Positions 1 through 64,000 of a stretch of DNA of 64,000 nucleotides are shown piece by piece. Both the position numbers and the translations under genes were made by a program. Each line of letters starts with the position of its first letter. Positions within the stretch are counted from its first letter, which is position 1. The stretch covers positions 186,001 through 250,000 of the forward strand of contig JAUHWL010000004.1 in the NCBI GenBank assembly GCA_030424545.1, in the 5' to 3' direction. Below the pieces are notes generated by a model. It was not told where the DNA came from and ran no database searches. It was given only the letters and a program-made list of their open reading frames with translations. The stretch is from Bacteroidia bacterium (lineage in GTDB: Bacteria; Bacteroidota; Bacteroidia; Flavobacteriales; Schleiferiaceae).

Positions 1-137
1 GCGCTATGGATAAAATCCGCCAGCGCTTTGGCGACCGTGCCGTGCAACGCGCCATTGGTTTGGGCGTAAAATCCATTGGCGGAATGAATCCGTTTAGCGG
101 AGAACCACCCGCACTGTTGCCCAATAGAAGAAGATGA
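1..137 (+). CDS. dinB: DNA polymerase IV (Y-family), C-terminal fragment
   Basis: The 3' end of a gene cut by the window edge. The frame opens at base 3 and gives 44 residues ending in a TGA at 135-137. The text IRQRFGDRAVQRAIGL is typical of the end of the little-finger domain of Y-family translesion polymerases, and the tail is basic and proline-rich (PALLPNRRR). The family copies damaged DNA and is usually a LexA/SOS target. The SRAP-type abasic-site protein 600 bases downstream fits a DNA-damage neighbourhood. Only the C-terminus is visible, so an ImuB-like or UmuC-like relative cannot be excluded. Confidence 0.65.
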   Translation, partial: AMDKIRQRFGDRAVQRAIGLGVKSIGGMNPFSGEPPALLPNRRR

Positions 138-181
138 ATTTCTTTGTAAGAAAGTCTAAAGCAGTAGTAATTCGTAATAAA

Positions 182-658
182 ATGAAGAACATATTTTTAT
201 TGTTAAACATCATATTTTCATTATCAATTCATGAAAAACAAGAAGGTATTACAGGGAAATATGAGGCTGATTATTGCGGATATTTAGAAATAATATTTGA
301 AGAGGAAGGTAATTACGCACTTAAATATTCTCACTTTGAACTCTCAGGAACTTATCATTCAAAAGGAGTGTTTGTGAAAAATCATGATACGTTAGTCCTA
401 AAAGAAGTCAGCCATAAAATAACTGAGGAGACTTTTAAAAGAAAAGAGAAAGTAGTTTCGGAAATTACGAACCCCATAAATTTTGATACGACAAATTTCG
501 GAGAAGAATTTCGGCACCTTAGTTTGATTGTTGAAAACGATACATTATTAAAGACTGAGTCTATTTATTGTGGAGGAATGCATGTAAGGCAGAAAGGGTT
601 TTGGACTTATTTTAAAAAAAATAGCACTTCGCTAGAAACCAATGAAGGACATAAATAA
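182..658 (+). CDS. hypothetical exported protein
   Basis: 158 residues if started at the ATG at 182. A longer form from the ATG at 134 would overlap the dinB stop by 4 bases (ATGA) but adds a basic leader in front of what looks like a signal peptide (MKNIFLLLNIIFSLS). I therefore prefer 182, although coupled translation from 134 is possible. The mature part is polar and rich in Glu and Lys, with a 'GKYEADYCG' start and a second Cys-Gly pair near the end (YCGG), compatible with a small periplasmic beta-rich protein. No family recognised. AT content is higher than in the flanking genes. Confidence 0.55.
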   Translation: MKNIFLLLNIIFSLSIHEKQEGITGKYEADYCGYLEIIFEEEGNYALKYSHFELSGTYHSKGVFVKNHDTLVLKEVSHKITEETFKRKEKVVSEITNPINFDTTNFGEEFRHLSLIVENDTLLKTESIYCGGMHVRQKGFWTYFKKNSTSLETNEGHK

Positions 659-695
659 TTGAAAAATTAGATTTCGAAAAGAACATTCGAAGCTT

Positions 696-742
696 CTAAC
701 TGAACTAAACACTCAAGACTCATAACTAAAAACTCAACACTA
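696..742. repeat. degenerate AACTnA low-complexity tract
   Basis: The leader in front of the SRAP gene is built of slightly varied short units around ACTCAA / AACTAAA (for example CACTCAAGACTCATAACT), free of G apart from two positions. Such strings recur upstream of genes in Bacteroidota and may be slippage products. It ends 6 bases before the SRAP start codon and so lies in the leader. Confidence 0.4.
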
Positions 743-748
743 AAAAAA

Positions 749-1582
749 ATGTGCGGCAGATACGTAACCATTTCAAAATTAAAGGCAGTAGAAAAGCGGT
801 TTAATGTAACCACGCCTCAGCCCGATTTATATGCGCCAAATACCAACGTAAGCTTGGGCGATTTTGCGCCAGTAATCACCAATAAAAATCCAGATCAGGT
901 ACATTTTTTTCAATTTGGATTTTCGCCCACATGGGCTAAAAAACAAATGTATTTGTTTAACGCCAGGGCAGAGGGCGACCACAACAAAACCAACGATGTG
1001 CGCTATACGGGCGCCAAAGGCATCATCAACAAACCTGTATTTAGGCAGGCCATACGCAGCCAGCGCTGCTTGGTGGTAGCCGATGCTTTTTTTGAAGGAC
1101 CGCAAAAAGAAAAACTGAGCAAACCCTATGTGGTGTATATGCGCAAAGGTGTGCGGCCATTTGCTTTTGCTGGGCTGTGGGATGTCTGGCAAAACCCCGA
1201 AACGGGCGATGAAATAAACACCTTTGCCATTGTAACCACCGTTTCCAATTCGGTAACGCAAAAAATAGGACATCACCGCAGCCCCGTAATTTTGCACCCC
1301 GAAGATGAGCTTGCTTGGCTCAGTAACGATTTGCCACTGCAAGATGTTACCCAATTGTTGCAGCCCTTTCCGGGGAGCGAAATGAATGCTTATCCGGTTT
1401 CGCCCGCCCTAAAAAGCCCCAAGGCCAATGGTACAGGTTTGCTAAAACCCGTTGGCGAACGCATTTTTAAAGAGTATGACTATGAAATTTATAGCGAACT
1501 AAAGCTAGAAGGAATGGGCATGACTACCGCACGAAAACGAAATTTAGACGACAATAACCCAACCTTAGATTTATTTTCTTAA
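749..1582 (+). CDS. SRAP-domain protein (HMCES/YedK family)
   Basis: 277 residues. The family forms a covalent thiazolidine link between Cys2 and an abasic site in single-stranded DNA, shielding it during replication. The protein starts MCGRY, so Cys2 is exposed after Met removal. The conserved Asn lies in LFNARAE, the Glu in DAFFEG, and the His in the GHHRSPVIL motif, all in the usual order. Length is slightly above the E. coli protein (about 220) because of a C-terminal extension after residue 235. It lies downstream of dinB, a typical SOS association, but separated by a hypothetical gene and about 90 noncoding bases. Confidence 0.92.
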   Translation: MCGRYVTISKLKAVEKRFNVTTPQPDLYAPNTNVSLGDFAPVITNKNPDQVHFFQFGFSPTWAKKQMYLFNARAEGDHNKTNDVRYTGAKGIINKPVFRQAIRSQRCLVVADAFFEGPQKEKLSKPYVVYMRKGVRPFAFAGLWDVWQNPETGDEINTFAIVTTVSNSVTQKIGHHRSPVILHPEDELAWLSNDLPLQDVTQLLQPFPGSEMNAYPVSPALKSPKANGTGLLKPVGERIFKEYDYEIYSELKLEGMGMTTARKRNLDDNNPTLDLFS

Positions 1583-1586
1583 CCTC

Positions 1587-3986
1587 TTAGAAATCATCAG
1601 ATTCTTGTGCTTTTTCTTTCTTCACATAATTGTTTAAACGCATAGAAAAAGTGAAGGTAAACAATGGCGTTCTAGGCTCAGACAATTGATAGGTGTAAAC
1701 ATTGCCTGCCTGAATACGACTCTCGTTTTTAATGGTTGAAAATATATCTTGAACCTGAAAGATTAAAGAATACTTATTGTTATTAAAACTTTTGCGCACA
1801 GAACCATTCATGGTAAAATAGCCTTCAACTTCACCTTGAACAGTATTTGCTGGCCCAATGTATCTAGAGGCCAACTGTACATTCCAATTGCCTTTTATGG
1901 GGAAGGTGTTTGTAAATCTGGAGTTCCAATTAAAGTTATTGCTGCTGTTAATTTGTTCATGCCCGCTTTTTATAGCATATTGAAATAGATTAAAGGCAAT
2001 ATCTGTTTTCCACCAAGAAAACAACTTATAACTAAAAGAAGGTTCTACACCCACAGAAACAGTTTTACCAACGTTTAAAGGAGACGTTAATGTAATGTTT
2101 GTGTCAAATGGCATCTGTACCCGATCAATGTAGTTGTCTACCAATCTTATATAGGTTTCTACAGATACAAACCCTTTTTTGGCAAAACTTTTTATCCAAT
2201 TTACTTCAAAAGCATCGATGTATTCTGGAGACAAATCCGGATTACCCGAGTAAATTGAATATGCATTGCGCCAAGTAAAAAAGGGCTCTAAGAAATAACT
2301 ACGTGGGCGCTGAATTCTTCGTGTGTAATTTATAAGCAACTGATTTTCTTTAGGGAGGGTATAAGAAAAATGAATGGTAGGAAACCAATCCCAGCGGTTA
2401 ATATGTGTTGTTTTGTCTTGTAATTCGGCCGTTATAGACCGATCTGTATACTCTGTACGCAAACCAAATTGGTAACCAAGTTTTCCTTTTTTGCCCTGTA
2501 CAAGACCATAAAAACCAGCAATGTTGCGGATATAATTGGCCGAAGCACTAAATAAGGCTTGTAATTCATATTCTCCCGTAATTGGGTTGTACTCAAAATT
2601 TTGGTTTTCATCTGTGCTTTCGCCAAATTGTATCTGGGTACCAGCCTCAAACTTCATATCGTTTTTATAGGTGCTAGAATAGTCTAGGTTAAAACGAATC
2701 ATGTTAGATGGACCAACTTCTGTGTTTTTGGTACCACCTGTTTTTTTGCCATCGGCATCTAAATAATCTATCAGCACAACATCATCTCCAAAACGATAAT
2801 TATACACCGCACGTCCTTCTATATAATGATCTTGTTTTCTTTTAATATTATACCGATATGTTAAGTAACTAGAATTTGATGTAATGCTATATTGAGACAA
2901 GCCATCGTTAAAATAACTATTCACGTTAGCATCATCAATTAGTTCATCAAACTGTAACTCATTAACAGATTTCATGTTTCGCTTATTTATTCTAGAACCA
3001 ATGGTAAACGTGTGTGCTGTGTTTGGAGTCCAAACAAACTCTGCATTTGCGCCATATGTTTCGGCTCCCCAATCGGTTAAACCATTGCTTCTTATTGTAG
3101 TGGTCCCTGAATCAAATTTTGACAATCTTTCAGTAAACTCATCTTTTGGGTTAGATCTGTTTCTATAATCAATTCCAACGTTAAAGGTGGTTTTTTCATG
3201 ACTAACATTTAAAGAAACATCGCCAGAATAGTTGTTGTAATTGCCACCCGTTACGTTGGCAAGCATGCTCATGCCTTCTAGTTTATTCGACTTTGTAATG
3301 ATGTTCATGATTCCACTAGCGCCTTCGGCTTCATATTTTGCCGAAGGGTTGGTAATAATCTCGATGTTTTTTATTGTACTTGCCGGAATGGTAGCTAGCG
3401 CATCGCTGGGTTCCATAGCAGTAGGGCGGCCGTTTATGAAAAGTGTAAAACTAGAGCTACCTCTCAACAAAACGGTTCCATCGTTTTGCACCATGACAGA
3501 CGGGGAGTTTTCTAAAATTTGAACAGCAGTTTGCCCCGTTGTAACCTCCAAATTACTCACGTCTATTACTTTTTTGTCAATGTCGTACATGATGGTTGGT
3601 GTGCTGCCATCCACCACAACTTCGTTTAGGAGGTTATCTCCAACCAATTCTATTTTTCCCAGGTTTATTACTGGCTTTTCTTTGGTAAGTAGTATGTTGT
3701 TGATGATTTTTTTAGGATATCCAACAAATTGAATGGCAATATAGTATGCGCCAAATGGCACCTCAGTCAGGTCGAATTTGCCAGATTCTGAAGACATACC
3801 ACCTGTAATTATTTTATCCGAATCTTTTTGATATAAAGAAATGGCGGCAAACTCTAAACCAACACTTGAGGCAGAATCTAGTATTTGGCCAAAAATTTCA
3901 CCAGTGGAAGTGGCCTCACTATTTACTTTCTGGGCATGAGAAACAAAAGAAAAAACAATAAATGAGAGGCTTAGTAAAAATTTCAA
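1587..3986 (-). CDS. TonB-dependent receptor family outer-membrane protein
   Basis: 799 residues with a signal peptide (MKFLLSLSFIVFSFVSHA). An N-terminal carboxypeptidase-regulatory-like beta-sandwich (about 25-105: GEIFGQILDS, GKFDLTEVPFGAYYI) is followed by a plug-like domain (about 130-230: ILENSPSVMVQNDGTVLLRG, NIEIITNPSAKYEAEGASG) and a barrel closing with aromatic residues. This is the Bacteroidota OMP_b-brl_3 architecture, without a SusD partner next to it, so the substrate is unknown. Its 3' end faces the SRAP gene with 4 bases between the stops. The barrel has the usual Asn/Tyr-rich strands. Possible cargoes are siderophores, peptides or metal chelates; the sequence does not decide. 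Confidence 0.88.
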   Translation of the reverse strand: MKFLLSLSFIVFSFVSHAQKVNSEATSTGEIFGQILDSASSVGLEFAAISLYQKDSDKIITGGMSSESGKFDLTEVPFGAYYIAIQFVGYPKKIINNILLTKEKPVINLGKIELVGDNLLNEVVVDGSTPTIMYDIDKKVIDVSNLEVTTGQTAVQILENSPSVMVQNDGTVLLRGSSSFTLFINGRPTAMEPSDALATIPASTIKNIEIITNPSAKYEAEGASGIMNIITKSNKLEGMSMLANVTGGNYNNYSGDVSLNVSHEKTTFNVGIDYRNRSNPKDEFTERLSKFDSGTTTIRSNGLTDWGAETYGANAEFVWTPNTAHTFTIGSRINKRNMKSVNELQFDELIDDANVNSYFNDGLSQYSITSNSSYLTYRYNIKRKQDHYIEGRAVYNYRFGDDVVLIDYLDADGKKTGGTKNTEVGPSNMIRFNLDYSSTYKNDMKFEAGTQIQFGESTDENQNFEYNPITGEYELQALFSASANYIRNIAGFYGLVQGKKGKLGYQFGLRTEYTDRSITAELQDKTTHINRWDWFPTIHFSYTLPKENQLLINYTRRIQRPRSYFLEPFFTWRNAYSIYSGNPDLSPEYIDAFEVNWIKSFAKKGFVSVETYIRLVDNYIDRVQMPFDTNITLTSPLNVGKTVSVGVEPSFSYKLFSWWKTDIAFNLFQYAIKSGHEQINSSNNFNWNSRFTNTFPIKGNWNVQLASRYIGPANTVQGEVEGYFTMNGSVRKSFNNNKYSLIFQVQDIFSTIKNESRIQAGNVYTYQLSEPRTPLFTFTFSMRLNNYVKKEKAQESDDF

Positions 3987-4100
3987 GACTATATTATTTT
4001 AATGGGGGCGCAAAAATAACCGCTCAAATGCGAAAATGTTCCTGAATAAAGCGAACATTAAAGAAGATTTAACAGTATTTTTTTCTATAGCCAGAAATAT

Positions 4101-4129
4101 AAAAAAAGCTCTGGCATTTAACCAGAGCT
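4101..4129 (-). terminator. Rho-independent terminator after the DUF1573 gene
   Basis: Perfect 8-bp stem AGCTCTGG / CCAGAGCT with a 7-base loop. A run of seven A before it on the plus strand is a U-tract for minus-strand transcripts. It sits 26 bases past the DUF1573 stop and separates that gene from the receptor gene behind it. Confidence 0.8.
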
Positions 4130-4154
4130 ATAAAATCACATTTTCTAGTGTTTT

Positions 4155-4565
4155 TTAAATTACTTCTCCAACAAGTATTAACGTTTCTGTTTTGGGGTCA
4201 GTGTTTGAAGTAACGACTACAGATTTTCTAAACTTTCCTGTTTTAGTAGCATTGTAAGTTGTTTTTATTTCGGCTGTTTCGCCTGGCATAATGGGCTCTT
4301 TGGGGTACGATGCTACTGTGCAACCACAACTTGGCTTTACATTGTAAATGGTTAACGGCACTTTACCAGAATTGGTGAATTCAAAAACCAAATCTACAGA
4401 TACACCTTTTTTAATGGTTCCGGCATCTACCGTTTTTGCATCCCATTTAATAACGGCAAGTGCCATGTTTTCAATTTCGTTTAGCACAACAATGGTGCTT
4501 GTGGTAAAACTAGCTAAGCTAAAACCAAGTGCGAATAGCCCTAAAATCAATACTGTCTTTTTCAT
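4155..4565 (-). CDS. DUF1573 domain protein, exported
   Basis: 136 residues with an N-terminal signal peptide (about 1-25). The rest is a single Ig-like DUF1573 domain: FDAG-type start (KTVDAGTIKKG), FEFTNSGKVPLTI, the hallmark PSCGCT at about residue 83, then a PGE turn and a final strand. Proteins of this family are abundant in Bacteroidota and thought to be periplasmic or surface Ig-like modules; their biochemical role is not established. It stands as a single gene with its own terminator and is divergent from the two-component operon. Confidence 0.88.
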   Translation of the reverse strand: MKKTVLILGLFALGFSLASFTTSTIVVLNEIENMALAVIKWDAKTVDAGTIKKGVSVDLVFEFTNSGKVPLTIYNVKPSCGCTVASYPKEPIMPGETAEIKTTYNATKTGKFRKSVVVTSNTDPKTETLILVGEVI

Positions 4566-4702
4566 AATAAAATGTTTTAATTATTTGTTCGAGTCAAAAC
4601 TAAGTTGGGCAACATCTTTGATTGGTTAATGATTCTTCAATTCTTGTTAATGAGTTGTTAACGATAAAAAACACAGTAGATCAAGAGATATATTCGTAGC
4701 AA

Positions 4703-5968
4703 ATGAATAAGATAAGAATCAGGTGGGTAATTGTTTTAGGTGCTATTTCGATGTTCGGAATTGCCTTGTCGCAAATTTATTGGGTGAATAGGGCCATGGA
4801 CATTACGGAAAAGGAGCTTGACCAAACCTTAAACGTAGCCTTGCTAAATGTGGCGGAAGACATGGCCATGCTCAATGATCATAATCTTGCAAGCACAAAT
4901 CCGGTAAGTCAACTATCTAGCAATTATTTTGTTGTGGCATTAAACGATGTGATTGATGCGAATATTTTAGAACATTACATCAGCAAAGAGTTTCGGGCTA
5001 GAAAAATTTTTATGGATTATGAGTATGGAATCTATGACTGCTCGTCTGATAAAATGGTTTATGGAAACTACGTGGGCACAAAAGAAAACAAAAACATAAC
5101 CACAGAATTGCCCAAATGGGAAGACAATATTTACTATTTCGGGGTACGCTTACCAGAACGTAAAGCCTACATTTTTGGTGAACTAAAGGTTTGGATGTTC
5201 TCTACAACCATTGTGCTCATGGTTCTGCTCATTTTCGCGTATTCGCTCTTTATTATCCTTAAACAAAAAAGGCTTTCCGAAGTGCAGAAGGATTTTGTAA
5301 ACACAATGACGCATGAATTTAAAACTCCGCTGAGCACAATTGCTATTTCGGCAAATGTGTTGGCCGAATCCGAGGCTATAAAACAAGACACGCGTTTAAA
5401 CAAATACACAGAAATAATACAAGAAGAAAATAGTCAGCTAACCAAACAGGTAGAAAAATTACTGCAAATGACGGATTTGGAAAAAGAGGTTATCACTCTA
5501 AAGTTAGAGCAGATAGATCTTCATGAATTGCTTCAAAAAGTTGCGCATCATTTTGACCTGAAGATGAATGACCTGAACGGAATTTTAACGTTAGGATTAA
5601 AAGCCAAGCCCAGTGAGGTTTTGGCAGACAAAGTGCATCTTACCAATATTCTATATAATCTGTTAGATAATGCCATAAAGTATAGCCCTGAGACGCTAAA
5701 CATTAGCATTGATACTAAAACGATAAATAACAATTTGGTGTTGAGCATAACGGACAAAGGGCAGGGGATAGCGCCAGAAAATCAACCAAAAATATTTAAC
5801 AAGTTTTACCGTGTGCCTACAGGCAATGTACATGATGTAAAAGGCTTTGGCCTGGGTTTGAGCTATGTGAAAAAAATAGTTCAAACACATAAATGGAAAT
5901 TAAATGTAACGAGTGAATTAGACACGGGAAGCACATTTACGATTGAAATACCTTCAAAAAATGGATAA
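4703..5968 (+). CDS. sensor histidine kinase
   Basis: 421 residues. Membrane helices at about 7-28 and 160-187 enclose a periplasmic sensor of about 130 residues with no recognised fold. There is no HAMP; the second helix runs straight into the HisKA domain (NTMTHEFKTP, phospho-acceptor His204). The HATPase domain has the N box NLLDNAIKYSP, G1 DKGQGI, F box IFNKFYR and G2 GFGLGLSYV. All catalytic boxes are intact. The stop overlaps the start of the response regulator, so the two are co-translated and should form a cognate pair. The ligand is unknown. Confidence 0.93.
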   Translation: MNKIRIRWVIVLGAISMFGIALSQIYWVNRAMDITEKELDQTLNVALLNVAEDMAMLNDHNLASTNPVSQLSSNYFVVALNDVIDANILEHYISKEFRARKIFMDYEYGIYDCSSDKMVYGNYVGTKENKNITTELPKWEDNIYYFGVRLPERKAYIFGELKVWMFSTTIVLMVLLIFAYSLFIILKQKRLSEVQKDFVNTMTHEFKTPLSTIAISANVLAESEAIKQDTRLNKYTEIIQEENSQLTKQVEKLLQMTDLEKEVITLKLEQIDLHELLQKVAHHFDLKMNDLNGILTLGLKAKPSEVLADKVHLTNILYNLLDNAIKYSPETLNISIDTKTINNNLVLSITDKGQGIAPENQPKIFNKFYRVPTGNVHDVKGFGLGLSYVKKIVQTHKWKLNVTSELDTGSTFTIEIPSKNG

Positions 5969-6647
5969 ACCAAAACTGCTTTATGTGGAAGATGATTTAA
6001 ACTTGGGCTATGTAACGCAAGACAATTTGCAGTTAAATGGGTACGAAGTAACGCATTGCGAAAATGGCGCAAAAGCCAAAGATTTAATAAACACCAAAAC
6101 CTTTGACCTTTTTATTTTAGATGTTATGCTACCCAAGTTAGATGGTTTTAGTTTGGCAGAACATATCCGTGTAAAAAACCAAGAAGTGCCAATCTTGTTT
6201 TTAACGGCAAAATCGTTAAAAGAAGACCGTTTAAAAGGATTACGGCTAGGTGCAGATGATTACATCACCAAACCTTTTAGCATTGAAGAATTGGTATTAA
6301 AAATTGAAATCTTTTTAAAACGCAGTAAAGTTTATCAACCAGAAAACAAGGAAACCATTTTTGCATTAGGAAAATATACTTTTCACTTTAAGCTGCTTTC
6401 GCTTACTAAAGAAGGCCATGAAAAAACGTTAACGCTAAAAGAGGCCGAACTGCTACGATGCTTTGCGCTACATCCCAACGAATTATTAAAAAGAGATTTT
6501 ATACTAAAAGAGGTGTGGGGCGATGATGATTATTTTAATGGAAGAAGCATGGATGTTTTTATTTCTAAACTTAGAAGCTATTTAAAAGAAGACCCTACGT
6601 TAGAGATTAAGAATATTCACGGTGTAGGTTTTATTTTTTCGTGTTAA
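5961..6647 (+). CDS. OmpR/PhoB-family response regulator
   Basis: 228 residues from the ATG at 5961, which lies inside the last codons of the kinase; an upstream start at 5943 would add six residues not seen in the family. The receiver domain has the acidic pair EDD near residue 10, phospho-acceptor Asp54 (LFILDVMLP), the switch Thr (FLTAK) and Lys (DDYITKPF). The C-terminal winged helix (about 130-228) shows the LTLKEAELL and recognition-helix SMDVFISKLRSYL motifs. It is expected to act as a transcription factor when phosphorylated by the adjacent kinase. Targets are not visible here. Confidence 0.93.
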   Translation: MDKPKLLYVEDDLNLGYVTQDNLQLNGYEVTHCENGAKAKDLINTKTFDLFILDVMLPKLDGFSLAEHIRVKNQEVPILFLTAKSLKEDRLKGLRLGADDYITKPFSIEELVLKIEIFLKRSKVYQPENKETIFALGKYTFHFKLLSLTKEGHEKTLTLKEAELLRCFALHPNELLKRDFILKEVWGDDDYFNGRSMDVFISKLRSYLKEDPTLEIKNIHGVGFIFSC

Positions 6648-6819
6648 TACATTCTTGGTTTTTTATGAAATATCCCTCAAAATCTAACTTTAAGATCTTG
6701 TGCTTCAAGTTAAAAGCCAACATATAAACCTCACTATTTATACAGAATAAAAATATTGTAAATCATTCCTGATTAAATGGATGAGAATTATATTTGGCCT
6801 ATACTTAAAAAAACATCGC

Positions 6820-7401
6820 ATGAAATTACGTTCTATTTTCCTATTGACATTTTTTTCGTTTTCAATTCTATTAAGCGCGCAAAGCTCTTCTGATGATAGT
6901 CGTACTTTCCATAAAGGAATACGTGCAGGTTGGCAGTATGCAAATATGTATCGCAGCGGAAACACAGATTTTAATAACCTAAACGCTTTTTACGTAGGTA
7001 TTTTTAGTGAAGGTAAAGTAGCACCCCTTTTGCGTGTTGGTTCTAGCCTTGAGTATTTTCAAAATGGATTTAATGCCGATAACGAAACGTTTAAAATGCA
7101 TACCATTAGCTTGCCTTTTTATTTAAAATTAAAATTAGGACCACTATTTGGCACAGCTGGTTTTGCAGCAAACTTTAAGGTTGCAGACAATAGAGAAGAT
7201 TTTCCTGGAGGAGAACAAACCACAGATAAAATTACGGATACCAAGTTTTTTGATTTACCCTTAAGTGTAGGAGTAGGTGCAAAATTTTTATTTCTACAAA
7301 TAGAAGCCAAATACAATTGGGGCTTGTTTCAGGCAGCAACAATAAACGGGTATGGCTATAAAAATCAATATTTACAATTGGGCATGTCTGTTATTTTATA
7401 A
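6820..7401 (+). CDS. outer-membrane beta-barrel protein (porin-like family)
   Basis: 193 residues from the ATG at 6820, chosen because it directly begins a signal peptide (MKLRSIFLLTFFSFSILLSA-Q); the in-frame ATG at 6781 would add 13 residues ahead of it. The mature protein has alternating hydrophobic strands and turns typical of the small PorT-like/OMP_b-brl_2 barrels of Bacteroidota (KGIRAGWQYANMY, LPFYLKLKLGPLFGTAGF, LSVGVGAKF) and ends in a beta strand. It lies behind the two-component pair with a 170-base gap, so it could be one of its targets, but this is only positional. Confidence 0.75.
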   Translation: MKLRSIFLLTFFSFSILLSAQSSSDDSRTFHKGIRAGWQYANMYRSGNTDFNNLNAFYVGIFSEGKVAPLLRVGSSLEYFQNGFNADNETFKMHTISLPFYLKLKLGPLFGTAGFAANFKVADNREDFPGGEQTTDKITDTKFFDLPLSVGVGAKFLFLQIEAKYNWGLFQAATINGYGYKNQYLQLGMSVIL

Positions 7402-7507
7402 GCTGATATTGCCATACTTGATTCACGTATTTCTCACCGCTAAATAATTATTAGCCCTAATCTATTTTTCTAACACCTAGTTTAGACAACGAAAGTTTGC
7501 CTAGGCT

Positions 7508-8362
7508 ATGGAGTTAGATTTTTATAAATACGGATTTCAAGAAAATGAATTAGACGCCTTTGTTCAATTAGAGCGAATTGAACGAGCGTCATCTTATATT
7601 TCTACCAAGGCACATCGGCACAATTACAATGAACTTTTCTTTTTTGTAGAGGGAGGAGGCGAGCATATGATTGATTTTAATATGCACGCTATTAAGCCTC
7701 ATAGTATTCACAGCGTTACGGCAAACAAAGTTCATTTGCTTAACAGGGCACCCAAATCATTTGGGTATGTTTTGATGCTAAAAACAGAGTTCTTTCAATT
7801 CGATTTATTAAAATCAAACTATGCATTTTTAATCTCCTGCGAAAAAATAAATCTTACCGATAAAGCCTTTTTAGAGCAATTAGCGCTTTTAAAATCAATA
7901 GAATCTGAGCTAGAGGCCAATATGGTGATGCGCAATGAAATAGTTGTAGCCTTGGTGCACCTTATGTTGATGAAACTAAAACAGTTTATTAAGTCAAACG
8001 CAAGTTATGAGGATGTAAACTTTGCAGAAAGCAATTTGTATAAAACGTTTTACGCCCTACTGGAAAAGGACTTTACGACTGAACGTACCGTGGCGCATTA
8101 TGCAAACAAACTGAATATTGGTGTGTCTGTGCTCAATAAAGAACTCCTCAAAAACACGGGAAAATCTGCAGCAAAACTCATACAGAATAGATTATTGCTA
8201 GAGTGCAAGCGTTTGCTGTTTCATTCTGATTTAAGTATCAAAGAGATTGCCTTCAATTTAAATTTTACAGATACGGCCCACTTTTCTCGTTTTTTCGCAA
8301 AGCATGTACAATGTTCTCCATCTACGTATAGAAATCAATATTTAAGTACAAGAAATAAGTAA
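7508..8362 (+). CDS. AraC-family transcriptional regulator
   Basis: 284 residues. The N-terminal part (about 1-130) looks like a cupin sensor (RHNYNELFFFVEGGGEHMID), and the C-terminal part (about 185-284) holds two helix-turn-helix motifs, the second with the signature IKEIAFNLNFTDTAHFSRFF and the closing PSTYRNQY. This is the standard arrangement of ligand-responsive AraC regulators. It precedes the T9SS-exported protein gene by about 60 bases in the same direction and may regulate it. The ligand is unknown. Confidence 0.9.
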   Translation: MELDFYKYGFQENELDAFVQLERIERASSYISTKAHRHNYNELFFFVEGGGEHMIDFNMHAIKPHSIHSVTANKVHLLNRAPKSFGYVLMLKTEFFQFDLLKSNYAFLISCEKINLTDKAFLEQLALLKSIESELEANMVMRNEIVVALVHLMLMKLKQFIKSNASYEDVNFAESNLYKTFYALLEKDFTTERTVAHYANKLNIGVSVLNKELLKNTGKSAAKLIQNRLLLECKRLLFHSDLSIKEIAFNLNFTDTAHFSRFFAKHVQCSPSTYRNQYLSTRNK

Positions 8363-8425
8363 AAATGTACAATAGATATTGATGAATCTACATTTAGATT
8401 TGAGCATCTCTAAAACACACAGATT

Positions 8426-9667
8426 ATGCAACAATTAAAAAACAGGATTTTTAATCCAATTATTACCGCCATTTTTCTATTTATATCTACGTCAACTTTT
8501 GCGCAATGGCAAATAGCTAGTGTAAACCCATTTATTGCAGGAGGCTATGATGTAGAATTTCCAGATGTTAGCGCAGCTTATGTAACTACGGGCCAAGGTA
8601 TGATCTATAAAAGCATTGATGCAGGAGCTACTTGGAGTATTAACCATGATTTTGGACCCTTTTCAAACATCCATAGCCCAACCTTTATGAATGCCGACAC
8701 GGGATTTGTTAGTGTAAACAATGGGGTGTATAGAACGTTTGATGGTGGTACAAATTGGAATCCAATTAGTAATATTTGGGGACAAACAATCGGATTGAGT
8801 TTGTACAATGTTAAAATAACGGATCAAACATTGTTTGCATCCTATGTACGCAACGACACCACTTACATTGCTAAGTCATTCGATTTTGGTGATAATTTCA
8901 TCGCCATTTATTCAAATTACGAGTTAAATGCACAGCCATATTTATTCTCTTTTTTAGACACGTTATCGGGACATTTCATCAACCCGAATCAAAAACAACA
9001 AGTATATAAAACGCTAGATGGGTGTATCACCGTTGATACCTTATTCATTACCACGGGCCCTTTAGATTTAGAGGCGAAGTTTGATTTTATTGATGACAAT
9101 CGCGGGTTTTTATATGGCGATCACGGCAGCCAATCAAACCCCTCTAGAACCTGGAATACAGGTACGTTTTATTTTCCAATAGACTTAGATGGGGTAGGCG
9201 TTTTACCTGTTTATGATTTAGATTTTAATACAACAAAACTTTATGCTAGTTCGGCCTACGGTAAAATATTTGTGTCAAAAACGAAGGGCTCAAGCTGGGT
9301 TGAGCAAATTACCCCTGTAAATAGTGGTGTTAATGCAATAGCGTTTGCCAATGAAAATCAAGGTATTGCTGTTACAAATTACGAAGTGCTAACAACTAAT
9401 AATGGTGGGTTTTTACATGTAGATGAATTAGACCCTTCAACAGCCATAAAACTCTTCCCAAATCCAGTAAACGACATTTTGCAAATTTCATTAGTTGAAA
9501 GTGCAATTGTTTCTGAAATGCTATTGATTGATGCTCAAGGGAGAACGGTGAAGGCTTTTGAGGCAACAGATAAGAACTTGCATGTAGGAGACCTAAAAGC
9601 AGGTGTTTACTTTTTGAGGGTTACAACAGAGAAAGGTAGCGTTGTCAAAAAAGTAATCAAGCAATAA
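8426..9667 (+). CDS. T9SS-exported repeat protein with type A sorting domain
   Basis: 413 residues. A signal peptide (about 1-27) is followed by a beta-propeller-like region with repeated BNR/Ycf48-type strands (IYKSIDAGATWS, VYRTFDGGTNW, IFVSKTKGSSWVEQ). The last 75 residues are a type A C-terminal sorting domain: LFPNPVNDILQI, LLIDAQGRTV, LKAGVYFLRV, ending KVIKQ. This targets the protein through the type IX secretion system to the surface or medium. No T9SS core gene lies in the window. A terminator at 9856 ends the unit. Function beyond secretion is unknown. Confidence 0.9.
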   Translation: MQQLKNRIFNPIITAIFLFISTSTFAQWQIASVNPFIAGGYDVEFPDVSAAYVTTGQGMIYKSIDAGATWSINHDFGPFSNIHSPTFMNADTGFVSVNNGVYRTFDGGTNWNPISNIWGQTIGLSLYNVKITDQTLFASYVRNDTTYIAKSFDFGDNFIAIYSNYELNAQPYLFSFLDTLSGHFINPNQKQQVYKTLDGCITVDTLFITTGPLDLEAKFDFIDDNRGFLYGDHGSQSNPSRTWNTGTFYFPIDLDGVGVLPVYDLDFNTTKLYASSAYGKIFVSKTKGSSWVEQITPVNSGVNAIAFANENQGIAVTNYEVLTTNNGGFLHVDELDPSTAIKLFPNPVNDILQISLVESAIVSEMLLIDAQGRTVKAFEATDKNLHVGDLKAGVYFLRVTTEKGSVVKKVIKQ

Positions 9668-9679
9668 ACCCAATCATGT

Positions 9680-9855
9680 AAACTCACAGCCACGCCCAAG
9701 TGTGGCATCCATTCTATCTCAAAGGGATATGCATCCTTCACAAATTCTCCTTCAATGTTTGAAGGAATACCCGTATGGGAGGTAGTTAGAAAGTTTGAAG
9801 GGGTGGCCGACCGCAAGGAAAACGGGGTATTTAGAAATATTTGCTCACAAAAAAT
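9680..9855. other. structured, apparently noncoding intergenic segment
   Basis: Between the exported protein and its terminator lie about 175 bases that are markedly richer in G+C than other gaps. They contain two short hairpins: GCCAC/GTGGC at 9689-9706 and TCCTTCAA-TGT-TTGAAGGA at 9748-9766. An open minus-strand frame runs through it but has no start signal, no domain and no codon pattern that I trust. It may be a degraded repetitive element or an extended 3' UTR. Confidence 0.35.
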
Positions 9856-9878
9856 GAACCCACTTTGGTTCCTTTTTT
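9856..9878 (+). terminator. terminator of the T9SS protein gene
   Basis: Stem GAACC / GGTTC with a 6-base loop followed by C and six T. It lies about 190 bases after the stop codon. Confidence 0.6.
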
Positions 9879-9898
9879 AAATTTTTGCGGTTTCTTAT

Positions 9899-10549
9899 TT
9901 ATTGTATTAAATAGTTAGACAGTCGTTTTTCAATCCAATTATTTGTGGTTCCTGCAAAAAATGAAGTCTCAAAAATTTTCCCAATATCTTCAGCATATAC
10001 ATTATTGAAATATTTAGTAAACGAGCTGTCAGAAATATATTGAATTACGGTTCCTTTATAATTTAAACCACCATTGTAATCTCCCGAAGCCGTATGTATT
10101 ACATCTAAATAAGGCTCCATGGTATAGAATATATCGGCAATCGTATCATTATTCCCAACCACTAAAGACCAAGAATTAAACGTATTAACAAAGTCATTTT
10201 CCGCAAAAAGTACGGTTCCTTTTTCATTCACCAAATAGCCTGAAGAATCTCGTACCAAATCAACTAATCCCCAGGAGTTATTTCCTGTATATTGAATAAT
10301 TCCCATTCTAACAAAATAGGTATTGCCTTTAATTAAAATGTCGCGTTGTATAACAATACTATCTTTTAGCCCTGAATTCTGAACAGTGCCCATATCTGGG
10401 TTAACGTTAAAATTTTCATAGACCCAATAATTACCGATAGCTAAAGGCACATGGTATAATTGCGCTTGGTTGTTGTTTTGACTAGTTGATTCGTCTTTTT
10501 TACACGAAATTAAAGCAATAATTGTTGCGAAATAAAGCAGCTTTTTCAT
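9899..10549 (-). CDS. hypothetical lipoprotein
   Basis: 216 residues with a lipoprotein signal: MKKLLYFATIIALISC, Cys16, followed by KKDE. The mature part begins with a Gln/Asn linker, then 'YHVPLAIGNYWVYENF', a pattern seen in Bacteroidota surface lipoproteins of unknown role, and is rich in beta-strand-like segments with aromatic residues. No catalytic motif. It is transcribed alone; the purL terminator lies about 100 bases upstream. Confidence 0.75.
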   Translation of the reverse strand: MKKLLYFATIIALISCKKDESTSQNNNQAQLYHVPLAIGNYWVYENFNVNPDMGTVQNSGLKDSIVIQRDILIKGNTYFVRMGIIQYTGNNSWGLVDLVRDSSGYLVNEKGTVLFAENDFVNTFNSWSLVVGNNDTIADIFYTMEPYLDVIHTASGDYNGGLNYKGTVIQYISDSSFTKYFNNVYAEDIGKIFETSFFAGTTNNWIEKRLSNYLIQ

Positions 10550-10647
10550 CTTATATATAGAAGTTAGTTAATTTGGGTATCGTTGCTTTATGCCGTGTTT
10601 TTTGAGTTAGGCATTAATAACGAGTTAAATAAAGTTATATTTCAAAC

Positions 10648-10679
10648 AAAAAAAGGAACCCAATCGGGTTCCTTTTTTT
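10648..10679 (-). terminator. terminator of purL (bidirectional form)
   Basis: Perfect 7-bp GGAACCC / GGGTTCC stem with an AATC loop, A-run on the left and T-run on the right, so it could work both ways. It lies 25 bases past the purL stop. Confidence 0.85.
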
Positions 10680-10703
10680 ATCTCATATCTACATACTAAA
10701 ATC

Positions 10704-13700
10704 TCACATCTTCTTTTCCACCCACTCCTTCGCATTTCTAAAGGCCAAGATCCATGGAGAAAGCACTTCTTGCTTTTTCTCTGCAGGATAATAACCCCAG
10801 TTGTGTGGGAAGATAGAACGCTCAAAGTGCGGCATAATCGCCAAGTGGCGGCCATCTTTGCTAGCTATACCCGCTACGTTATAGTCAGAGCCATTTGGGT
10901 TACCTGGGTAACCTTCGTGCGTATATTTTGCAATGACGTTGTATTCGCCTTCCGCTTCAGGTAAGCTGAATTTTCCTTCTCCGTGTGCGGCCCAAATTCC
11001 AAGGGTGCAACCCGACAAAGAACCCAACATTACGGAGTCATTTTCAGGAACCGTTACGTTGATAAATCCGCTTTCGAATTTACCCGACTCGTTGTGTAAC
11101 AATTTAGGATGAACATCGTGTTCTGGGTATAAAAGTCCCAATTCGCCCATTAACTGGCAACCGTTACAAATACCTAAAGAAGCGGTGTTTCCTCTTGCAT
11201 AGAAAGCATCCAAAGCAGCTTTTGCTTTTTCGTTGTACAAGAATGCTCCTGCCCAACCTTTGGCAGAACCCAATACATCCGAGTTAGAGAAACCTCCAAC
11301 AAAAGCGATAAAGTTCACATCGCTCAAATCTTCACGACCAGCAATCAAATCGGTCATGTGAACATCTTTTACGTCAAATCCAGCCAAGTGCATAGCGTAG
11401 GCCATTTCACGGTCTCCGTTTACACCTTTCTCACGAATGATAGCTGCTTTCACACCCGTTGCGTTTTTGCGATTCGGATCTAATCCTAATTCTGCGTAAG
11501 CACCTTTAAAGTCTTTTGGGAAAACGTAGCTCAACGCTTGGTTTTTATAATTGTCAAAACGCTCTTTCGCTTTGCCCTTTGAGGTTTGTTTCGCGTCAAG
11601 CAAATACGAAGTTTTGTACCATGTATCGCGCAAAGAGTCGATATCTAAAACGTAAGTGTTATTTGCGGTAAGCAATTTGGCTTCGCGCTTATCAGTTACA
11701 TTTCCAATCACTTTGGCTCCAGCTATAGCCGAAGTTACTTTGTCCACATTCTCGTTCGCCACCTGAATCAAGATTCCGGCTTTTTCAGAGAATAATAATT
11801 TAATGTCGTCTTCGGCTTCGATGTCAGATAGGTCGATGTTGATACCCACTTTTGGCTCAGCAAATGTCATTTCAAGCATGGCGGTAATCATACCTCCGGC
11901 AGAAATATCATGACCGGCTAAAATCATTCGGTCTTCAATCAATTGCTGAACTGCAGCAAAGTTGGCGGCAAATTGCTTGGCGTCTTTTATGCTTGGCGCA
12001 GAAGTTCCAATCTTGTTTACAATCTGAGCAAAGCTCGATCCACCTAATTTGAAATCATCGCCACTCAAGTCGATGTACATCAAGGTAGAGTTGGTGTTGG
12101 GCTGCAAGACTGGCTCCACCGTTTTGTTGATGTCGCTCACTTCGCCAACGGCCGTAATGATTACCGTTCCCGGAGAATACACTACATCGTCTTTGTATTT
12201 CTGCGTCATGCTCAGGCTATCTTTCCCTGTTGGGATGTTGATGCCTAGCTCACAAGCAAAATCTGAAATACCTTTTACAGCATCGTACAAACGAGCATTT
12301 TCGCCTTCGTTCTTAGCTGGCCACATCCAGTTGGCTGAAAGTGAAATTCCGCCCAAGCCATCAGCAATTGGTGCCCAGATAATGTTAGTCAATGCTTCAG
12401 CAATTGAAGCTTGTGAACCCGCTACAGGATCGATTAACGCAGAAACAGGCGCATGTCCCACAGAAGTGGCAATACCTTTTACACCGCGGTAATCAAGCGC
12501 CATGATACCTAAGTTGTTCAATGGCAATTGTACCGGTCCAGCGGTTTGTTGTTTGGCTACACGGCCGGTTACGCAGCGGTCAACTTTGTTGGTCAACCAG
12601 TCTTTACAAGCTACTGCTTCCAACTGTAAAACAGCGTTTAAATATTCTTGCATTTTGCTGGCATCGTAAGCCACTTCTGCAAAATTGCTTGGTGTTCTTT
12701 TATCTTCTAAAATGGTTTTTGGCGATGAACCAAACATGTGGCCCAATTCCCAATCCATTGGGTTTTGACCCGATTTTTTGTTTTCAAAAACAAACTTGTG
12801 ATCGCCTGTAGTTTCACCAACCACATAGATGGGAGCTCTCTCTCGCTCCGCGATTTTGGTGAGTAGGTCAATGTCTTTTTCTTTCAACACCAAGCCCATG
12901 CGCTCTTGGCTCTCGTTGCCAATAATTTCTTTGTCAGAAAGCGTTGGATCGCCAACAGGCAATTTGTTCACATCGATACGGCCACCGGTTTCTTCCACCA
13001 ATTCTGATAAGCAGTTTAAGTGTCCACCAGCTCCGTGATCGTGAATAGAAACAATCGGGTTAATATCTAATTCGGCCATAGCGCGAACTGCGTTGTAGGC
13101 TCTTTTTTGCATTTCTGGATTTGAACGCTGAATAGCATTCAACTCAATTCCGCTGCTAAATTCTCCGGTGGCAACCGAAGAAACAGCGCCACCGCCCATA
13201 CCGATGCGGTAGTTGTCACCACCCATCACCACGATTTTATCGCCAACTTCGGGGGTGTCTTTTAAGGCGTCTTTTTCTTTTCCATAACCGATTCCACCGG
13301 CTTGCATGATTACTTTGTCGTAACCATATTTTTTACCGCCTTCTTCGTGTTCAAAAGTTAGAACAGAACCATTGATGAGCGGCTGTCCGAATTTGTTTCC
13401 AAAATCAGAAGCACCGATAGATGCTTTGATTAAGATGTCCATGGGCGTTTGGTATAACCATTCGCGCTCGGCCATGCCGTTTTCCCATTCGCGACCTTCT
13501 TCCAAACGAGAATAAGCGGTCATATAAACGGCAGTTCCCGCTAAAGGCATCGAACCTTTTCCACCTGCCATACGATCTCTGATTTCCCCACCAGAACCAG
13601 TTGCAGCTCCGTTAAAAGGCTCAACTGTAGTTGGGAAATTGTGGGTTTCTGCTTTTAGCGAGATTACAGAATCAAAGTCTTTGGTCTCGAAGAAATCAGA

Positions 13701-14390
13701 TTCATCTTGACGTTTTGGTGCAAATTGCTCAACGCGGCTTCCTTTGATAAAAGCAACGTTGTCTTTGTAAGCAGAAACTATTTTTCCAGGATGGTCAGCC
13801 GAAGTTTTCTTGATCAATTTGAAAAGAGAAGTAGGCATCTCTTCGCCATCGATAATAAACTGGCCGTTAAATATTTTGTGACGACAGTGTTCAGAGTTTA
13901 CTTGCGAAAAACCGAAGATTTCAGAGTCGGTTAATTTTCTGCCCAAGTCTTTCGCAACACTTTCTAAGTATTCTATTTCCTCACCGCTAAGGGCCAAACC
14001 TTCTTGCTGGTTGTAAGCCGCGATGTCGTCTATATGCAAGACTTTAACAGGCTCATTGTTAACGGTGTAAATATCTTGATGCAAACCCTTATACAACACT
14101 TGTAGCATAGGGTCATGATCGGCCTTTTCAGAATCTACCATAAAGTATTCCTCAATTCTGAAGATACCTTTAATGCCCATGTTTTGGGTGATTTCCACCG
14201 CGTTGGTAGCCCATGGGGTAATCATCTCTTTGCGAGGGCCAACAAAAAAGCCCTCCAAAGTATCGCTGTTGTGTAGTTCAGCGCCCCCGAAGAGCCACGT
14301 TAATTTTGGTAAATCTGTTGAATTGATTTCCTTTGAAAGTCCAACGGCATAAACCTTATTGGCTTCTTTGGACGAGAAAAATTTGATCAT
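10704..14390 (-). CDS. purL: phosphoribosylformylglycinamidine synthase
   Basis: 1228 residues, the large single-chain form that converts FGAR, glutamine and ATP to FGAM in purine synthesis. In order: N-terminal PurS-like domain, linker, two AIRS-like synthase halves (ETHNFPTTVEPFNGAATG, HDHGAGGHLNCL; GHDISAGGMITAM) and a C-terminal glutamine amidotransferase. The amidotransferase nucleophile is Cys1075 in LGICNGCQ, and the His-Glu pair lies in MPHFERSIFP. Fused PurL is usual in Bacteroidota and gamma-proteobacteria, so separate purQ and purS are not expected. It is monocistronic between a terminator and a divergent gene. No purine riboswitch is visible in the 165-base leader. Confidence 0.97.
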   Translation of the reverse strand: MIKFFSSKEANKVYAVGLSKEINSTDLPKLTWLFGGAELHNSDTLEGFFVGPRKEMITPWATNAVEITQNMGIKGIFRIEEYFMVDSEKADHDPMLQVLYKGLHQDIYTVNNEPVKVLHIDDIAAYNQQEGLALSGEEIEYLESVAKDLGRKLTDSEIFGFSQVNSEHCRHKIFNGQFIIDGEEMPTSLFKLIKKTSADHPGKIVSAYKDNVAFIKGSRVEQFAPKRQDESDFFETKDFDSVISLKAETHNFPTTVEPFNGAATGSGGEIRDRMAGGKGSMPLAGTAVYMTAYSRLEEGREWENGMAEREWLYQTPMDILIKASIGASDFGNKFGQPLINGSVLTFEHEEGGKKYGYDKVIMQAGGIGYGKEKDALKDTPEVGDKIVVMGGDNYRIGMGGGAVSSVATGEFSSGIELNAIQRSNPEMQKRAYNAVRAMAELDINPIVSIHDHGAGGHLNCLSELVEETGGRIDVNKLPVGDPTLSDKEIIGNESQERMGLVLKEKDIDLLTKIAERERAPIYVVGETTGDHKFVFENKKSGQNPMDWELGHMFGSSPKTILEDKRTPSNFAEVAYDASKMQEYLNAVLQLEAVACKDWLTNKVDRCVTGRVAKQQTAGPVQLPLNNLGIMALDYRGVKGIATSVGHAPVSALIDPVAGSQASIAEALTNIIWAPIADGLGGISLSANWMWPAKNEGENARLYDAVKGISDFACELGINIPTGKDSLSMTQKYKDDVVYSPGTVIITAVGEVSDINKTVEPVLQPNTNSTLMYIDLSGDDFKLGGSSFAQIVNKIGTSAPSIKDAKQFAANFAAVQQLIEDRMILAGHDISAGGMITAMLEMTFAEPKVGINIDLSDIEAEDDIKLLFSEKAGILIQVANENVDKVTSAIAGAKVIGNVTDKREAKLLTANNTYVLDIDSLRDTWYKTSYLLDAKQTSKGKAKERFDNYKNQALSYVFPKDFKGAYAELGLDPNRKNATGVKAAIIREKGVNGDREMAYAMHLAGFDVKDVHMTDLIAGREDLSDVNFIAFVGGFSNSDVLGSAKGWAGAFLYNEKAKAALDAFYARGNTASLGICNGCQLMGELGLLYPEHDVHPKLLHNESGKFESGFINVTVPENDSVMLGSLSGCTLGIWAAHGEGKFSLPEAEGEYNVIAKYTHEGYPGNPNGSDYNVAGIASKDGRHLAIMPHFERSIFPHNWGYYPAEKKQEVLSPWILAFRNAKEWVEKKM

Positions 14391-14555
14391 TCTAAGCGTA
14401 TTAAAACCCTACAATTTCTGAGCTGCAAATGTAATGAAGCAAATGATTTTGGTTGATGGTTTTTTAGCGCAAATCATTGTTGCAAATAAAGAAATAACAC
14501 AGTTCACGTAATTCTCATATTTAGCATATTTGCCGAAATTCAAAAGCTTTTAATA

Positions 14556-15287
14556 GTGTTACGGAATGGTTTTTTCATTTTCTTACTTTTTACTGCCTTT
14601 TTAGCAAAAAGTCAAAGTTCAGAAAATGATTTCTCTACACAATATTGGTTGGATTTGGTTCCTAAATGGAATTTAAAAGGACAATCTGATTTAAAGTTGG
14701 ATTTAGGATATCGTACAATTAGTCCGCAAACATGGCAGCGGTTTATTTTACGAGGACAATATGAATACTATTCTTATGATTTATTGTTTAAAAGTGCCAA
14801 TACCAAAGAAAGGTTAATAGGCGGATTGGGATTGTTTTATTTAGATGCTTTTGAGGGTTCAAACTCATTAGAGATTAGGCCGATGCAAGGGTATCAATTG
14901 GATTTAGAGATAAATAGCTATTTAAGCATCTATCAACTTTTGCGCTTTGAGGAACGCTTTGAAATGAAATTTGATTCTAATCAAGACAATGATTTTGGTT
15001 TTCGAATTCGGTATAAAGCCCAAATGGATTATGAAATTGGCGATCTTGTTTTTCAAAAAGGTACAGGGTTTTATATCCCTTTTTACGTAGAGGTTTTTCT
15101 AAATATTGTAAGCATCAAACAGTTTAATGATGTACTCCGTATTTCTCCTGGGATAGGATATCAGTTTAATTCAGATTTCAAAATTCAACTTACTGCGGCA
15201 TATCAGTACACCTATGAGGAATTTAAAGAGCTAACAAGAACGAACAATGTTGTATTTAGGTTGGCTGTTTACAAAACAATATTCTAG
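14556..15287 (+). CDS. DUF2490 family protein
   Basis: 243 residues, GTG start at 14556 placed just before the signal peptide (FFIFLLFTAFLAKS-Q). No in-frame ATG precedes it. The mature protein (DFSTQYWLDLVPKWNLKGQ, GYRTISPQTWQRFILRGQYEY, RFEERFEMKF) matches the DUF2490 pattern and reads as a small outer-membrane barrel ending in a hydrophobic strand (VFRLAVYKTIF). Function not known for the family. Its stop overlaps the stop of the convergent TIGR02757 gene through a shared CTAG. Confidence 0.8.
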   Translation: MLRNGFFIFLLFTAFLAKSQSSENDFSTQYWLDLVPKWNLKGQSDLKLDLGYRTISPQTWQRFILRGQYEYYSYDLLFKSANTKERLIGGLGLFYLDAFEGSNSLEIRPMQGYQLDLEINSYLSIYQLLRFEERFEMKFDSNQDNDFGFRIRYKAQMDYEIGDLVFQKGTGFYIPFYVEVFLNIVSIKQFNDVLRISPGIGYQFNSDFKIQLTAAYQYTYEEFKELTRTNNVVFRLAVYKTIF

Positions 15288-16045
15288 CTAAATTTTTCAA
15301 AAACGCCTAGACCAAAAAGGGCGAAATCATACTTTACAGGGTCTGATGCATCTATTTTACGCAATGCAGAATTGAGTTCATCTACGGCTTGCCAATCGTT
15401 TTGCGTTCTTTTAAGTAAACTTAAACTTCGTGCCACTCGTCCGCTGTGTACGTCCAATGGGCAAGAAAGTAAACCTGGTGATATATTTTTCCACACTCCA
15501 AAATCAACAGCATCGTTGCGTACCATCCACCGTAAATACATGTTTATACGCTTGGCTGCACTGCCTTTAAATGGGTCAGGTAAATGTCTTTCGGTACGGG
15601 CTAAAATCCCGTTTTCTATAAAATATCGTTTAAATTGATGCAGGCCGTTTTTTAAATCATGAGCATCATGTTCATGAATGAAAAGTGTCTCCAAAGAATC
15701 AGATGTAGCGTAAAACTTTTGCAAAGCCAACACAAATCCCTTCACATCATCTGCATTAAATGTGCGGTGCACAAAACCATTCAAGCTTTGTAAATCATTA
15801 GCAGATGCGTTTTTCACAAAATCAAATGGCGAATTATCCATACGTGCCATTAAATCTTTGCTTTTGTTAATAATTGTTTTGCGCTGGCCCCATGCAAAAA
15901 CAGCTGCAAACAACCCCGCAATTTCAATGTCTTGTGTTATCGTGAACCGGTGAGGAATTTGAACAGGGTCATCTTTAATAAAATCTACGGTGCTGTAAAT
16001 AAGATATTTTTCATTTAAAAATGATTTAAGTTCATTTTCGTTCAT
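15284..16045 (-). CDS. TIGR02757 family protein (DUF2400)
   Basis: 253 residues from the ATG at 16045 (MNENELKSFLNEKY), where family similarity begins; the frame is open for 23 more codons upstream but that part looks unrelated. Recognised by PHRFTITQDIEIAGLFAA, FAWGQRKTIINKSKDLM, HLPDPFKGSAAKRINMYLRW and LDVHSGRVARSLSLL. These conserved helices resemble HhH-GPD DNA glycosylase folds, so a DNA repair role is often guessed, but no activity is established. Monocistronic. Confidence 0.88.
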   Translation of the reverse strand: MNENELKSFLNEKYLIYSTVDFIKDDPVQIPHRFTITQDIEIAGLFAAVFAWGQRKTIINKSKDLMARMDNSPFDFVKNASANDLQSLNGFVHRTFNADDVKGFVLALQKFYATSDSLETLFIHEHDAHDLKNGLHQFKRYFIENGILARTERHLPDPFKGSAAKRINMYLRWMVRNDAVDFGVWKNISPGLLSCPLDVHSGRVARSLSLLKRTQNDWQAVDELNSALRKIDASDPVKYDFALFGLGVFEKFS

Positions 16046-16420
16046 AAGTAACATTTCAAGTGGAAACACAAATATGGTTACTTCAATTAAATAATGCCTG
16101 TATTTAAATATCAACCTTTTACCAAGATTTTTCTCCGTTTGTTTTAAAAAATACTTTCTAATGAGTACGCTACTTTTTTCATCTACTATAAATTTTTTGA
16201 AAGGATTTATTTATCAATAATGCAATGATGTGAAACAGACAGGAAAGGGGTAAACCGCTAAGTTCAATACATTTAGAAAATAACCTGCCGCCATGAATTT
16301 AATACTACGTTTTATGCAGGGCCATTTTTCGATTTGTATGAATCAAATGCAAATGACTACTGGCCATTTTTCAGTTAAGCAACAATGGGCTAATGGGTTT
16401 GAAAGTAAACACAAAAAGTT
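16046..16420 (+). promoter_or_regulatory. upstream region of the cyclase array, with spaced direct repeat
   Basis: 375 bases without a convincing gene. Two copies of GGCCATTTTTC lie at 16320-16330 and 16362-16372, 42 bases apart (four helical turns), about 50-100 bases before the first cyclase start. This spacing suits a dimeric regulator binding on one DNA face, but could be chance. A 43-codon frame (ATG 16293, stop TGA 16422-16424 overlapping the cyclase ATG) also covers both copies, giving a repeated GHFS in the peptide. I see no signal peptide or domain in it, so I keep it as a possible leader peptide only. Confidence 0.35.
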
Positions 16421-18385
16421 ATGAGAATTCTAGTTTTTATAGTGTGCCTATTTTCTGCCGTAAATACTTTGGCATATACAAACTTGGACAGCCTATGGCA
16501 AATTTGGGAAGATCCCTCGCAAGCCGATACGATAAAGTGTAAAGCGATAGATGACTTGATTTGGGATGGCTTAATGTATAGTAACTCAGACAGTGCTATT
16601 GTACTTGGAAAAATTTTTTATGCCTATGCTATAAAACAAAACCTAGACAAGCAAAAATGTACGTCTTTAAATGCACTTGGCACTTGTTATTGGGTAAAAG
16701 CTGAATACATTACGGCTATTGATTATTTTGAGCAAAGTCTAGCTTTGGCAGAATATATCAACAATACGGGAGGCACTGCTTCTGCGCTCAATAATATTGG
16801 TGGCATCTACTCAGACCAAGGGTATCACCCAAAAGCACTTCACTATTTTAAACGTAGTTTAGCTCTTCAAGAAAAATTGTCAAACACTAATGGCATTGCC
16901 GTAGTTACCAGCAATATAGGTGCTATATACAAAGAGCTAGGTGACTTAGAACAGGCCTTGAAGCATGGCCAAAAAAGTTTGTCTTTATACGAGTTGACAA
17001 ATGACCAATTTGGAATGGCTATAGAGCTCTTAAAAATTGGCAGCATTTACGCTAGTCAAAAAAATTATGAAAAAGCTTTGCCATTTTATTTGCGTGCTAT
17101 TGAGATTAGGGAGCAGATAAACAATAAGCACGAGTTGGTAAGTGCATTAGAAATGACCGGCTATTTATTGTCTAAAATGGGAAGGTTTGATGAAGCAATA
17201 AAATACATTGAAAAGGCTATAAAATTAGCCGATGAAGTGGGTAATAAACGCGGTTATGCCATTAGCACCATGGTATTGGGTAGGGTTTACAAAGAATACA
17301 AGAAATTTAATCAGGCTATTTTTTATTGCGAAAAAGCTTACGGATTGCTACATGATTTATCTATTTTAAGACAACAAAAAAATGCTTGCAATTGTCTTTA
17401 TGAATCCTACAAAGCATTGGGTCAAAACGGAAAGGCACTAAAGTATTACGAGCTAAAAATTGAATTACAAGACAGCTTGCATGTTACAGAAACTGCCACA
17501 AGACTCCAACAAATGGAGTTTGCGAAACAATCGTTAGCGGATAGTATTGCCAAGGCAGAAGAAGTGCGTTTGGTTCAAGAAGCTCATGAGGAAGAATTGA
17601 GGGTAGAAGAAAATACAAGAAATATTTCACTCGGAGTTGGCGCATTTCTTTTTTTACTTGCCGGAGGAATTTACAGCCGTTTGCGCTATGTGCGTAAATC
17701 AAAGGCTACATTACAAGTAGAAAAAGACCGTTCAGATAATTTGCTGCTCAACATCCTCCCCGAAGAAATTGCCCAAGAACTCAAAGAAAAAGGCAAAGCC
17801 GATGCCCAGGATTTTGACATGGTATCTATTCTATTTACAGATTTCAAGGACTTTACAGCACAAAGCGCCAAACTAAGCGCTACAGAGTTGGTGCGTGAAA
17901 TAAACCTATGCTTTGAAGCCTTTGACCACATTATTGAAAAATACAACATTGAAAAAATAAAAACCATTGGCGATGCCTACATGGCAGCAGGCGGGTTACC
18001 CGTACCTACAGATGATTCAGTGAAAAACACTGTGTTGGCGGCTTTGGAGCTCCAAGGTTTTATTCGCGAACATAAAACAGCAAACGATGCATTAGGAAAG
18101 CCTGCTTTTGAAATGCGCGTGGGTATTCACACCGGCCCCGTTGTAGCTGGAATTGTTGGCGTTAAAAAGTTCCAATACGACATTTGGGGAGACACCGTGA
18201 ACACGGCCGCCCGCATGGAAAGCTCTGGAGAAGTGGGCAAAGTAAACATCAGCCAAGCCACGTATGAGCTGTTGAAAGACGACCCGCAATTTGCTTTTGA
18301 ATGCCGTGGTAAAATTAAAGCCAAAGGCAAGGGAGAAATGGAGATGTATTTCGTTAGCTCACCCATCAATAACCAACCATCATGA
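16421..18385 (+). CDS. TPR-sensor adenylate cyclase, array member 1
   Basis: 654 residues. Signal peptide (about 1-18), then about six TPR units with a 40-residue period (about 75-345), a charged coiled coil (about 350-398), one membrane helix (about 400-422, SLGVGAFLFLLAGGIY), a cyclase-transducer-like helix (LLLNILPEEIAQELKEKG) and a class III cyclase domain (about 465-640). Metal ligands Asp474 (LFTDFKDFT) and Asp518 (TIGDAYM), adenine-specifying Lys514 and Asp587 (QYDIWGD), and transition-state Asn594/Arg598 are all present, so it should make cAMP from ATP. The TPR part is predicted periplasmic. Its stop overlaps member 2 by 4 bases (ATGA). The signal sensed is unknown. Confidence 0.92.
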   Translation: MRILVFIVCLFSAVNTLAYTNLDSLWQIWEDPSQADTIKCKAIDDLIWDGLMYSNSDSAIVLGKIFYAYAIKQNLDKQKCTSLNALGTCYWVKAEYITAIDYFEQSLALAEYINNTGGTASALNNIGGIYSDQGYHPKALHYFKRSLALQEKLSNTNGIAVVTSNIGAIYKELGDLEQALKHGQKSLSLYELTNDQFGMAIELLKIGSIYASQKNYEKALPFYLRAIEIREQINNKHELVSALEMTGYLLSKMGRFDEAIKYIEKAIKLADEVGNKRGYAISTMVLGRVYKEYKKFNQAIFYCEKAYGLLHDLSILRQQKNACNCLYESYKALGQNGKALKYYELKIELQDSLHVTETATRLQQMEFAKQSLADSIAKAEEVRLVQEAHEEELRVEENTRNISLGVGAFLFLLAGGIYSRLRYVRKSKATLQVEKDRSDNLLLNILPEEIAQELKEKGKADAQDFDMVSILFTDFKDFTAQSAKLSATELVREINLCFEAFDHIIEKYNIEKIKTIGDAYMAAGGLPVPTDDSVKNTVLAALELQGFIREHKTANDALGKPAFEMRVGIHTGPVVAGIVGVKKFQYDIWGDTVNTAARMESSGEVGKVNISQATYELLKDDPQFAFECRGKIKAKGKGEMEMYFVSSPINNQPS

Positions 18386-20367
18386 AAAAAACAATTTTCA
18401 TTCTAGTTGTAATCCTCTCCCTTCCTATCGGGGAGGGCTGGGGAGGGGCTGCACAAAACCTCGACTCTCTCTGGGGTGTCTGGAATGACCAAGCACAACC
18501 AGACACCACCCGCCTAAAGGCGATACACGAAATTGCCTGGAATGGCTACCTCTTCAGCCAGCCAGATTCTGCCTTTTACTTTGCGCAAATGCAATATGAC
18601 TTTGCCAAAAGCAAAGGACTGAAAAAACAAATGTCAGGTGCTTTAAATACTCAAGGAGCTTCATTTTACATAAGAGCCGACTATCCAAAAGCGCTGGACT
18701 ATTTCCAAACGTGTTTAAAGATCTATGAGGAAATCGGCAATAAAAAAGGGATCGCTAATGCCATGAATAATATTGGTGCTATTTATAAGGATCAGGGCGA
18801 CTATCACAAAGCGCTGGAATATTACCAAAGAAGCTTAAAGATCATGGAGGAAATAGGCGATAAAACAGGAATCGCTAATGCCTTGAATAATATTGGTGTT
18901 ATTTATGAGGATCAGGTTGAGTATCCCAAAGCACTGGACTATTACCAAATGAGCTTAAAGATCCGTGAGGAAATAGGCGATAAAAATGGAATCGCTACTT
19001 CCCTGAATAATGTTGGTATTATTTATAAGGAACAGGGCGACTATCCCAAAGCCCTGGACTATTACCAAAGAAGCTTAAAGATCAGGGAGGAAATGGGTAA
19101 TAAAAATGGAATCGCTGGTTCCCTGAATAATATTGGGAATATTTATTTAAATCAAGGCGACTATCTCAAAGCCTTGGACTATTGCCAAAGGAGCTTAAAG
19201 ATGGCAGAGGAAATAGGCGATAAAAAAGGAATGGCTACTACCCTGAATAACATTGGAAAACTTTATCAGAAACAGGAGGATCATCAAAAAGCGATCAACC
19301 AATGCAGCAAGGGCTTGCTACTGGCACAAGAGATTGAGGCAATATCATTACAAAGGGAGGCATGCAAATGCTTGTATGATGCATACAAGTCCACTGGAAA
19401 TGGGAATAAAGCCCTAGAGTACCACGAGCAAATGTTGGTACTTGATGATAGCCTGCATGCAGAAGAAACCACCAAGAAACTTCAGCAAATGGAGTTTGCT
19501 AAAGCCATGCTGCAAGACAGCATAGCGAAAGCCGAAGAAACCCGCCTAGTGCAAGATGCACATGAAGAAGAAATGCGGGCCGAAGAAAAAACCAGAAATA
19601 TAAGTTTTGGGGTTGGTGCATTGGTGTTGATTCTTGCAGGAGGCTTATACAGCCGCTTGCGGTACATCCGTAAATCAAAAGCCACCTTGCAAGTTGAGAA
19701 AGACCGTTCTGATAATTTACTCCTCAATATTCTCCCCGAAGAAATTGCCCAAGAACTCAAAGACAAGGGCAAAGCCGATGCACGAGATTTTGAAATGGTC
19801 TCCATTCTCTTTACCGACTTTAAAGGCTTTACCGAGCAAAGCGCCAAGCTCAGTGCTGCTGAGCTTGTACATGAAATAAACCACTGCTTTGAAGCTTTTG
19901 ACAGCATCATAGAAAAGTATAACATTGAAAAAATCAAAACCATTGGCGATGCCTACATGGCCGCGGGTGGTTTGCCCGTACCAACAGACGATTCTGTAAA
20001 AAACACTGTTTTGGCTGCGCTTGAGATGCAGGCATTTATTGTAAAACGGAAAAATGAATTCGATGCACAAATCTCCTCCCCTTTGGGGAGGCTGGGAGGG
20101 GCTCGTTTTGAAATGCGTGTGGGTATTCACACCGGCCCAGTGGTGGCCGGCATCGTAGGCGTCAAAAAATTCCAATACGACATTTGGGGTGATACCGTAA
20201 ATACCGCAGCGCGTATGGAGAGTTGTGGAGAATTAGGAAGTGTGAATATCAGTCAAGCGACTTTTGAACTTTTAAAGGATTACCCTGATTTTACTTTTAA
20301 ATCAAGAGGAAAAATAGAGGCGAAGGGTAAGGGAGTATTGGAAATGTATTTTGTTTCTCGTGTATAA
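18382..20367 (+). CDS. TPR-sensor adenylate cyclase, array member 2
   Basis: 661 residues, same plan as member 1 and its closest relative (both open the mature part with NLDSLW). The TPR block is unusual: five 120-bp units at 18661-19260 are close to identical at DNA level. Two in-frame insertions of a GC-rich palindromic element change the protein: one makes the end of the signal peptide read LPIGEGWGGA, the other adds about eight residues (SSPLGRLGG) before FEMRVG in the cyclase domain. All metal, adenine-selecting and Asn/Arg residues remain, so it is probably active. The insertion before FEMRVG falls where the other four members differ most in sequence, so probably in a loop. Translationally coupled to member 1. 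Confidence 0.9.
   Translation: MKKTIFILVVILSLPIGEGWGGAAQNLDSLWGVWNDQAQPDTTRLKAIHEIAWNGYLFSQPDSAFYFAQMQYDFAKSKGLKKQMSGALNTQGASFYIRADYPKALDYFQTCLKIYEEIGNKKGIANAMNNIGAIYKDQGDYHKALEYYQRSLKIMEEIGDKTGIANALNNIGVIYEDQVEYPKALDYYQMSLKIREEIGDKNGIATSLNNVGIIYKEQGDYPKALDYYQRSLKIREEMGNKNGIAGSLNNIGNIYLNQGDYLKALDYCQRSLKMAEEIGDKKGMATTLNNIGKLYQKQEDHQKAINQCSKGLLLAQEIEAISLQREACKCLYDAYKSTGNGNKALEYHEQMLVLDDSLHAEETTKKLQQMEFAKAMLQDSIAKAEETRLVQDAHEEEMRAEEKTRNISFGVGALVLILAGGLYSRLRYIRKSKATLQVEKDRSDNLLLNILPEEIAQELKDKGKADARDFEMVSILFTDFKGFTEQSAKLSAAELVHEINHCFEAFDSIIEKYNIEKIKTIGDAYMAAGGLPVPTDDSVKNTVLAALEMQAFIVKRKNEFDAQISSPLGRLGGARFEMRVGIHTGPVVAGIVGVKKFQYDIWGDTVNTAARMESCGELGSVNISQATFELLKDYPDFTFKSRGKIEAKGKGVLEMYFVSRV
18413..18450. 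repeat. GC-rich palindromic element, copy 1 (in-frame, in signal peptide)
   Basis: A CCTCTCCC arm, a short spacer, then GGGGAGGGCTGGGGAGGGGCT. It matches copy 2 at 20072-20103 in its right half and shares the CTCCC / GGGAG inverted core. It is far richer in G and C than its surroundings. It supplies codons for residues about 11-23 of array member 2. Strings of this kind are familiar to me as interspersed intergenic repeats in Bacteroidota; copy number in this genome cannot be seen. Confidence 0.7.
18661..19300 (+). repeat. 120-bp tandem repeat encoding 40-residue TPR units
   Basis: Five complete 120-bp units start at 18661, 18781, 18901, 19021 and 19141, and a decayed sixth runs to about 19300. 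Units share most positions, including silent sites (for example TATTACCAAA and AGCTTAAAGAT), which indicates recent amplification or gene conversion. Each unit encodes one TPR of the 40-residue type (GDYPKALDYYQRSLKIREE, then a NGIA..LNNIG helix). The first unit is the most divergent of the five. Confidence 0.92.
20072..20103. repeat. GC-rich palindromic element, copy 2 (in-frame, in cyclase domain)
   Basis: CTCCTCCCC-TTT-GGGGAGG followed by CTGGGAGGGGCT. It forms a strong hairpin and is related to copy 1 at 18413-18450. The four paralogous cyclases lack these bases at the same place, which shows that it is an insertion that kept the frame. Confidence 0.75.
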
Positions 20368-20394
20368 TAATGAACATTCGTTAGATTGCACCCA

Positions 20395-22332
20395 ATGTTG
20401 AGCCAATTCCAAGTAAACCTATTTCTATTATTGTCCTTTTGCTTTTTAACCGTTGCAAAAGCAGAAAACAATCGTATGGAAGCATTTCTGGAAAGAAGCT
20501 ATCAATCTCATTCTGATAATAATTTCCAAATAGCCATTGATTATGCCGACAGTGCACAACAAGAATGTTTGGCGAATAGGGATACATCATGCGCAACTCG
20601 AGCAGAATTTTACACGGAAATATCTCGGCAAATTGCAGAAGGGAATAATTACGATATCAATAAAATTGAAACTTTTAAAAGTGAATTCTCAAGAAATGGT
20701 TTTTGGTTAGAAGCTGCTAGAGCAAACATTCATCTCTCCGTTATTTACAACTTTTATGGCGATGTAAAACAAGAATTAAAAAATTACATGGAGGCGCTTT
20801 CTATTTATGAAAACCATGATTACAAAACAGGAATTGCGGGCACCTACAGTGATATAAGTCTAATGTATTATGATCAGCATGACTATGACCTTGCATTCCA
20901 ATACATCCGTAAAGCCATAGCTATAGACGAAGTTTTTGGTACCCCAAAAAAAATGCATCGAGATCTCAACAATTTAGCAATCATTTTTGAACATACGGGC
21001 CCACTTGATTCGGCTATCTACTATCAACAATTAGCGCTTGAATATGCCATAACCTCAAAAGATGCTTTTAGCATTGGACTTTCCCTAAGTAACCTGGGTA
21101 ATGATTATGCCATGTTAGGAGATTACGCTATGGCAGAGCTGATGCTTAATAAGGCTTTGAAAATAAGAGATTCGCTTGGCAATCATCGGGGGCTTTCTTA
21201 TACCCACAATCGTCTTGCCAATTTGTACATTCAACAAAATAAGCTGCAAAAGGCGAGTTATCATGCGCAACAATCATTGCAAAACGCATTGATAACAGGT
21301 GAACTAAAGGTAAAGCGGATGGCTTACAACAGATTAGAAGAAATTGCCGCCAAACAAGGGAACACTGCTGATGAGTTATTCTTTTTTAGAAAAGCCGTTG
21401 AACTAAACGACAGCCTAAGAAACTCGGATAACACCAAAGAAATAACGAAGATGGTGTTGAGCTATGAACACAATAAAAACATGTTTGTAGATAGCGTAAA
21501 AGCATACCAACATGAAGCCGATACAAAAGCCATTTATGAACGAAAAATACTTGAGCAACACAACCAGAGAAACATCTCTTTAGCTTCGGGATTGTTTTTT
21601 TTAATATTCGCGCTAGGGGCTTATTTTAGAGCTAGATACATAAAAAAATCTAAAGTCGTTCTTCAAAAAGCAAAAGATAGGTCGGATGAACTTTTACTGA
21701 ACATACTGCCAAGCGATGTTGCGGATGAGTTGAAAATAAACGGAAAAAGTGAAGCCCGGAATTTTGAAAATGTAACCGTACTTTTTACAGATTTTAAAGG
21801 GTTTACACAAACAGCAGCTTCTTTAACCGCAAAAGATTTGGTGGATGAATTAAACGAATGTTTTAAAATGTTTGATGAAATAGCCAGCAAACATGGAGTA
21901 GAAAAAATTAAAACAATTGGAGATGCTTATATGGCTGCTGGGGGTCTTCATAAACAAGGAGTAAACTCGGCTAAAGATGTGGTAAAGTGTGCACTAGAAA
22001 TGCAGCACTTTATGCTGGAAAGAAGAGCAGTGCGTAAATCTCAAAACCTTGCAAGTTTTGAAATGCGTGTAGGCATTCACACTGGCCCTGTTGTAGCAGG
22101 CATCGTAGGAGTAAAAAAATTCCAATATGACATTTGGGGCGATACTGTTAATACTGCTAGCCGCATGGAAAGCAATGGCAAAGTGGGGAAAGTTAACATC
22201 AGCTATACCACTTATTTGTTATTAAAATCAGACCCAGGCCTTATATTTGAAAGTCGTGGTAAAATAGAAGTAAAAGGAAAAGGAGAAATGGAGATGTTCT
22301 TTGTAAACGTAAACAAGCCCCGACATTATTAA
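20395..22332 (+). CDS. TPR-sensor adenylate cyclase, array member 3
   Basis: 645 residues from the ATG at 20395, which begins a signal peptide (MLSQFQVNLFLLLSFCFLTVAKA); a TTG nine bases earlier is less likely. The TPR block (about 85-320) is divergent from members 1 and 2, with the 40-residue period retained. Coiled coil, one membrane helix (LASGLFFLIFALGAYF, about 390-410) and cyclase domain follow. The cyclase keeps FTDFKGFT, KIKTIGDAYM, QYDIWGDTVNTASRM. It is the most divergent cyclase domain of the five (LPSDVADELKINGKSE; GGLHKQG in place of GGLPVPT). It starts 27 bases after member 2 and ends overlapping member 4. Confidence 0.9.
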   Translation: MLSQFQVNLFLLLSFCFLTVAKAENNRMEAFLERSYQSHSDNNFQIAIDYADSAQQECLANRDTSCATRAEFYTEISRQIAEGNNYDINKIETFKSEFSRNGFWLEAARANIHLSVIYNFYGDVKQELKNYMEALSIYENHDYKTGIAGTYSDISLMYYDQHDYDLAFQYIRKAIAIDEVFGTPKKMHRDLNNLAIIFEHTGPLDSAIYYQQLALEYAITSKDAFSIGLSLSNLGNDYAMLGDYAMAELMLNKALKIRDSLGNHRGLSYTHNRLANLYIQQNKLQKASYHAQQSLQNALITGELKVKRMAYNRLEEIAAKQGNTADELFFFRKAVELNDSLRNSDNTKEITKMVLSYEHNKNMFVDSVKAYQHEADTKAIYERKILEQHNQRNISLASGLFFLIFALGAYFRARYIKKSKVVLQKAKDRSDELLLNILPSDVADELKINGKSEARNFENVTVLFTDFKGFTQTAASLTAKDLVDELNECFKMFDEIASKHGVEKIKTIGDAYMAAGGLHKQGVNSAKDVVKCALEMQHFMLERRAVRKSQNLASFEMRVGIHTGPVVAGIVGVKKFQYDIWGDTVNTASRMESNGKVGKVNISYTTYLLLKSDPGLIFESRGKIEVKGKGEMEMFFVNVNKPRHY

Positions 22333-24155
22333 TGAAAAGATATCTTTTTTTAGTGTTTTGCGCTTTATTCTTTTTTTCAACCTATGGGCAAACTGAGAAA
22401 GAATATGACGTTGATTTGCTATTGCATAAACTCCAGAATTCTAAAGACACTCTAACAAATGTTAGTTGGTTTAATGAGCAAATTAGGCTGGTCTATAAAT
22501 CGGGTATCCCAAAGAATAAAGATGTTTTTCTATCATTCATTAAACACACATTAGAAGTTGCTGAAAATATTAAGGATAAGGAAGGTATAGCATGGACAAA
22601 TTATTATTTGGCCAGATATCACATTGCTGCCATCAGTGGTTATTCCAATGCTTTACCCATGCTGCTTAAAGCAAAATCTAATTTTGAAGAACTTGAGAAT
22701 AACCTTGGCGTTTCCCAATGTTTGATGCAAATGGGACTTATTAGCTATGTTACTCAATATTATGAAGATGCCATTAAGAATTTTAAACTGTCTTTAGATT
22801 ATCATACAAATCCAACTTCCACGTACTTAATGGCCATTTCTTATTCAGAACTGAATCAGTTTAAAGAGGCTAAAACACATTTTTATGCGGCTATAAGAGA
22901 GTTTAAATCATTAAACAGGTTGTACCGTATGGATGAATGTTATATGTATTTGGGCAAATTATATGTACGTGAAGAAGCCTTAGATTCTGCATACTATTAC
23001 TTAAACAAGGCATTAGATAACTTAAAAAAGCTTGATGACAAAGCTTATTTAACCAGACCATATGCGCTCATTTCTGAATATTATTTAAAAATGGGTCAAT
23101 TAGATGTCGCAGAGTTTTATGCACTTTCTAGTATAGAGTATTCTAAAGATGCAAACGATCAAATTAGTCCATTAATAGCCAGTGAGATTTTGAGTAAAGT
23201 TTATGAAGAAAAAAACGACTTCAAAAAATCTCATTTTTATCTTAAGATGCATTATAAACTCAGAAATGAGGAATTTCAAGGAGGAGTGAAACAAAAAATC
23301 ACGGAAATGCAAACCATTTTTGAGTTTAAAAAGAAAATGGATGAAGAAAACCGCAGACACGAAATAGAAATATTAGAAAAAAACAGAGTGAAGAATATTC
23401 TGTTAACGTCTGGTTTATTTGTCATTTTACTAGCAGGTGGTCTTTTTAGCCGACTTCAATTTGTAAGAAAGTCTAAAAAAGAATTGCAGAATGAAAAAAA
23501 TGTATCGGAAAAACTGCTCTTAAATATTTTGCCTGGAGAAATTGCACAAGAGTTAAAAGAAAAAGGCAAAACAGAGGCGCGTGATTTTGATATGGTTTCT
23601 ATTTTATTTACTGACTTTAAGGAGTTTACTGAAATAGCAGAAAAATTAACGGCATCTGAATTAGTCAGTGAAATCAATCATTGTTTTGAGGCTTTTGATG
23701 GGATTATAGAAAAGTATAACATTGAAAAAATTAAAACCATTGGCGATGCATATATGGCTGCTGGTGGCTTACCGGTTCCAACCAATGATTCCGTAAAAAA
23801 TACGGTTTTAGCAGCCTTAGAAATGCAAGATTTCATCAATAAACGCAAGGCCGAGATGGATGCATTGGGGAAAACTGCATTTGAAATGCGCATTGGTATT
23901 CATACCGGTCCGGTGGTGGCCGGCATAGTAGGTGTTAAAAAGTTTCAATATGATATTTGGGGTGATACGGTTAACACCGCCAGTCGCATGGAAAGTAGCG
24001 GGGAGGTTGGTAAAGTAAACATCAGTCAAGCTACCTTTGAGTTACTAAAGGATGACCCAGATTTTACTTTTGAAAGTCGTGGCAAGATTGAAGCCAAGGG
24101 AAAAGGAACACTGGAAATGTATTTTATTACAAGAAAAAGAAAGGAAAAGTCTTAA
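22332..24155 (+). CDS. TPR-sensor adenylate cyclase, array member 4
   Basis: 607 residues, the shortest member. The ATG shares its A with the TAA of member 3. Signal peptide MKRYLFLVFCALFFFSTYG-Q. The sensor part (about 40-330) has fewer and more degenerate TPR units than the others; the helices around YYEDAIKNFKLSLDYH and ALDSAYYYLNKALDNL are clear. Coiled coil with KKKMDEENRRHEIEILEK, membrane helix at about 358-378, then the same LLLNILPGEIAQELKEKGK linker and a cyclase domain with all catalytic residues (FTDFKEFT, KIKTIGDAYM, QYDIWGD, NTASRM). Confidence 0.9.
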   Translation: MKRYLFLVFCALFFFSTYGQTEKEYDVDLLLHKLQNSKDTLTNVSWFNEQIRLVYKSGIPKNKDVFLSFIKHTLEVAENIKDKEGIAWTNYYLARYHIAAISGYSNALPMLLKAKSNFEELENNLGVSQCLMQMGLISYVTQYYEDAIKNFKLSLDYHTNPTSTYLMAISYSELNQFKEAKTHFYAAIREFKSLNRLYRMDECYMYLGKLYVREEALDSAYYYLNKALDNLKKLDDKAYLTRPYALISEYYLKMGQLDVAEFYALSSIEYSKDANDQISPLIASEILSKVYEEKNDFKKSHFYLKMHYKLRNEEFQGGVKQKITEMQTIFEFKKKMDEENRRHEIEILEKNRVKNILLTSGLFVILLAGGLFSRLQFVRKSKKELQNEKNVSEKLLLNILPGEIAQELKEKGKTEARDFDMVSILFTDFKEFTEIAEKLTASELVSEINHCFEAFDGIIEKYNIEKIKTIGDAYMAAGGLPVPTNDSVKNTVLAALEMQDFINKRKAEMDALGKTAFEMRIGIHTGPVVAGIVGVKKFQYDIWGDTVNTASRMESSGEVGKVNISQATFELLKDDPDFTFESRGKIEAKGKGTLEMYFITRKRKEKS

Positions 24156-24310
24156 TGACTGTGCAAATGCCTGATTCCTTGTTTTAAAAGTAAACTATTA
24201 AAAGGTTGAAATCTGGTTTGTTTCTGCGCATAAACTTTTAAGATAATAATGTTGCAAATACACTTTGTAATATTTTGAATTGTATTTTCAACGCAAAATG
24301 TAAAATTAAA

Positions 24311-26278
24311 ATGATGAGACTTGGTTGTTTAGCCATATTCCTAATTATATCAAATGTAATGTTTGGTCAAAACAACTTGAAAACGGTGGATAGCGTTTAT
24401 CAACACTGTGTACAAAACCCGCATGACACGGATGCTATAAATCAATTGAATAGCCAGATAAACCGTTTATACAACCGTTATCCAGACTCTGTACAGTTTT
24501 ATACCATTAAGCAAGTAGAATTAGCAAAAAATGCAAATTCAATAAGGTTAGAAGCTCGCGCGTATATTGCTTGGGGTATCTGTCAAGAAATACAAGGCAA
24601 TCTAGATTCGGCCATAGCACTATATCAAATTGCGAACAAAAAGTCCATGAAAACCAATAATCTTGGTTTAAAAGCCAGTGTTTATAACAATTTAGGCATT
24701 GTTTACTCCTATAAAGGCCTCTATGAATCTTCTTTAGAATACACGCTTAAAGCCATGCAAATACAAGAAGAACGAAATGATTCATCGGGTATGGCCATGA
24801 TTTATAATAATCTTGGATTAAGGTATAGCGAACTAGGGAATCAAGAAAATGCAATTAAATATTATAAAAAGGCCATAGTTCTCAATAGAGCTATCAACAG
24901 AATGTATCATTTAGGTACAAATTATTGTAATCTAGGAAGGTCGCTTTACATCAAAAGAGATTTAGACAGTTCTAAAAGCTGTTACGATAAAGCATTGCGA
25001 ATTTCTAAACAAGAGGGGGATTTATATAACCAATCACTTGTATATGATGGGCTTGCACATATTTTGTTAGAGCAAAAAAAGATCAATACAGCCCAATTAT
25101 ATTTAGATTCTTTGTTGGTAGTGGCAACAAGCATTAGTGATGATTATGGCATAAATAACGCAAAATTCACGCAAGGAGTAATTTTACAAGCAAAAGGAGA
25201 TTATAAAAATGCTTTAGTATACTTTTTAGCATTCGAAAAATGGGTGCTAAAGAATAGATACGGAAGCTCACAACCAGATGTTTACCGATCTATCTCCGAT
25301 ACGTATAAAGCACTAGGAAATTTTCCCAAAGCATTGGAGTACATGCAGTTTTTTGCTGATGCGAAAGACTCAATCTTATCAGATCAAAAAGATTTGGCAT
25401 TAGAGCAAATCAGCATTTACAAACAAGGAAAATTACAACGCGAAAAAGATGTATTAAACAAAGAAATTTCTATACAGGAAATAGCTATAGAACATGAGCA
25501 AAATTTAAAAAACATCTTTGTTTTAATAGGAGGGTTGCTATTACTCATTGCCATGGGTATTGGACACAGATATTTGGCTGTTAAAAAAACAAAAAAGGTA
25601 CTTGCCGAAAAAAATAAAATTATTGAATCTGAGAAAGAAAGAAGCGAGGCCTTGCTTTTAAATATTTTACCAGAAGAAATTGCCCAAGAACTTAAAGAAA
25701 AAGGCAAAGCAGACGCTAGAGATTTTGACATGGTATCTATCTTGTTTACCGATTTTAAAGATTTTACAAAAACATCGGCTACCTTAAATGCCACAGATTT
25801 GGTTAAAGAAATAAACACCTGTTTTGAAACTTTTGATGGAATAATAGAAAAATACAACATTGAAAAAATTAAAACCATTGGCGATTCTTATATGGCCGCT
25901 GGTGGTTTACCTGTACCAACCAAAGAATCTGTTAAGAATACTGTTTTGGCTGCCTTAGAAATGCAGCAATTTATTAAAGACCATAAATTGGTCTTAGAAG
26001 CGGAAAACAGACCTGCTTTTGAGATGCGTGTAGGAATTCACACAGGCCCTGTGGTGGCCGGAATTGTTGGGGTTAAAAAATTTCAATATGACATTTGGGG
26101 CGATACGGTAAATACAGCAAGCCGTATGGAAAGCAATGGTAAAGTAGGCAAAGTAAATATTAGCAAAGCCACTTATGAATTGCTTAAAAACGAAAGTGAA
26201 TTTGCTTTTGAAAGTCGTGGAAAGATTAAAGCAAAAGGTAAAGGCGAAATTGAAATGTGGTTTGTAATGTTGAAATAA
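24311..26278 (+). CDS. TPR-sensor adenylate cyclase, array member 5
   Basis: 655 residues from the ATG at 24311 (MMRLGCLAIFLIISNVMFG-Q). An upstream TTG at 24275 is open but would put twelve charged residues before the signal peptide. About six TPR units, coiled coil, one membrane helix (about 412-432, NIFVLIGGLLLLIAMGIG) and a complete cyclase domain (FTDFKDFT, KIKTIGDSYM with Ser for the usual Ala, QYDIWGDTVNTASRM). A gap of 155 bases separates it from member 4, so it probably has its own promoter. It is followed by a convergent LolD-like gene. Confidence 0.9.
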   Translation: MMRLGCLAIFLIISNVMFGQNNLKTVDSVYQHCVQNPHDTDAINQLNSQINRLYNRYPDSVQFYTIKQVELAKNANSIRLEARAYIAWGICQEIQGNLDSAIALYQIANKKSMKTNNLGLKASVYNNLGIVYSYKGLYESSLEYTLKAMQIQEERNDSSGMAMIYNNLGLRYSELGNQENAIKYYKKAIVLNRAINRMYHLGTNYCNLGRSLYIKRDLDSSKSCYDKALRISKQEGDLYNQSLVYDGLAHILLEQKKINTAQLYLDSLLVVATSISDDYGINNAKFTQGVILQAKGDYKNALVYFLAFEKWVLKNRYGSSQPDVYRSISDTYKALGNFPKALEYMQFFADAKDSILSDQKDLALEQISIYKQGKLQREKDVLNKEISIQEIAIEHEQNLKNIFVLIGGLLLLIAMGIGHRYLAVKKTKKVLAEKNKIIESEKERSEALLLNILPEEIAQELKEKGKADARDFDMVSILFTDFKDFTKTSATLNATDLVKEINTCFETFDGIIEKYNIEKIKTIGDSYMAAGGLPVPTKESVKNTVLAALEMQQFIKDHKLVLEAENRPAFEMRVGIHTGPVVAGIVGVKKFQYDIWGDTVNTASRMESNGKVGKVNISKATYELLKNESEFAFESRGKIKAKGKGEIEMWFVMLK

Positions 26279-26322
26279 GTAAAAAACCATAAAATGATTT
26301 TACGATTTACAATCAAAACAAC

Positions 26323-26973
26323 TTAGATAAAAACACCGTCTTTCATGGTTAATTTTCGGTCTGCCATATCAGCAAGTTGTTGATTATGCGTAACAATTAA
26401 AAACGTTTGATTAAACTCATTACGTAACTTAAAAAACAACTTGTGTATTTCATCTGAGTTTTCAGAATCTAAATTACCTGTTGGCTCATCGGCCATAACA
26501 ACGGCCGGATCATTAATAAGTGCACGAGCTATAGCAACGCGCTGTTGTTCTCCACCGCTCATTTTATTTGGCTTGTGTTCTAATCTGTGCGAAAGCCCCA
26601 TGTAATCTAACAGCTCTTTACCTTTTTTAAGCGTAGCATTACGATTTTTACCCCCAATAAATGCAGGCATACACACATTTTCTAGAGCGGTAAATTCGGG
26701 CAGCAGGTGGTGAAATTGAAAAACAAAACCAATATGTTTATTCCGAAAGGCTGACAATTCTTGATCTTTAAACTTACTAACCTCTTGGCTGTTAATCATT
26801 ACCGTTCCGCTATCAGCTCTATCTAAAGTTCCTAAAATTTGCAGTAAAGTAGATTTTCCAGCACCAGATGCGCCAACAAGCGAAACTATTTCTGTGGGTT
26901 TTACTTCTAAATCAATACCTACTAGCACTTCAATATCGCCAAAGCGCTTATGAATATTTGTTGCTTTAATCAT
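26323..26973 (-). CDS. LolD-like ABC transporter ATP-binding protein
   Basis: 216 residues from the ATG at 26973, where family similarity begins ([17 protein letters not shown]). Walker [11 protein letters not shown] loop [16 protein letters not shown], signature [15 protein letters not shown], Walker [13 protein letters not shown] and the switch His (VTHNQ). The [14 protein letters not shown] text and size match the LolD/MacB group, which powers lipoprotein release from, or efflux across, the inner membrane. No permease gene is adjacent, as is common for lolD in Bacteroidota. Cytoplasmic, membrane-associated. Confidence 0.88.
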
Positions 26974-27041
26974 GTTTTTTTCTACCAAAATAGGGGCAAA
27001 TGTACCTGATTAAAAGCAACAAATTTAAAGATGAAAAAAGG

Positions 27042-27073
27042 TTTCGTTTAGTGGATGTCAACCCATATTTTTG
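27042..27073 (+). promoter_or_regulatory. probable sucC promoter
   Basis: TATTTTTG at 27066-27073 fits the Bacteroidota -7 box TAnnTTTG exactly, with a TTTC at 27042-27045 about 20 bases upstream in the -33 position. It is 18 bases before the sucC ATG, giving a very short leader. Confidence 0.5.
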
Positions 27074-27091
27074 CGCTCAAATTTTCAAAAC

Positions 27092-28282
27092 ATGAATCTT
27101 CACGAATATCAAGGAAAAGAAATATTATCTAGCTACGGAGTACGCATACAACGTGGTATTGTAGCACAATCTGCAGACGAGGCAGTTGCCGCAGCAAAGA
27201 AACTTCAAGAAGAAACAGGCACTGGTTGGTGGGTTGTTAAAGCTCAAGTTCATGCTGGAGGTAGAGGCAAAGGTGGAGGCGTTAAATTGGCCAAATCATT
27301 AGAAGAGGTAAAACAACGTGCTTCTGAAATAATAGGTATGGATTTGGTTACTCCACAAACTTCAAAAGAAGGAAAAAGAGTTCATCAAGTGCTTATTGCT
27401 GAGGATGTATACTATCCTGGTGAAACTGAAACGAGCGAAATTTACATGTCTGTAATGTTAAACAGACAAGCTGGTCGTAACATGATTGTTTATTCTACCG
27501 AAGGTGGTATGGACATTGAAGCCGTTGCCGAAAAAACTCCTGAATTAATTTTTACAGAAGAAATAGATCCTAAAGTTGGATTACTTCCTTTTCAAGCACG
27601 TCAGATTGCATTTAACTTAGGCTTAGAAGGTGTAGCGTTTAAAGAAATGGTAAAATTTGTTACCAACCTTTACAAAGCATATGATTCTATAGACGCAGCT
27701 CTTTTTGAAATTAACCCTGTGTTAAAAACATCAGACAACAAAATTATGGCGGTTGATGCAAAAGTTGCTATTGATGGTAACTCTTTGTTTAGACATCCGG
27801 ATATTGCTGCGTTGCGCGATTTAAGAGAAGAAGATGCCTCTGAAGTAGAAGCTGGAGAAGCTGGCTTAAACTTTATTAAACTTGATGGTAACGTTGGTTG
27901 TATGGTAAATGGTGCTGGTTTGGCCATGAGTACAATGGATATTATTAAAATGGCTGGTGGAAATCCTGCAAACTTCTTAGATGTTGGAGGTACCGCTGAT
28001 GCTGCTCGCGTAGAAAAAGCTTTTAGAATTATATTAAGAGAAGATAACGTAAAAGCAATTCTTGTAAATATTTTCGGAGGAATTGTTAGATGCGATCGAG
28101 TAGCACAAGGCATTGTTGACGCTTATAATAATATTGGAGAAATCAATGTTCCAATCATTGTGCGATTACAAGGTACTAATGCAGTAGAAGCAAAAGAATT
28201 GATTGATAAAAGTGGTTTAAAAGTACATTCTGTTATTGCTTTGCAAGAAGCCGCAGATATGGTACAAGAACTAGTTTCATAA
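27092..28282 (+). CDS. sucC: succinyl-CoA synthetase (ADP-forming) beta subunit
   Basis: 396 residues from the ATG at 27092 (MNLHEYQGKEILSSYGV, the family start). It has the ATP-grasp nucleotide site (KAQVHAGGRGKGGGVKLA), the metal-binding ALFEINPV region and the CoA-ligase domain with NFLDVGGTAD and NIFGGIVRCD. With SucD it interconverts succinyl-CoA and succinate in the TCA cycle. sucD is not adjacent, a frequent arrangement in Bacteroidota. Confidence 0.97.
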   Translation: MNLHEYQGKEILSSYGVRIQRGIVAQSADEAVAAAKKLQEETGTGWWVVKAQVHAGGRGKGGGVKLAKSLEEVKQRASEIIGMDLVTPQTSKEGKRVHQVLIAEDVYYPGETETSEIYMSVMLNRQAGRNMIVYSTEGGMDIEAVAEKTPELIFTEEIDPKVGLLPFQARQIAFNLGLEGVAFKEMVKFVTNLYKAYDSIDAALFEINPVLKTSDNKIMAVDAKVAIDGNSLFRHPDIAALRDLREEDASEVEAGEAGLNFIKLDGNVGCMVNGAGLAMSTMDIIKMAGGNPANFLDVGGTADAARVEKAFRIILREDNVKAILVNIFGGIVRCDRVAQGIVDAYNNIGEINVPIIVRLQGTNAVEAKELIDKSGLKVHSVIALQEAADMVQELVS

Positions 28283-28449
28283 CGTTTACTCAGTGAAATA
28301 CACTGATTAAAAAATATTAACATAAAAACCAGAACCTCAAGACAACTTTTTATAATGTTTTGTGTTTATATAGTATCCAAAAGAGATGAAATTCATCTTG
28401 AAAGGGTAGTTTTTCATAGGTTTATTGGTTAGGTTAGTTTGATTGGATT

Positions 28450-28486
28450 GGGGTTAGTAAATACTTTTTACTAACCCCAATTCTTT
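28450..28486 (+). terminator. probable sucC terminator
   Basis: Perfect 10-bp stem GGGGTTAGTA / TACTAACCCC with a 9-base loop, followed by a weak AATTCTTTT tract. It lies about 170 bases after the sucC stop, in a 263-base gap that otherwise shows only a short TCAGTG/CACTGA hairpin just after the stop. Confidence 0.6.
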
Positions 28487-28491
28487 TGCAC

Positions 28492-28516
28492 AAAAAAAAG
28501 AGCCCGAAAGGGCTCT
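28492..28516 (-). terminator. terminator of the minus-strand beta-barrel gene
   Basis: Perfect AGAGCCC-GAAA-GGGCTCT stem with a stable GNRA-type loop, preceded on the plus strand by a run of A that is a U-tract for minus-strand RNA. It lies 30 bases past the stop of the barrel gene. Confidence 0.85.
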
Positions 28517-28545
28517 CTTTATTTTATCGAATTCTTGAATTGTTC

Positions 28546-29145
28546 TTAATTTCCTAATCGAAAAACAAGTCCACCACTTACATCTCCAGAAATAAATGTT
28601 GAACCTGCATTTACACTAGTGCCACAACCACCTGTGCCGCAGAAGAAACCTAAACCAGCCCAATTAATTGGGGCTAATAATCTAGATTGAAGACGTATAC
28701 CAACTTTATCGGTTATCCAAATTTTAGCACCAAGTCCTAACGTAATAGAAAACCTCCATTCATCACTATATTGTGCTTCTTGTATGGCAAATTGTGTTGC
28801 GCCCATACTAAAACTTCCAAATACTTCTACTTTATCATTTACAGGAAAAGGACGAATAATTCCGATTTGATAGTAGTTTACATTAACATCTGCCTTTGCT
28901 ATTTCGTAATAAGAGCTTAATGATGCATAGGTAGAAGAACCCATATATTGCAACTGAATCATTAAATCTGGGCGTACGCCAAATTCTAAAATTGCACCAT
29001 AATTGCCCGCACCTTTCAATTTTAAGGTACCATTGTAACCATAAGCCTTAGATCCAAATTGATAGCCATAATAAGCTGAAACATCTGTTTGAGCAATGGC
29101 AGTAGATCCTAAAATAATAAATGCAAATAGTATAAGTTTTCTCAT
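28546..29145 (-). CDS. outer-membrane beta-barrel protein
   Basis: 199 residues from the ATG at 29145 (signal peptide MRKLILFAFIILGSTAIA-Q); an ATG four codons earlier is also open. Beta-strand pattern of a small barrel: YYGYQFGSKAYGY, YGAILEFGVRPDLMIQLQY, FSITLGLGAKIWITDKVGIRL and a final strand GGLVFRLGN with no terminal aromatic residue. A Cys pair CGTGGC near residue 176 is unusual for an outer-membrane loop and may form a disulfide. No specific function. Divergent from pnuC. Confidence 0.75.
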   Translation of the reverse strand: MRKLILFAFIILGSTAIAQTDVSAYYGYQFGSKAYGYNGTLKLKGAGNYGAILEFGVRPDLMIQLQYMGSSTYASLSSYYEIAKADVNVNYYQIGIIRPFPVNDKVEVFGSFSMGATQFAIQEAQYSDEWRFSITLGLGAKIWITDKVGIRLQSRLLAPINWAGLGFFCGTGGCGTSVNAGSTFISGDVSGGLVFRLGN

Positions 29146-29192
29146 AATTGTTGTCATATTAGCCCGCTAAAATAAATTAAAGAAGTGAAACA

Positions 29193-29792
29193 TTGCAATT
29201 AATTAATGTAATAGAATGGCTTTCTGTATGCCTTAATCTTGTCTTTGTTATTTTAATCATAAAACAAAACAAATGGGGGTGGCCTTTTGGTATTTTAGGT
29301 TCTATTCTCAGTATCTATTTATTTATAGAAACTAATTTATACGCAGAAGCTGTGTTGTACGGTTTTTATGTTGTTATTGGAATTTATGGCTGGTTTATAT
29401 GGTCTAAAACGTTAAACACTCACTTTAAAATAATAGAGTGGTCGGTTAAGCATCATGTTCTTGCATTGTTTTTAGGGGCATTAGGTATGTATGTAATAGG
29501 TAATTTTTTTAGTTATTATACCAACGCGGCCTTGCCTTTTGCCGATTCGTTTTCAACCTCATTTAGTTTTGTTGCAACATTAATGGAGGCAAAAAAAGTA
29601 TTATCAGCATGGATTTATTGGATAATTCTTAATGCATTCTCTGTCTGGTTATACCACTCTAGAGGACTAGAAATTTATGCTGTTTTAATGATGTTTTATA
29701 CTGTTCTATCAGTATATGGATTTTTACAATGGCGAAAAAGTATGCGGGAAAGCAAAGCCAATGCTACTAGCCAATGGGGTAGCGTTGATTAA
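29193..29792 (+). CDS. pnuC: nicotinamide riboside transporter PnuC
   Basis: 199 residues, TTG start at 29193. The frame is closed by a stop four codons upstream and has no ATG nearby, so the TTG is the only sensible start. Seven hydrophobic helices. Family motifs: NKWGWPFGILGSILSIYLF, YAEAVLYGFYVVIGIYGWFIW, and SAWIYWIILNAFSVWLY near the C-terminus. PnuC moves nicotinamide riboside across the inner membrane by facilitated diffusion. No NAD-metabolic neighbours. The leader to the divergent barrel gene is only 47 bases, too short for a riboswitch. Its 3' end overlaps the convergent esterase by 26 bases. Confidence 0.92.
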   Translation: MQLINVIEWLSVCLNLVFVILIIKQNKWGWPFGILGSILSIYLFIETNLYAEAVLYGFYVVIGIYGWFIWSKTLNTHFKIIEWSVKHHVLALFLGALGMYVIGNFFSYYTNAALPFADSFSTSFSFVATLMEAKKVLSAWIYWIILNAFSVWLYHSRGLEIYAVLMMFYTVLSVYGFLQWRKSMRESKANATSQWGSVD

Positions 29793-30423
29793 TCCAAAAC
29801 ATTAAGTCGTCAAAACACTCTGGGTTAATGCCATGGCCCATTTTGTATTCTTTATAAACAACATTCAATTGATTTGTTTTTAAAAAATGGTGCGCATTTC
29901 GTGCCCATTCAATTGGGATTACAGGGTCTTCTGTGCCATGGCTTGCAAAAAACGCAAGATGTTTAGCTTTTTCTACATCTATTTCTTTTGGCAGTATGTC
30001 TTCAAAAACATATCCGCTTAATGCCAATACTCCATTATATTTTGCGGGGTTGTTTAAACTTAATCCGTAGCTAATAATAGCTCCTTGACTAAATCCTAAA
30101 AGCACTGTTTCGGCTTTGTTTGTGTTATATTTTTCTTGAACCTCTTCAATTAATTGTTCTACCTGGTACATGGCTTGTTTTGCTTCTTCAGGATTGCCAA
30201 ATCTAGATTCATTGCCCGTAAAATCTATGTTGTACCATGCATATCCGCCAAAACCAAGTTTTAAAGGTGCTCTTAAACTTATGATTAAAAATTGATCATT
30301 TAGATGATTTGCAAAACTAAACAGGTCATTTTCATCACTTCCGTATCCATGCAACATTACCAAAAGGGGAGGGTTTTTGGCTGCTTTTTTAGGCAATAAA
30401 ACGTTGTAGTGAAGGGTCTTCAT
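29767..30423 (-). CDS. alpha/beta-hydrolase (phospholipase/carboxylesterase family)
   Basis: 218 residues, cytoplasmic (no signal peptide). Oxyanion-loop motif LVMLHGYGSDENDLFSF, nucleophile elbow GFSQGA (Ser near residue 113), catalytic Asp in SHGTEDPVIP and His in KMGHGI. This is the Abhydrolase_2/YpfH group of small esterases. Substrate unknown. The 3' end overlaps the end of pnuC by 26 bases on the opposite strand. Confidence 0.9.
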   Translation of the reverse strand: MKTLHYNVLLPKKAAKNPPLLVMLHGYGSDENDLFSFANHLNDQFLIISLRAPLKLGFGGYAWYNIDFTGNESRFGNPEEAKQAMYQVEQLIEEVQEKYNTNKAETVLLGFSQGAIISYGLSLNNPAKYNGVLALSGYVFEDILPKEIDVEKAKHLAFFASHGTEDPVIPIEWARNAHHFLKTNQLNVVYKEYKMGHGINPECFDDLMFWINQRYPIG

Positions 30424-30437
30424 ATAATTTTTGAGAT

Positions 30438-30926
30438 TTACTTTTCTATTTCTTCTTCATCAGCATCTGATACAAAACTTAATGAAACGCTATTCGCTTC
30501 ATCAGAAAACACAACAGTTTTTTCTTTTAAATTGTAATAGAATTCTTTACCAATCAAGGCATTCATGTACCGCGCTTCCCATTCCATGGTTTCTTTATCG
30601 CACAGCATTTCTGTCATGCCACCTGCAACAAACATAAGTTTATGATCATTGATTAACTCAACTTTGCCAAAGTAACCATTGCAAGAACTTTTACCGTTAT
30701 ACATGCCTGTTGTTAGGTCGATATTTAAATCTATCTGCATATCCTCACCAAGAATAAAAACTTCTTCGTTTACAGAAATCGCATTTAATTGAAGTGCTAT
30801 TTTTTTAAATGAAATTGGTTGATGTGTTTTTTTTACTGTAGGCTCTGCTTCCGTTATATTTTTAGTTGCTTTACTACAACTTAAACTGATAAATAGTAAG
30901 CTTATAATCAGGATAGTATTCCTCAT
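30438..30926 (-). CDS. META-domain lipoprotein (HslJ-like)
   Basis: 162 residues. Lipoprotein signal MRNTILIISLLFISLSC with Cys17. After a spacer, the META domain (about 45-155) shows the typical NGKSSCNGYFG, then the GGMTEMLCD segment and the EARYMNALIG helix. The family is envelope-located and sometimes linked to stress or antibiotic tolerance; the activity is unknown. It sits between the esterase (14 bases) and the DUF429 gene (58 bases), same strand, so the three may be co-transcribed. Confidence 0.85.
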   Translation of the reverse strand: MRNTILIISLLFISLSCSKATKNITEAEPTVKKTHQPISFKKIALQLNAISVNEEVFILGEDMQIDLNIDLTTGMYNGKSSCNGYFGKVELINDHKLMFVAGGMTEMLCDKETMEWEARYMNALIGKEFYYNLKEKTVVFSDEANSVSLSFVSDADEEEIEK

Positions 30927-30984
30927 TCTAAAGGTTTTAAATTGGGATTAATTGTGGATAAATATATGCCTACTTTAGGTAATA

Positions 30985-31584
30985 TTAGACATAAATTACA
31001 CCTTCTTTTTCGTCTCCATAAGGCAAAGCTAACCCCATGGTAAAACGCATAGCTGTAATTAAAGAAAGAAAAGAATCTAAGTGATGCCACGTTTTTACAT
31101 CTTGGCAATTAAAAAACATTTTAGCACTTAACTTAGAATTTAAATGGTTTCTACAACCAATTAGCGCAAGTTTGTTTTTTTTATAGCCAATTTCACAAAG
31201 CTCATAATTTTTGGCTTGTGCTTTAGAGCAAGTTTCGTACACTTTAACACCTTCTATACTTTCTAAATTTTGTTTGAGCTCCATTGCACGGGCAGTTAAA
31301 CCTCCAATAATCATGGGAGATACAGAAGATAACTCAGAATCGGCTATTCTAAATTGATGATTTGTGAAACCCTCTTTTTGTAAATAAACACCTGGTAATG
31401 AAAGGGGAGCGTTGATGAAAATAAACTGAGGCTTAAAATGATTCGCAGCATTTACAATAAACGCATCAGCATCAACATCTTCATCAACGTGCATGAAGTA
31501 AATTCGGTTGTTTTGGAGAATCGAAACGACTGTGTTACCACACAGCTTGCTTTCATAATCTATTCCAAATAAAACGTGACTCAT
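30985..31584 (-). CDS. DUF429 family protein (predicted RNase H-fold nuclease)
   Basis: 199 residues. It begins with the RNase H-like strand FGIDYESKLCGNTVV (Asp8), then IFINAPLSLPG, the DSELSSVSPMIIGGLTARAM helix, and YETCSKAQAKNYEL; a late acidic segment HHLDSFLSLITAMRF supplies Asp. This follows the DUF429 layout, proposed as a nuclease or resolvase-like fold without proven activity. No signal peptide. First gene of a possible three-gene unit with the META lipoprotein and esterase. Confidence 0.75.
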   Translation of the reverse strand: MSHVLFGIDYESKLCGNTVVSILQNNRIYFMHVDEDVDADAFIVNAANHFKPQFIFINAPLSLPGVYLQKEGFTNHQFRIADSELSSVSPMIIGGLTARAMELKQNLESIEGVKVYETCSKAQAKNYELCEIGYKKNKLALIGCRNHLNSKLSAKMFFNCQDVKTWHHLDSFLSLITAMRFTMGLALPYGDEKEGVIYV

Positions 31585-31742
31585 GCAATTAATATTAAAA
31601 GTTGATTTCTTAGTAATAGCTACTAATAATTAAATAAACCACAAAAAGTTTAATTTGTTGAAGATTTTGAATATTTAGAATTAAAATAAATAGTAAACTA
31701 TTTTTTTTATTTGAAAGTATCTTTGAGGGATATTAACATGAT

Positions 31743-33431
31743 ATGATGAATCTTTTCAAAGCGATATTGTTTTTCAATTGTTTTCCTGTATTTGTATTTA
31801 GTCAACAATTAGAAAACAAATATGAAAACAATAAAACGTACACTCATCCTGAAGTTATAGAGGCATATTTAGCGCTGAGCAACCAATCTCAACTTATTTC
31901 TATAGATACATTTGGAATTACAGATGCCGGAATACCGCTGCATGTTGTTAAAATAGCAAACAACCATAGTGCTAACAACCTAAAAATGTTAGTGATTAAT
32001 GGCATACACCCTGGGGAAAGCTGTGGCATAGATGCCAGTTTGCATTGGGTAGAAGAGCTGATTAAAAATCCGGACCGATTAAAAAACACTGCCGTTTACA
32101 TTGTGCCAATTTATAACGTGGGCGGAAGTTTAAACCGAAGTTGTTGCACACGCGCCAATCAAAACGGCCCAGATAATCAAGGGTTTCGCGGCAATGCGCA
32201 GAACTTAGATTTAAACCGCGATTTTATGAAGGCAGATTCTAAAAATGCCAAAAGTCTGCATAAGCTTTTCACGAAAATTGATCCTGACGTTTTTGTTGAT
32301 ACGCACAGCACCAACGGTGCCGATTATCAATATGCCATGACTTTGATTCCGTATCAGCACGAAAAATATCCGCAGCCGGTTGAAAAAATTAGCCGCCATT
32401 GGTTTGACCAAATTTTGGAAGAAACCAACAAAAAAGTAAAAACACAGTATTATGTAAATGTGTGGGGCACCACGCCCGATAAAGGTTTCTCGGCATTTCA
32501 GGTAACCTCTATTTTTTCTACTGGCTACACAGGATTATTTGGCACGTTCGCCATAACTACCGAAGCGCACATGTTTAAGCCGTATGCCGAGCGGGTAGAA
32601 GCGACCATGGTTTCGTTGGATGCCATTTTGAAAATTTCAACGGCAAATTCGAAAAAGATTAAGGATGCAAGAAATACGTTGAAGAACACAATTAAACCAA
32701 AATATTACGCCACCCGTTGGGTATTGGACAGTACTTCTCGCCAAAAAATAGATTTCTTAGGCTACGAAGCCGAGTTTTACACAAGCGAGCTTACGGGGCA
32801 AAAAGCGTATCGTTACAATCGTGAAAAGCCGATTGAATACAAAACTGATTTTTACGGTTTGTTTAAACCTACCGATTCGGTAAAAATTCCGAAAGCTTAC
32901 TTCTTGCATGCTGGGCAGCACAAAATGGCAAAGCATTTAATACGCAACGGAGTAACCGTAAAAAAGTTAAAAAAAGACACCTTGATTCAGGGTGGTGTTT
33001 ATCACGTTGTAAATATTGAATATGCCACACGGCCTTACGAAGGGCATTTTCCGCACCGCAATTTTGCATTGGAAGAAAAGCTAACCGTAGAAAAATTTTT
33101 AGCAGGCGATTTTATTATTATTCCCGAAGGACGTGCAAAATATTACGCCATAGAAGCGCTAGAACCTGAGTCTCCAGGCAGCTTTTTTAGATGGAATTTT
33201 ATGGATGCTTTTTTGCAGCAAAAAGAAGGTTTTTCGGCCTACATTTTTGAGGAAATGGCGGTTAAGTTTTTGAATGAAAACCCGCAGATAAAAGCCAATT
33301 TTGAAACTAAAAAATTAGAAGATAAAGACTTTGCCAAGAGCGGATACGCCCAGCTGTACTGGATTTATCAACAAACGCCATATTACGAAAAAGAGTTTAT
33401 GCGAATCCCGATATTTAAAGTGTATGAATAG
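31743..33431 (+). CDS. exported M14-family zinc carboxypeptidase
   Basis: 562 residues. Signal peptide (about 1-20, ending FVFS-Q). The M14 domain (about 30-295) has the zinc ligands in GIHPGES (His and Glu) and VDTHSTNG (His), the substrate-binding NLDLNRDFM, and a candidate catalytic Glu in ITTEAHMF. The C-terminal 260 residues (about 300-562) form a separate region of unknown fold, rich in Lys and Tyr. Periplasmic or surface metallopeptidase; substrate unknown. Start codon could be the first or second of two adjacent ATGs. Base composition rises in G+C from about 32000 compared with the leader. Confidence 0.9.
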   Translation: MMNLFKAILFFNCFPVFVFSQQLENKYENNKTYTHPEVIEAYLALSNQSQLISIDTFGITDAGIPLHVVKIANNHSANNLKMLVINGIHPGESCGIDASLHWVEELIKNPDRLKNTAVYIVPIYNVGGSLNRSCCTRANQNGPDNQGFRGNAQNLDLNRDFMKADSKNAKSLHKLFTKIDPDVFVDTHSTNGADYQYAMTLIPYQHEKYPQPVEKISRHWFDQILEETNKKVKTQYYVNVWGTTPDKGFSAFQVTSIFSTGYTGLFGTFAITTEAHMFKPYAERVEATMVSLDAILKISTANSKKIKDARNTLKNTIKPKYYATRWVLDSTSRQKIDFLGYEAEFYTSELTGQKAYRYNREKPIEYKTDFYGLFKPTDSVKIPKAYFLHAGQHKMAKHLIRNGVTVKKLKKDTLIQGGVYHVVNIEYATRPYEGHFPHRNFALEEKLTVEKFLAGDFIIIPEGRAKYYAIEALEPESPGSFFRWNFMDAFLQQKEGFSAYIFEEMAVKFLNENPQIKANFETKKLEDKDFAKSGYAQLYWIYQQTPYYEKEFMRIPIFKVYE

Positions 33432-33521
33432 TTTTTACACAGAGAATAAATGAGAATTTTTTATGAGAAAAATTAAGGCAATGTAGATGCGACAAGTTTC
33501 ATCACGTGGGGAGTTACCTGA

Positions 33522-34457
33522 TTAAACATACCACCAACTTTCGCCTAAAACGAGGTTGTTTTGTGCATAGAAATTCTCAATTTCTGCGTTGGTTTTGTCA
33601 TCGGTAAAAACGGTGCAAAGTACCAGCGGGTTTGCAATGGTGGCCAATTGGTGCAGATTGTTTTTGGTTATCTGAATAAATGATATTTCTTTTTCGGTGA
33701 AAAACGTTGTGCAGATTTTTGCTTTGCTGTTGTCGCCAAAAACGACCAGGTTTTTATCAGAAGTAAATTTCAAACGCAAAAACCAATGCAGTTTTAATTT
33801 AAAAAAATGCTGCTGATTGTACAATTCTGACGTACGCGATGTGCGTTTTTTATGCTCGCGCCAAAGGTGGGTTTCCTCATCAACGCCAATTATTTCGTTG
33901 CCATTTTTTATCCACCGGAAAACCAAATCGTAATCTTCTGGGTAAACATGATTTGTAAATGGCGCAACGCTTTCAATATTCTTTCTGTGCGTTAACCAAT
34001 TGGGCGATGCCAGCACACATTCACGAAAAACGTGCTGATGAAAATCTGCAAAATCTACGCGTTGATTTAACCAATTTTGATAAGTTAAATATCCCGCAGA
34101 AATGGGGTGTTTACTGAAATATTTTACCTTGCCAGTAGCCACACTATTGTGATTTTGCGAAGCGATTTTCAAAAGTGTTTCCAGCTTTTTTGGTGGCATC
34201 AAATCATCGGCATCCATTCTAGAAATATAGGTGCCAGAACAATTTTCAAAAGCCAATTGCAACGCATTTGTAATTCCTGCTTCTTTGTTTTGTAAGACCG
34301 AAATTCTGCTATCGCGCAAGCTAAAATTGTTGAGTATTTCCAACGATTGATCTGTGCTGAAATCATCAACCGCCACCAATTGCCAATCTGTAAATGCTTG
34401 GTTTTGAATGGATAAAATGCAATCGACCAACCAAGGCGCTGCATTTTTTACGGGCAT
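33522..34457 (-). CDS. family 2 glycosyltransferase
   Basis: 311 residues from the ATG at 34457. GT-A fold: MPVKNAAPWLVDCILSIQNQ, VDDFSTDQS, RMDADDLMPP (DxD), YPEDYDLVFRW. The conserved first strand normally reads PTISIIMPVKN, and exactly this is encoded upstream of the ATG (codons for I-K-P-T-I-S-I-I). That stretch has no ATG, GTG or TTG and is closed by a TAA at 34488-34490. So the true start is probably a rare ATC or ATT codon at 34458-34481, or the gene lost its start. The C-terminal domain (about 240-311) is unfamiliar. Confidence 0.88.
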   Translation of the reverse strand: MPVKNAAPWLVDCILSIQNQAFTDWQLVAVDDFSTDQSLEILNNFSLRDSRISVLQNKEAGITNALQLAFENCSGTYISRMDADDLMPPKKLETLLKIASQNHNSVATGKVKYFSKHPISAGYLTYQNWLNQRVDFADFHQHVFRECVLASPNWLTHRKNIESVAPFTNHVYPEDYDLVFRWIKNGNEIIGVDEETHLWREHKKRTSRTSELYNQQHFFKLKLHWFLRLKFTSDKNLVVFGDNSKAKICTTFFTEKEISFIQITKNNLHQLATIANPLVLCTVFTDDKTNAEIENFYAQNNLVLGESWWYV

Positions 34458-34487
34458 GATGATGGAAATGGTGGGTTTGATCGTATT

Positions 34488-34613
34488 TTAATTTTGTTGA
34501 TTTTCAATCGTCCGAAACGTAAGATTAACACGCGCATCAAAAACGGTTTTGGTAGGCGGGAGGCGGTGCAGCCATTGTTTCTGGGTTTCGTCACCAAATA
34601 GCAATAGCTTAAT
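34488..34613 (-). pseudogene. possible 3' remnant of a gene upstream of the glycosyltransferase
   Basis: A 41-codon minus-strand frame without a standard start (closed by TGA just upstream) that reads like real protein: LLLFGDETQKQWL, HRLPPTKTVFDARVN, LTFRTIENQQN, then TAA. Its base composition is like the glycosyltransferase gene (G+C rich) and unlike the AT-rich gene at 34632-35222 behind it. I infer the C-terminal end of an older gene cut off when the neighbouring gene arrived. Family not recognised. Confidence 0.4.
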
Positions 34614-34631
34614 TCAAAGAAATTAATTCAA

Positions 34632-35222
34632 TTATTCAACTATAATATATAAGAGAAAAAAGTGGTTGATTAATTGTTTGATTTTATTTATATCCTCGTT
34701 ATAGCAATACCTAGTAATCTTCTTTCCTTCAAACTCATGGGACCAAGGCTCTGCAAGAAGTAAAATTGGGTATTTTCCTTTGTCAATTATGTAAGGTGAT
34801 TTGAATATTTTAAATTCACTTGAGCCATGTTTTCCCGCTGATGAGTTAATCGTTAGATCTGGAAAATTAACTCCAGAATAATCAATATTCAAGTTATATA
34901 GACTATCGTATCGTTCAGTTGTTATAATTCTTAAATAATTAGTGTCTTTAGAGGTAGTTATTGAAGCCTTAAGTTTTTTAAGCATTTCAATCTGTTCTTT
35001 GTTAAAAAAGAAACTTGAGTCAACTAACTCTCCATGTATATATTCTTCTAGAATTAAGTTAAATGAGTATTCTTTCTCTGAATAAATTGGGATTTTAAAA
35101 ATATTGATGCCTTTTATTTTTAACGCTTTTAGAATATCGTCATTATTTATTGTCCCCTTGTCAAATTGAGCAAAGAGAAAAACAGGAATGCAAACTAAAA
35201 AAAGTAGGAAAAACTTATTCAT
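34632..35222 (-). CDS. hypothetical exported protein
   Basis: 196 residues with a signal peptide (MNKFFLLFLVCIPVFLFA-Q). The rest is polar with isolated motifs only (INSSAGKHGSSEFKIF, LLAEPWSHEFEGKKI). It ends in a hydrophobic stretch (HFFLLYIIVE). No family recognised. It is much more AT-rich than the flanking glycosyltransferase, suggesting separate origin. Confidence 0.6.
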   Translation of the reverse strand: MNKFFLLFLVCIPVFLFAQFDKGTINNDDILKALKIKGINIFKIPIYSEKEYSFNLILEEYIHGELVDSSFFFNKEQIEMLKKLKASITTSKDTNYLRIITTERYDSLYNLNIDYSGVNFPDLTINSSAGKHGSSEFKIFKSPYIIDKGKYPILLLAEPWSHEFEGKKITRYCYNEDINKIKQLINHFFLLYIIVE

Positions 35223-35292
35223 TATTAATTACAATTAAATACCTACGGAAATATGTTAATTTTAATCGAACAAGTTTACACTTTTCTTGTAT

Positions 35293-35332
35293 AAAAAAAG
35301 CCTGATTTTCTATGAAAAATCAGGCTTTTTTA
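35293..35332 (-). terminator. strong terminator (bidirectional)
   Basis: Stem GCCTGATTTT / AAAATCAGGC with a small loop, flanked by seven A and six T, so it can work on both strands. It closes the minus-strand TPR membrane protein gene starting at 35897. Confidence 0.88.
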
Positions 35333-35351
35333 CTTCGTTTTTAAAACTAAT

Positions 35352-35897
35352 TTAAAATCTTCTTCCCATTTGTTGTGGGCCGCCAACGCGTTTCATTTGT
35401 TGTTTGATGTATTTTACTTGTTCGTCTAACACACCTTTTTCATCTAAGCGCTTTACATCTTGCAACAAGATTGTAGCTTCTTTTTTGCGCCCTTTGCTAA
35501 TGGCAATTCCTGCTAAATTTAGTTTTGCCATGGCCTGATCTTGTTTTAAACGCAAACCTGTATTCAATGCTTTTTTAAGTATAGTTTCGGCTTTTCCTAT
35601 TCCAGTTTGACTTTCAATCATACCAGTAAGTAGGTAGTAATAAGCAAGTTGGCTTTTTATTAAAGAGGCTTCAGGATTTTTAATTCCCTTTAAAGCTTTG
35701 CTGGCTTTCTCCATGTTGTTTTTACGCAGATGCCATAACGCAACAATAATTCTTTCGTTTCTAAAGTAGGTTAAAAGAGGAATTCCAGCTAAGAAAATAA
35801 ACATGATTCCGTTTCCTATATTTCCTAATACGAACTGATAGATGGCCCAGCCAAATAGAAGTGCTGTAAGTCCTAAACGTATTATTTTGCTAATCAT
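35352..35897 (-). CDS. membrane-anchored TPR-like protein
   Basis: 181 residues. Two hydrophobic helices at the N-terminus (about 5-22 and 27-45, connected by a short LGNIGNG turn), then a helical region with TPR-like pairs: ASKALKGIKNPEASLIKSQLAYY, KAETILKKALNTGLRLKQDQAMAKLNLAGIAISKGRKKEA. The tail is basic (GGPQQMGRRF). Probably an inner-membrane scaffold protein with a cytoplasmic TPR part. Conserved-looking, function unknown. Monocistronic between two terminators. Confidence 0.7.
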   Translation of the reverse strand: MISKIIRLGLTALLFGWAIYQFVLGNIGNGIMFIFLAGIPLLTYFRNERIIVALWHLRKNNMEKASKALKGIKNPEASLIKSQLAYYYLLTGMIESQTGIGKAETILKKALNTGLRLKQDQAMAKLNLAGIAISKGRKKEATILLQDVKRLDEKGVLDEQVKYIKQQMKRVGGPQQMGRRF

Positions 35898-36012
35898 TTT
35901 GTATTGAATTTTAAGGCCGCAAATGTAGTTGGATTGCTAGAATTAACAATGCAATATGATGGCTAATCTTAACTTAAACGCGCTAAGTTTTACACCGATT
36001 TATTGTTAAAAT

Positions 36013-36040
36013 AAAAATAGCCGCTCTGTGGCGGCTATTT
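36013..36040 (-). terminator. clpC terminator
   Basis: Perfect 9-bp AATAGCCGC / GCGGCTATT stem with a 6-base loop; A-run on the left gives a U-tract for minus-strand RNA. 20 bases past the clpC stop. Confidence 0.85.
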
Positions 36041-36059
36041 TAATATCAGGTTATAAAGG

Positions 36060-38624
36060 TTAATTTTCTGAGCCCGTTTTTATTTCGTTTCCGCTAATCT
36101 CAATTTTTAATTCATCTGCTTTTTTATCAAACTTCACATGAATTACATCACCTTCTTGTAGCTTAGAATTAATAATTTCTTCGGCAAGCGGATCTTCTAT
36201 ATAGCGCTGTATAGCACGAGAAAGGGGCCTAGCACCAAATTTCTTATCGAAACCTTTGTCGGCAACAAACTCAATGGCTGGTTTATCAATTTTCATTGTG
36301 TAGCCTAAAGCGTTTATTCTAACAAATAGTTTTTCTAATTCAAGATTAATGATTTTGTTGATGTCTTCTTTCTCTAGCGAGTTGAATAAAACAACATCAT
36401 CAATTCTATTTAAAAACTCTGGTGCAAACGATTTTTTAAGTGCGTTTTCAATCACGCCTTTTTCAATTTCGTTTTTGTTTTCGTCTCTTGTTTTTGTGGC
36501 AAAACCAACACCGCTGCCAAAATCTTTAAGTTGGCGAGAACCAATGTTAGAGGTCATGATGATGATTGTATTCTTAAAATCAACTCTACGACCTAAACTA
36601 TCGGTCATAATACCATCGTCTAAAGCTTGTAATAGAAGGTTAAACACATCTGGGTGAGCTTTTTCTATTTCGTCTAATAGAATAACAGAGTAGGGCTTTC
36701 TTCTAACTTTTTCGGTTAGTTGTCCGCCTTCTTCGTAGCCTACATATCCCGGAGGCGCACCAACTAATCTAGAAATTGCAAACTTCTCCATGTATTCGCT
36801 CATGTCAATTCTAATTAAAGAATCTTCACTATCAAACAAAGATTTTGCAAGCTCTTTAGCCAATTGTGTTTTACCAACTCCGGTAGGTCCTAAAAACACA
36901 AACGATCCGATAGGTTTGTTTGGGTCTTTAAGCCCGGCTCTATTGCGTTGAATGGCTTTAACCACTTTTTTAACAGCTTCTTCTTGGCCAATGACTTTGG
37001 TTTTTAAATCGTCCGTCATTTTTGCCAGTTTATCGCCTTCTTGCTGTGCAATGCGTTGTACAGGGATTCCTGTCATCATGGCAACAACTTCTGCCACTTT
37101 TTCTTCAGTAACAGTTTCTCTGTTCTTTTTTACATCTTCTTCCCAACGCAATTGGGCCTCGTCTAGTTGCTGTTCTATGCGCTTTTCATCATCTCTTAGT
37201 CTTGCAGCTTCCTCATAACGTTGTTTTTTAACCACGTTAATTTTCTCTTCTTTAATTTCTTCTAACTGCTTTTCTAGTTCCATTACTTCTTTTGGAACTT
37301 TTATACTAGTAATGTGCACACGGCTACCAGATTCATCAAGCGCATCAATGGCTTTGTCTGGTAAATGTCTATCAGAAACATAACGCTGCGTTAAATGAAC
37401 GCATGCTTTAATGGCATCTTCTGTAAATATTACATTGTGATGGTCTTCGTATTTGTCTTTGATGTTTTCTAAAATCTGAATGGTTTCTTCAGCCGTTGTA
37501 GGCTCTACCATTACTTTTTGAAAACGTCTTTCTAACGCACCATCTTTTTCTATGTACTGTCTATATTCATCAAGCGTAGTTGCACCAATACATTGTATTT
37601 CTCCTCGGGCTAGGGCAGGTTTAAACATGTTGCTAGCATCTAGGCTACCTGTTGCGCCACCAGCACCAACAATGGTGTGTAGTTCGTCTATAAAGAGGAT
37701 AATATCATCGTTTTTTTCCAATTCATTCATCAGCGCTTTCATGCGTTCTTCAAATTGGCCACGATATTTTGTGCCTGCTACAAGGCTGGCTAAATCTAAC
37801 GTTACAACACGTTTGTTAAACAACACTCGGCTCACTTGCTTTTTAATGATACGTAATGCCAAACCCTCTGCAATGGCAGATTTACCAACGCCTGGCTCAC
37901 CTATTAATAGTGGGTTGTTTTTCTTTCTACGGCTAAGAATTTGAGAAACGCGCTCTATTTCTTTTTGCCTTCCTACAACTGGGTCAAGTTTGTTTTCTTC
38001 GGCAAGTTTGGTTAAGTCTCTTCCAAAATTATCTAAAACAGGCGTTTTAGATTTTGTGTTTTCTGTTTTTCCTCTTCCGCCAGAAAACCCTCCAGAACCC
38101 GATTTTCCTTGATTTCCGCTATCAAAATCATCATCATCTTCAAATTGCAACTCTGGTGATTTTCTTCCGGTTTGTTCTTCTTCTGCTAAGTAGTGCGCTT
38201 GGAATTCGCTTTTTACATTCTCATACTCAACACCTTGCTGTTTAAATAATCGGGTAACTGGGTCATCTTCATTGCGCAAAATGCACAACAATAGGTGAGG
38301 AGTGCGTATTACAGAACTTTGAAAAAGTTTTGCTTCTAAAAAGGTTGTTTTTAGTGCTTTTTCTGCCTGACGGGTAAGGGGTAAATTCTTTTTTGTTGAT
38401 ATTTTAATTCCTTCGTTTGGGGAGCTTATAGCTTCTATTTTAACTCTAAAGTTCCGAATATCAATTCCTAAATCTGCCAATATCTGCATGGCACTTCCTT
38501 CTCCCTCACGTATCATACCAAGCATAAGATGCTCAGTTCCAATGTAATCGTGTCCTAAACGCATCGCTTCTTCCTTGCTAAAAGAAATTACTTCGCGTAC
38601 TCTTGGTGAGAAATTTTCGTCCAT
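36060..38624 (-). CDS. clpC: ClpC-type AAA+ unfoldase
   Basis: 854 residues. N-terminal double Clp_N repeat (about 1-150), first AAA+ module (Walker A GEPGVGKSA, Walker B ILFIDELHT), a UVR-like middle coiled coil (about 430-500, QRYEEAARLRDDEKRIEQQL) that marks ClpC rather than ClpA, second AAA+ module (GPTGVGKTQ, VILLDEIEKAH) and the D2 small domain. A Gly/Ser-rich linker follows the N-domain (about 170-195). Feeds proteins to ClpP in the cytoplasm. No mcsA/mcsB/ctsR neighbours as in Firmicutes. Divergent from gyrA with a 242-base spacer containing a 12-bp palindrome CACAAATTTGTG at 38748. Confidence 0.96.
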   Translation of the reverse strand: MDENFSPRVREVISFSKEEAMRLGHDYIGTEHLMLGMIREGEGSAMQILADLGIDIRNFRVKIEAISSPNEGIKISTKKNLPLTRQAEKALKTTFLEAKLFQSSVIRTPHLLLCILRNEDDPVTRLFKQQGVEYENVKSEFQAHYLAEEEQTGRKSPELQFEDDDDFDSGNQGKSGSGGFSGGRGKTENTKSKTPVLDNFGRDLTKLAEENKLDPVVGRQKEIERVSQILSRRKKNNPLLIGEPGVGKSAIAEGLALRIIKKQVSRVLFNKRVVTLDLASLVAGTKYRGQFEERMKALMNELEKNDDIILFIDELHTIVGAGGATGSLDASNMFKPALARGEIQCIGATTLDEYRQYIEKDGALERRFQKVMVEPTTAEETIQILENIKDKYEDHHNVIFTEDAIKACVHLTQRYVSDRHLPDKAIDALDESGSRVHITSIKVPKEVMELEKQLEEIKEEKINVVKKQRYEEAARLRDDEKRIEQQLDEAQLRWEEDVKKNRETVTEEKVAEVVAMMTGIPVQRIAQQEGDKLAKMTDDLKTKVIGQEEAVKKVVKAIQRNRAGLKDPNKPIGSFVFLGPTGVGKTQLAKELAKSLFDSEDSLIRIDMSEYMEKFAISRLVGAPPGYVGYEEGGQLTEKVRRKPYSVILLDEIEKAHPDVFNLLLQALDDGIMTDSLGRRVDFKNTIIIMTSNIGSRQLKDFGSGVGFATKTRDENKNEIEKGVIENALKKSFAPEFLNRIDDVVLFNSLEKEDINKIINLELEKLFVRINALGYTMKIDKPAIEFVADKGFDKKFGARPLSRAIQRYIEDPLAEEIINSKLQEGDVIHVKFDKKADELKIEISGNEIKTGSEN

Positions 38625-38866
38625 TATATGTTTATCTCAAGTGAATAATCTATACCAAATTAACCATTATTATGCCAATTAGGTTTATAACCAAAGTTAT
38701 TGTTTAACCTGCCAATAATACAGGAATACAACATTCATTTTTATTCACACAAATTTGTGAAAAAGTAGGCATAATTGCATGCTTGCTTACATGGTATGCC
38801 AAGTAAATACCATTATTTTTGGCTTCGGCTCAAATTGAGAGCTGTAATTAAGTATTAGTTTGAATT

Positions 38867-41401
38867 ATGACTGAAGGAGAACGTATTATTCCCGTAAATA
38901 TTGAAGAGGAAATGAAATCCTCTTACATTGATTATTCAATGTCAGTAATTGTTTCTAGAGCATTGCCAGATGTTAGAGATGGCTTGAAACCCGTGCATCG
39001 CAGAGTGCTTTTTGGCATGAGCGAACTAGGGGTTTCCTCAACAAAATCCTATAAAAAATCTGCTCGTATTGTTGGGGAGGTACTCGGTAAATATCACCCA
39101 CACGGTGATAGCTCTGTGTACGACACCATGGTAAGAATGGCGCAAGATTGGAGTTTGCGCTATATGCTTGTAGATGGCCAAGGTAACTTTGGCTCTGTAG
39201 ATGGCGATAGCCCCGCAGCAATGAGGTATACCGAGGTGCGCCTTAGAAAAATTGCGGAAGAAATGCTTAGCGATTTAGAAAAAGACACTGTAGATTTTCA
39301 ATTAAACTTTGACGATTCATTAAAAGAGCCCGTTGTATTACCTACCAGAATTCCTGGATTGCTAGTAAATGGTGCTTCTGGTATTGCTGTAGGTATGGCA
39401 ACCAATATGCCTCCGCACAACCTTACAGAAACTATTGATGGTATTGCCGCCTATATTGACAACAACGATATAGAAATTGACGGATTAATGGAGTACATTA
39501 AAGCTCCAGATTTTCCAACGGGCGGAACTATTTATGGTTATGACGGGGTAAAAGACGCATTTCATACCGGTCGTGGTAGAATTGTATTGCGCGCAGTTGC
39601 AAACATAGAAGAGGTAAAAGGTCGCGAGTGTATAATTGTTACCGAAATACCTTATCAGGTAAATAAAGCAGATATGATTAAGAAAACTGCGGACCTGGTA
39701 AATGATAAAAAAATTGAAGGTATTGCAGACATCAGGGATGAGAGCGACCGTAACGGAATGCGCATTGTTTATGTGCTAAAACGTGATGCTGTACCTAATG
39801 TAGTACTAAACAAATTGTTTAAATACACGGCTCTTCAAACATCTTTTAGCGTAAATAACATTGCGCTTGTAAAAGGTCGTCCAGAAATGTTGAATCTAAA
39901 AGATATGATTCGCCATTTTGTTGACCACAGGCACGATGTTGTAGTTAGAAGAACCGAATACGAATTACGTCAGGCAGAAAAACGCGCACATATACTAGAA
40001 GGTTTATTAATTGCTATTGATAATTTAGATGCTGTTATTAAACTTATTAGAGCAAGTCAAACGCCAGAAGAAGCCAAAAACGGCTTAATGACAGATTTTG
40101 ATTTAAGCGAAATACAGGCCAAAGCCATCTTAGATTTAAGACTACAAAAGCTTACAGGACTAGAGCGCGATAAGATAAAAGCAGAATATGAGGAGTTGAT
40201 GAAAACAATTGCTCATTTAAAAGAAATTTTAGCCAATGTAGATCTTCGAATGAAAATCATCAAAGACGAACTTTTAGAAATTAAAGAAAAGTATGGTGAT
40301 GAGCGCAGAACGAACATAGAATATGCCGGTGGCGATGTGAGTATAGAAGATATGATTGCAGACGAAGAAGTTGTAATTACAATTTCACACTCAGGCTATA
40401 TTAAACGTACCGCACTTAGCGAATACAGAAGGCAGAATAGAGGAGGAGTAGGTTCTAAAGGTGCAAAAACCAAAGACGAAGACTTTATAGAGCAAATCTT
40501 TGTGGCTACCAATCACAACTACATTTTATTCTTTACAGAATTAGGCCGCTGCTTCTGGTTACGTGTTTACGAAATTCCCGAAGGTTCTAGAACATCTAAA
40601 GGAAGACCTATACAAAACCTAATTAATATTGAGCAGCATGATAAAGTGCGTGCCTTTATTAATGTGTTAAACCTTAGCGATGAAGAATATATAAACAACC
40701 ACTACATCGTTCTAGTAACACAAAAAGGTATTATTAAGAAAACAACGCTAGAAGCATATAGCCGTCCACGTACAAATGGAATTATTGCTGTTAACGTAAG
40801 AGAAGGCGATACCTTATTAGAAGCCAAACTTACTAATGGCGAAAACCACATCATGATGGGGCTTAAAAGTGGTAAAGCAATCCGTTTCCCAGAAAGCTTG
40901 GTACGCCCAATGGGTAGAGGAGCCTCAGGTGTAAAAGGTGTAACTCTAGCACATGAAAATGACGAAGTAGTAGGCATGGTTTGCGTAGAAGAAGAAGGCA
41001 CAGACATTCTAGTTGTATCAGAAAAAGGATACGGCAAACGCTCTTCTATAGACGATTACCGCATTACAAATAGGGGAGGTAAAGGTGTAAAAACCATAAG
41101 CATTACCGAAAAAACAGGTGATTTGGTGGCCATGAAAAGCGTAACAGATGATGAAGATTTAATCATCATCAACAAATCTGGTATTATGATTAGATTGGGC
41201 ATTGCCGATCTAAGAGTTATGGGACGCGCAACACAAGGCGTTAAATTAATTAACATTAAAGGTTCTGATAGTATTGGTAGTGTAACCAAAGTACCAGCTA
41301 TAGAAGAAGATGAATTAATTGAAGATGCTCAAATTATAGAATCATCAGAAACCCCAGAATCAAATTCAAATACGGAAACGGATAAACCAGAAGATCAATA
41401 A
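38867..41401 (+). CDS. gyrA: DNA gyrase subunit A
   Basis: 844 residues. Catalytic Tyr121 in AMRYTEVRL. The quinolone-determining region reads [17 protein letters not shown], with Ser82 and Asp86 at the positions of E. coli Ser83 and Asp87, i.e. the sensitive state. The C-terminal beta-pinwheel (about 500-815) starts with the GyrA-box region, here QNRGGVG instead of the standard QRRGGKG. The end is acidic (about 815-844, [20 protein letters not shown]). With GyrB it introduces negative supercoils. gyrB is elsewhere. Confidence 0.96.
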
Positions 41402-41460
41402 TAATTAAAAGTGGCACTAAAATTGAAAAGTCACGGTTTGATAAATAAATACAATAGATA

Positions 41461-42816
41461 ATGAAAAAGTTAATTCTAGCAATTTTAATTGGAGCATCCA
41501 TAACGTCTTTTGCGCAAGAAAGGCCTTTAATATCAACAGCTATTATTGCACTTAATAAAGGAGATTTACCAGAAGCGAAAAAACATATTGATGAGGCCGG
41601 TGAAATTATTGATGGCAAAGGTGCCGCTGGCGTAGATGAGAAACAAATGAGTAAATACCTTTATCATAAAGGAGTGATTTACTATCGCATAAGTGTAAAT
41701 TCTGACGAGAATGTTAAAGCGTTAGCGCCCGATGGACTTGATGTTGCTACCGAGTATTTAATTAAATTATTAGACTACGAAACGCAAATTGGTAGCGATA
41801 GATATACAAAAGATGCAGTTGGGCAAGTACCTTATTTAATTGGAGCTTTAAATAACCGTGCATACGCCAAATATCAAGAGCAGAACTTCACAGCTTCAGC
41901 CACAGATTATTTGACTATATACGAAATAAGAAAAAATCCAGCCCTAGGAAAGATGATGGCAATTGACACATCTTCATTGTATTATGCCGGAACCAACTTT
42001 ATTTCAGCTAAAAATTTCGAAAAAGGTACCGTAATACTTGCAGAAGTACTAGACATGGGCTATAACGGTTATACGTTTGAAGCAACCAACGTAGAGAACA
42101 AACAAGTTGTGCGTTTTGCTACAAAAGCACAGATGGATAAAAACTTAGCAAGTGGAAAAGTTGTAGACGGTAAAAGAACGGCTTCTGTTCGTCCTGATGT
42201 GTATAAAACCATCTTAAGCGCTTATCAGCAAGAAGAGGATACTGACAATTTTAATTTATTCTTAGCGAAGGCAAGAGCAGAGTTCCCAGAAGATGGTGAC
42301 TTAATTCTGCAACAATTGCAAGGCCATTTAACTGCCGAAGAATATGATGAAGCAATGGCAATTATTGATCAAGGAATTGCTCAGAATCCAGACAATTACA
42401 TTTTTTATTATGTACAGGGTTATATATATCAAAACAATATAATGGATGAGGAAAAGGCTCTTGCAGGTTATGCAAAAGCCTTAACGCTAAATCCTGATGA
42501 TAAAATTAGATTTGACTGTAACTTTAATAGCGGTCAAATTTGGTATACAAGAGGTCAGAAAACTATTGAAACAATGAATTCTTTAGGAATGAGTAGCGCA
42601 GATCAAAAGAAATACGATGCTCTAAATGTGAAAAAGGTAGAATATTTTACCAATGCAATTCCGTATTTTGAAAAAGCGCAAGAGCTTAAACCAGATGATC
42701 TTATGACTATCAAAGCTCTTTTTACATCGTATAGCCAGGTAAAGAATTACGAAAAGGTAAAAGAAACAAAAGCTATTTTGGATGGGATGGAAAGCAAACA
42801 GCCTAAAGCAGAATAA
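41461..42816 (+). CDS. exported TPR protein
   Basis: 451 residues. Signal peptide (about 1-18, ITSFA-Q), then TPR-type helices along the length (LNKGDLPEAKKHIDEAGEII; AEEYDEAMAIIDQGIAQNPDNYIFYYVQGYIYQ; AIPYFEKAQELKPDDLMTIKALF). It is typical of periplasmic TPR proteins of Bacteroidota that are believed to scaffold envelope complexes. It follows gyrA by 59 bases and has its own terminator, so it may be co-transcribed with gyrA. Exact role unknown. Confidence 0.85.
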   Translation: MKKLILAILIGASITSFAQERPLISTAIIALNKGDLPEAKKHIDEAGEIIDGKGAAGVDEKQMSKYLYHKGVIYYRISVNSDENVKALAPDGLDVATEYLIKLLDYETQIGSDRYTKDAVGQVPYLIGALNNRAYAKYQEQNFTASATDYLTIYEIRKNPALGKMMAIDTSSLYYAGTNFISAKNFEKGTVILAEVLDMGYNGYTFEATNVENKQVVRFATKAQMDKNLASGKVVDGKRTASVRPDVYKTILSAYQQEEDTDNFNLFLAKARAEFPEDGDLILQQLQGHLTAEEYDEAMAIIDQGIAQNPDNYIFYYVQGYIYQNNIMDEEKALAGYAKALTLNPDDKIRFDCNFNSGQIWYTRGQKTIETMNSLGMSSADQKKYDALNVKKVEYFTNAIPYFEKAQELKPDDLMTIKALFTSYSQVKNYEKVKETKAILDGMESKQPKAE

Positions 42817-42829
42817 AACAATTGTCGAG

Positions 42830-42858
42830 ATAAGAAGCCTTGTGCTTCTTATTTCTTT
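42830..42858 (+). terminator. terminator after the TPR protein gene
   Basis: Perfect 9-bp ATAAGAAGC / GCTTCTTAT stem with a CTTGT loop, followed by TTCTTT; 13 bases past the stop. Confidence 0.75.
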
Positions 42859-42929
42859 ACATTGTTATTTAACATAATATTAATTATAGGGCGATATTAT
42901 TACAGCGATTTAGAACCTAATGAATTAAT

Positions 42930-43361
42930 TTACTGAGAAAAATATAACGTCATAACAGATTTATACTCACTATTTCCGATAGAATCTTTATATAAATTCC
43001 ATAGAAACTTACAATGTGTTCCGTTAACTCCATAAATTATTGAAACGGTATCTATGGTTTGATTAAAATCTAAATCAGACAATGCTTTGTTTCGTTCAAA
43101 ATGATTAAAACTTGTTGTATTACTATTTGAACTCTTGTTCCAAGTAACATGGTTATGATCATCAAACTTTAAATTACTCGGATATTCAATAATTCTCATT
43201 GATGAACCTTCTACATTGTCTATATAATTTGTTATATCTGTAGAATCTACAACCCAAACTCCACTAAAAGCAACTTGCTGAGTGTTCGATTTGTCCTGGT
43301 TTTTCGTGCAACTCAGCGTAATTAATATCAATAAAGCAAGCGAAAAAATTAATCGTATCAT
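42930..43361 (-). CDS. hypothetical lipoprotein
   Basis: 143 residues. Lipoprotein signal MIRLIFSLALLILITLSC (Cys18) followed by a polar spacer (TKNQDKSN). The mature part has 'GVWVVDSTDITNYID', the opening of lipocalin-like small lipoproteins in this phylum, and a final strand SEYKSVMTLYFSQ. No function known. Very AT-rich; stands alone between opposing genes. Confidence 0.65.
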   Translation of the reverse strand: MIRLIFSLALLILITLSCTKNQDKSNTQQVAFSGVWVVDSTDITNYIDNVEGSSMRIIEYPSNLKFDDHNHVTWNKSSNSNTTSFNHFERNKALSDLDFNQTIDTVSIIYGVNGTHCKFLWNLYKDSIGNSEYKSVMTLYFSQ

Positions 43362-43478
43362 AAACCAAAATTATACGGGAAAAATACGAAACCATGGCTA
43401 GAAAAATATTGATAATCATCTGCATAGATTATTCAGCTTAAAGACCAATAAACTAGATTTGCCACAAAATTAATACGC

Positions 43479-44330
43479 ATGCTTTATCTTGGAGTAATGA
43501 ATGCCTTAACGGCAGAAAGACAAACAGAAAACGGTTTCTATTTAGCTGATAAGGCCAAAAACACAGTTTTATTACCAAACAAATACGTCCCGGAAAACAT
43601 GCAACCTGGCGATGCTATTGATGTATTTGTTTACAAAGATTCTTTAGACCGTATTGTAGCCACCACACGTAAACCGCTTTTAATGCTTGGCGAGTATGCT
43701 TGCCTTGAAGCCAAAAGTGTAAATGAGCATGGTGCTTTTTTTGATTGGGGTTTAGAAAAAGATCTTTTTGTACCTCACAGCAACCAAGTTGAGCCTGTAG
43801 AAGAAGGTGATTTTTTTGTTGTGTATATGTATTTGGATGAGAAATCAGATCGTTTGGCTGGAACTACACGAATAATGTCTACCCTTTTAAAAGAAGTTAA
43901 GGACATAAGTGTTGGAGACGAAGTAGATTTATTGCCGTTTGAAGAAACAGAAATAGGCATTAGTGTTATTGTTAACAACGCCTATGCTGGTATGATTTAT
44001 AAAAACGAAATTTTTACCAACATTCAAGTTGGTGATGCTTTAAAAGGTTATGTTAAAAAAATAAGAGACGATCATAAACTAGACATCAGTTTAAATAAGT
44101 TTGGTTACCGTGGTGTTGATGCCAACATTAAAAAACTTTATAAAATTTTAAAGGAAAACAACGGCTACATGCGCCTTACAGACAAAAGCAGTCCTGAAGA
44201 AATTTACGCGGCTTTTGGCATGAGCAAAAAAGTATTTAAAAAAGCCATTGGCGGATTGTTTAAAAGCGGCACTTTAGATATTAGAAGCACCGGAATAAAA
44301 CTTATAGAAAAAACTGAGAAAAAAGATTAA
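43479..44330 (+). CDS. S1 RNA-binding protein, CvfB/YitL family
   Basis: 283 residues. Starts with the family's LG..N.LT..R...NGFYL pattern, so the ATG at 43479 is preferred over that at 43497. There are four successive domains: three S1-like modules (about 1-65, 66-135 with GAFFDWGLEKDLFVPHSNQ, 140-215) and a C-terminal winged helix (about 220-283, SPEEIYAAFGMSKKVFKKAIGGLFKSG). In Firmicutes the family binds RNA and affects virulence regulators. Cytoplasmic. Ends in a bidirectional terminator. Confidence 0.9.
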   Translation: MLYLGVMNALTAERQTENGFYLADKAKNTVLLPNKYVPENMQPGDAIDVFVYKDSLDRIVATTRKPLLMLGEYACLEAKSVNEHGAFFDWGLEKDLFVPHSNQVEPVEEGDFFVVYMYLDEKSDRLAGTTRIMSTLLKEVKDISVGDEVDLLPFEETEIGISVIVNNAYAGMIYKNEIFTNIQVGDALKGYVKKIRDDHKLDISLNKFGYRGVDANIKKLYKILKENNGYMRLTDKSSPEEIYAAFGMSKKVFKKAIGGLFKSGTLDIRSTGIKLIEKTEKKD

Positions 44331-44353
44331 CATCTTTCTAGCTACTAAAAATT

Positions 44354-44388
44354 AAAAACGCCCCTGCTTATACTGCAAGGGCGTTTTT
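44354..44388. terminator. bidirectional terminator between convergent genes
   Basis: AAAAACGCCC...GGGCGTTTTT stem, with additional GC/GC pairing inside, located between the stops of the cvfB-like gene (24 bases) and the cold-shock gene (22 bases). A- and T-runs on both sides serve both transcripts. Confidence 0.85.
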
Positions 44389-44409
44389 ATTTTGTTGGAA
44401 TACTGTAAA

Positions 44410-44859
44410 TTAAACTTTTGTTACGCGCACTGCATTCATTCCTTTCATTCCTTTCTCAAGCTCAAAAGTAACTTTATCACCTTCTGCAATGGGTTGCAAA
44501 GTGCCGTTTACGTGTACAAAATATTTCTCGTTTGTTTCATTTTCTTTAATAAAACCAAATCCTTTGGCATCATTAAAAAATTCAACTCTACCTTTTTTAA
44601 TAGGGTCGTACTCCTCCTCTATTCTTTTCGGAACTCCTAATTCAATTTTAGAAGCGTCTATCTTTATTTTCTTTGTCGGATCTGGTGGAGTATCTGTTGG
44701 GTTTCCGTATTCATCTACATAGCTAATCATGCTGTCAAGCCCAGTTCCCTTCAGATTGTTTTCTTTACGTTCTTCTTTCTTTGCTAACTTGTCTTTGCGT
44801 TTTTTCAAACGTTTTTTCTCTCTTTCTTTTTTACCGAAGGTTTCTTGTGCTCTCGCCAT
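44410..44859 (-). CDS. cold-shock-domain protein with basic N-terminal extension
   Basis: 149 residues. The C-terminal 65 residues are a cold-shock domain (KKGRVEFFNDAKGFGFI with RNP1, then KYFVHV as RNP2 in place of DVFVHF). The first 40 residues are extremely basic (KKEREKKRLKKRKDKLAKKEE), probably a helix that binds RNA or ribosomes, and are followed by an acidic-proline linker. It is twice as long as a bacterial CspA. This fused form recurs in Bacteroidota. It likely acts as an RNA chaperone in the cytoplasm. Confidence 0.9.
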   Translation of the reverse strand: MARAQETFGKKEREKKRLKKRKDKLAKKEERKENNLKGTGLDSMISYVDEYGNPTDTPPDPTKKIKIDASKIELGVPKRIEEEYDPIKKGRVEFFNDAKGFGFIKENETNEKYFVHVNGTLQPIAEGDKVTFELEKGMKGMNAVRVTKV

Positions 44860-45112
44860 AAATGTTATACTAATTTAAAAATGAATAAAATGATTTTGCC
44901 CTTGTTGAGCTGGCATTTATATTTTGCTAAAAAATAAATGAAAGTGAATTTAATCTGTTCTAAAACTTCGGAGAAAATTTCGCTAAAGCTGGTTAATAGA
45001 ACATCAACAGAAACTTTGGCAAATATAAGTATGTTCTCGGTTATTATATTACTGCTTAAAAACTTAATATCTTTTATAAATCAACCTTATTTTTACCCAA
45101 AATTTTATTGTT

Positions 45113-45883
45113 TTGAAGCTTATAGTCCCATTTTTCACCCTTTTCGTTTTTACCTTTTGCTCCAGTCCTGAATCTAAAACCGAAGTAAAACCTATACCTA
45201 AAAAGGAAATTGTAAAGAAAAAACCCAAGGTTGTAAAAAAAGAACCTCTTTTTAACGATGAGAATGTAGAAGAAAAACTATTGGCCTACGGCAAAGAAAA
45301 TACAGAAACCGTTGTTTTAATCAAAACTTCGTTTGGCGATATTAAGGTTAGACTATTTAAAGATACGCCCATGCATCGTGCTAATTTTATTATGCTGGCC
45401 AAGGCGAATTATTTTGATAGTACCATTTTTAGTCGCGTGGTGCCAAATTTTATGGCACAGGCAGGCAGCGGTTACAATGGTAGGCATACCGATTTTAAAC
45501 GCGATATGGGTGCTTTTACAATTCCTGCTGAAATTAAGCAAGAACATTTCCACAGGCGTGGAGCCGTTGCCATGGCCAGAGAATATAGAGGCAACCCGGA
45601 CAAACGCAGCAGCCCTTATGCTTTTTATTTTGTTGAAGGAACTCCCTTTAGCAACGAAACGCTGGATATTTATGAAAAGAAAAACGGATATACATACTCT
45701 ACTGAGCAACGTAATTACTACACAAAAAAACCTGGTGCTGCGCATATAGATGGAGAACACACTGTTTTTGGCGAAATAATTAGCGGTTATGATGTGGTGC
45801 CTAAATTAACAGCAGTAGATACAGATGGTCAAGATTGGCCGCGCGTAGATATATTTATTTTAAAAGTTGAAGTTCTTCAATAA
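45113..45883 (+). CDS. cyclophilin-type peptidyl-prolyl isomerase lipoprotein
   Basis: 256 residues, TTG start at 45113 directly before a lipoprotein signal (MKLIVPFFTLFVFTFC, Cys16). A Lys/Pro-rich linker (about 20-50) precedes the cyclophilin domain (about 60-256) with SRVVPNFMAQAGSG, GAVAMAREY, AFYFVEG and HTVFGEIISGYDVV. An inserted segment (DIYEKKNGYTYSTEQRNYYTKK) is typical of Bacteroidota homologues. It should help fold exported proteins in the periplasm. It ends 13 bases before the convergent small Cys-rich gene. Confidence 0.92.
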   Translation: MKLIVPFFTLFVFTFCSSPESKTEVKPIPKKEIVKKKPKVVKKEPLFNDENVEEKLLAYGKENTETVVLIKTSFGDIKVRLFKDTPMHRANFIMLAKANYFDSTIFSRVVPNFMAQAGSGYNGRHTDFKRDMGAFTIPAEIKQEHFHRRGAVAMAREYRGNPDKRSSPYAFYFVEGTPFSNETLDIYEKKNGYTYSTEQRNYYTKKPGAAHIDGEHTVFGEIISGYDVVPKLTAVDTDGQDWPRVDIFILKVEVLQ

Positions 45884-45896
45884 GATTGCAAAACAA

Positions 45897-46091
45897 CTAG
45901 TCAAAGAGACCTTCTTTTTTTAGCACCTTTATAAGCTTAGGGCAACGTTTGCACATCTCCCCTTTCTTGTCTTTGTAGCTTTTACAACATTTATCTTTTA
46001 GCTTGTAGTCCGCAGCATTAAAGATCTCCCCTACACCATTTGGTATCTGATAAGAAATAGCTTTTTTGTATTTTTTTAAACGTGCAGGCAC
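45897..46091 (-). CDS. small Cys-rich basic protein
   Basis: 64 residues, GTG start at 46091 (no in-frame ATG). Basic N-terminus, then KLKDKCCKSYKDKKGEMCKRCPK with Cys-Cys-x10-Cys-x2-Cys, which could hold a zinc ion, and a helical end. No family name recalled, but the clean frame and clustered Cys suggest a real gene. It converges with the isomerase gene and lies about 57 bases downstream of the flavin reductase gene on the same strand. Confidence 0.6.
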   Translation of the reverse strand: MPARLKKYKKAISYQIPNGVGEIFNAADYKLKDKCCKSYKDKKGEMCKRCPKLIKVLKKEGLFD

Positions 46092-46148
46092 TTAGGATAA
46101 CTTTAACCACAAAGGTAATTCACTTATAATTTGAATATTATTTCGACA

Positions 46149-46694
46149 TTAAATTAATTCAGAAGCTTGTTTAGAAACCAAATGTTCCAAATGAATAATA
46201 TTTTGTTTTAGTTCGGCCAATAAATCAGCATCCCAAACGCCATTTACAACTTTATCGTTAAAGTTTCCAACGCCTAATTCGGCAATTACATTTGCCCCCC
46301 AACGTGGTAAAAGTGGTCTTAAATTATCTCTTACACTTTTACCGGCACGAGCACCTGGAGATGCCGCCATAAAAAGCATGGGTTTGTCGCTAAATGTTTT
46401 ACGATCAATACGCGAAAGCCAATCTAGAATATTCTTTAAAAATGCGGGTGTAAATCCGTTGTGCTCTGGGGTAGAGAAAATAAAACCATCAGCAGTATTT
46501 AGTTTTTTACGCAAAGCTAAAATTGATTCAGGTATTCCTCTGTCTTCAATACTGTCTTTATATATAGGCGCATCATAAACACGAAGATCTAAAATCTCAA
46601 CTTCGTGTTTAGCAATTAAAGAAGCAGCTTTCTTCGTCAATAATCTGTTTATTGATGTACTACCGTTACTGCCGGCAAACGCTATAATCTTCAT
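46149..46694 (-). CDS. NADPH-dependent FMN reductase family protein
   Basis: 181 residues, flavodoxin-like fold. It opens MKIIAFAGSNGSTSINRLL (FMN phosphate loop), followed by ILDLRVYDAPIYK and the isoalloxazine-contacting FSTPEHNGFTPAFLKNILDWLSR. This belongs to the SsuE/ArsH-like quinone or flavin reductases. Cytoplasmic. Possibly followed by the small Cys-rich gene in one transcript. Substrate not defined. Confidence 0.9.
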   Translation of the reverse strand: MKIIAFAGSNGSTSINRLLTKKAASLIAKHEVEILDLRVYDAPIYKDSIEDRGIPESILALRKKLNTADGFIFSTPEHNGFTPAFLKNILDWLSRIDRKTFSDKPMLFMAASPGARAGKSVRDNLRPLLPRWGANVIAELGVGNFNDKVVNGVWDADLLAELKQNIIHLEHLVSKQASELI

Positions 46695-46764
46695 TCGCTT
46701 AAAATTTTTGGTAAGAATAACAATTGCATCGTTTAATTGTTGCTTTAAAAACTAAATTTCCAAC

Positions 46765-47832
46765 ATGAAAATACGTACATATTTAGACACTGCGGGTACG
46801 GGGTTAGTTTCGGAGAAAGCTTTAAAAGCCACAGAAAAGTATCACCATTTACTCACAACCAATACTTCTCAATCTTTCTGGGATTTTCTTACAAATGATT
46901 TACCAGAAATCAGACAAAACATGGCGAAATTTATAGGTGTTGATTCATCACGCATGGCGTTTATCCCAAACTTTAGCTATGGTTTTAGCATGTTTTTAAC
47001 TTCGGTAAAGCCGCATAAAAAAAGAGTTTTATTTTTCGAGAATGATTACCCAAGTTTAATGATGCCATTTCAACAACAAGGGTTTACCATTTCTAAAATG
47101 AAGCTTCATGATGAAGAATTTGAAATGAATTACAACGCCATTGAGGAGAAAATAAAACAAGAAAAAATTGAAATTCTTGCCGTAAGCCATGTGCAGTATT
47201 TAACGGGTTTTACGTTAGATATTTCGGCACTTGCTGCCATTTGCAAGCGGCACAATGTGTTGTTTTTGGTAGATGGTACGCAGAGTTTAGGCGCTTTGCC
47301 CATTGCTTTTGATGACTCTGGCATTGATGTTTTTATGGCCAGCAATTACAAGTGGATGAATGGCGGATTTGGCAGTGCAGTTGCCTGTTTTGCTGATGGT
47401 GTTTTAGAACGATATCCCCCGAACATTGCAGGATATGGTAGTCATCATCTCATCAACAACAAAATGGTTTTTAAAGCGGATGCAAAAAGCTATGAACCCG
47501 GCCATTTTAATTATGGGCCTTATTTAAGTTTGGGCGTTGCAGTAAAAGAAAAACAAAATGTGGGTGTTGAAAATATCGCAGCACATAACAAAAAATTAAC
47601 CGAGCATTTTTTAATGGGTTTTGCAGAAACGGGGCAAAAACTTGTAGGACCTACAACTCTTAATAACCGCTCTAGTTTGTTGGTGATAAAAGCCAATGAT
47701 GATTTACATAACAAGCTTCTCGCCAACGGCATAAAAACAACGTACCGAAATAATACAATCCGTATAGCGTTTCATTTTACAAATAGTATTCAAGAAGTTG
47801 ACGGCTTGTTGGAGGTTTTAAAAATTAATTAA
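46765..47832 (+). CDS. class V aminotransferase-fold PLP enzyme
   Basis: 355 residues. PLP Lys196 in SNYKWMNGGFGS, the Asp-x-x-Gln of the cofactor site in VDGTQSLGA, and AVSHVQYLTGFTLD. Fold type I, class V (cysteine desulfurase/kynureninase/isopenicillin N epimerase group). Compared with NifS/SufS it lacks the mobile-loop Cys in an obvious position, so a plain cysteine desulfurase is unlikely. It lies 2 kb from egtD/egtB but on the other strand; EgtE, the C-S lyase of ergothioneine synthesis, belongs to this fold group, which makes it a candidate only. Confidence 0.82.
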   Translation: MKIRTYLDTAGTGLVSEKALKATEKYHHLLTTNTSQSFWDFLTNDLPEIRQNMAKFIGVDSSRMAFIPNFSYGFSMFLTSVKPHKKRVLFFENDYPSLMMPFQQQGFTISKMKLHDEEFEMNYNAIEEKIKQEKIEILAVSHVQYLTGFTLDISALAAICKRHNVLFLVDGTQSLGALPIAFDDSGIDVFMASNYKWMNGGFGSAVACFADGVLERYPPNIAGYGSHHLINNKMVFKADAKSYEPGHFNYGPYLSLGVAVKEKQNVGVENIAAHNKKLTEHFLMGFAETGQKLVGPTTLNNRSSLLVIKANDDLHNKLLANGIKTTYRNNTIRIAFHFTNSIQEVDGLLEVLKIN

Positions 47833-47853
47833 CTCCTTTACACTATCTCAAAA

Positions 47854-48096
47854 ATGAAAATAATTGCAATTATTTCGGCCTGTGCTTTTTTAATGGCCAG
47901 CTGTTCTACAGAAACCTAAAACGTTAATCAAGACGCAACCAACGTAGAAAATGTACAAAGTACAGACACCCTTACATTTACAGATATGGACGGAATTACG
48001 TTTGTACAATTGCTTGATGCCAAAGAAAAAAGCAAAAGGGTCTTTTTCATCGTAAAAGTTTTTATTGGTTTTTTAAAAAGAGGAATTAATATTTAG
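47854..48096 (+). pseudogene. lipoprotein gene interrupted by an in-frame stop
   Basis: ATG at 47854 opens a clean lipoprotein signal (MKIIAIISACAFLMASC, Cys17), but codon 22 is TAA (47917-47919). The same frame continues 58 codons with coding-like text (NVNQDATNVENVQST, TFTDMDGITFVQLLDAKEKS) to a TAG at 48094. The last part resembles no domain and runs into the end of the opposite gene, so the original 3' end is probably lost as well. It starts 21 bases after the aminotransferase gene and may once have shared its transcript. Confidence 0.65.
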
Positions 48097-48570
48097 GCAG
48101 ACAGAACTGGCCATCTGTTATGTACACTGTATCCTTTAAATCCGGGTTCCAAAAGGTAAATTCAAAAGTGCCTTGGTATAACCCGCCATGCCAATCTTCG
48201 CTATAATTGCGTTGTATAAACGTGGTTAAGTTTACCTTTCCCGCAAGTGTTGAGTCATAAGATATTGCATATTGAAGTGAATCGCTTATACTATATGAAG
48301 CCTTCCAAACATATAAAAGTTTAAACCTCTGAATTCACCATGCGTTGCAATACAATCTGTGCCAGCTATAGATAGATTTCCGGTAACGGGGTCGTACCAA
48401 TTGTTGGTAGCCGCACACGGAAAGCGGCCTTGTGCTTTAAACGGCACGCCATTTATTTTGCAGTAAAACATTTGTTGGCCCACACAGGGGTAGTCTGGTT
48501 TTTCTTCTTTTTTGCACTCTGAAGCAAAAAGGGGCAAGAGCAATATAAGGAGGAAGTGTTTTGTTTTCAT
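48086..48570 (-). pseudogene. frameshifted lipoprotein gene
   Basis: From the ATG at 48570 a lipoprotein (MKTKHFLLILLLPLFASEC) with the YCKINGVPFKAQG pattern of Bacteroidota surface lipoproteins is open to a stop at 48286. After about LNFY (near 48310) the frame shifted by one base continues 74 codons in good protein (VWKASYSISDSL, TFIQRNYSEDWHGGLYQG, TFWNPDLKDTVYITDGQ) to TAA at 48086. Start-to-stop length is not a multiple of three, so a single indel near TTTATATGTTTGG explains it: a true frameshift or a sequencing error. Confidence 0.7.
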
Positions 48571-48607
48571 GTTGATAAAAGTAAAGTTTAATGAATTTGT
48601 ATTGCAT

Positions 48608-48641
48608 AAAAAAGGGCTTCAATATTTTGAAGCCCTTTTTT
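48608..48641. terminator. terminator of the prsW-egt-DUF427 operon (bidirectional form)
   Basis: Perfect 9-bp GGGCTTCAA / TTGAAGCCC stem with a TATT loop, flanked by six A and six T. It lies 17 bases past the DUF427 stop. Confidence 0.88.
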
Positions 48642-48657
48642 ATTGTAATTGTTTCTG

Positions 48658-48939
48658 CTACTCGCCCACTTCTACACCGCGCCAAAACGCTACATAATTT
48701 TTGATGTCTTTTGCCGCATACTTTGTTTCCGGATAATACCAAGCCGCATCTTTGTTTGTTTCACCATTTACTTCAATGTGATAATAACTGGCCGTTCCCT
48801 TCCACGGACAAACACTACTTAAGTCGCTTGGCTTGAAGTATTCTTTATTTATTGCCTCATGTGGGAAGTATTGATTTCCTTCTACATTGATAGTTTGATC
48901 ACTTTCGGCCAGAACAGCCCCATTCCAAGTTGCTTTCAT
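48658..48939 (-). CDS. DUF427 domain protein
   Basis: 93 residues, the normal size of this small beta-rich family. Hallmarks: WNGAVLAESDQT, NQYFPHEAI, VCPWKGTASYYHIEVNG, and AAWYYPETKYAAKDIKNYVAFW. Function unknown; the conserved Cys-Pro-Trp-Lys-Gly segment is the family signature. It is the last gene of the minus-strand run prsW - DUF2911 - egtB - egtD, 44 bases after egtD, before a terminator. Confidence 0.92.
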   Translation of the reverse strand: MKATWNGAVLAESDQTINVEGNQYFPHEAINKEYFKPSDLSSVCPWKGTASYYHIEVNGETNKDAAWYYPETKYAAKDIKNYVAFWRGVEVGE

Positions 48940-48983
48940 ACTTTTATTATTTAAGGATGTAAGACGAATAAATCAATAAAGTC

Positions 48984-49934
48984 TTACAATTCATCTTGTT
49001 TTTCAAACAGATAATCAGCAAAGTAGTTTTTAGCATCTTTAAAAACCATGGTTTGTTTTAGCCCTGTATCTTTAAAAATATTGCTCAAAATAGCATCGTT
49101 GTATTTTCTAGATATTTCCATGTGTATACGCTCACCTTTGTTAAACTGAAAGGTTTTGTTTATCGCCTTTATATGCACCTGCTGGTTTACAACACTGGTT
49201 AAAAAACTGCGCGCTATGCCTTCTTCTTCTATATATTCTGGTGTGTGTTTAAAATTTACCACATTAAAATCAGCACCAAATTCCTTGTTAATTCTCTTCA
49301 ACAAATTCAAATTAAAATCACGCGTGTAACCAGCTTTATCGTTGTAGGCTGGCAAAACAATTTCGGCCGATTTAATTAAATCTACTCCTATCAAAAGCTT
49401 ATCATTCGCATTCATAGCATCTGCCAATTGCTTGATAAACTTGCGCGCGTTTTCATCGAGCATATTGCCCAAATTAGAGCCAAGAAACAAGATGATTTTA
49501 GTTTCGTTTATGGCTTTCAGCTTGTTTAATACCTGGAAATACTCACCCTGTTGCGTAATCACATTTACTTCTGGAACCTCTCTGTTTAATCGATTTTTCA
49601 GCTTTGTTAATGCGTTTTCAGAAATATCTATTGGCAAATAGGTAAACTCAAAATTCCCTTGTAAATACTTTAGTAGCTCCAATGTTTTTGTTCCATCACC
49701 CGCACCCAATTCAATCAATTCAAAGGGTTTATTTTTTACGTCAAACGCCTTAATCAATTCTGCGGTTTGATTTTTAAAAATATTATGTTCTGCATTGGTG
49801 AGATAATATTCTGGCGCATTCATAATTTTTACAAATAGCGCATCACCAGCCTGGTCGTAAAAATATTTTGAGTACAAATATTTTTGATTTGCACTTAGAC
49901 CAGCATTTACATCATCTAAAAACTGCTTATTCAT
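48984..49934 (-). CDS. egtD: L-histidine N-alpha-methyltransferase
   Basis: 316 residues. Adds three methyl groups to histidine to form hercynine, the first step of ergothioneine synthesis. SAM-binding motif IELGAGDGTKTLELL, the N-terminal YYLTNAEHNIF substrate helix (Tyr of the conserved PExYxT segment), and FLGSNLGNM. The family length (about 320) fits. Its ATG shares one base with the egtB stop (TAATG), so both are translationally coupled. Confidence 0.93.
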   Translation of the reverse strand: MNKQFLDDVNAGLSANQKYLYSKYFYDQAGDALFVKIMNAPEYYLTNAEHNIFKNQTAELIKAFDVKNKPFELIELGAGDGTKTLELLKYLQGNFEFTYLPIDISENALTKLKNRLNREVPEVNVITQQGEYFQVLNKLKAINETKIILFLGSNLGNMLDENARKFIKQLADAMNANDKLLIGVDLIKSAEIVLPAYNDKAGYTRDFNLNLLKRINKEFGADFNVVNFKHTPEYIEEEGIARSFLTSVVNQQVHIKAINKTFQFNKGERIHMEISRKYNDAILSNIFKDTGLKQTMVFKDAKNYFADYLFEKQDEL

Positions 49935-51079
49935 TATTTTACTAATCTAATGCCGCTAAACTGCCATTGCATTTGCGGATGAAAAAAATTGCGATATGTA
50001 CTACGGCTGTGATGTTTTGCCGTTGCTGAAGATGCTCCACGTAAGACCATCTGATTGATCATGAATTTACCATTGTATTCGCCAACAGCTCCTGAGGCTA
50101 CTTTAAACCCAGGGTAAGCTAAATAAGCACTATTGGTCCATTCCCAACGTGAACCCCATTCTATTTGGTTACTGGCAACCTCCCATTCAAATTCGGTAGG
50201 TAAGCGCATGCTTTTCCACGTTGCAAATGCCATGGCTTCGTAATAACTAATGTGGCAAAGTAGTTCGTTAGGGTTTACCTCTCTTAACCCGCTTAAGGTG
50301 TATATAAACCATTTTCCATCTATAAAATGCCAGTACAATGGCGACTTTACGTCTGCAGATTTTACCCAACTCCAACCCTCATCAAGCCAAAGGTTAAACG
50401 TGTTGTAACCGCCATCGGCCATAAACTCCATAAACTCTCCATTGGTTACCAAAGCGTTTTTTATGCTGAAGTTTTGGATATACGTTTTATGCCTATTCTT
50501 TTCATTATCAAATGCAAAAGCATTGTCGTTGTGTCCAATTTCATAGATTCCTTCATTTATCGAGATAAAATCAGTTTTTTGGTCAGACTGCCTTGTTAAA
50601 TCAAAATCAGGCTTATATACCGGAAAAAGTGGATTGTGACCCAGCGTGTATTTTAAATCGGTAATAAGTAATTCTTGATGTTGTTGTTCATGATTAAGAC
50701 CAAGCTCAACCAATTCTAGCAAGGCCAAATTGTCTTTTTCAACTTCTAAAAGCGTGCCCATAGCATGATCTACATGCACTCTATAAGCGTAAACTTCCAT
50801 TACAGTTGGCCGTGAAATATTGCCACGGTCAGCCCGAAGCGTTCTTTCTCCAATTGTGTTGTAGTAACTATTAAATAAGTAGGCAAAATCGGGGTGGAAA
50901 CGTTGATATTGCGCATCATATTTAGCTAAAATCATTTCTTCAAAAAACCATGTTGTGTGTGCCAAATGCCATTTTGGTGGGCTAGCAAAATCAACCGGTT
51001 GAGGAATGTAATCTTCTATTTTTAAGGGTTCGCATAACGCTTCTGTGCGTGCACGAACTGCTTTATACTTTTCTAACAA
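49934..51079 (-). CDS. egtB: iron-dependent sulfoxide synthase EgtB
   Basis: 381 residues, TTG start at 51079; the frame is closed by the stop of the DUF2911 gene, and no ATG lies between. N-terminal DinB-like half with the iron-binding His41 (WHLAHTTWFFE) and HEQQHQE pair, then the formylglycine-generating-enzyme-like domain (about 175-381: RLPTEFEWEVA, WEWTNSAY, LRGASSATAKHHSRSTYRNFF). It joins hercynine with cysteine or gamma-glutamylcysteine under O2. No egtA or egtC is near, so direct use of cysteine is possible. Confidence 0.93.
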   Translation of the reverse strand: MLEKYKAVRARTEALCEPLKIEDYIPQPVDFASPPKWHLAHTTWFFEEMILAKYDAQYQRFHPDFAYLFNSYYNTIGERTLRADRGNISRPTVMEVYAYRVHVDHAMGTLLEVEKDNLALLELVELGLNHEQQHQELLITDLKYTLGHNPLFPVYKPDFDLTRQSDQKTDFISINEGIYEIGHNDNAFAFDNEKNRHKTYIQNFSIKNALVTNGEFMEFMADGGYNTFNLWLDEGWSWVKSADVKSPLYWHFIDGKWFIYTLSGLREVNPNELLCHISYYEAMAFATWKSMRLPTEFEWEVASNQIEWGSRWEWTNSAYLAYPGFKVASGAVGEYNGKFMINQMVLRGASSATAKHHSRSTYRNFFHPQMQWQFSGIRLVK

Positions 51080-51103
51080 AGGGTATTTTTTATACAGATA
51101 AAC

Positions 51104-51655
51104 TTATTGGGCAACAATGGTAATGGGAATTTGAACATCGCTAAATTCAAAATAGAGATTGGCGCTATTCTCTCCTGCAGCTTCTATGCGTGTAGTAAAC
51201 TGTTCTACAGGTGTTTCTAATTTATTAATAGGCACATGAAATGTGAATATATCTTGGCTGTAATCGGGCTCCATATATCCCCATCTATCCCACTCTGGGT
51301 TAATCCCAATTTTAAATTCTTCCTCACCCGGGAAAGCATATACACTATATGTACCTGCGGGTAAAGGGTTCCCGTTCATCAAAACATCTTTATCTATTGT
51401 AATGGATGTAGCTTCGTTGGCGCCTAACCTCCAATAAACGTTATATGGCTGCAAAGCACCTGCCGATTCTTCGCCAAAAATAAGCCTGCCTTTTACAGAT
51501 GGTCTACTATATTTTACCTCAATTTTTAACGAATTGCCAACATAAACTTCTTCGCCCGGTGGGCTTAGCACACGGTTTCTGTTACTCATATAGGCATAAA
51601 GACTACCTAAAACAAGAACTAAAACCCCTACTCCAATCAGTATCTTTTTTATCAT
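51104..51655 (-). CDS. DUF2911 domain protein, membrane-anchored
   Basis: 183 residues. N-terminal helix (about 4-22) reads as an uncleaved anchor or signal. DUF2911 signature: VKYSRPSVKGRLIFGE, PYNVYWRLGANEATSITIDKDV, LPAGTYSVYAFPGEEEFKIGIN. The domain is common as an exported module in Bacteroidota, of unknown function. It lies 17 bases after prsW and 24 before egtB. Confidence 0.9.
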   Translation of the reverse strand: MIKKILIGVGVLVLVLGSLYAYMSNRNRVLSPPGEEVYVGNSLKIEVKYSRPSVKGRLIFGEESAGALQPYNVYWRLGANEATSITIDKDVLMNGNPLPAGTYSVYAFPGEEEFKIGINPEWDRWGYMEPDYSQDIFTFHVPINKLETPVEQFTTRIEAAGENSANLYFEFSDVQIPITIVAQ

Positions 51656-51672
51656 GGCATTTTGTTTTTAAG

Positions 51673-53142
51673 TTAATTTTTGGCTAATAATGCGTAGCCT
51701 AATGTACGTCCTCTAATTTCTTTTTGGGTAAAAATAAATTTAGACGCATTACTCTGTTCAAATAATCCAACAACAAATACGGCTTTCGGTTCAAGTAAAT
51801 TAAATGATTTGTTAAAATCTCTTGGCTTTATTAAATACTCTTTTTGAGTGATTTCATCTAAAAAATAATACCAATTAAAATCATTTTCCAACACTACTCT
51901 TTTTAGTAATGATCCATGCAAAATGTATTTCTGCTTTTTTAATTCCGTAGGAGATGTTTTTGCATAAATCTCTACATTTAATCTGGTACCTAAAAAATTT
52001 GGGGCTCCATCTACCTTTGGTAAAAATACCTTTAGAGGAAACTTAATGGGAGCTTTAAAACCTTTTAAAATGTTAATACTGCTAAACGTTAGCGCAATGT
52101 AAACAACAACACTTATGTGCATGGCCGCGTTTACCAAAAGCAAATTGTTTGCACGTGCAGAGCCATTTATAAGTCCGTAAAAAATGTATCCTAAATAAAC
52201 CACAACAAGCAAGGAAAACGTAAGATCATATTTTAAGCGACTCCTGTTAATGCGTAGCAAATCAGTATAATAGTTAGAGATGTTAATTAAGTTATTACCC
52301 ATGATGGTAAATATGTGCAACGATCCTAAAAAGAAAATAGTTGTAACAAGTGGAAAGCGGATTGAGTTTGTAATAAGCCAAAAATCGTAAAACCCATGCG
52401 CGAGAGACGCAAGCAGAAATCCCACCAATAGCCATTTTAAACTAAATTTCTTTTTTGTTTTTTGTCTATAAATAGCCAACGGATAAGCTATTAATGAAGC
52501 AAAAAACATGTGTGCAACACTGGCGTAAACCAATCGGCCTAAAAGTGCTGTTAAGCCTGAAGATTCTAAATAAAGCGTATTTTCTACAAATGCAAAACCC
52601 AATGCGCTCATACCTCCATAGATCAGATAATCTATGGGCTCGTCAATTTGTTTCGTGAAGAATAGAATTGCTAAAACCGGTAAAACCTTTACAAATTCTT
52701 CGGTCATGCCAATACCAATCCAACAATAAAGAAAGTCGTTTATAAATGTGCCATCTATCTTAAAGCCGGCCCATTGCACAACATCGGTAAGCGGAAAAAC
52801 AAGAAATATGCTCACACAACTTAAAGCGAAAACAAAGAAAAGCATCCGTTTACGTTCGGGCTCGTAAACGTCTAGTCTCCTTAAGTATAGATACCAAGTA
52901 TATGAAATAAGCCCACTTAAAAGTACGCTGAATAGAAACGTTAGCGCGCCACTTTGCCCTAATCCTGCCCCAAAAAACAAGTTTACCACCAACAGAGATC
53001 CTACAATAAGTGCAATAGATTTAATAGTAAATCTGGCTACATAACTGCTTAAAAAAGAATCTTTAAAACGGATGGCTCGTCTTACATCAGAAAACCAGGT
53101 GTACAAAAAAACGCAAGTGAGTAAAAAACTAAAAACGGGCAT
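51673..53142 (-). CDS. PrsW-type intramembrane protease
   Basis: 489 residues with about eleven hydrophobic helices. The glutamic-protease motifs are present: GMTEEFVKVLPV (catalytic Glu-Glu and Lys, about residue 147), GGMSALGFAFVENTLYL (Glu of ExxN) and ASVAHMFFASL (His), then a LASLAHGFYDF motif with another His. PrsW cleaves anti-sigma factor RsiW in Bacillus. The last 140 residues form a soluble beta-rich domain (LNVEIYAKTSPTELKKQKYIL) not found in Bacillus PrsW. First gene of the egt run; no sigma factor is adjacent. Confidence 0.9.
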   Translation of the reverse strand: MPVFSFLLTCVFLYTWFSDVRRAIRFKDSFLSSYVARFTIKSIALIVGSLLVVNLFFGAGLGQSGALTFLFSVLLSGLISYTWYLYLRRLDVYEPERKRMLFFVFALSCVSIFLVFPLTDVVQWAGFKIDGTFINDFLYCWIGIGMTEEFVKVLPVLAILFFTKQIDEPIDYLIYGGMSALGFAFVENTLYLESSGLTALLGRLVYASVAHMFFASLIAYPLAIYRQKTKKKFSLKWLLVGFLLASLAHGFYDFWLITNSIRFPLVTTIFFLGSLHIFTIMGNNLINISNYYTDLLRINRSRLKYDLTFSLLVVVYLGYIFYGLINGSARANNLLLVNAAMHISVVVYIALTFSSINILKGFKAPIKFPLKVFLPKVDGAPNFLGTRLNVEIYAKTSPTELKKQKYILHGSLLKRVVLENDFNWYYFLDEITQKEYLIKPRDFNKSFNLLEPKAVFVVGLFEQSNASKFIFTQKEIRGRTLGYALLAKN

Positions 53143-53283
53143 TATTTAGAAAATTGCTAGAAAAACAAACCTAAGTTAAAACCTCATAAATCCCTTTACT
53201 TTTATTTTCTTATTTACAGTTCAAACGCTTAATTCACATAGAATTGAATTAATTTCGCAGCGCATAAAAACAAACTAAAAAAC

Positions 53284-53880
53284 ATGAAATACCTTTTCGC
53301 TTTACTTGCCTTTTCTTTTGTGCTTGGGTCATGTAGCATTAGCCAAGAATACTTTTTTAACAAAGACTTTTCGGGTACTTATAAAATGGAATTTGACCTT
53401 AGTGGCATTTCTGATATAGATGAAGGCGGAGCTGATGACTTAGAAATTTCTCAACAAGAATTAGACTCGCTTAAAATGGCTTTTGAAAACATAGAAGGAA
53501 TATCTAAAGTCAACGTAGAAACAAAAAACAGCGTAATCTACGTAGCGTATAGCTTTAAAGACTTAAATGCCTTAAACAAAAGCTTAGAGAACTTTAGTCA
53601 AGACGATTTAAGTTTTGGAGACGAAAATAAATTCGCGTTTGAAAATAACGTATTTAGCTACAATTTTTCTGAGGACAATATGGGCGAAACGCCAGCAGAT
53701 TCTGTTGCACAGATGATGAGCTTTTTGGCCTATAATGTAAAAATGACCTTTGAGAAAAAGATTAAAACAGTGAGCAATGGTGAGCTAAATGCCGAGGAAA
53801 ATTCGGTAACCTTAGAAGGTGATCTTGGCGAAATTGCAACCAGCAAGAAAAGTTTAAACTTAGAAGTAACCTTTAAATAA
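53284..53880 (+). CDS. hypothetical lipoprotein
   Basis: 198 residues. Lipoprotein signal MKYLFALLAFSFVLGSC (Cys17), then YFFNKDFSGTYKMEFDLSG, an acidic middle and paired beta/alpha segments (ISKVNVETKNSVIYVAYSF). The repeated strand-helix pattern suggests a two-lobe periplasmic fold. A TAATTTCG box about 30 bases before the start may be its -7 promoter element. No function known. VOC gene begins 6 bases later. Confidence 0.75.
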   Translation: MKYLFALLAFSFVLGSCSISQEYFFNKDFSGTYKMEFDLSGISDIDEGGADDLEISQQELDSLKMAFENIEGISKVNVETKNSVIYVAYSFKDLNALNKSLENFSQDDLSFGDENKFAFENNVFSYNFSEDNMGETPADSVAQMMSFLAYNVKMTFEKKIKTVSNGELNAEENSVTLEGDLGEIATSKKSLNLEVTFK

Positions 53881-53886
53881 TACACT

Positions 53887-54261
53887 ATGAATCCAATAGC
53901 ATGGGTAGAAATACCAACAAAAGACCTAGACCGCGCCATGAATTTTTATACCCAAGTTTTTGGTTGGGATTTAAAAATAGATGTAGATGGTCCTACAAAA
54001 ATGTCGTTTCTACCGTTTAATCCAAATGTTGGAAATAGTTCTGGCGCTTTGGTAAAGATGGGCAAGTTTTACAAACCTGCTACCGTAGCCGGGCCTTTGG
54101 TTTATTTGAGTTGTGCCGATATTTTGGCCACCGAGAAAAGAATTGTAGATGCCGGTGGAGAGATTAAAATAAATAAAACACAAATTTCTCCAGAGCACGG
54201 CAGTATGGCTGTTTTTATTGACAGTGAAGGCAACAGAATGGCGCTATATTCTAATCCGTAA
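53887..54261 (+). CDS. VOC-family (glyoxalase-like) protein
   Basis: 124 residues, a single VOC unit of two beta-alpha-beta-beta-beta motifs: AWVEIPTKDLDRAMNFYTQVFGW and VYLSCADILATEKRIVDAGGEI, ending DSEGNRMALYS. Only some of the metal-ligand positions can be recognised (Glu8 and the last Glu region), so the reaction is open. Follows the lipoprotein by 6 bases. Confidence 0.9.
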   Translation: MNPIAWVEIPTKDLDRAMNFYTQVFGWDLKIDVDGPTKMSFLPFNPNVGNSSGALVKMGKFYKPATVAGPLVYLSCADILATEKRIVDAGGEIKINKTQISPEHGSMAVFIDSEGNRMALYSNP

Positions 54262-54328
54262 TTCAACTTATTTGTTGCCTTTTTAAATTGGCATCATTTT
54301 TTCTAATCGTTTAGAAACATTATTCCAA

Positions 54329-54877
54329 ATGAAAAATTCAACATTCACATTTGCCTTGCTTTTTATTTCTGTATTATTTTTTGCAGGATGCAAGAGTAGC
54401 AGCAAGGCATACGGAGACAAAGTAAAAGAACCCTTTAGCGGTAGCAGCTATGAGAGTAACAACCGGTTTTTTAGAGCGGTAGGAAAAGGCAAAAGTGTAA
54501 AAGACAACATTGCACGCAAAAAAGCGGATGTAGATGCAAAAGGAATTCTTGCTGGCCAAGTAAATGTTACTATGAAACAGCTTAGCGATGCTTATGCTAG
54601 CGAAAGTCAAACCGGAGACGGAATGGCGATTTACGAGAAGTTTCAAGATTTAACGAGGCAAGTAATGAGCACAGAAATGGCTGATTTACGCAAGTTTGAC
54701 GAAACCAAGTATTTTGATGGAACCAATTACACGGTTTTTGTAGCGTACGAAATCAAGAAAAATAGCATGTTTAAATTCATGAAAAAACAAGCAAAAACGC
54801 AAGCGTACGAAAACAAAAAAATACAAAAGGCCGTAGAAGATATTATCGAAGAAGAACTTAAAAAGTCAGAAGATTAA
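54329..54877 (+). CDS. LPP20-like lipoprotein
   Basis: 182 residues. Lipoprotein signal ending LFFAGC (Cys21), then RAVGKGKSVKDNIARKKADVDAKGILAG, the helix-strand pattern of LPP20/LPP-like lipoproteins with 'A-x3-A' spacing, followed by NYTVFVAYEIKK and a long charged helix. The outer-membrane or periplasmic function of the family is unknown. Separate from the VOC gene by 67 bases; ends in a terminator. Confidence 0.75.
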   Translation: MKNSTFTFALLFISVLFFAGCKSSSKAYGDKVKEPFSGSSYESNNRFFRAVGKGKSVKDNIARKKADVDAKGILAGQVNVTMKQLSDAYASESQTGDGMAIYEKFQDLTRQVMSTEMADLRKFDETKYFDGTNYTVFVAYEIKKNSMFKFMKKQAKTQAYENKKIQKAVEDIIEEELKKSED

Positions 54878-54899
54878 TATCCTGTTTAATAAGTTTAAA

Positions 54900-54933
54900 A
54901 AATCCTTTAGCACTGTGTTAAAGGATTTTTTTT
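54900..54933 (+). terminator. terminator of the LPP20-like gene
   Basis: Perfect 10-bp AAATCCTTTA / TAAAGGATTT stem with 9-base loop, followed by further T; 23 bases past the stop. Confidence 0.85.
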
Positions 54934-54993
54934 GTGTAAATAATTTTAAAATAAAACCTGCATTTTCATCAACTTGCAGCCAAAATAGATACC

Positions 54994-57129
54994 ATGCAAG
55001 CGCTAGCTCAGCTATTAAAAGACTCCCTCCCCTACACCTTCAATCAAATAAACCAAACCATTGCGTTACTAGAAGATGGCGCCACAATACCGTTTATTGC
55101 GCGTTATAGAAAAGAGGCCACTGGTGGATTAGACGAGATAGAAATAGAAAACATATCCGCTAAAAAAACATATTTTGAAGACCTGATCAAACGCAAGAAA
55201 AGCATTTTAGAAGCGATAGAAAAAGCAGGTGCGCTAACCCTAGAGCTAAAACAAATAATTGACGAAACCTGGGATGCACACACCTTAGAGGATATTTACT
55301 TGCCTTACAAAACCAAACGAAAAACCAGAGCCGATGCAGCCAAAGCTTTAGGTTTAGAACCTTTGGCGGGCATGATCATGAAGCAAAATACAAATGACGT
55401 ATTTGGTGCTGCAACAAGGTTTGTTAAAGGTTCTGTAGCATCAGAAGATGTTGCTCTGGCTGGCGCACGAGACATTATAGCGGAATGGATAAACGAAAGT
55501 GCCGTTGCCCGAAAACGCTTGCGCACGCTTTTTAATAGAGAAGCACTCGTACAGGCCAAAGTGGTAAAATCTAAAAAAGAAGAAGCCGAGAAATATCAAG
55601 ACTATTTTGATTTTTCTGAACCCTTTAAATATGCCCGCAGCCACCGTGTATTGGCAATTTTACGCGGTGAGAACGAAGGTTTTTTGCGTTTGTCAATCGC
55701 TCCGCCAACCGAAAAAGCGCATGAAACGTTAGAACGCATTTTCATCAAATCGAACAATGAATGTACTACGGAAGTAAAAATTGCATTAGAAGATAGCTAC
55801 AAACGGTTATTGCAGCCTAGCTTAGAAAACGAATGTAAAAAAGCGGCCAAAGAAAAAGCGGATGACGAAGCTATTGTGGTATTTGCTGAGAATTTACGTC
55901 AGCTATTGTTGCAACCGCCTTTGGGAGAAAAACCTGTGTTAGCGTTAGATCCGGGGTTTAAATCGGGGTGCAAATTGGTTTGCTTAGATGCAAATGGCAA
56001 CTTATTGCACAATGAGAATATTTATCCTCATCCGCCACAAAATAGCCGCGAAAATGCCATAAAAACACTTAGCCATTGTATTGAAAAACACAACATTGAG
56101 GCGGTTGCTATTGGCAATGGTACGGCCGGTAGAGAAACTTTCGATTTGGTAAAGAGTATTCCAAACATCCCCAAAGCGCTGCAAGTTTTTATGGTAAACG
56201 AGGCGGGTGCATCGGTGTATTCAGCCTCTAAAATTGCCAGAGATGAATTCCCAAATTATGATGTAACCGTGCGTGGTGCCGTTTCAATTGGCCGTAGATT
56301 GATAGATCCGTTGGCAGAATTGGTTAAAATAGATCCCAAAGCCATTGGTGTTGGGCAATATCAGCATGATGTAGATCAGAAAAAATTGGCGCAAAGCTTG
56401 GCTCGCGTGGTAGAAAGTTGTGTAAATGCTGTTGGCGTAAACCTAAACACGGCTAGCGAACATCTTCTTGCGTATGTATCGGGCATTGGCCCAAAGTTGG
56501 CAAATACCTTTGTAGAGCATCGCAAAGCAAATGGTGCATTTACATCACGTAAAGAATTGTTGACTGTAGCAGGATTAGGCCCCAAAGCCTTTGAACAGTG
56601 TGCTGGATTCTTGCGTATTGTAAATGCCAAGAATGCATTAGACAACAGCGCAGTGCACCCTGAAAGCTACAAAATAGTACAACAAATGGCCAAAGACGTG
56701 CAAACAAACATCAAGCAACTCATTGGCAATAAGACGTTAATTGGCCAAATACAACTAGAAAAATATGTAAACAGCAAAATTGGTTTACCCACCTTAACCG
56801 ATATTGTGAACGAACTGAACAAACCTGGACTAGACCCACGCGGAAAAGCCAAACTCTTTTCGTTTGATGAAAATGTACGCAACATTTCTGATTTAAAGTT
56901 GGGAATGATCTTGCCAGGAATTGTTACAAACATTACCAATTTTGGCGCTTTTGTAGATGTTGGCGCCAAGCAAGATGGGCTTGTTCATGTAAGCCAAATG
57001 GCCAATACGTTTATAAAAGACCCAAATGAAGTTGTAAAAATAAATCAACAGGTTCTAGTAAAAGTTATGGAGGTTGATGTTGCCAGAAAACGGATTTCAT
57101 TAAACATGAAAGATGTAAATAATGGATAA
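54994..57129 (+). CDS. tex: Tex family RNA-binding transcription accessory protein
   Basis: 711 residues. N-terminal helical Tex domain (FIARYRKEATGGLDEIEI), YqgF/RNase H-like domain (about 310-430, VLALDPGFKSGCKLV), HhH pair (about 480-555, LLAYVSGIGPKLANTFVEHRKANGAF) and S1 domain (about 635-708, GIVTNITNFGAFVDVGAKQDGLVHVSQM). Complete in the order expected. Spt6-like factor that affects transcription in the cytoplasm. Confidence 0.97.
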   Translation: MQALAQLLKDSLPYTFNQINQTIALLEDGATIPFIARYRKEATGGLDEIEIENISAKKTYFEDLIKRKKSILEAIEKAGALTLELKQIIDETWDAHTLEDIYLPYKTKRKTRADAAKALGLEPLAGMIMKQNTNDVFGAATRFVKGSVASEDVALAGARDIIAEWINESAVARKRLRTLFNREALVQAKVVKSKKEEAEKYQDYFDFSEPFKYARSHRVLAILRGENEGFLRLSIAPPTEKAHETLERIFIKSNNECTTEVKIALEDSYKRLLQPSLENECKKAAKEKADDEAIVVFAENLRQLLLQPPLGEKPVLALDPGFKSGCKLVCLDANGNLLHNENIYPHPPQNSRENAIKTLSHCIEKHNIEAVAIGNGTAGRETFDLVKSIPNIPKALQVFMVNEAGASVYSASKIARDEFPNYDVTVRGAVSIGRRLIDPLAELVKIDPKAIGVGQYQHDVDQKKLAQSLARVVESCVNAVGVNLNTASEHLLAYVSGIGPKLANTFVEHRKANGAFTSRKELLTVAGLGPKAFEQCAGFLRIVNAKNALDNSAVHPESYKIVQQMAKDVQTNIKQLIGNKTLIGQIQLEKYVNSKIGLPTLTDIVNELNKPGLDPRGKAKLFSFDENVRNISDLKLGMILPGIVTNITNFGAFVDVGAKQDGLVHVSQMANTFIKDPNEVVKINQQVLVKVMEVDVARKRISLNMKDVNNG

Positions 57130-57165
57130 AAACACGTCTTAACTTATACGAAAATCAAAACAAGT

Positions 57166-57206
57166 TTGGCTTTCTAACCTATTTAAATTGCCTAATTTCG
57201 CGGCCT
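57166..57206 (+). promoter_or_regulatory. possible promoter of the ABC-F gene
   Basis: TAATTTCG at 57193-57200 resembles the TAnnTTTG -7 box with one mismatch, preceded at about 18 bases by TTTC. It lies in the 90-base gap between tex and the ABC-F gene, about 20 bases before the start codon. Confidence 0.35.
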
Positions 57207-57216
57207 TTAAATTTAG

Positions 57217-58848
<1,632 letters not shown>

Positions 58849-58857
58849 CACGTTAAG

Positions 58858-58950
58858 CTATTTCTTCTTATTGATTTTGCAAAGCGCATAACCAAACCCC
58901 ACCAAAATGTGGAGGATGATGAGCGTGAAAACTATATATTCAGTTCTCAT
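58858..58950 (-). CDS. possible 30-residue membrane microprotein
   Basis: ATG at 58950 and TAG at 58858 enclose 30 codons: MRTEYIVFTLIILHILVGFG, then YALCKINKKK. It is one clean hydrophobic helix (about 5-24) with a positive tail, as in known single-pass microproteins such as CydX or MgtS. No evidence of expression. It lies in the 231-base gap between the ABC-F gene and the frnE-like gene, opposite to both; the rest of the gap shows nothing. Confidence 0.4.
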   Translation of the reverse strand: MRTEYIVFTLIILHILVGFGYALCKINKKK

Positions 58951-59079
58951 GTTATCGTATTAATCTTTTGTAGCGCTTCATCATGAAGGCAGCAAACTTT
59001 AATGGCTTGCTAATGTTATATCAATGTGTTCCTTGAATAATTTTACCCGAAAATTAGCGGAATATTAAATATTGACCTC

Positions 59080-59802
59080 ATGACAAAACCAAAATTAAAA
59101 GTAGAAATTTGGAGCGATGTAATGTGCCCGTTTTGTTACATCGGAAAAAGAAGATTTGAAAAAGCATTGGCACAACTCCGCTTTAAAGACCAAATAGAAG
59201 TTGTTTGGAGAAGTTTTCAACTAAACCCAAATACGGTTACAAATGCCAACGTAAATGTTACGGAACATTTAGCAAAGAGCAAGAGTTGGAGCATGGAGTA
59301 TGCGCGCGAAATGAGCAACCACGTTTCGCAAATGGCGGCTCAAGAAGATTTGTACTTTGATTTTGACAAAGCCATTTTAGCCAACAGCTTTAATGCCCAT
59401 CGCTTACTTCAATTTGCTAAAACCTTAGACAAAGGCAATGCGCTAAAAGAAGCCCTACTCTACGCCTATTTTACCGATGGCAAAAACACAGACGATGACC
59501 AAACCCTTGTTAATCTTGCTGTTAAAGCCGGTTTGCCCAAAGAAAAAAGCGAACAAATCATCAGTTCTAAAAACCTGTTTGCCGCAGAAGTACACCAAGA
59601 CATACAAGAAGCACAAAAATTAAGAATACAAGGTGTACCATTTTTTGTGCTTGATAGAAAGTACGGCATAAGTGGAGCGCAAGAAACACAAGTATTTAAA
59701 CAAAATTTAGAACGTGCCTACCAAGAATGGGTAGCCACACAGGAAAAAACTAAATTAAACACAACACAAGGCCAAATGTGCACCCCTGATGGTGAATGCT
59801 AA
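59080..59802 (+). CDS. DsbA-family thiol oxidoreductase, FrnE-like
   Basis: 240 residues, no signal peptide, so cytoplasmic. Thioredoxin fold with the helical insert; active site VMCPFCYIG (Cys16, Cys19) and cis-Pro segment IQGVPFFVLD. It matches the FrnE/polyketide-associated 2-hydroxychromene isomerase-like group. The C-terminus ends in MCTPDGEC, adding two Cys, similar in place to the extra Cys pair described in Deinococcus FrnE (CX4C there, CX5C here). Confidence 0.92.
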   Translation: MTKPKLKVEIWSDVMCPFCYIGKRRFEKALAQLRFKDQIEVVWRSFQLNPNTVTNANVNVTEHLAKSKSWSMEYAREMSNHVSQMAAQEDLYFDFDKAILANSFNAHRLLQFAKTLDKGNALKEALLYAYFTDGKNTDDDQTLVNLAVKAGLPKEKSEQIISSKNLFAAEVHQDIQEAQKLRIQGVPFFVLDRKYGISGAQETQVFKQNLERAYQEWVATQEKTKLNTTQGQMCTPDGEC

Positions 59803-59815
59803 TAGTCGTAACGAA

Positions 59816-60409
59816 CTACAACAAATCTTCACGGGTTTCAATAACAATGGATTCTTTGAAAATAAAATACATTTTTTCAACTATATCTAGAATTGCTTGA
59901 TAGTCGTTTAGCCAAATACTAGAGGTAAAATCTAAACTGTAACCTCCTGTTTTTGGATCTACATGATCATTAGAAATGTACCAATTGTTTTCAATCGTTG
60001 CCATTGAATATAAATGAGGCACCATCGAATTACACAATTTGGGGCTGCTTGACTGAAACAAAAATTTGCCTTGAAGAGGCGTATTCTTCAGAGAAACATT
60101 TTTTCTTAAAAGCGTATTTAAGAATGCAAAAAACATTGACTTTTTAAAAACAGAAATCTCAACATCTGGTGTGTTAATATATTGAAAACCAATTTTTAAA
60201 TGATACTCTCTACGCAGATCACTTCGGTTTAAATGGGTAAAATCTTTCGCGGTGAAACGCCCTTGACAACCTTTGTATTCAAATTTAAAATCATAAACGT
60301 AGTTGTCTATAAAAAATATATCGTCTTGTAAAAGTTCGTTTTTCAGTTCATATCCATGTAAATATTCATACAATTTTACCCACGCGGGTTCTGGAAAAAC
60401 TACTTGCAT
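59816..60409 (-). CDS. hypothetical protein
   Basis: 197 residues without signal peptide or membrane helix, moderately basic, mixed alpha/beta. Visible segments: FIDNYVYDFKFEYKGCQGRF, LNRSDLRREYHLKIGFQY, YSLDFTSSIWLNDYQAIL. No family recognised. It is convergent with the frnE-like gene (13 bases between stops) and the first of three minus-strand orphans up to 61.9 kb. Confidence 0.55.
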   Translation of the reverse strand: MQVVFPEPAWVKLYEYLHGYELKNELLQDDIFFIDNYVYDFKFEYKGCQGRFTAKDFTHLNRSDLRREYHLKIGFQYINTPDVEISVFKKSMFFAFLNTLLRKNVSLKNTPLQGKFLFQSSSPKLCNSMVPHLYSMATIENNWYISNDHVDPKTGGYSLDFTSSIWLNDYQAILDIVEKMYFIFKESIVIETREDLL

Positions 60410-60433
60410 TGATTTTATTTTTATTATTTCTGT

Positions 60434-60507
60434 CTAATTGTAAGTAAGCATTGACTTTTTTGTATGCCTGTTGCTTGATTGTGCATTAGTTACTAGTGTT
60501 GGCAGCT
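60434..60507. repeat. cassette boundary: imperfect palindrome and GTTGGC arm (left)
   Basis: CTAATTGTAAGTAAGCA at 60434-60450 faces its imperfect complement TGCTTGATTGTGCATTAG at 60472-60489, followed by TTACTAGT and GTTGGCAGCT at 60498-60507, then a T-run at the 3' end of the lipoprotein gene. The GTTGGCAGCT pairs (8 of 10) with AGCTGCTAAT at 60998 on the gene's other side. Confidence 0.5.
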
Positions 60508-60514
60508 GTTTTTT

Positions 60515-60988
60515 TTATTTCTTTTTCCAAAACGTTGTCTTTCCTAATTTTTCACCATTCCCATTTTCTAAATATAAAATTAAACTGTCTTGACCGTCAT
60601 ATTTAAACATTGTATAAGTTCCATTTAATCCACGACCATAAAGAGGTCCGTTTTCAAGCCATAAAAAGTATTCTAACGAATCTTTCATATTAAGAGAGGC
60701 ATCTGTAAAGAAAACAACTTGATCATAGTCTTTTACAACTAGATGTCGCTCTCCTTCAACGCATTTATACGTCCAAGCATTTTCAACCCATGCATCTTTG
60801 ATATTAAGAGTTCCAATGTTTTGAACCACAATTGATTTAGTTACATCTGAAAATTTGAATTTGAACAAGTCATTTGTTCTAGATACTTCTATAGAGACAC
60901 TGGCTAAAGAAGTTTCTTTTTCCAAACATCTTTCAACACAACTCGTTAGTGTTAAAATGAATAACAATAGGATAAACTGAAACTTCAT
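60515..60988 (-). CDS. hypothetical lipoprotein, cassette A
   Basis: 157 residues. Lipoprotein signal MKFQFILLLFILTLTSC (Cys17), then CLEKETSLASVSIEVSR and several beta-strand-like segments ending LGKTTFWKKK. No family recognised. The gene is tightly enclosed by an inverted repeat: GTTGGCAGCT 8 bases beyond its stop codon and AGCTGCTAAT 10 bases before its start. It has no close partner and stands among other orphans. Confidence 0.6.
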   Translation of the reverse strand: MKFQFILLLFILTLTSCVERCLEKETSLASVSIEVSRTNDLFKFKFSDVTKSIVVQNIGTLNIKDAWVENAWTYKCVEGERHLVVKDYDQVVFFTDASLNMKDSLEYFLWLENGPLYGRGLNGTYTMFKYDGQDSLILYLENGNGEKLGKTTFWKKK

Positions 60989-60997
60989 ATTTTTAAT

Positions 60998-61131
60998 AGC
61001 TGCTAATGGTTTGACTATGAGCAGGCGGGCTTTAGAAGCACTTTTCTGTCAGCCGAGCCGATAGTTAGTTAATAGTTTTATCGTTTCGTTTTTCACTGTC
61101 GCCCCGCTTGCTTATAGTTTTTGTTGGCGTG
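60998..61131. repeat. cassette junction with imperfect palindrome
   Basis: This 134-base spacer starts with AGCTGCTAATGG (arm of cassette A) and ends with GTTGGCGTG (arm of cassette B, at 61123-61131). Inside, GACTATGAGCAGGCGGGC (61013-61030) faces GCCCCGCTTGCTTATAGTT (61101-61119), an imperfect inverted repeat enclosing about 70 bases. Its layout recalls integron attC sites in form, but the canonical RYYYAAC/GTTRRRY core is not matched. Confidence 0.55.
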
Positions 61132-61144
61132 TCGTTTTTTTCTT

Positions 61145-61852
61145 TTAACAAGTCCAATATTTTTTATTCTTAAAGTCAATGATTGTTGGACCTGAACCAC
61201 AACCACCATACTCTTCTGCATAAATGTCCATTTCAGATTCAGCAATTATCCATGAGCCTGAGACGTGTTTTCTTAATAGTCCCGAGTCGAGAATATCACC
61301 TTTTATTGACAATGACAGATTTCCGTCTCCTTCGTATCTTATTTTTACTGAATCTCCTTCGATAATTACTGTCACTTTTTCGCCCATGGATTTTCCTTGC
61401 CATTCAGCAAATGCAATGTCGTATCGATATTCTCCTGACTTAGGGATTTCAGATTGAAAGTTCTTTTGGTTAGGCCAACTTATAAGACTGTCATTTTCTA
61501 AATCATATTCAGCCAATGAATGTGTTTCAAAGTCTATATAGAGCCATTTTCTAACTTCAAATCGGTGTTGTAAGTCATAGCCAATCCTTATTTGAACTGT
61601 CTCTCTTCCTTGTCGTATTTGGTGGTCTTTGATAAAGCTAAGGGTCAGGCTGTCAGTTGTCTTTAAATTCTCGGTTTCTTGGTCTAAATACCACTTCACA
61701 TATTGGTCAACCCAACTCAAGTTCTTTTTTTCTAAAGTGTCAGGAGTTTGAAGTTCATGGTCGACCGTCTCTAATGGTTTCTTGTTAAAGTCTTGATTTT
61801 GGTTACACGACCAAAAAAATATTGTCAATATGATTATGGAAATTCTTGTCAT
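61145..61852 (-). CDS. hypothetical lipoprotein, cassette B
   Basis: 235 residues from the ATG at 61852, which begins the lipoprotein signal (MTRISIIILTIFFWSC, Cys16); an earlier ATG at 61885 would sit across the flanking palindrome. The mature part is polar; features are VDQYVKWYLDQETENLKTT and AEEYGGCGSGPTIIDFKNKK near the end, with Cys residues that may pair. Enclosed by a perfect 9-base inverted repeat, GTTGGCGTG at 61123 and CACGCCAAC at 61861. Family unknown. Confidence 0.6.
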   Translation of the reverse strand: MTRISIIILTIFFWSCNQNQDFNKKPLETVDHELQTPDTLEKKNLSWVDQYVKWYLDQETENLKTTDSLTLSFIKDHQIRQGRETVQIRIGYDLQHRFEVRKWLYIDFETHSLAEYDLENDSLISWPNQKNFQSEIPKSGEYRYDIAFAEWQGKSMGEKVTVIIEGDSVKIRYEGDGNLSLSIKGDILDSGLLRKHVSGSWIIAESEMDIYAEEYGGCGSGPTIIDFKNKKYWTC

Positions 61853-61860
61853 TTTAAATG

Positions 61861-61937
61861 CACGCCAACGATTATATAAACGCAATTGCGTTTATCCCTC
61901 AATAATAAGCAAATAAACACCATCGTTGCGTTTATTT
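61861..61937. repeat. cassette boundary: CACGCCAAC arm and TAAACGCAATTGCGTTTA palindrome (right)
   Basis: The arm CACGCCAAC (61861-61869) is followed by a perfect 18-bp palindrome TAAACGCAATTGCGTTTA (61877-61894) and a second inverted pair AAATAAAC / GTTTATTT (61911-61937). TTGCGTTTAT occurs in both. The first palindrome lies 25 bases before the lipoprotein start codon and could be an operator or a hairpin in its leader. Confidence 0.55.
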
Positions 61938-62065
61938 CTTCCTTACACGTTACAAAAGGAACATCATTAAGTCTTTTGTTTAACCATCTTAATGCCCGCT
62001 AGTTTGGGCAAAACCACTTGGAATTTGCCTAGAAAAAAACAACGCAAAAGTTTAGTGGTTTTAAA

Positions 62066-62096
62066 TTCGTGTAAACCCTTGCTATTGTTAAATTTG
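62066..62096 (+). promoter_or_regulatory. probable fur promoter
   Basis: TAAATTTG at 62089-62096 matches the TAnnTTTG -7 box exactly; TTCG at 62066-62069 lies 19 bases upstream in the -33 position. A transcript starting near 62103 would have a leader of about 12 bases before the fur ATG at 62115. Confidence 0.5.
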
Positions 62097-62114
62097 CCGC
62101 CTTACAATTGTTGC

Positions 62115-62570
62115 ATGGAAGACAATAAAGCATACGAAGAAGTTCAGAGTGTATTTACTCTTTATTTGGAGAAAAACGGTCAACGTAAAACCCCAGAACG
62201 CTATGCCATACTTAAAGAAATCTATTCCAACAACCATCATTTTGATATAGAAAACCTCTATATTTTAATGAAAAACAAGAATTACAGGGTTAGTAGGGCA
62301 ACGCTATACAACACCATAGAGCTTTTACTAGATTGTGGTTTGGTTAGAAAGCATCAGTTTGGGCAAAACCACGCGCACTACGAAAAATCTTACTTTAACA
62401 AACAACATGATCACATTATTCTGGCTGGCACGGGCGAGGTAATAGAGTTTTGTGATCCGCGCATACAGCAAATTAAAAAAACCATTGAAGAGGTTTTTAA
62501 CGTTTCGGTGCAAGGACATGCCTTGTACATTTATGCCGAAAAAAACGAAGAAAAAAAAGATTCGAAATAA
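62115..62570 (+). CDS. Fur-family metal-dependent repressor
   Basis: 151 residues from the ATG at 62115; the frame is open to 61992 but that start precedes the promoter box. Winged helix (about 20-85: [40 protein letters not shown]-type recognition helix) and a dimerisation domain with the His-rich metal site ([21 protein letters not shown]). The structural-zinc CxxC seen in E. coli Fur is replaced by AGTG ([13 protein letters not shown]). Fur, PerR or Zur cannot be distinguished. Followed after 28 bases by purA. Confidence 0.9.
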
Positions 62571-62598
62571 ATTAACCTGAAGAGGTTTTGCATTAATT

Positions 62599-63870
62599 AT
62601 GGCAGTAGATATACTTTTAGGATTGCAGTGGGGTGACGAAGGCAAAGGAAAAATTGTTGACGTATTGACCCAAAACTACCAAACAATTGCCCGCTTTCAA
62701 GGTGGCCCAAATGCGGGACACACCTTAGAGTTTGATGGCCATAAATTTGTTTTACATACCATCCCCTCGGGTATTTTTCATAAAGGTGTTAAAAATATTG
62801 TGGGCAACGGTGTAGTTATAGACCCTATCATTTTTAAGCAAGAAATAGAAAAGCTAGAAAAGCATGACAAAGATGTAACCCAGCGTCTTTTTATTTCTAG
62901 AAAAGCACATTTAATATTGCCTACCCATCGCTTTTTAGATGCCGCTTCTGAGGCCTCTAAAGGCAAAAAGAAAATTGGCAGTACGCTTAAAGGTATTGGC
63001 CCAACGTATATGGACAAAACTGGGCGCAACGGCATAAGAGTTGGCGAAATTGAATTGGAAACCTTCCGCGATAAATACAATCAGCTAAAAGCAAAACACG
63101 ACCAGCTTATTAAGCTACACGAGTTTGATTACGATGTAACTGAAAGCGAAAAAAACTGGTTTGAAGCCATTGCATATTTAAAAACTCTTAACCTTATTGA
63201 TAGCGAAGAATACTTCCACCAAGGATTAAGAGAAAATGAATCTATACTCGCAGAAGGCGCGCAAGGCACTTTGTTAGATATTGATTTTGGCACCTACCCG
63301 TTTGTAACATCAAGCACAACAACAAGTGCTGGTGCTTGTACTGGTTTAGGCATTGGCCCAAACCAAATAAAAAATGTTTTTGGCATCTTTAAAGCGTATG
63401 TAACCCGCGTTGGTAGCGGCCCCTTCCCTACTGAGTTGTTTGACGAAAATGGCGTACATATGTCTAAAGTAGGTAACGAGTTTGGCGCAACAACAGGAAG
63501 ACCAAGACGATGCGGCTGGCTAGATTTACCCGCATTAAAATACGCAATTAACGTAAATGGCGTTACTGAGTTGATGATGATGAAAGCAGACGTACTTAGT
63601 GGCTTAGACGAGATAAAAGTTTGTACCCATTATATGTACAGAGGTAAAAAAATAGACTATTTACCTTATACCATAGATGAAGCCAACTTATCACCTGTTT
63701 ACGAAACATTACCAGGTTGGAAAGAAGATTTAATGCAAATGAAAACCAAGGACAATTTCCCGAAAACATTTGTTGATTATTTGAATTATATAGAAGAAAA
63801 AACGGAAACACCCATTAAAATTGTTTCTGTTGGCCCAGACAGAGCACAAACTATTTTCTGGAAAGATTGA
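62599..63870 (+). CDS. purA: adenylosuccinate synthetase
   Basis: 423 residues. GTP-binding GLQWGDEGKGKIVD, then GPNAGHTLEF (catalytic His), KGIGPTYMDK, LDIDFGTYPFVTSS, GRPRRCGWLD. Joins IMP and aspartate for AMP synthesis. It is co-directional with fur (28 bases) and with the downstream OstA-like gene, whose TTG start overlaps its stop. The fur-purA order is a known Bacteroidota arrangement. Confidence 0.97.
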   Translation: MAVDILLGLQWGDEGKGKIVDVLTQNYQTIARFQGGPNAGHTLEFDGHKFVLHTIPSGIFHKGVKNIVGNGVVIDPIIFKQEIEKLEKHDKDVTQRLFISRKAHLILPTHRFLDAASEASKGKKKIGSTLKGIGPTYMDKTGRNGIRVGEIELETFRDKYNQLKAKHDQLIKLHEFDYDVTESEKNWFEAIAYLKTLNLIDSEEYFHQGLRENESILAEGAQGTLLDIDFGTYPFVTSSTTTSAGACTGLGIGPNQIKNVFGIFKAYVTRVGSGPFPTELFDENGVHMSKVGNEFGATTGRPRRCGWLDLPALKYAINVNGVTELMMMKADVLSGLDEIKVCTHYMYRGKKIDYLPYTIDEANLSPVYETLPGWKEDLMQMKTKDNFPKTFVDYLNYIEEKTETPIKIVSVGPDRAQTIFWKD

Positions 63871-64000
63871 TCATTAAAAAACTCCATAAAAATTCTTTTA
63901 TAGCCCTGGCAACCGTTTTGTTAGGGCTGTTTTTCTTGTTGCCAATGTCAACTTTGGCCCAAGGAAAAAAAATAAGAATACTAAATGCCGATAAACAAGA
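63867..64000 (+). CDS. OstA/LptA-like protein, N-terminal fragment
   Basis: A gene cut by the window edge. The frame opens at a TTG (63867-63869) that overlaps the purA stop (TTGA), encoding a basic leader and signal peptide (LATVLLGLFFLLPMSTLA-Q), then GKKIRILNADKQ. The mature start resembles OstA-like LPS-transport proteins of Bacteroidota, which bridge the periplasm. No in-frame ATG occurs before the signal peptide core. The identity is from 12 mature residues and so is tentative. Confidence 0.5.
   Translation, partial: MIIKKLHKNSFIALATVLLGLFFLLPMSTLAQGKKIRILNADKQ

Follow-up and report, generated by a model that had tools for sequence, protein, structure and literature searches.

The window analysed here, a 64,000-nucleotide stretch of a contig from a Bacteroidia bacterium of the Schleiferiaceae, contains five consecutive intact open reading frames on the + strand between positions 16421 and 26278. 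The first-pass annotation had described these genes as sharing a signal peptide, a TPR sensor, a membrane helix and a class III cyclase, and the reading frames, Pfam domains and hydropathy confirm this description. The genes and their surroundings are as follows.

15284..16114, - strand: left neighbour gene, which we take to be TIGR02757; beside the ABC ATPase gene in 8 of 18 relatives
16421..18385, + strand: gene 1 (654 aa), predicted TPR receptor adenylate cyclase with TPR helices at aa 36-332, TM at aa 402-418 and LLLNILP, where the cyclase begins, at aa 441
17741..18382, + strand: gene 1 LLLNILP transducer and class III catalytic domain
18382..20367, + strand: gene 2 (661 aa), predicted TPR receptor adenylate cyclase; shares 4 bp with gene 1; orthologue in genome G030
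18678..19256, + strand: 120-bp tandem DNA repeat in the TPR part of gene 2; 4.8 copies, 83% matches
19717..20364, + strand: gene 2 LLLNILP transducer and catalytic domain, with a short insert from a GC-rich element
20386..22332, + strand: gene 3, predicted TPR receptor adenylate cyclase, 648 aa; TTG start (ATG at 20395); divergent cyclase
21691..22329, + strand: gene 3 LLLNILP transducer and catalytic domain
22332..24155, + strand: gene 4, predicted TPR receptor adenylate cyclase, 607 aa; nearest sensor at L041 8094-9935 (47%)
23514..24152, + strand: gene 4 LLLNILP transducer and catalytic domain
24275..26278, + strand: gene 5, predicted TPR receptor adenylate cyclase, 667 aa; TTG start (ATG at 24314 likely)
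25652..26275, + strand: gene 5 LLLNILP transducer and catalytic domain
26323..26988, - strand: right neighbour, ABC transporter ATPase (identified by eye), second member of the gene pair split by the array

The first four genes lie as close together as originally described, overlapping or at most 27 bases apart: genes 1 and 2 overlap by 4 bp, genes 3 and 4 by 1 bp, and 18 bp separate genes 2 and 3 (27 bp to the inner ATG of gene 3). Gene 5 follows gene 4 after 119 bp, or 158 to its ATG. When sought with sigma-70 patterns, possibly unsuited to this phylum, promoter- and terminator-like sites occur in the array at the level of shuffled sequence; it is thus the spacing alone that points to cotranscription. 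The GC-rich element has four exact copies in the genome against none in the control, two of them inside gene 2; with two mismatches allowed in one form, the counts are 5 and 4, and thus no larger family of such elements emerges.

Synteny with relatives, one of the checks proposed at first pass, indicates that the array separates a gene pair. In 8 of 18 relatives the two flanking genes adjoin directly on one strand, their gap being 5-118 bp. No cyclase match occurs in any of the 18 stretches at the flanking genes (6-19.5 kb). The 18 relatives were drawn from the other genomes with the left flanking gene (31 of 36), and in some (e.g. L203) the contig ends beside this gene, hiding its neighbour. 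The array is thus located between two genes that are adjacent in several relatives. It is not a unique arrangement, an idea that we rejected because similar runs of TPR receptor cyclase genes recur elsewhere in the Bacteroidota.

Predicted periplasmic TPR sensors

TPR_12 scores above its Pfam cut-off in all five proteins. Each has two main hydrophobic segments, at the N-terminus and ahead of the cyclase, and positive charge lies on the cyclase side; the TPR part is therefore predicted to be periplasmic in 5/5, rather than cytoplasmic, the placement that the first-pass annotation had named as fatal to its reading. (A stricter first hydropathy scan missed the gene 1 TM and the gene 4 signal peptide.) On this predicted topology the proteins would be single-pass receptors composed of a signal peptide, a TPR solenoid, one membrane helix and a cytoplasmic output. 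AlphaFold models of genes 1 and 4, as monomers, contain a TPR solenoid with pLDDT mostly above 90, long helices through the stalk and membrane at low confidence (mostly 40-60), and a cyclase fold of mixed confidence. The best alignments of the gene 1 solenoid are to peptide-binding TPR proteins, namely LGN (Z about 30), NprR and Rap (Z about 25) and KLC1 (Z about 25), in a ranking of re-ranked Foldseek matches where a common fold proves no function.

The five sensors are unlike one another, as had been noticed, and at least three (genes 2, 4 and 5) have their own relatives elsewhere. The nearest relative of the gene 4 sensor is L041a, the gene listed above (47%), and that of the gene 5 sensor is G030b (G030 gene L135 4053-6056; 42%). 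The gene 2 orthologue G030a, cut by a contig end, is 91% identical in the cyclase and 79% in the available part of the sensor. The stalk helices also differ between genes, except genes 1 and 2.

These sensors resemble the periplasmic TPR sensor of the Porphyromonas gingivalis histidine kinase FimS. FimS (NF053520) heads the NCBIfam matches of each of the four scanned proteins (genes 1, 3, 4 and 5; E 4.5e-12 to 1.5e-24), and its best-matching stretches cover the sensor and membrane part. The scores, 45-86 bits against a cut-off of 600, place the proteins outside FimS itself; other TPR families match them as well, and since TPR matches are promiscuous the kinship is suggestive. FimS is described as having a periplasmic sensor with eight predicted TPRs, for which a polypeptide ligand is suggested (PMC11053733). 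The output of FimS is a histidine kinase acting on FimR, whereas that of the array is a class III cyclase. Given the resemblance of the sensors, the array probably works like FimS-type sensing wired to cAMP.

Catalytic domains and their possible shared history

Nearly the whole Guanylate_cyc model of Pfam (PF00211) is covered in each of the five proteins, at 187-206 bits against a cut-off of 21.9. A whole-genome count of class III cyclases, also proposed at first pass, gives eight PF00211 matches, five of them in the array. The six main catalytic residues, which we take to be the metal Asp pair, the adenine-selecting Lys and Asp, and the transition-state Asn and Arg, are invariant in the alignment of all five, so that the claim of a preserved catalytic set stands; the motifs IKTIGD and QYDIWG, with the adenine-selecting Lys and Asp, occur in every copy. 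In a wider set of cyclase loci, counting domains of 190 aa or longer, all six residues are found in 138 of 142. Judged by the adenine-selecting residues, the array enzymes are predicted to be adenylate rather than guanylate cyclases, with ATP as substrate. The gene 1 cyclase, the one used for this search, can be aligned to either domain, C1 or C2, of AC5 and AC8, and this alignment also served in assigning the catalytic residues. In catalytic fold and sequence the array cyclases are like the mycobacterial cyclase Rv1625c (4p2f, 7yzk) and the bacterial cyclase 5o5k/5o5l. Those enzymes have a multi-helix membrane domain, in contrast to the signal peptide, TPR and one helix of the array receptors.

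The cyclase halves had been called nearly alike, which holds for genes 1, 2, 4 and 5 (75-83% identity) and fails for gene 3 (62-66% to the other four). One explanation is concerted evolution: gene conversion would copy the cyclase module, as a cassette, from one neighbour to another, and the array in the window would share this history, though an older one; such copying would account for alike cyclases with unlike sensors. We regard this as a possible history of the window array, though one somewhat against the odds. Part of the evidence comes from arrays elsewhere. In a survey of 122 cyclases with a full sensor region, from which pairs with cyclases above 99.4% and sensors above 98% were left out because they represent one gene present in two loci, four same-contig pairs have a cyclase synonymous difference below 0.40 (L055, 0.02; L065, 0.32; L116, from the isolate Soonwooa buanensis DSM 22323, 0.34; L084, 0.40 after rounding) and sensors of only 19-27% identity. 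The sole other pair below this value spans two genomes (0.37), with sensors 60% identical. The L055 cyclases are 99% identical beside sensors at about 27%, and their DNA is identical over about 180 codons, falling off near LLLNILP on one side and at the C-terminal tail on the other. Such comparisons suggest that, in each of these four arrays, one gene received its cyclase from a neighbour with an unlike sensor, the copied stretch having an edge near the LLLNILP motif. In addition, 15 within-genome pairs from G164, elsewhere in the phylum, are among the 25 lowest of 703 (cyclases 86-94%, sensors 28-56%).

Within the window, the gene 4 cyclase shares 82-83% identity with those of genes 1 and 2 and only 67% with that of L041a, the relative of its sensor; the gene 5 cyclase is likewise closer to that of gene 1 (83%) than to that of G030b (64%), as copying would predict. 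However, topology tests give p 0.049 for gene 4 with L041a and p 0.174 for gene 5 with G030b, both pairings having been picked after the distances were seen, and the end branches of L041a and G030b are about 0.5 against a median of 0.15, which makes faster change there an alternative to conversion. The array cyclases are saturated at synonymous sites (differences of 0.66-0.87), and lower values occur in some pairs from different genomes, namely gene 1 with L041d (0.61) and with G030a (0.63). Recent gene conversion in the window is therefore rejected, and purifying selection suffices. Values of 0.40-0.60 are common between contigs (535 other-contig pairs) and thus prove nothing.

A probable route from envelope signals to cAMP

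We consider it probable that the locus is an operon-like array of five paralogous receptor adenylate cyclases through which different envelope signals reach a single cAMP pool. This reading is favoured by the order of the domains, the complete catalytic residues, the predicted topology, the unlike sensor lineages and the recurrence of such arrays. A Sec signal peptide would export a FimS-like periplasmic TPR solenoid, the ligand of which is probably a peptide or protein; from there a long helical stalk would lead through one membrane helix to the LLLNILP transducer and the class III catalytic domain, and ligand binding would alter the stalk and transducer. Each catalytic domain is predicted to carry residues of both active-site halves, and homodimers would therefore make cAMP. 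If the five enzymes are active and cotranscribed, their sensors would read different signals into a shared pool. The cyclase halves stay alike through purifying selection, to which copying of the module between neighbours apparently adds in some related arrays.

Class III cyclases work as dimers with their sites at the interface, and different chains of the array might pair through their similar cyclase halves, giving mixed dimers that integrate two sensors each as combinatorial receptors. The 75-83% identity of four catalytic domains and the tight packing of the genes would suit such pairing, but a complete residue set on every chain means that no complementation is required, and the stalk helices, which may set pairing, differ in all but genes 1 and 2. 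We think mixed dimers rather unlikely.

The reading of five separate receptors feeding one pool is the best available for their unlike predicted-periplasmic sensors and complete-looking cyclases, but it lacks a common cAMP receptor. The question raised is which receptor responds to cAMP in a genome where eight class III cyclases were found and a canonical CRP was not. PRxA, the motif of the CRP phosphate-binding cassette that carries Arg, is absent from all five cNMP-binding (PF00027) proteins of the genome, and by eye none of these has an Arg at that place. By this motif the genome appears to have no CRP-type cAMP receptor, and no common receptor was found among its PF00027 proteins. There is no PDEase_II match in the genome and there are six Metallophos matches; the window's contig has no PF00027, PDEase_II or Metallophos match, in line with the earlier remark that neither a phosphodiesterase nor a Crp-type regulator lies in the window.

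One of the five cNMP-binding proteins, L011, is Popeye-like, with a marginal score of 30.2 bits for the POPDC1-3 family (POPDC, PF04831) against a cut-off of 28.1. Aligned with cGMP-dependent kinase it keeps the cassette Glu and has Ala in place of Arg, and cAMP binding is putative. As a lineage-wide effector L011 is not supported: a single-sequence search gave one weak match in 59 other genomes and none in the 14 with a strong cyclase match (PF00211 E <1e-30; genomes with weaker matches, G036, G040, G048 and G059, counted as without a cyclase). A Crp family with a GEL...KR-like cassette, A2, was rejected as effector, occurring in 5 of 14 strong-cyclase genomes and 8 of 45 others (p 0.27; E <1e-60, weaker matches counted as absent), with no match in this genome. 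The cassette survey of relatives is partial, covering 30 of 86 PF00027 matches.

A more speculative proposal, to which we give low credence, is that such loci serve sensor diversification. TPR sensors would diverge and expand by repeat copying, as in the 120-bp unit of gene 2, while a cassette with its edge near LLLNILP is kept interchangeable by selection and neighbour copying, so that chains with unlike sensors can pair and any sensor fits the same output; cAMP would be read by a non-CRP receptor, possibly a Popeye-like membrane protein. We consider it very improbable that the genes are duplicates, redundant or in decay, which chance has preserved and which have few real functions: related genomes G020 and G022 do have cyclase copies with stops or split frames, but in this array none of the five frames or catalytic sets is broken although synonymous divergence has reached saturation, a sign of long purifying selection.

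As naturally occurring modular receptors, the arrays combine many periplasmic TPR sensors with one standard output, and their natural junctions mark where sensor and cyclase can be recombined. The first-pass annotation knew of no pathway of five such cyclases, a statement to be tempered by the FimS-like sensors, the recurrence of arrays in Bacteroidota and a multi-cyclase pathway in S. meliloti. It had also allowed that the array might prove a lineage commonplace with an assigned signal; the arrays do recur in the phylum, but our searches of open-licence literature showed no account of them or of cAMP signalling in this group. The S. meliloti genome has 26 class III cyclases, and the receptor cyclases CyaD1, CyaD2 and CyaK feed one regulator, Clr (PMC4222275); CHASE2 is named for S. 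meliloti cyclase sensors in 2026 literature. The likeness lies in several receptor-like class III cyclases leading into one cAMP pathway, and the difference in a known cAMP receptor, where none was found in this genome. The sensor domains of CyaD1, CyaD2 and CyaK are other than those of the array, and GRESAG4 of Trypanosoma brucei has a different extracellular domain. The GRESAG4 genes are, like ours, tandem receptor adenylate cyclases, and a study that includes them finds concerted evolution widespread in such arrays (PMC1855330); T. brucei is, however, a eukaryote, and the array sensors here are unlike each other. A Campylobacterota CHASE2 adenylate cyclase cluster (PMC9239204) is also a receptor cyclase gene set with TPR, carried there on a separate protein and accompanied by a phosphodiesterase and a FecR-domain protein, whereas in the array the TPR is on the cyclase chain.

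Architecture and predicted activity of the receptor array

Open reading frames in this stretch of the genome (3.38 Mb, 32 contigs, completeness 99.97%) yield the following array, whose genes are numbered 1 to 5 in order.

16421-26278, + strand: five intact receptor adenylate cyclase genes (ORF reading)

In each gene product, a signal peptide recognised by eye and by hydropathy precedes TPR repeats and a full-length Guanylate_cyc domain. In a hydropathy scan every protein has two main hydrophobic stretches, with positive charge following the second, and the sensor is therefore predicted to be periplasmic and the cyclase cytoplasmic. Domain search and hydropathy thus bear out the architecture proposed in the first-pass annotation (signal peptide, TPR sensor, cyclase), predicted topology included. 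In AlphaFold models of genes 1 and 4 (mean pLDDT 78 and 78.6) the solenoid lies mostly above 90, the stalk and membrane segments form long helices of low confidence, and the cyclase fold has mixed confidence; the structure nearest to the gene 4 cyclase part is 5o5l (TMt 0.81).

The proposal that every catalytic residue is kept agrees with the alignment, in which all five genes share the metal Asp pair, the adenine-selecting Lys and Asp, and the transition-state Asn and Arg. All six are also retained in 138 of 142 cyclase domains (at least 190 aa) from the loci retrieved. Because the gene 1 cyclase can be aligned to both the C1 and C2 domains of AC5 and AC8, a homodimer should carry two complete sites, and we infer from sequence that the cyclases are catalytically active. 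The most likely function of the array is as a set of signal-diverse receptor cyclases; FimS sensing, the rhizobial receptor cyclases and the trypanosome cyclase arrays are known functional analogues.

Recurrence and genomic setting

Matches to PF00211 occur in 18 of 59 relatives (19 of 60 counting the array's own genome), with 34 in one relative (G016); contigs C176 and C333 of that genome carry five apiece, and contig ends truncate some of the matches. Among 77 loci from named genomes, drawn from the best 80 of 134 matches to gene 1, 18 contain runs of at least two cyclase ORFs, fragments counted. In a phylum-wide sample, 45 of 117 other genomes have a match at 1e-30, and positions read by hand reveal runs of three to six in four of the 117 (G080, G115, G156 and G164). 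The array is one instance of a recurrent arrangement; a functional description of such arrays was not found in the open-licence literature searched, and the arrangement is recurrent and little-described in Bacteroidota. One cyclase on a small contig titled as a Desulfobacterales MAG groups with Robiginitalea in the cyclase tree, possibly through binning error or transfer.

On either side of the array lie genes (15284-16114 and 26323-26988) that in 8 of 18 relatives examined are adjacent, on the same strand and 5-118 bp apart, and no cyclase match was found in the corresponding stretches of any of the 18. In this lineage, then, the array probably splits what was an old gene pair.

Divergent sensors and alike cyclases

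The sensors differ, as had been noted: sequence identity is 42% between those of genes 1 and 2, and all other pairs reach 21-27% or give no alignment. The gene 4 sensor has its best match at locus L041 8094-9935 (47%, 319 bits; runner-up 78), and that of gene 5 in genome G030 (42%, 302 bits; runner-up 115), where the relatives of genes 2 and 5 share a contig and the 2.8 kb between them holds two reverse-strand genes, a layout like that of an opened-up array. For each of the four proteins scanned (genes 1, 3, 4 and 5), FimS heads the NCBIfam matches. In the FimS study, substitutions in its periplasmic TPR motifs altered fimbrial expression, and the authors suggested a polypeptide ligand (PMC11053733). 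The best structural alignments of the modelled gene 1 solenoid are to the peptide-binding TPR proteins LGN, NprR, Rap and KLC1, a likeness of fold that is no proof of function. The TPR part of gene 2 contains a 120-bp tandem DNA repeat; a repeat search showed none in genes 1, 3, 4 and 5. Gene 2 also carries two in-frame copies of a GC-rich, palindrome-like element.

18430-18448: GC-rich element, in the signal peptide
20085-20101: GC-rich element, in the catalytic domain

In its searched form the element has 4 exact copies genome-wide, and a variant of the second insert occupies the same position in the G030 orthologue.

The description of the cyclase halves as nearly alike holds for genes 1, 2, 4 and 5 (75-83% identity) but not for gene 3 (62-66%). 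A 43-domain tree, built mostly from the closest matches, places genes 1, 2, 4 and 5 within one supported clade of 25 (99/99), which also includes cyclases from other genera and families; outside it lie gene 3 and the cyclases belonging to the L041 and G030 sensor partners of genes 4 and 5. Constraining gene 4 with its partner gave borderline rejection (p 0.049), and constraining gene 5 with its partner gave none (p 0.174). Synonymous differences among the five array cyclases are saturated (0.66-0.87), and there is therefore no sign of recent exchange among them; strong purifying selection suffices to explain their likeness.

Copying of the cyclase module is suggested in other arrays. A comparison of 122 cyclases whose sensor region is complete gives five pairs with a cyclase synonymous difference below 0.40 (differences between 0.40 and 0.60 occur often across contigs and are not diagnostic). 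Four of these pairs lie on one contig each (L055, L065, L116 and L084, the last at the 0.40 limit), with sensors 19-27% identical; the fifth spans two genomes and has 60% sensor identity.

L055 142-4920: adjacent receptor cyclases with unlike sensors, catalytic DNA identical over ~180 codons

The L055 identity ends near the LLLNILP transducer motif on one side and in the C-terminal tail on the other; the edge near the motif is a sharp, naturally occurring domain junction. The edges are less sharp in L065, L116 and L084. Since sensors so old are hardly compatible with a common history with cyclases so young, the simplest reading of these sequences is that the module was copied between neighbours in all four loci, of which L116 comes from an isolate and the others from metagenome assemblies. 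Elsewhere in the phylum, the cyclases of G164 (loci L239-L241), which are spread over three contigs, are 86-94% alike in 15 listed pairs; their membrane helices are similar and their sensors diverse.

Candidate cAMP effectors

That no Crp-type regulator lies nearby stands: the genome's five PF00027 matches are all on other contigs, and none of the five proteins shows the CRP arginine. One of the genome's proteins is Popeye-like.

L011 1438-2082 (C1:19116-19757), - strand: bacterial Popeye-like (POPDC) protein, cNMP-binding domain preceded by a hydrophobic N-terminal part (by eye)

Its Popeye match is marginal (30.2 bits against a Pfam cut-off of 28.1), and the 59 relatives contain one weak match to it. 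In an alignment to a cGMP-dependent kinase, the cassette Glu is conserved in L011 but the Arg is not. According to one review, the Popeye domain occurs solely in POPDC proteins (PMC6562197). A profile search of the genome found no class II phosphodiesterase; there are six Metallophos matches. A possible cyclase-effector pair occurs in genome G002 (contig C59, locus L178): next to a distinct class III cyclase gene lies one for a protein that looks patatin-like by eye and whose N-terminal cNMP-binding domain appears to retain both a Glu and an Arg.
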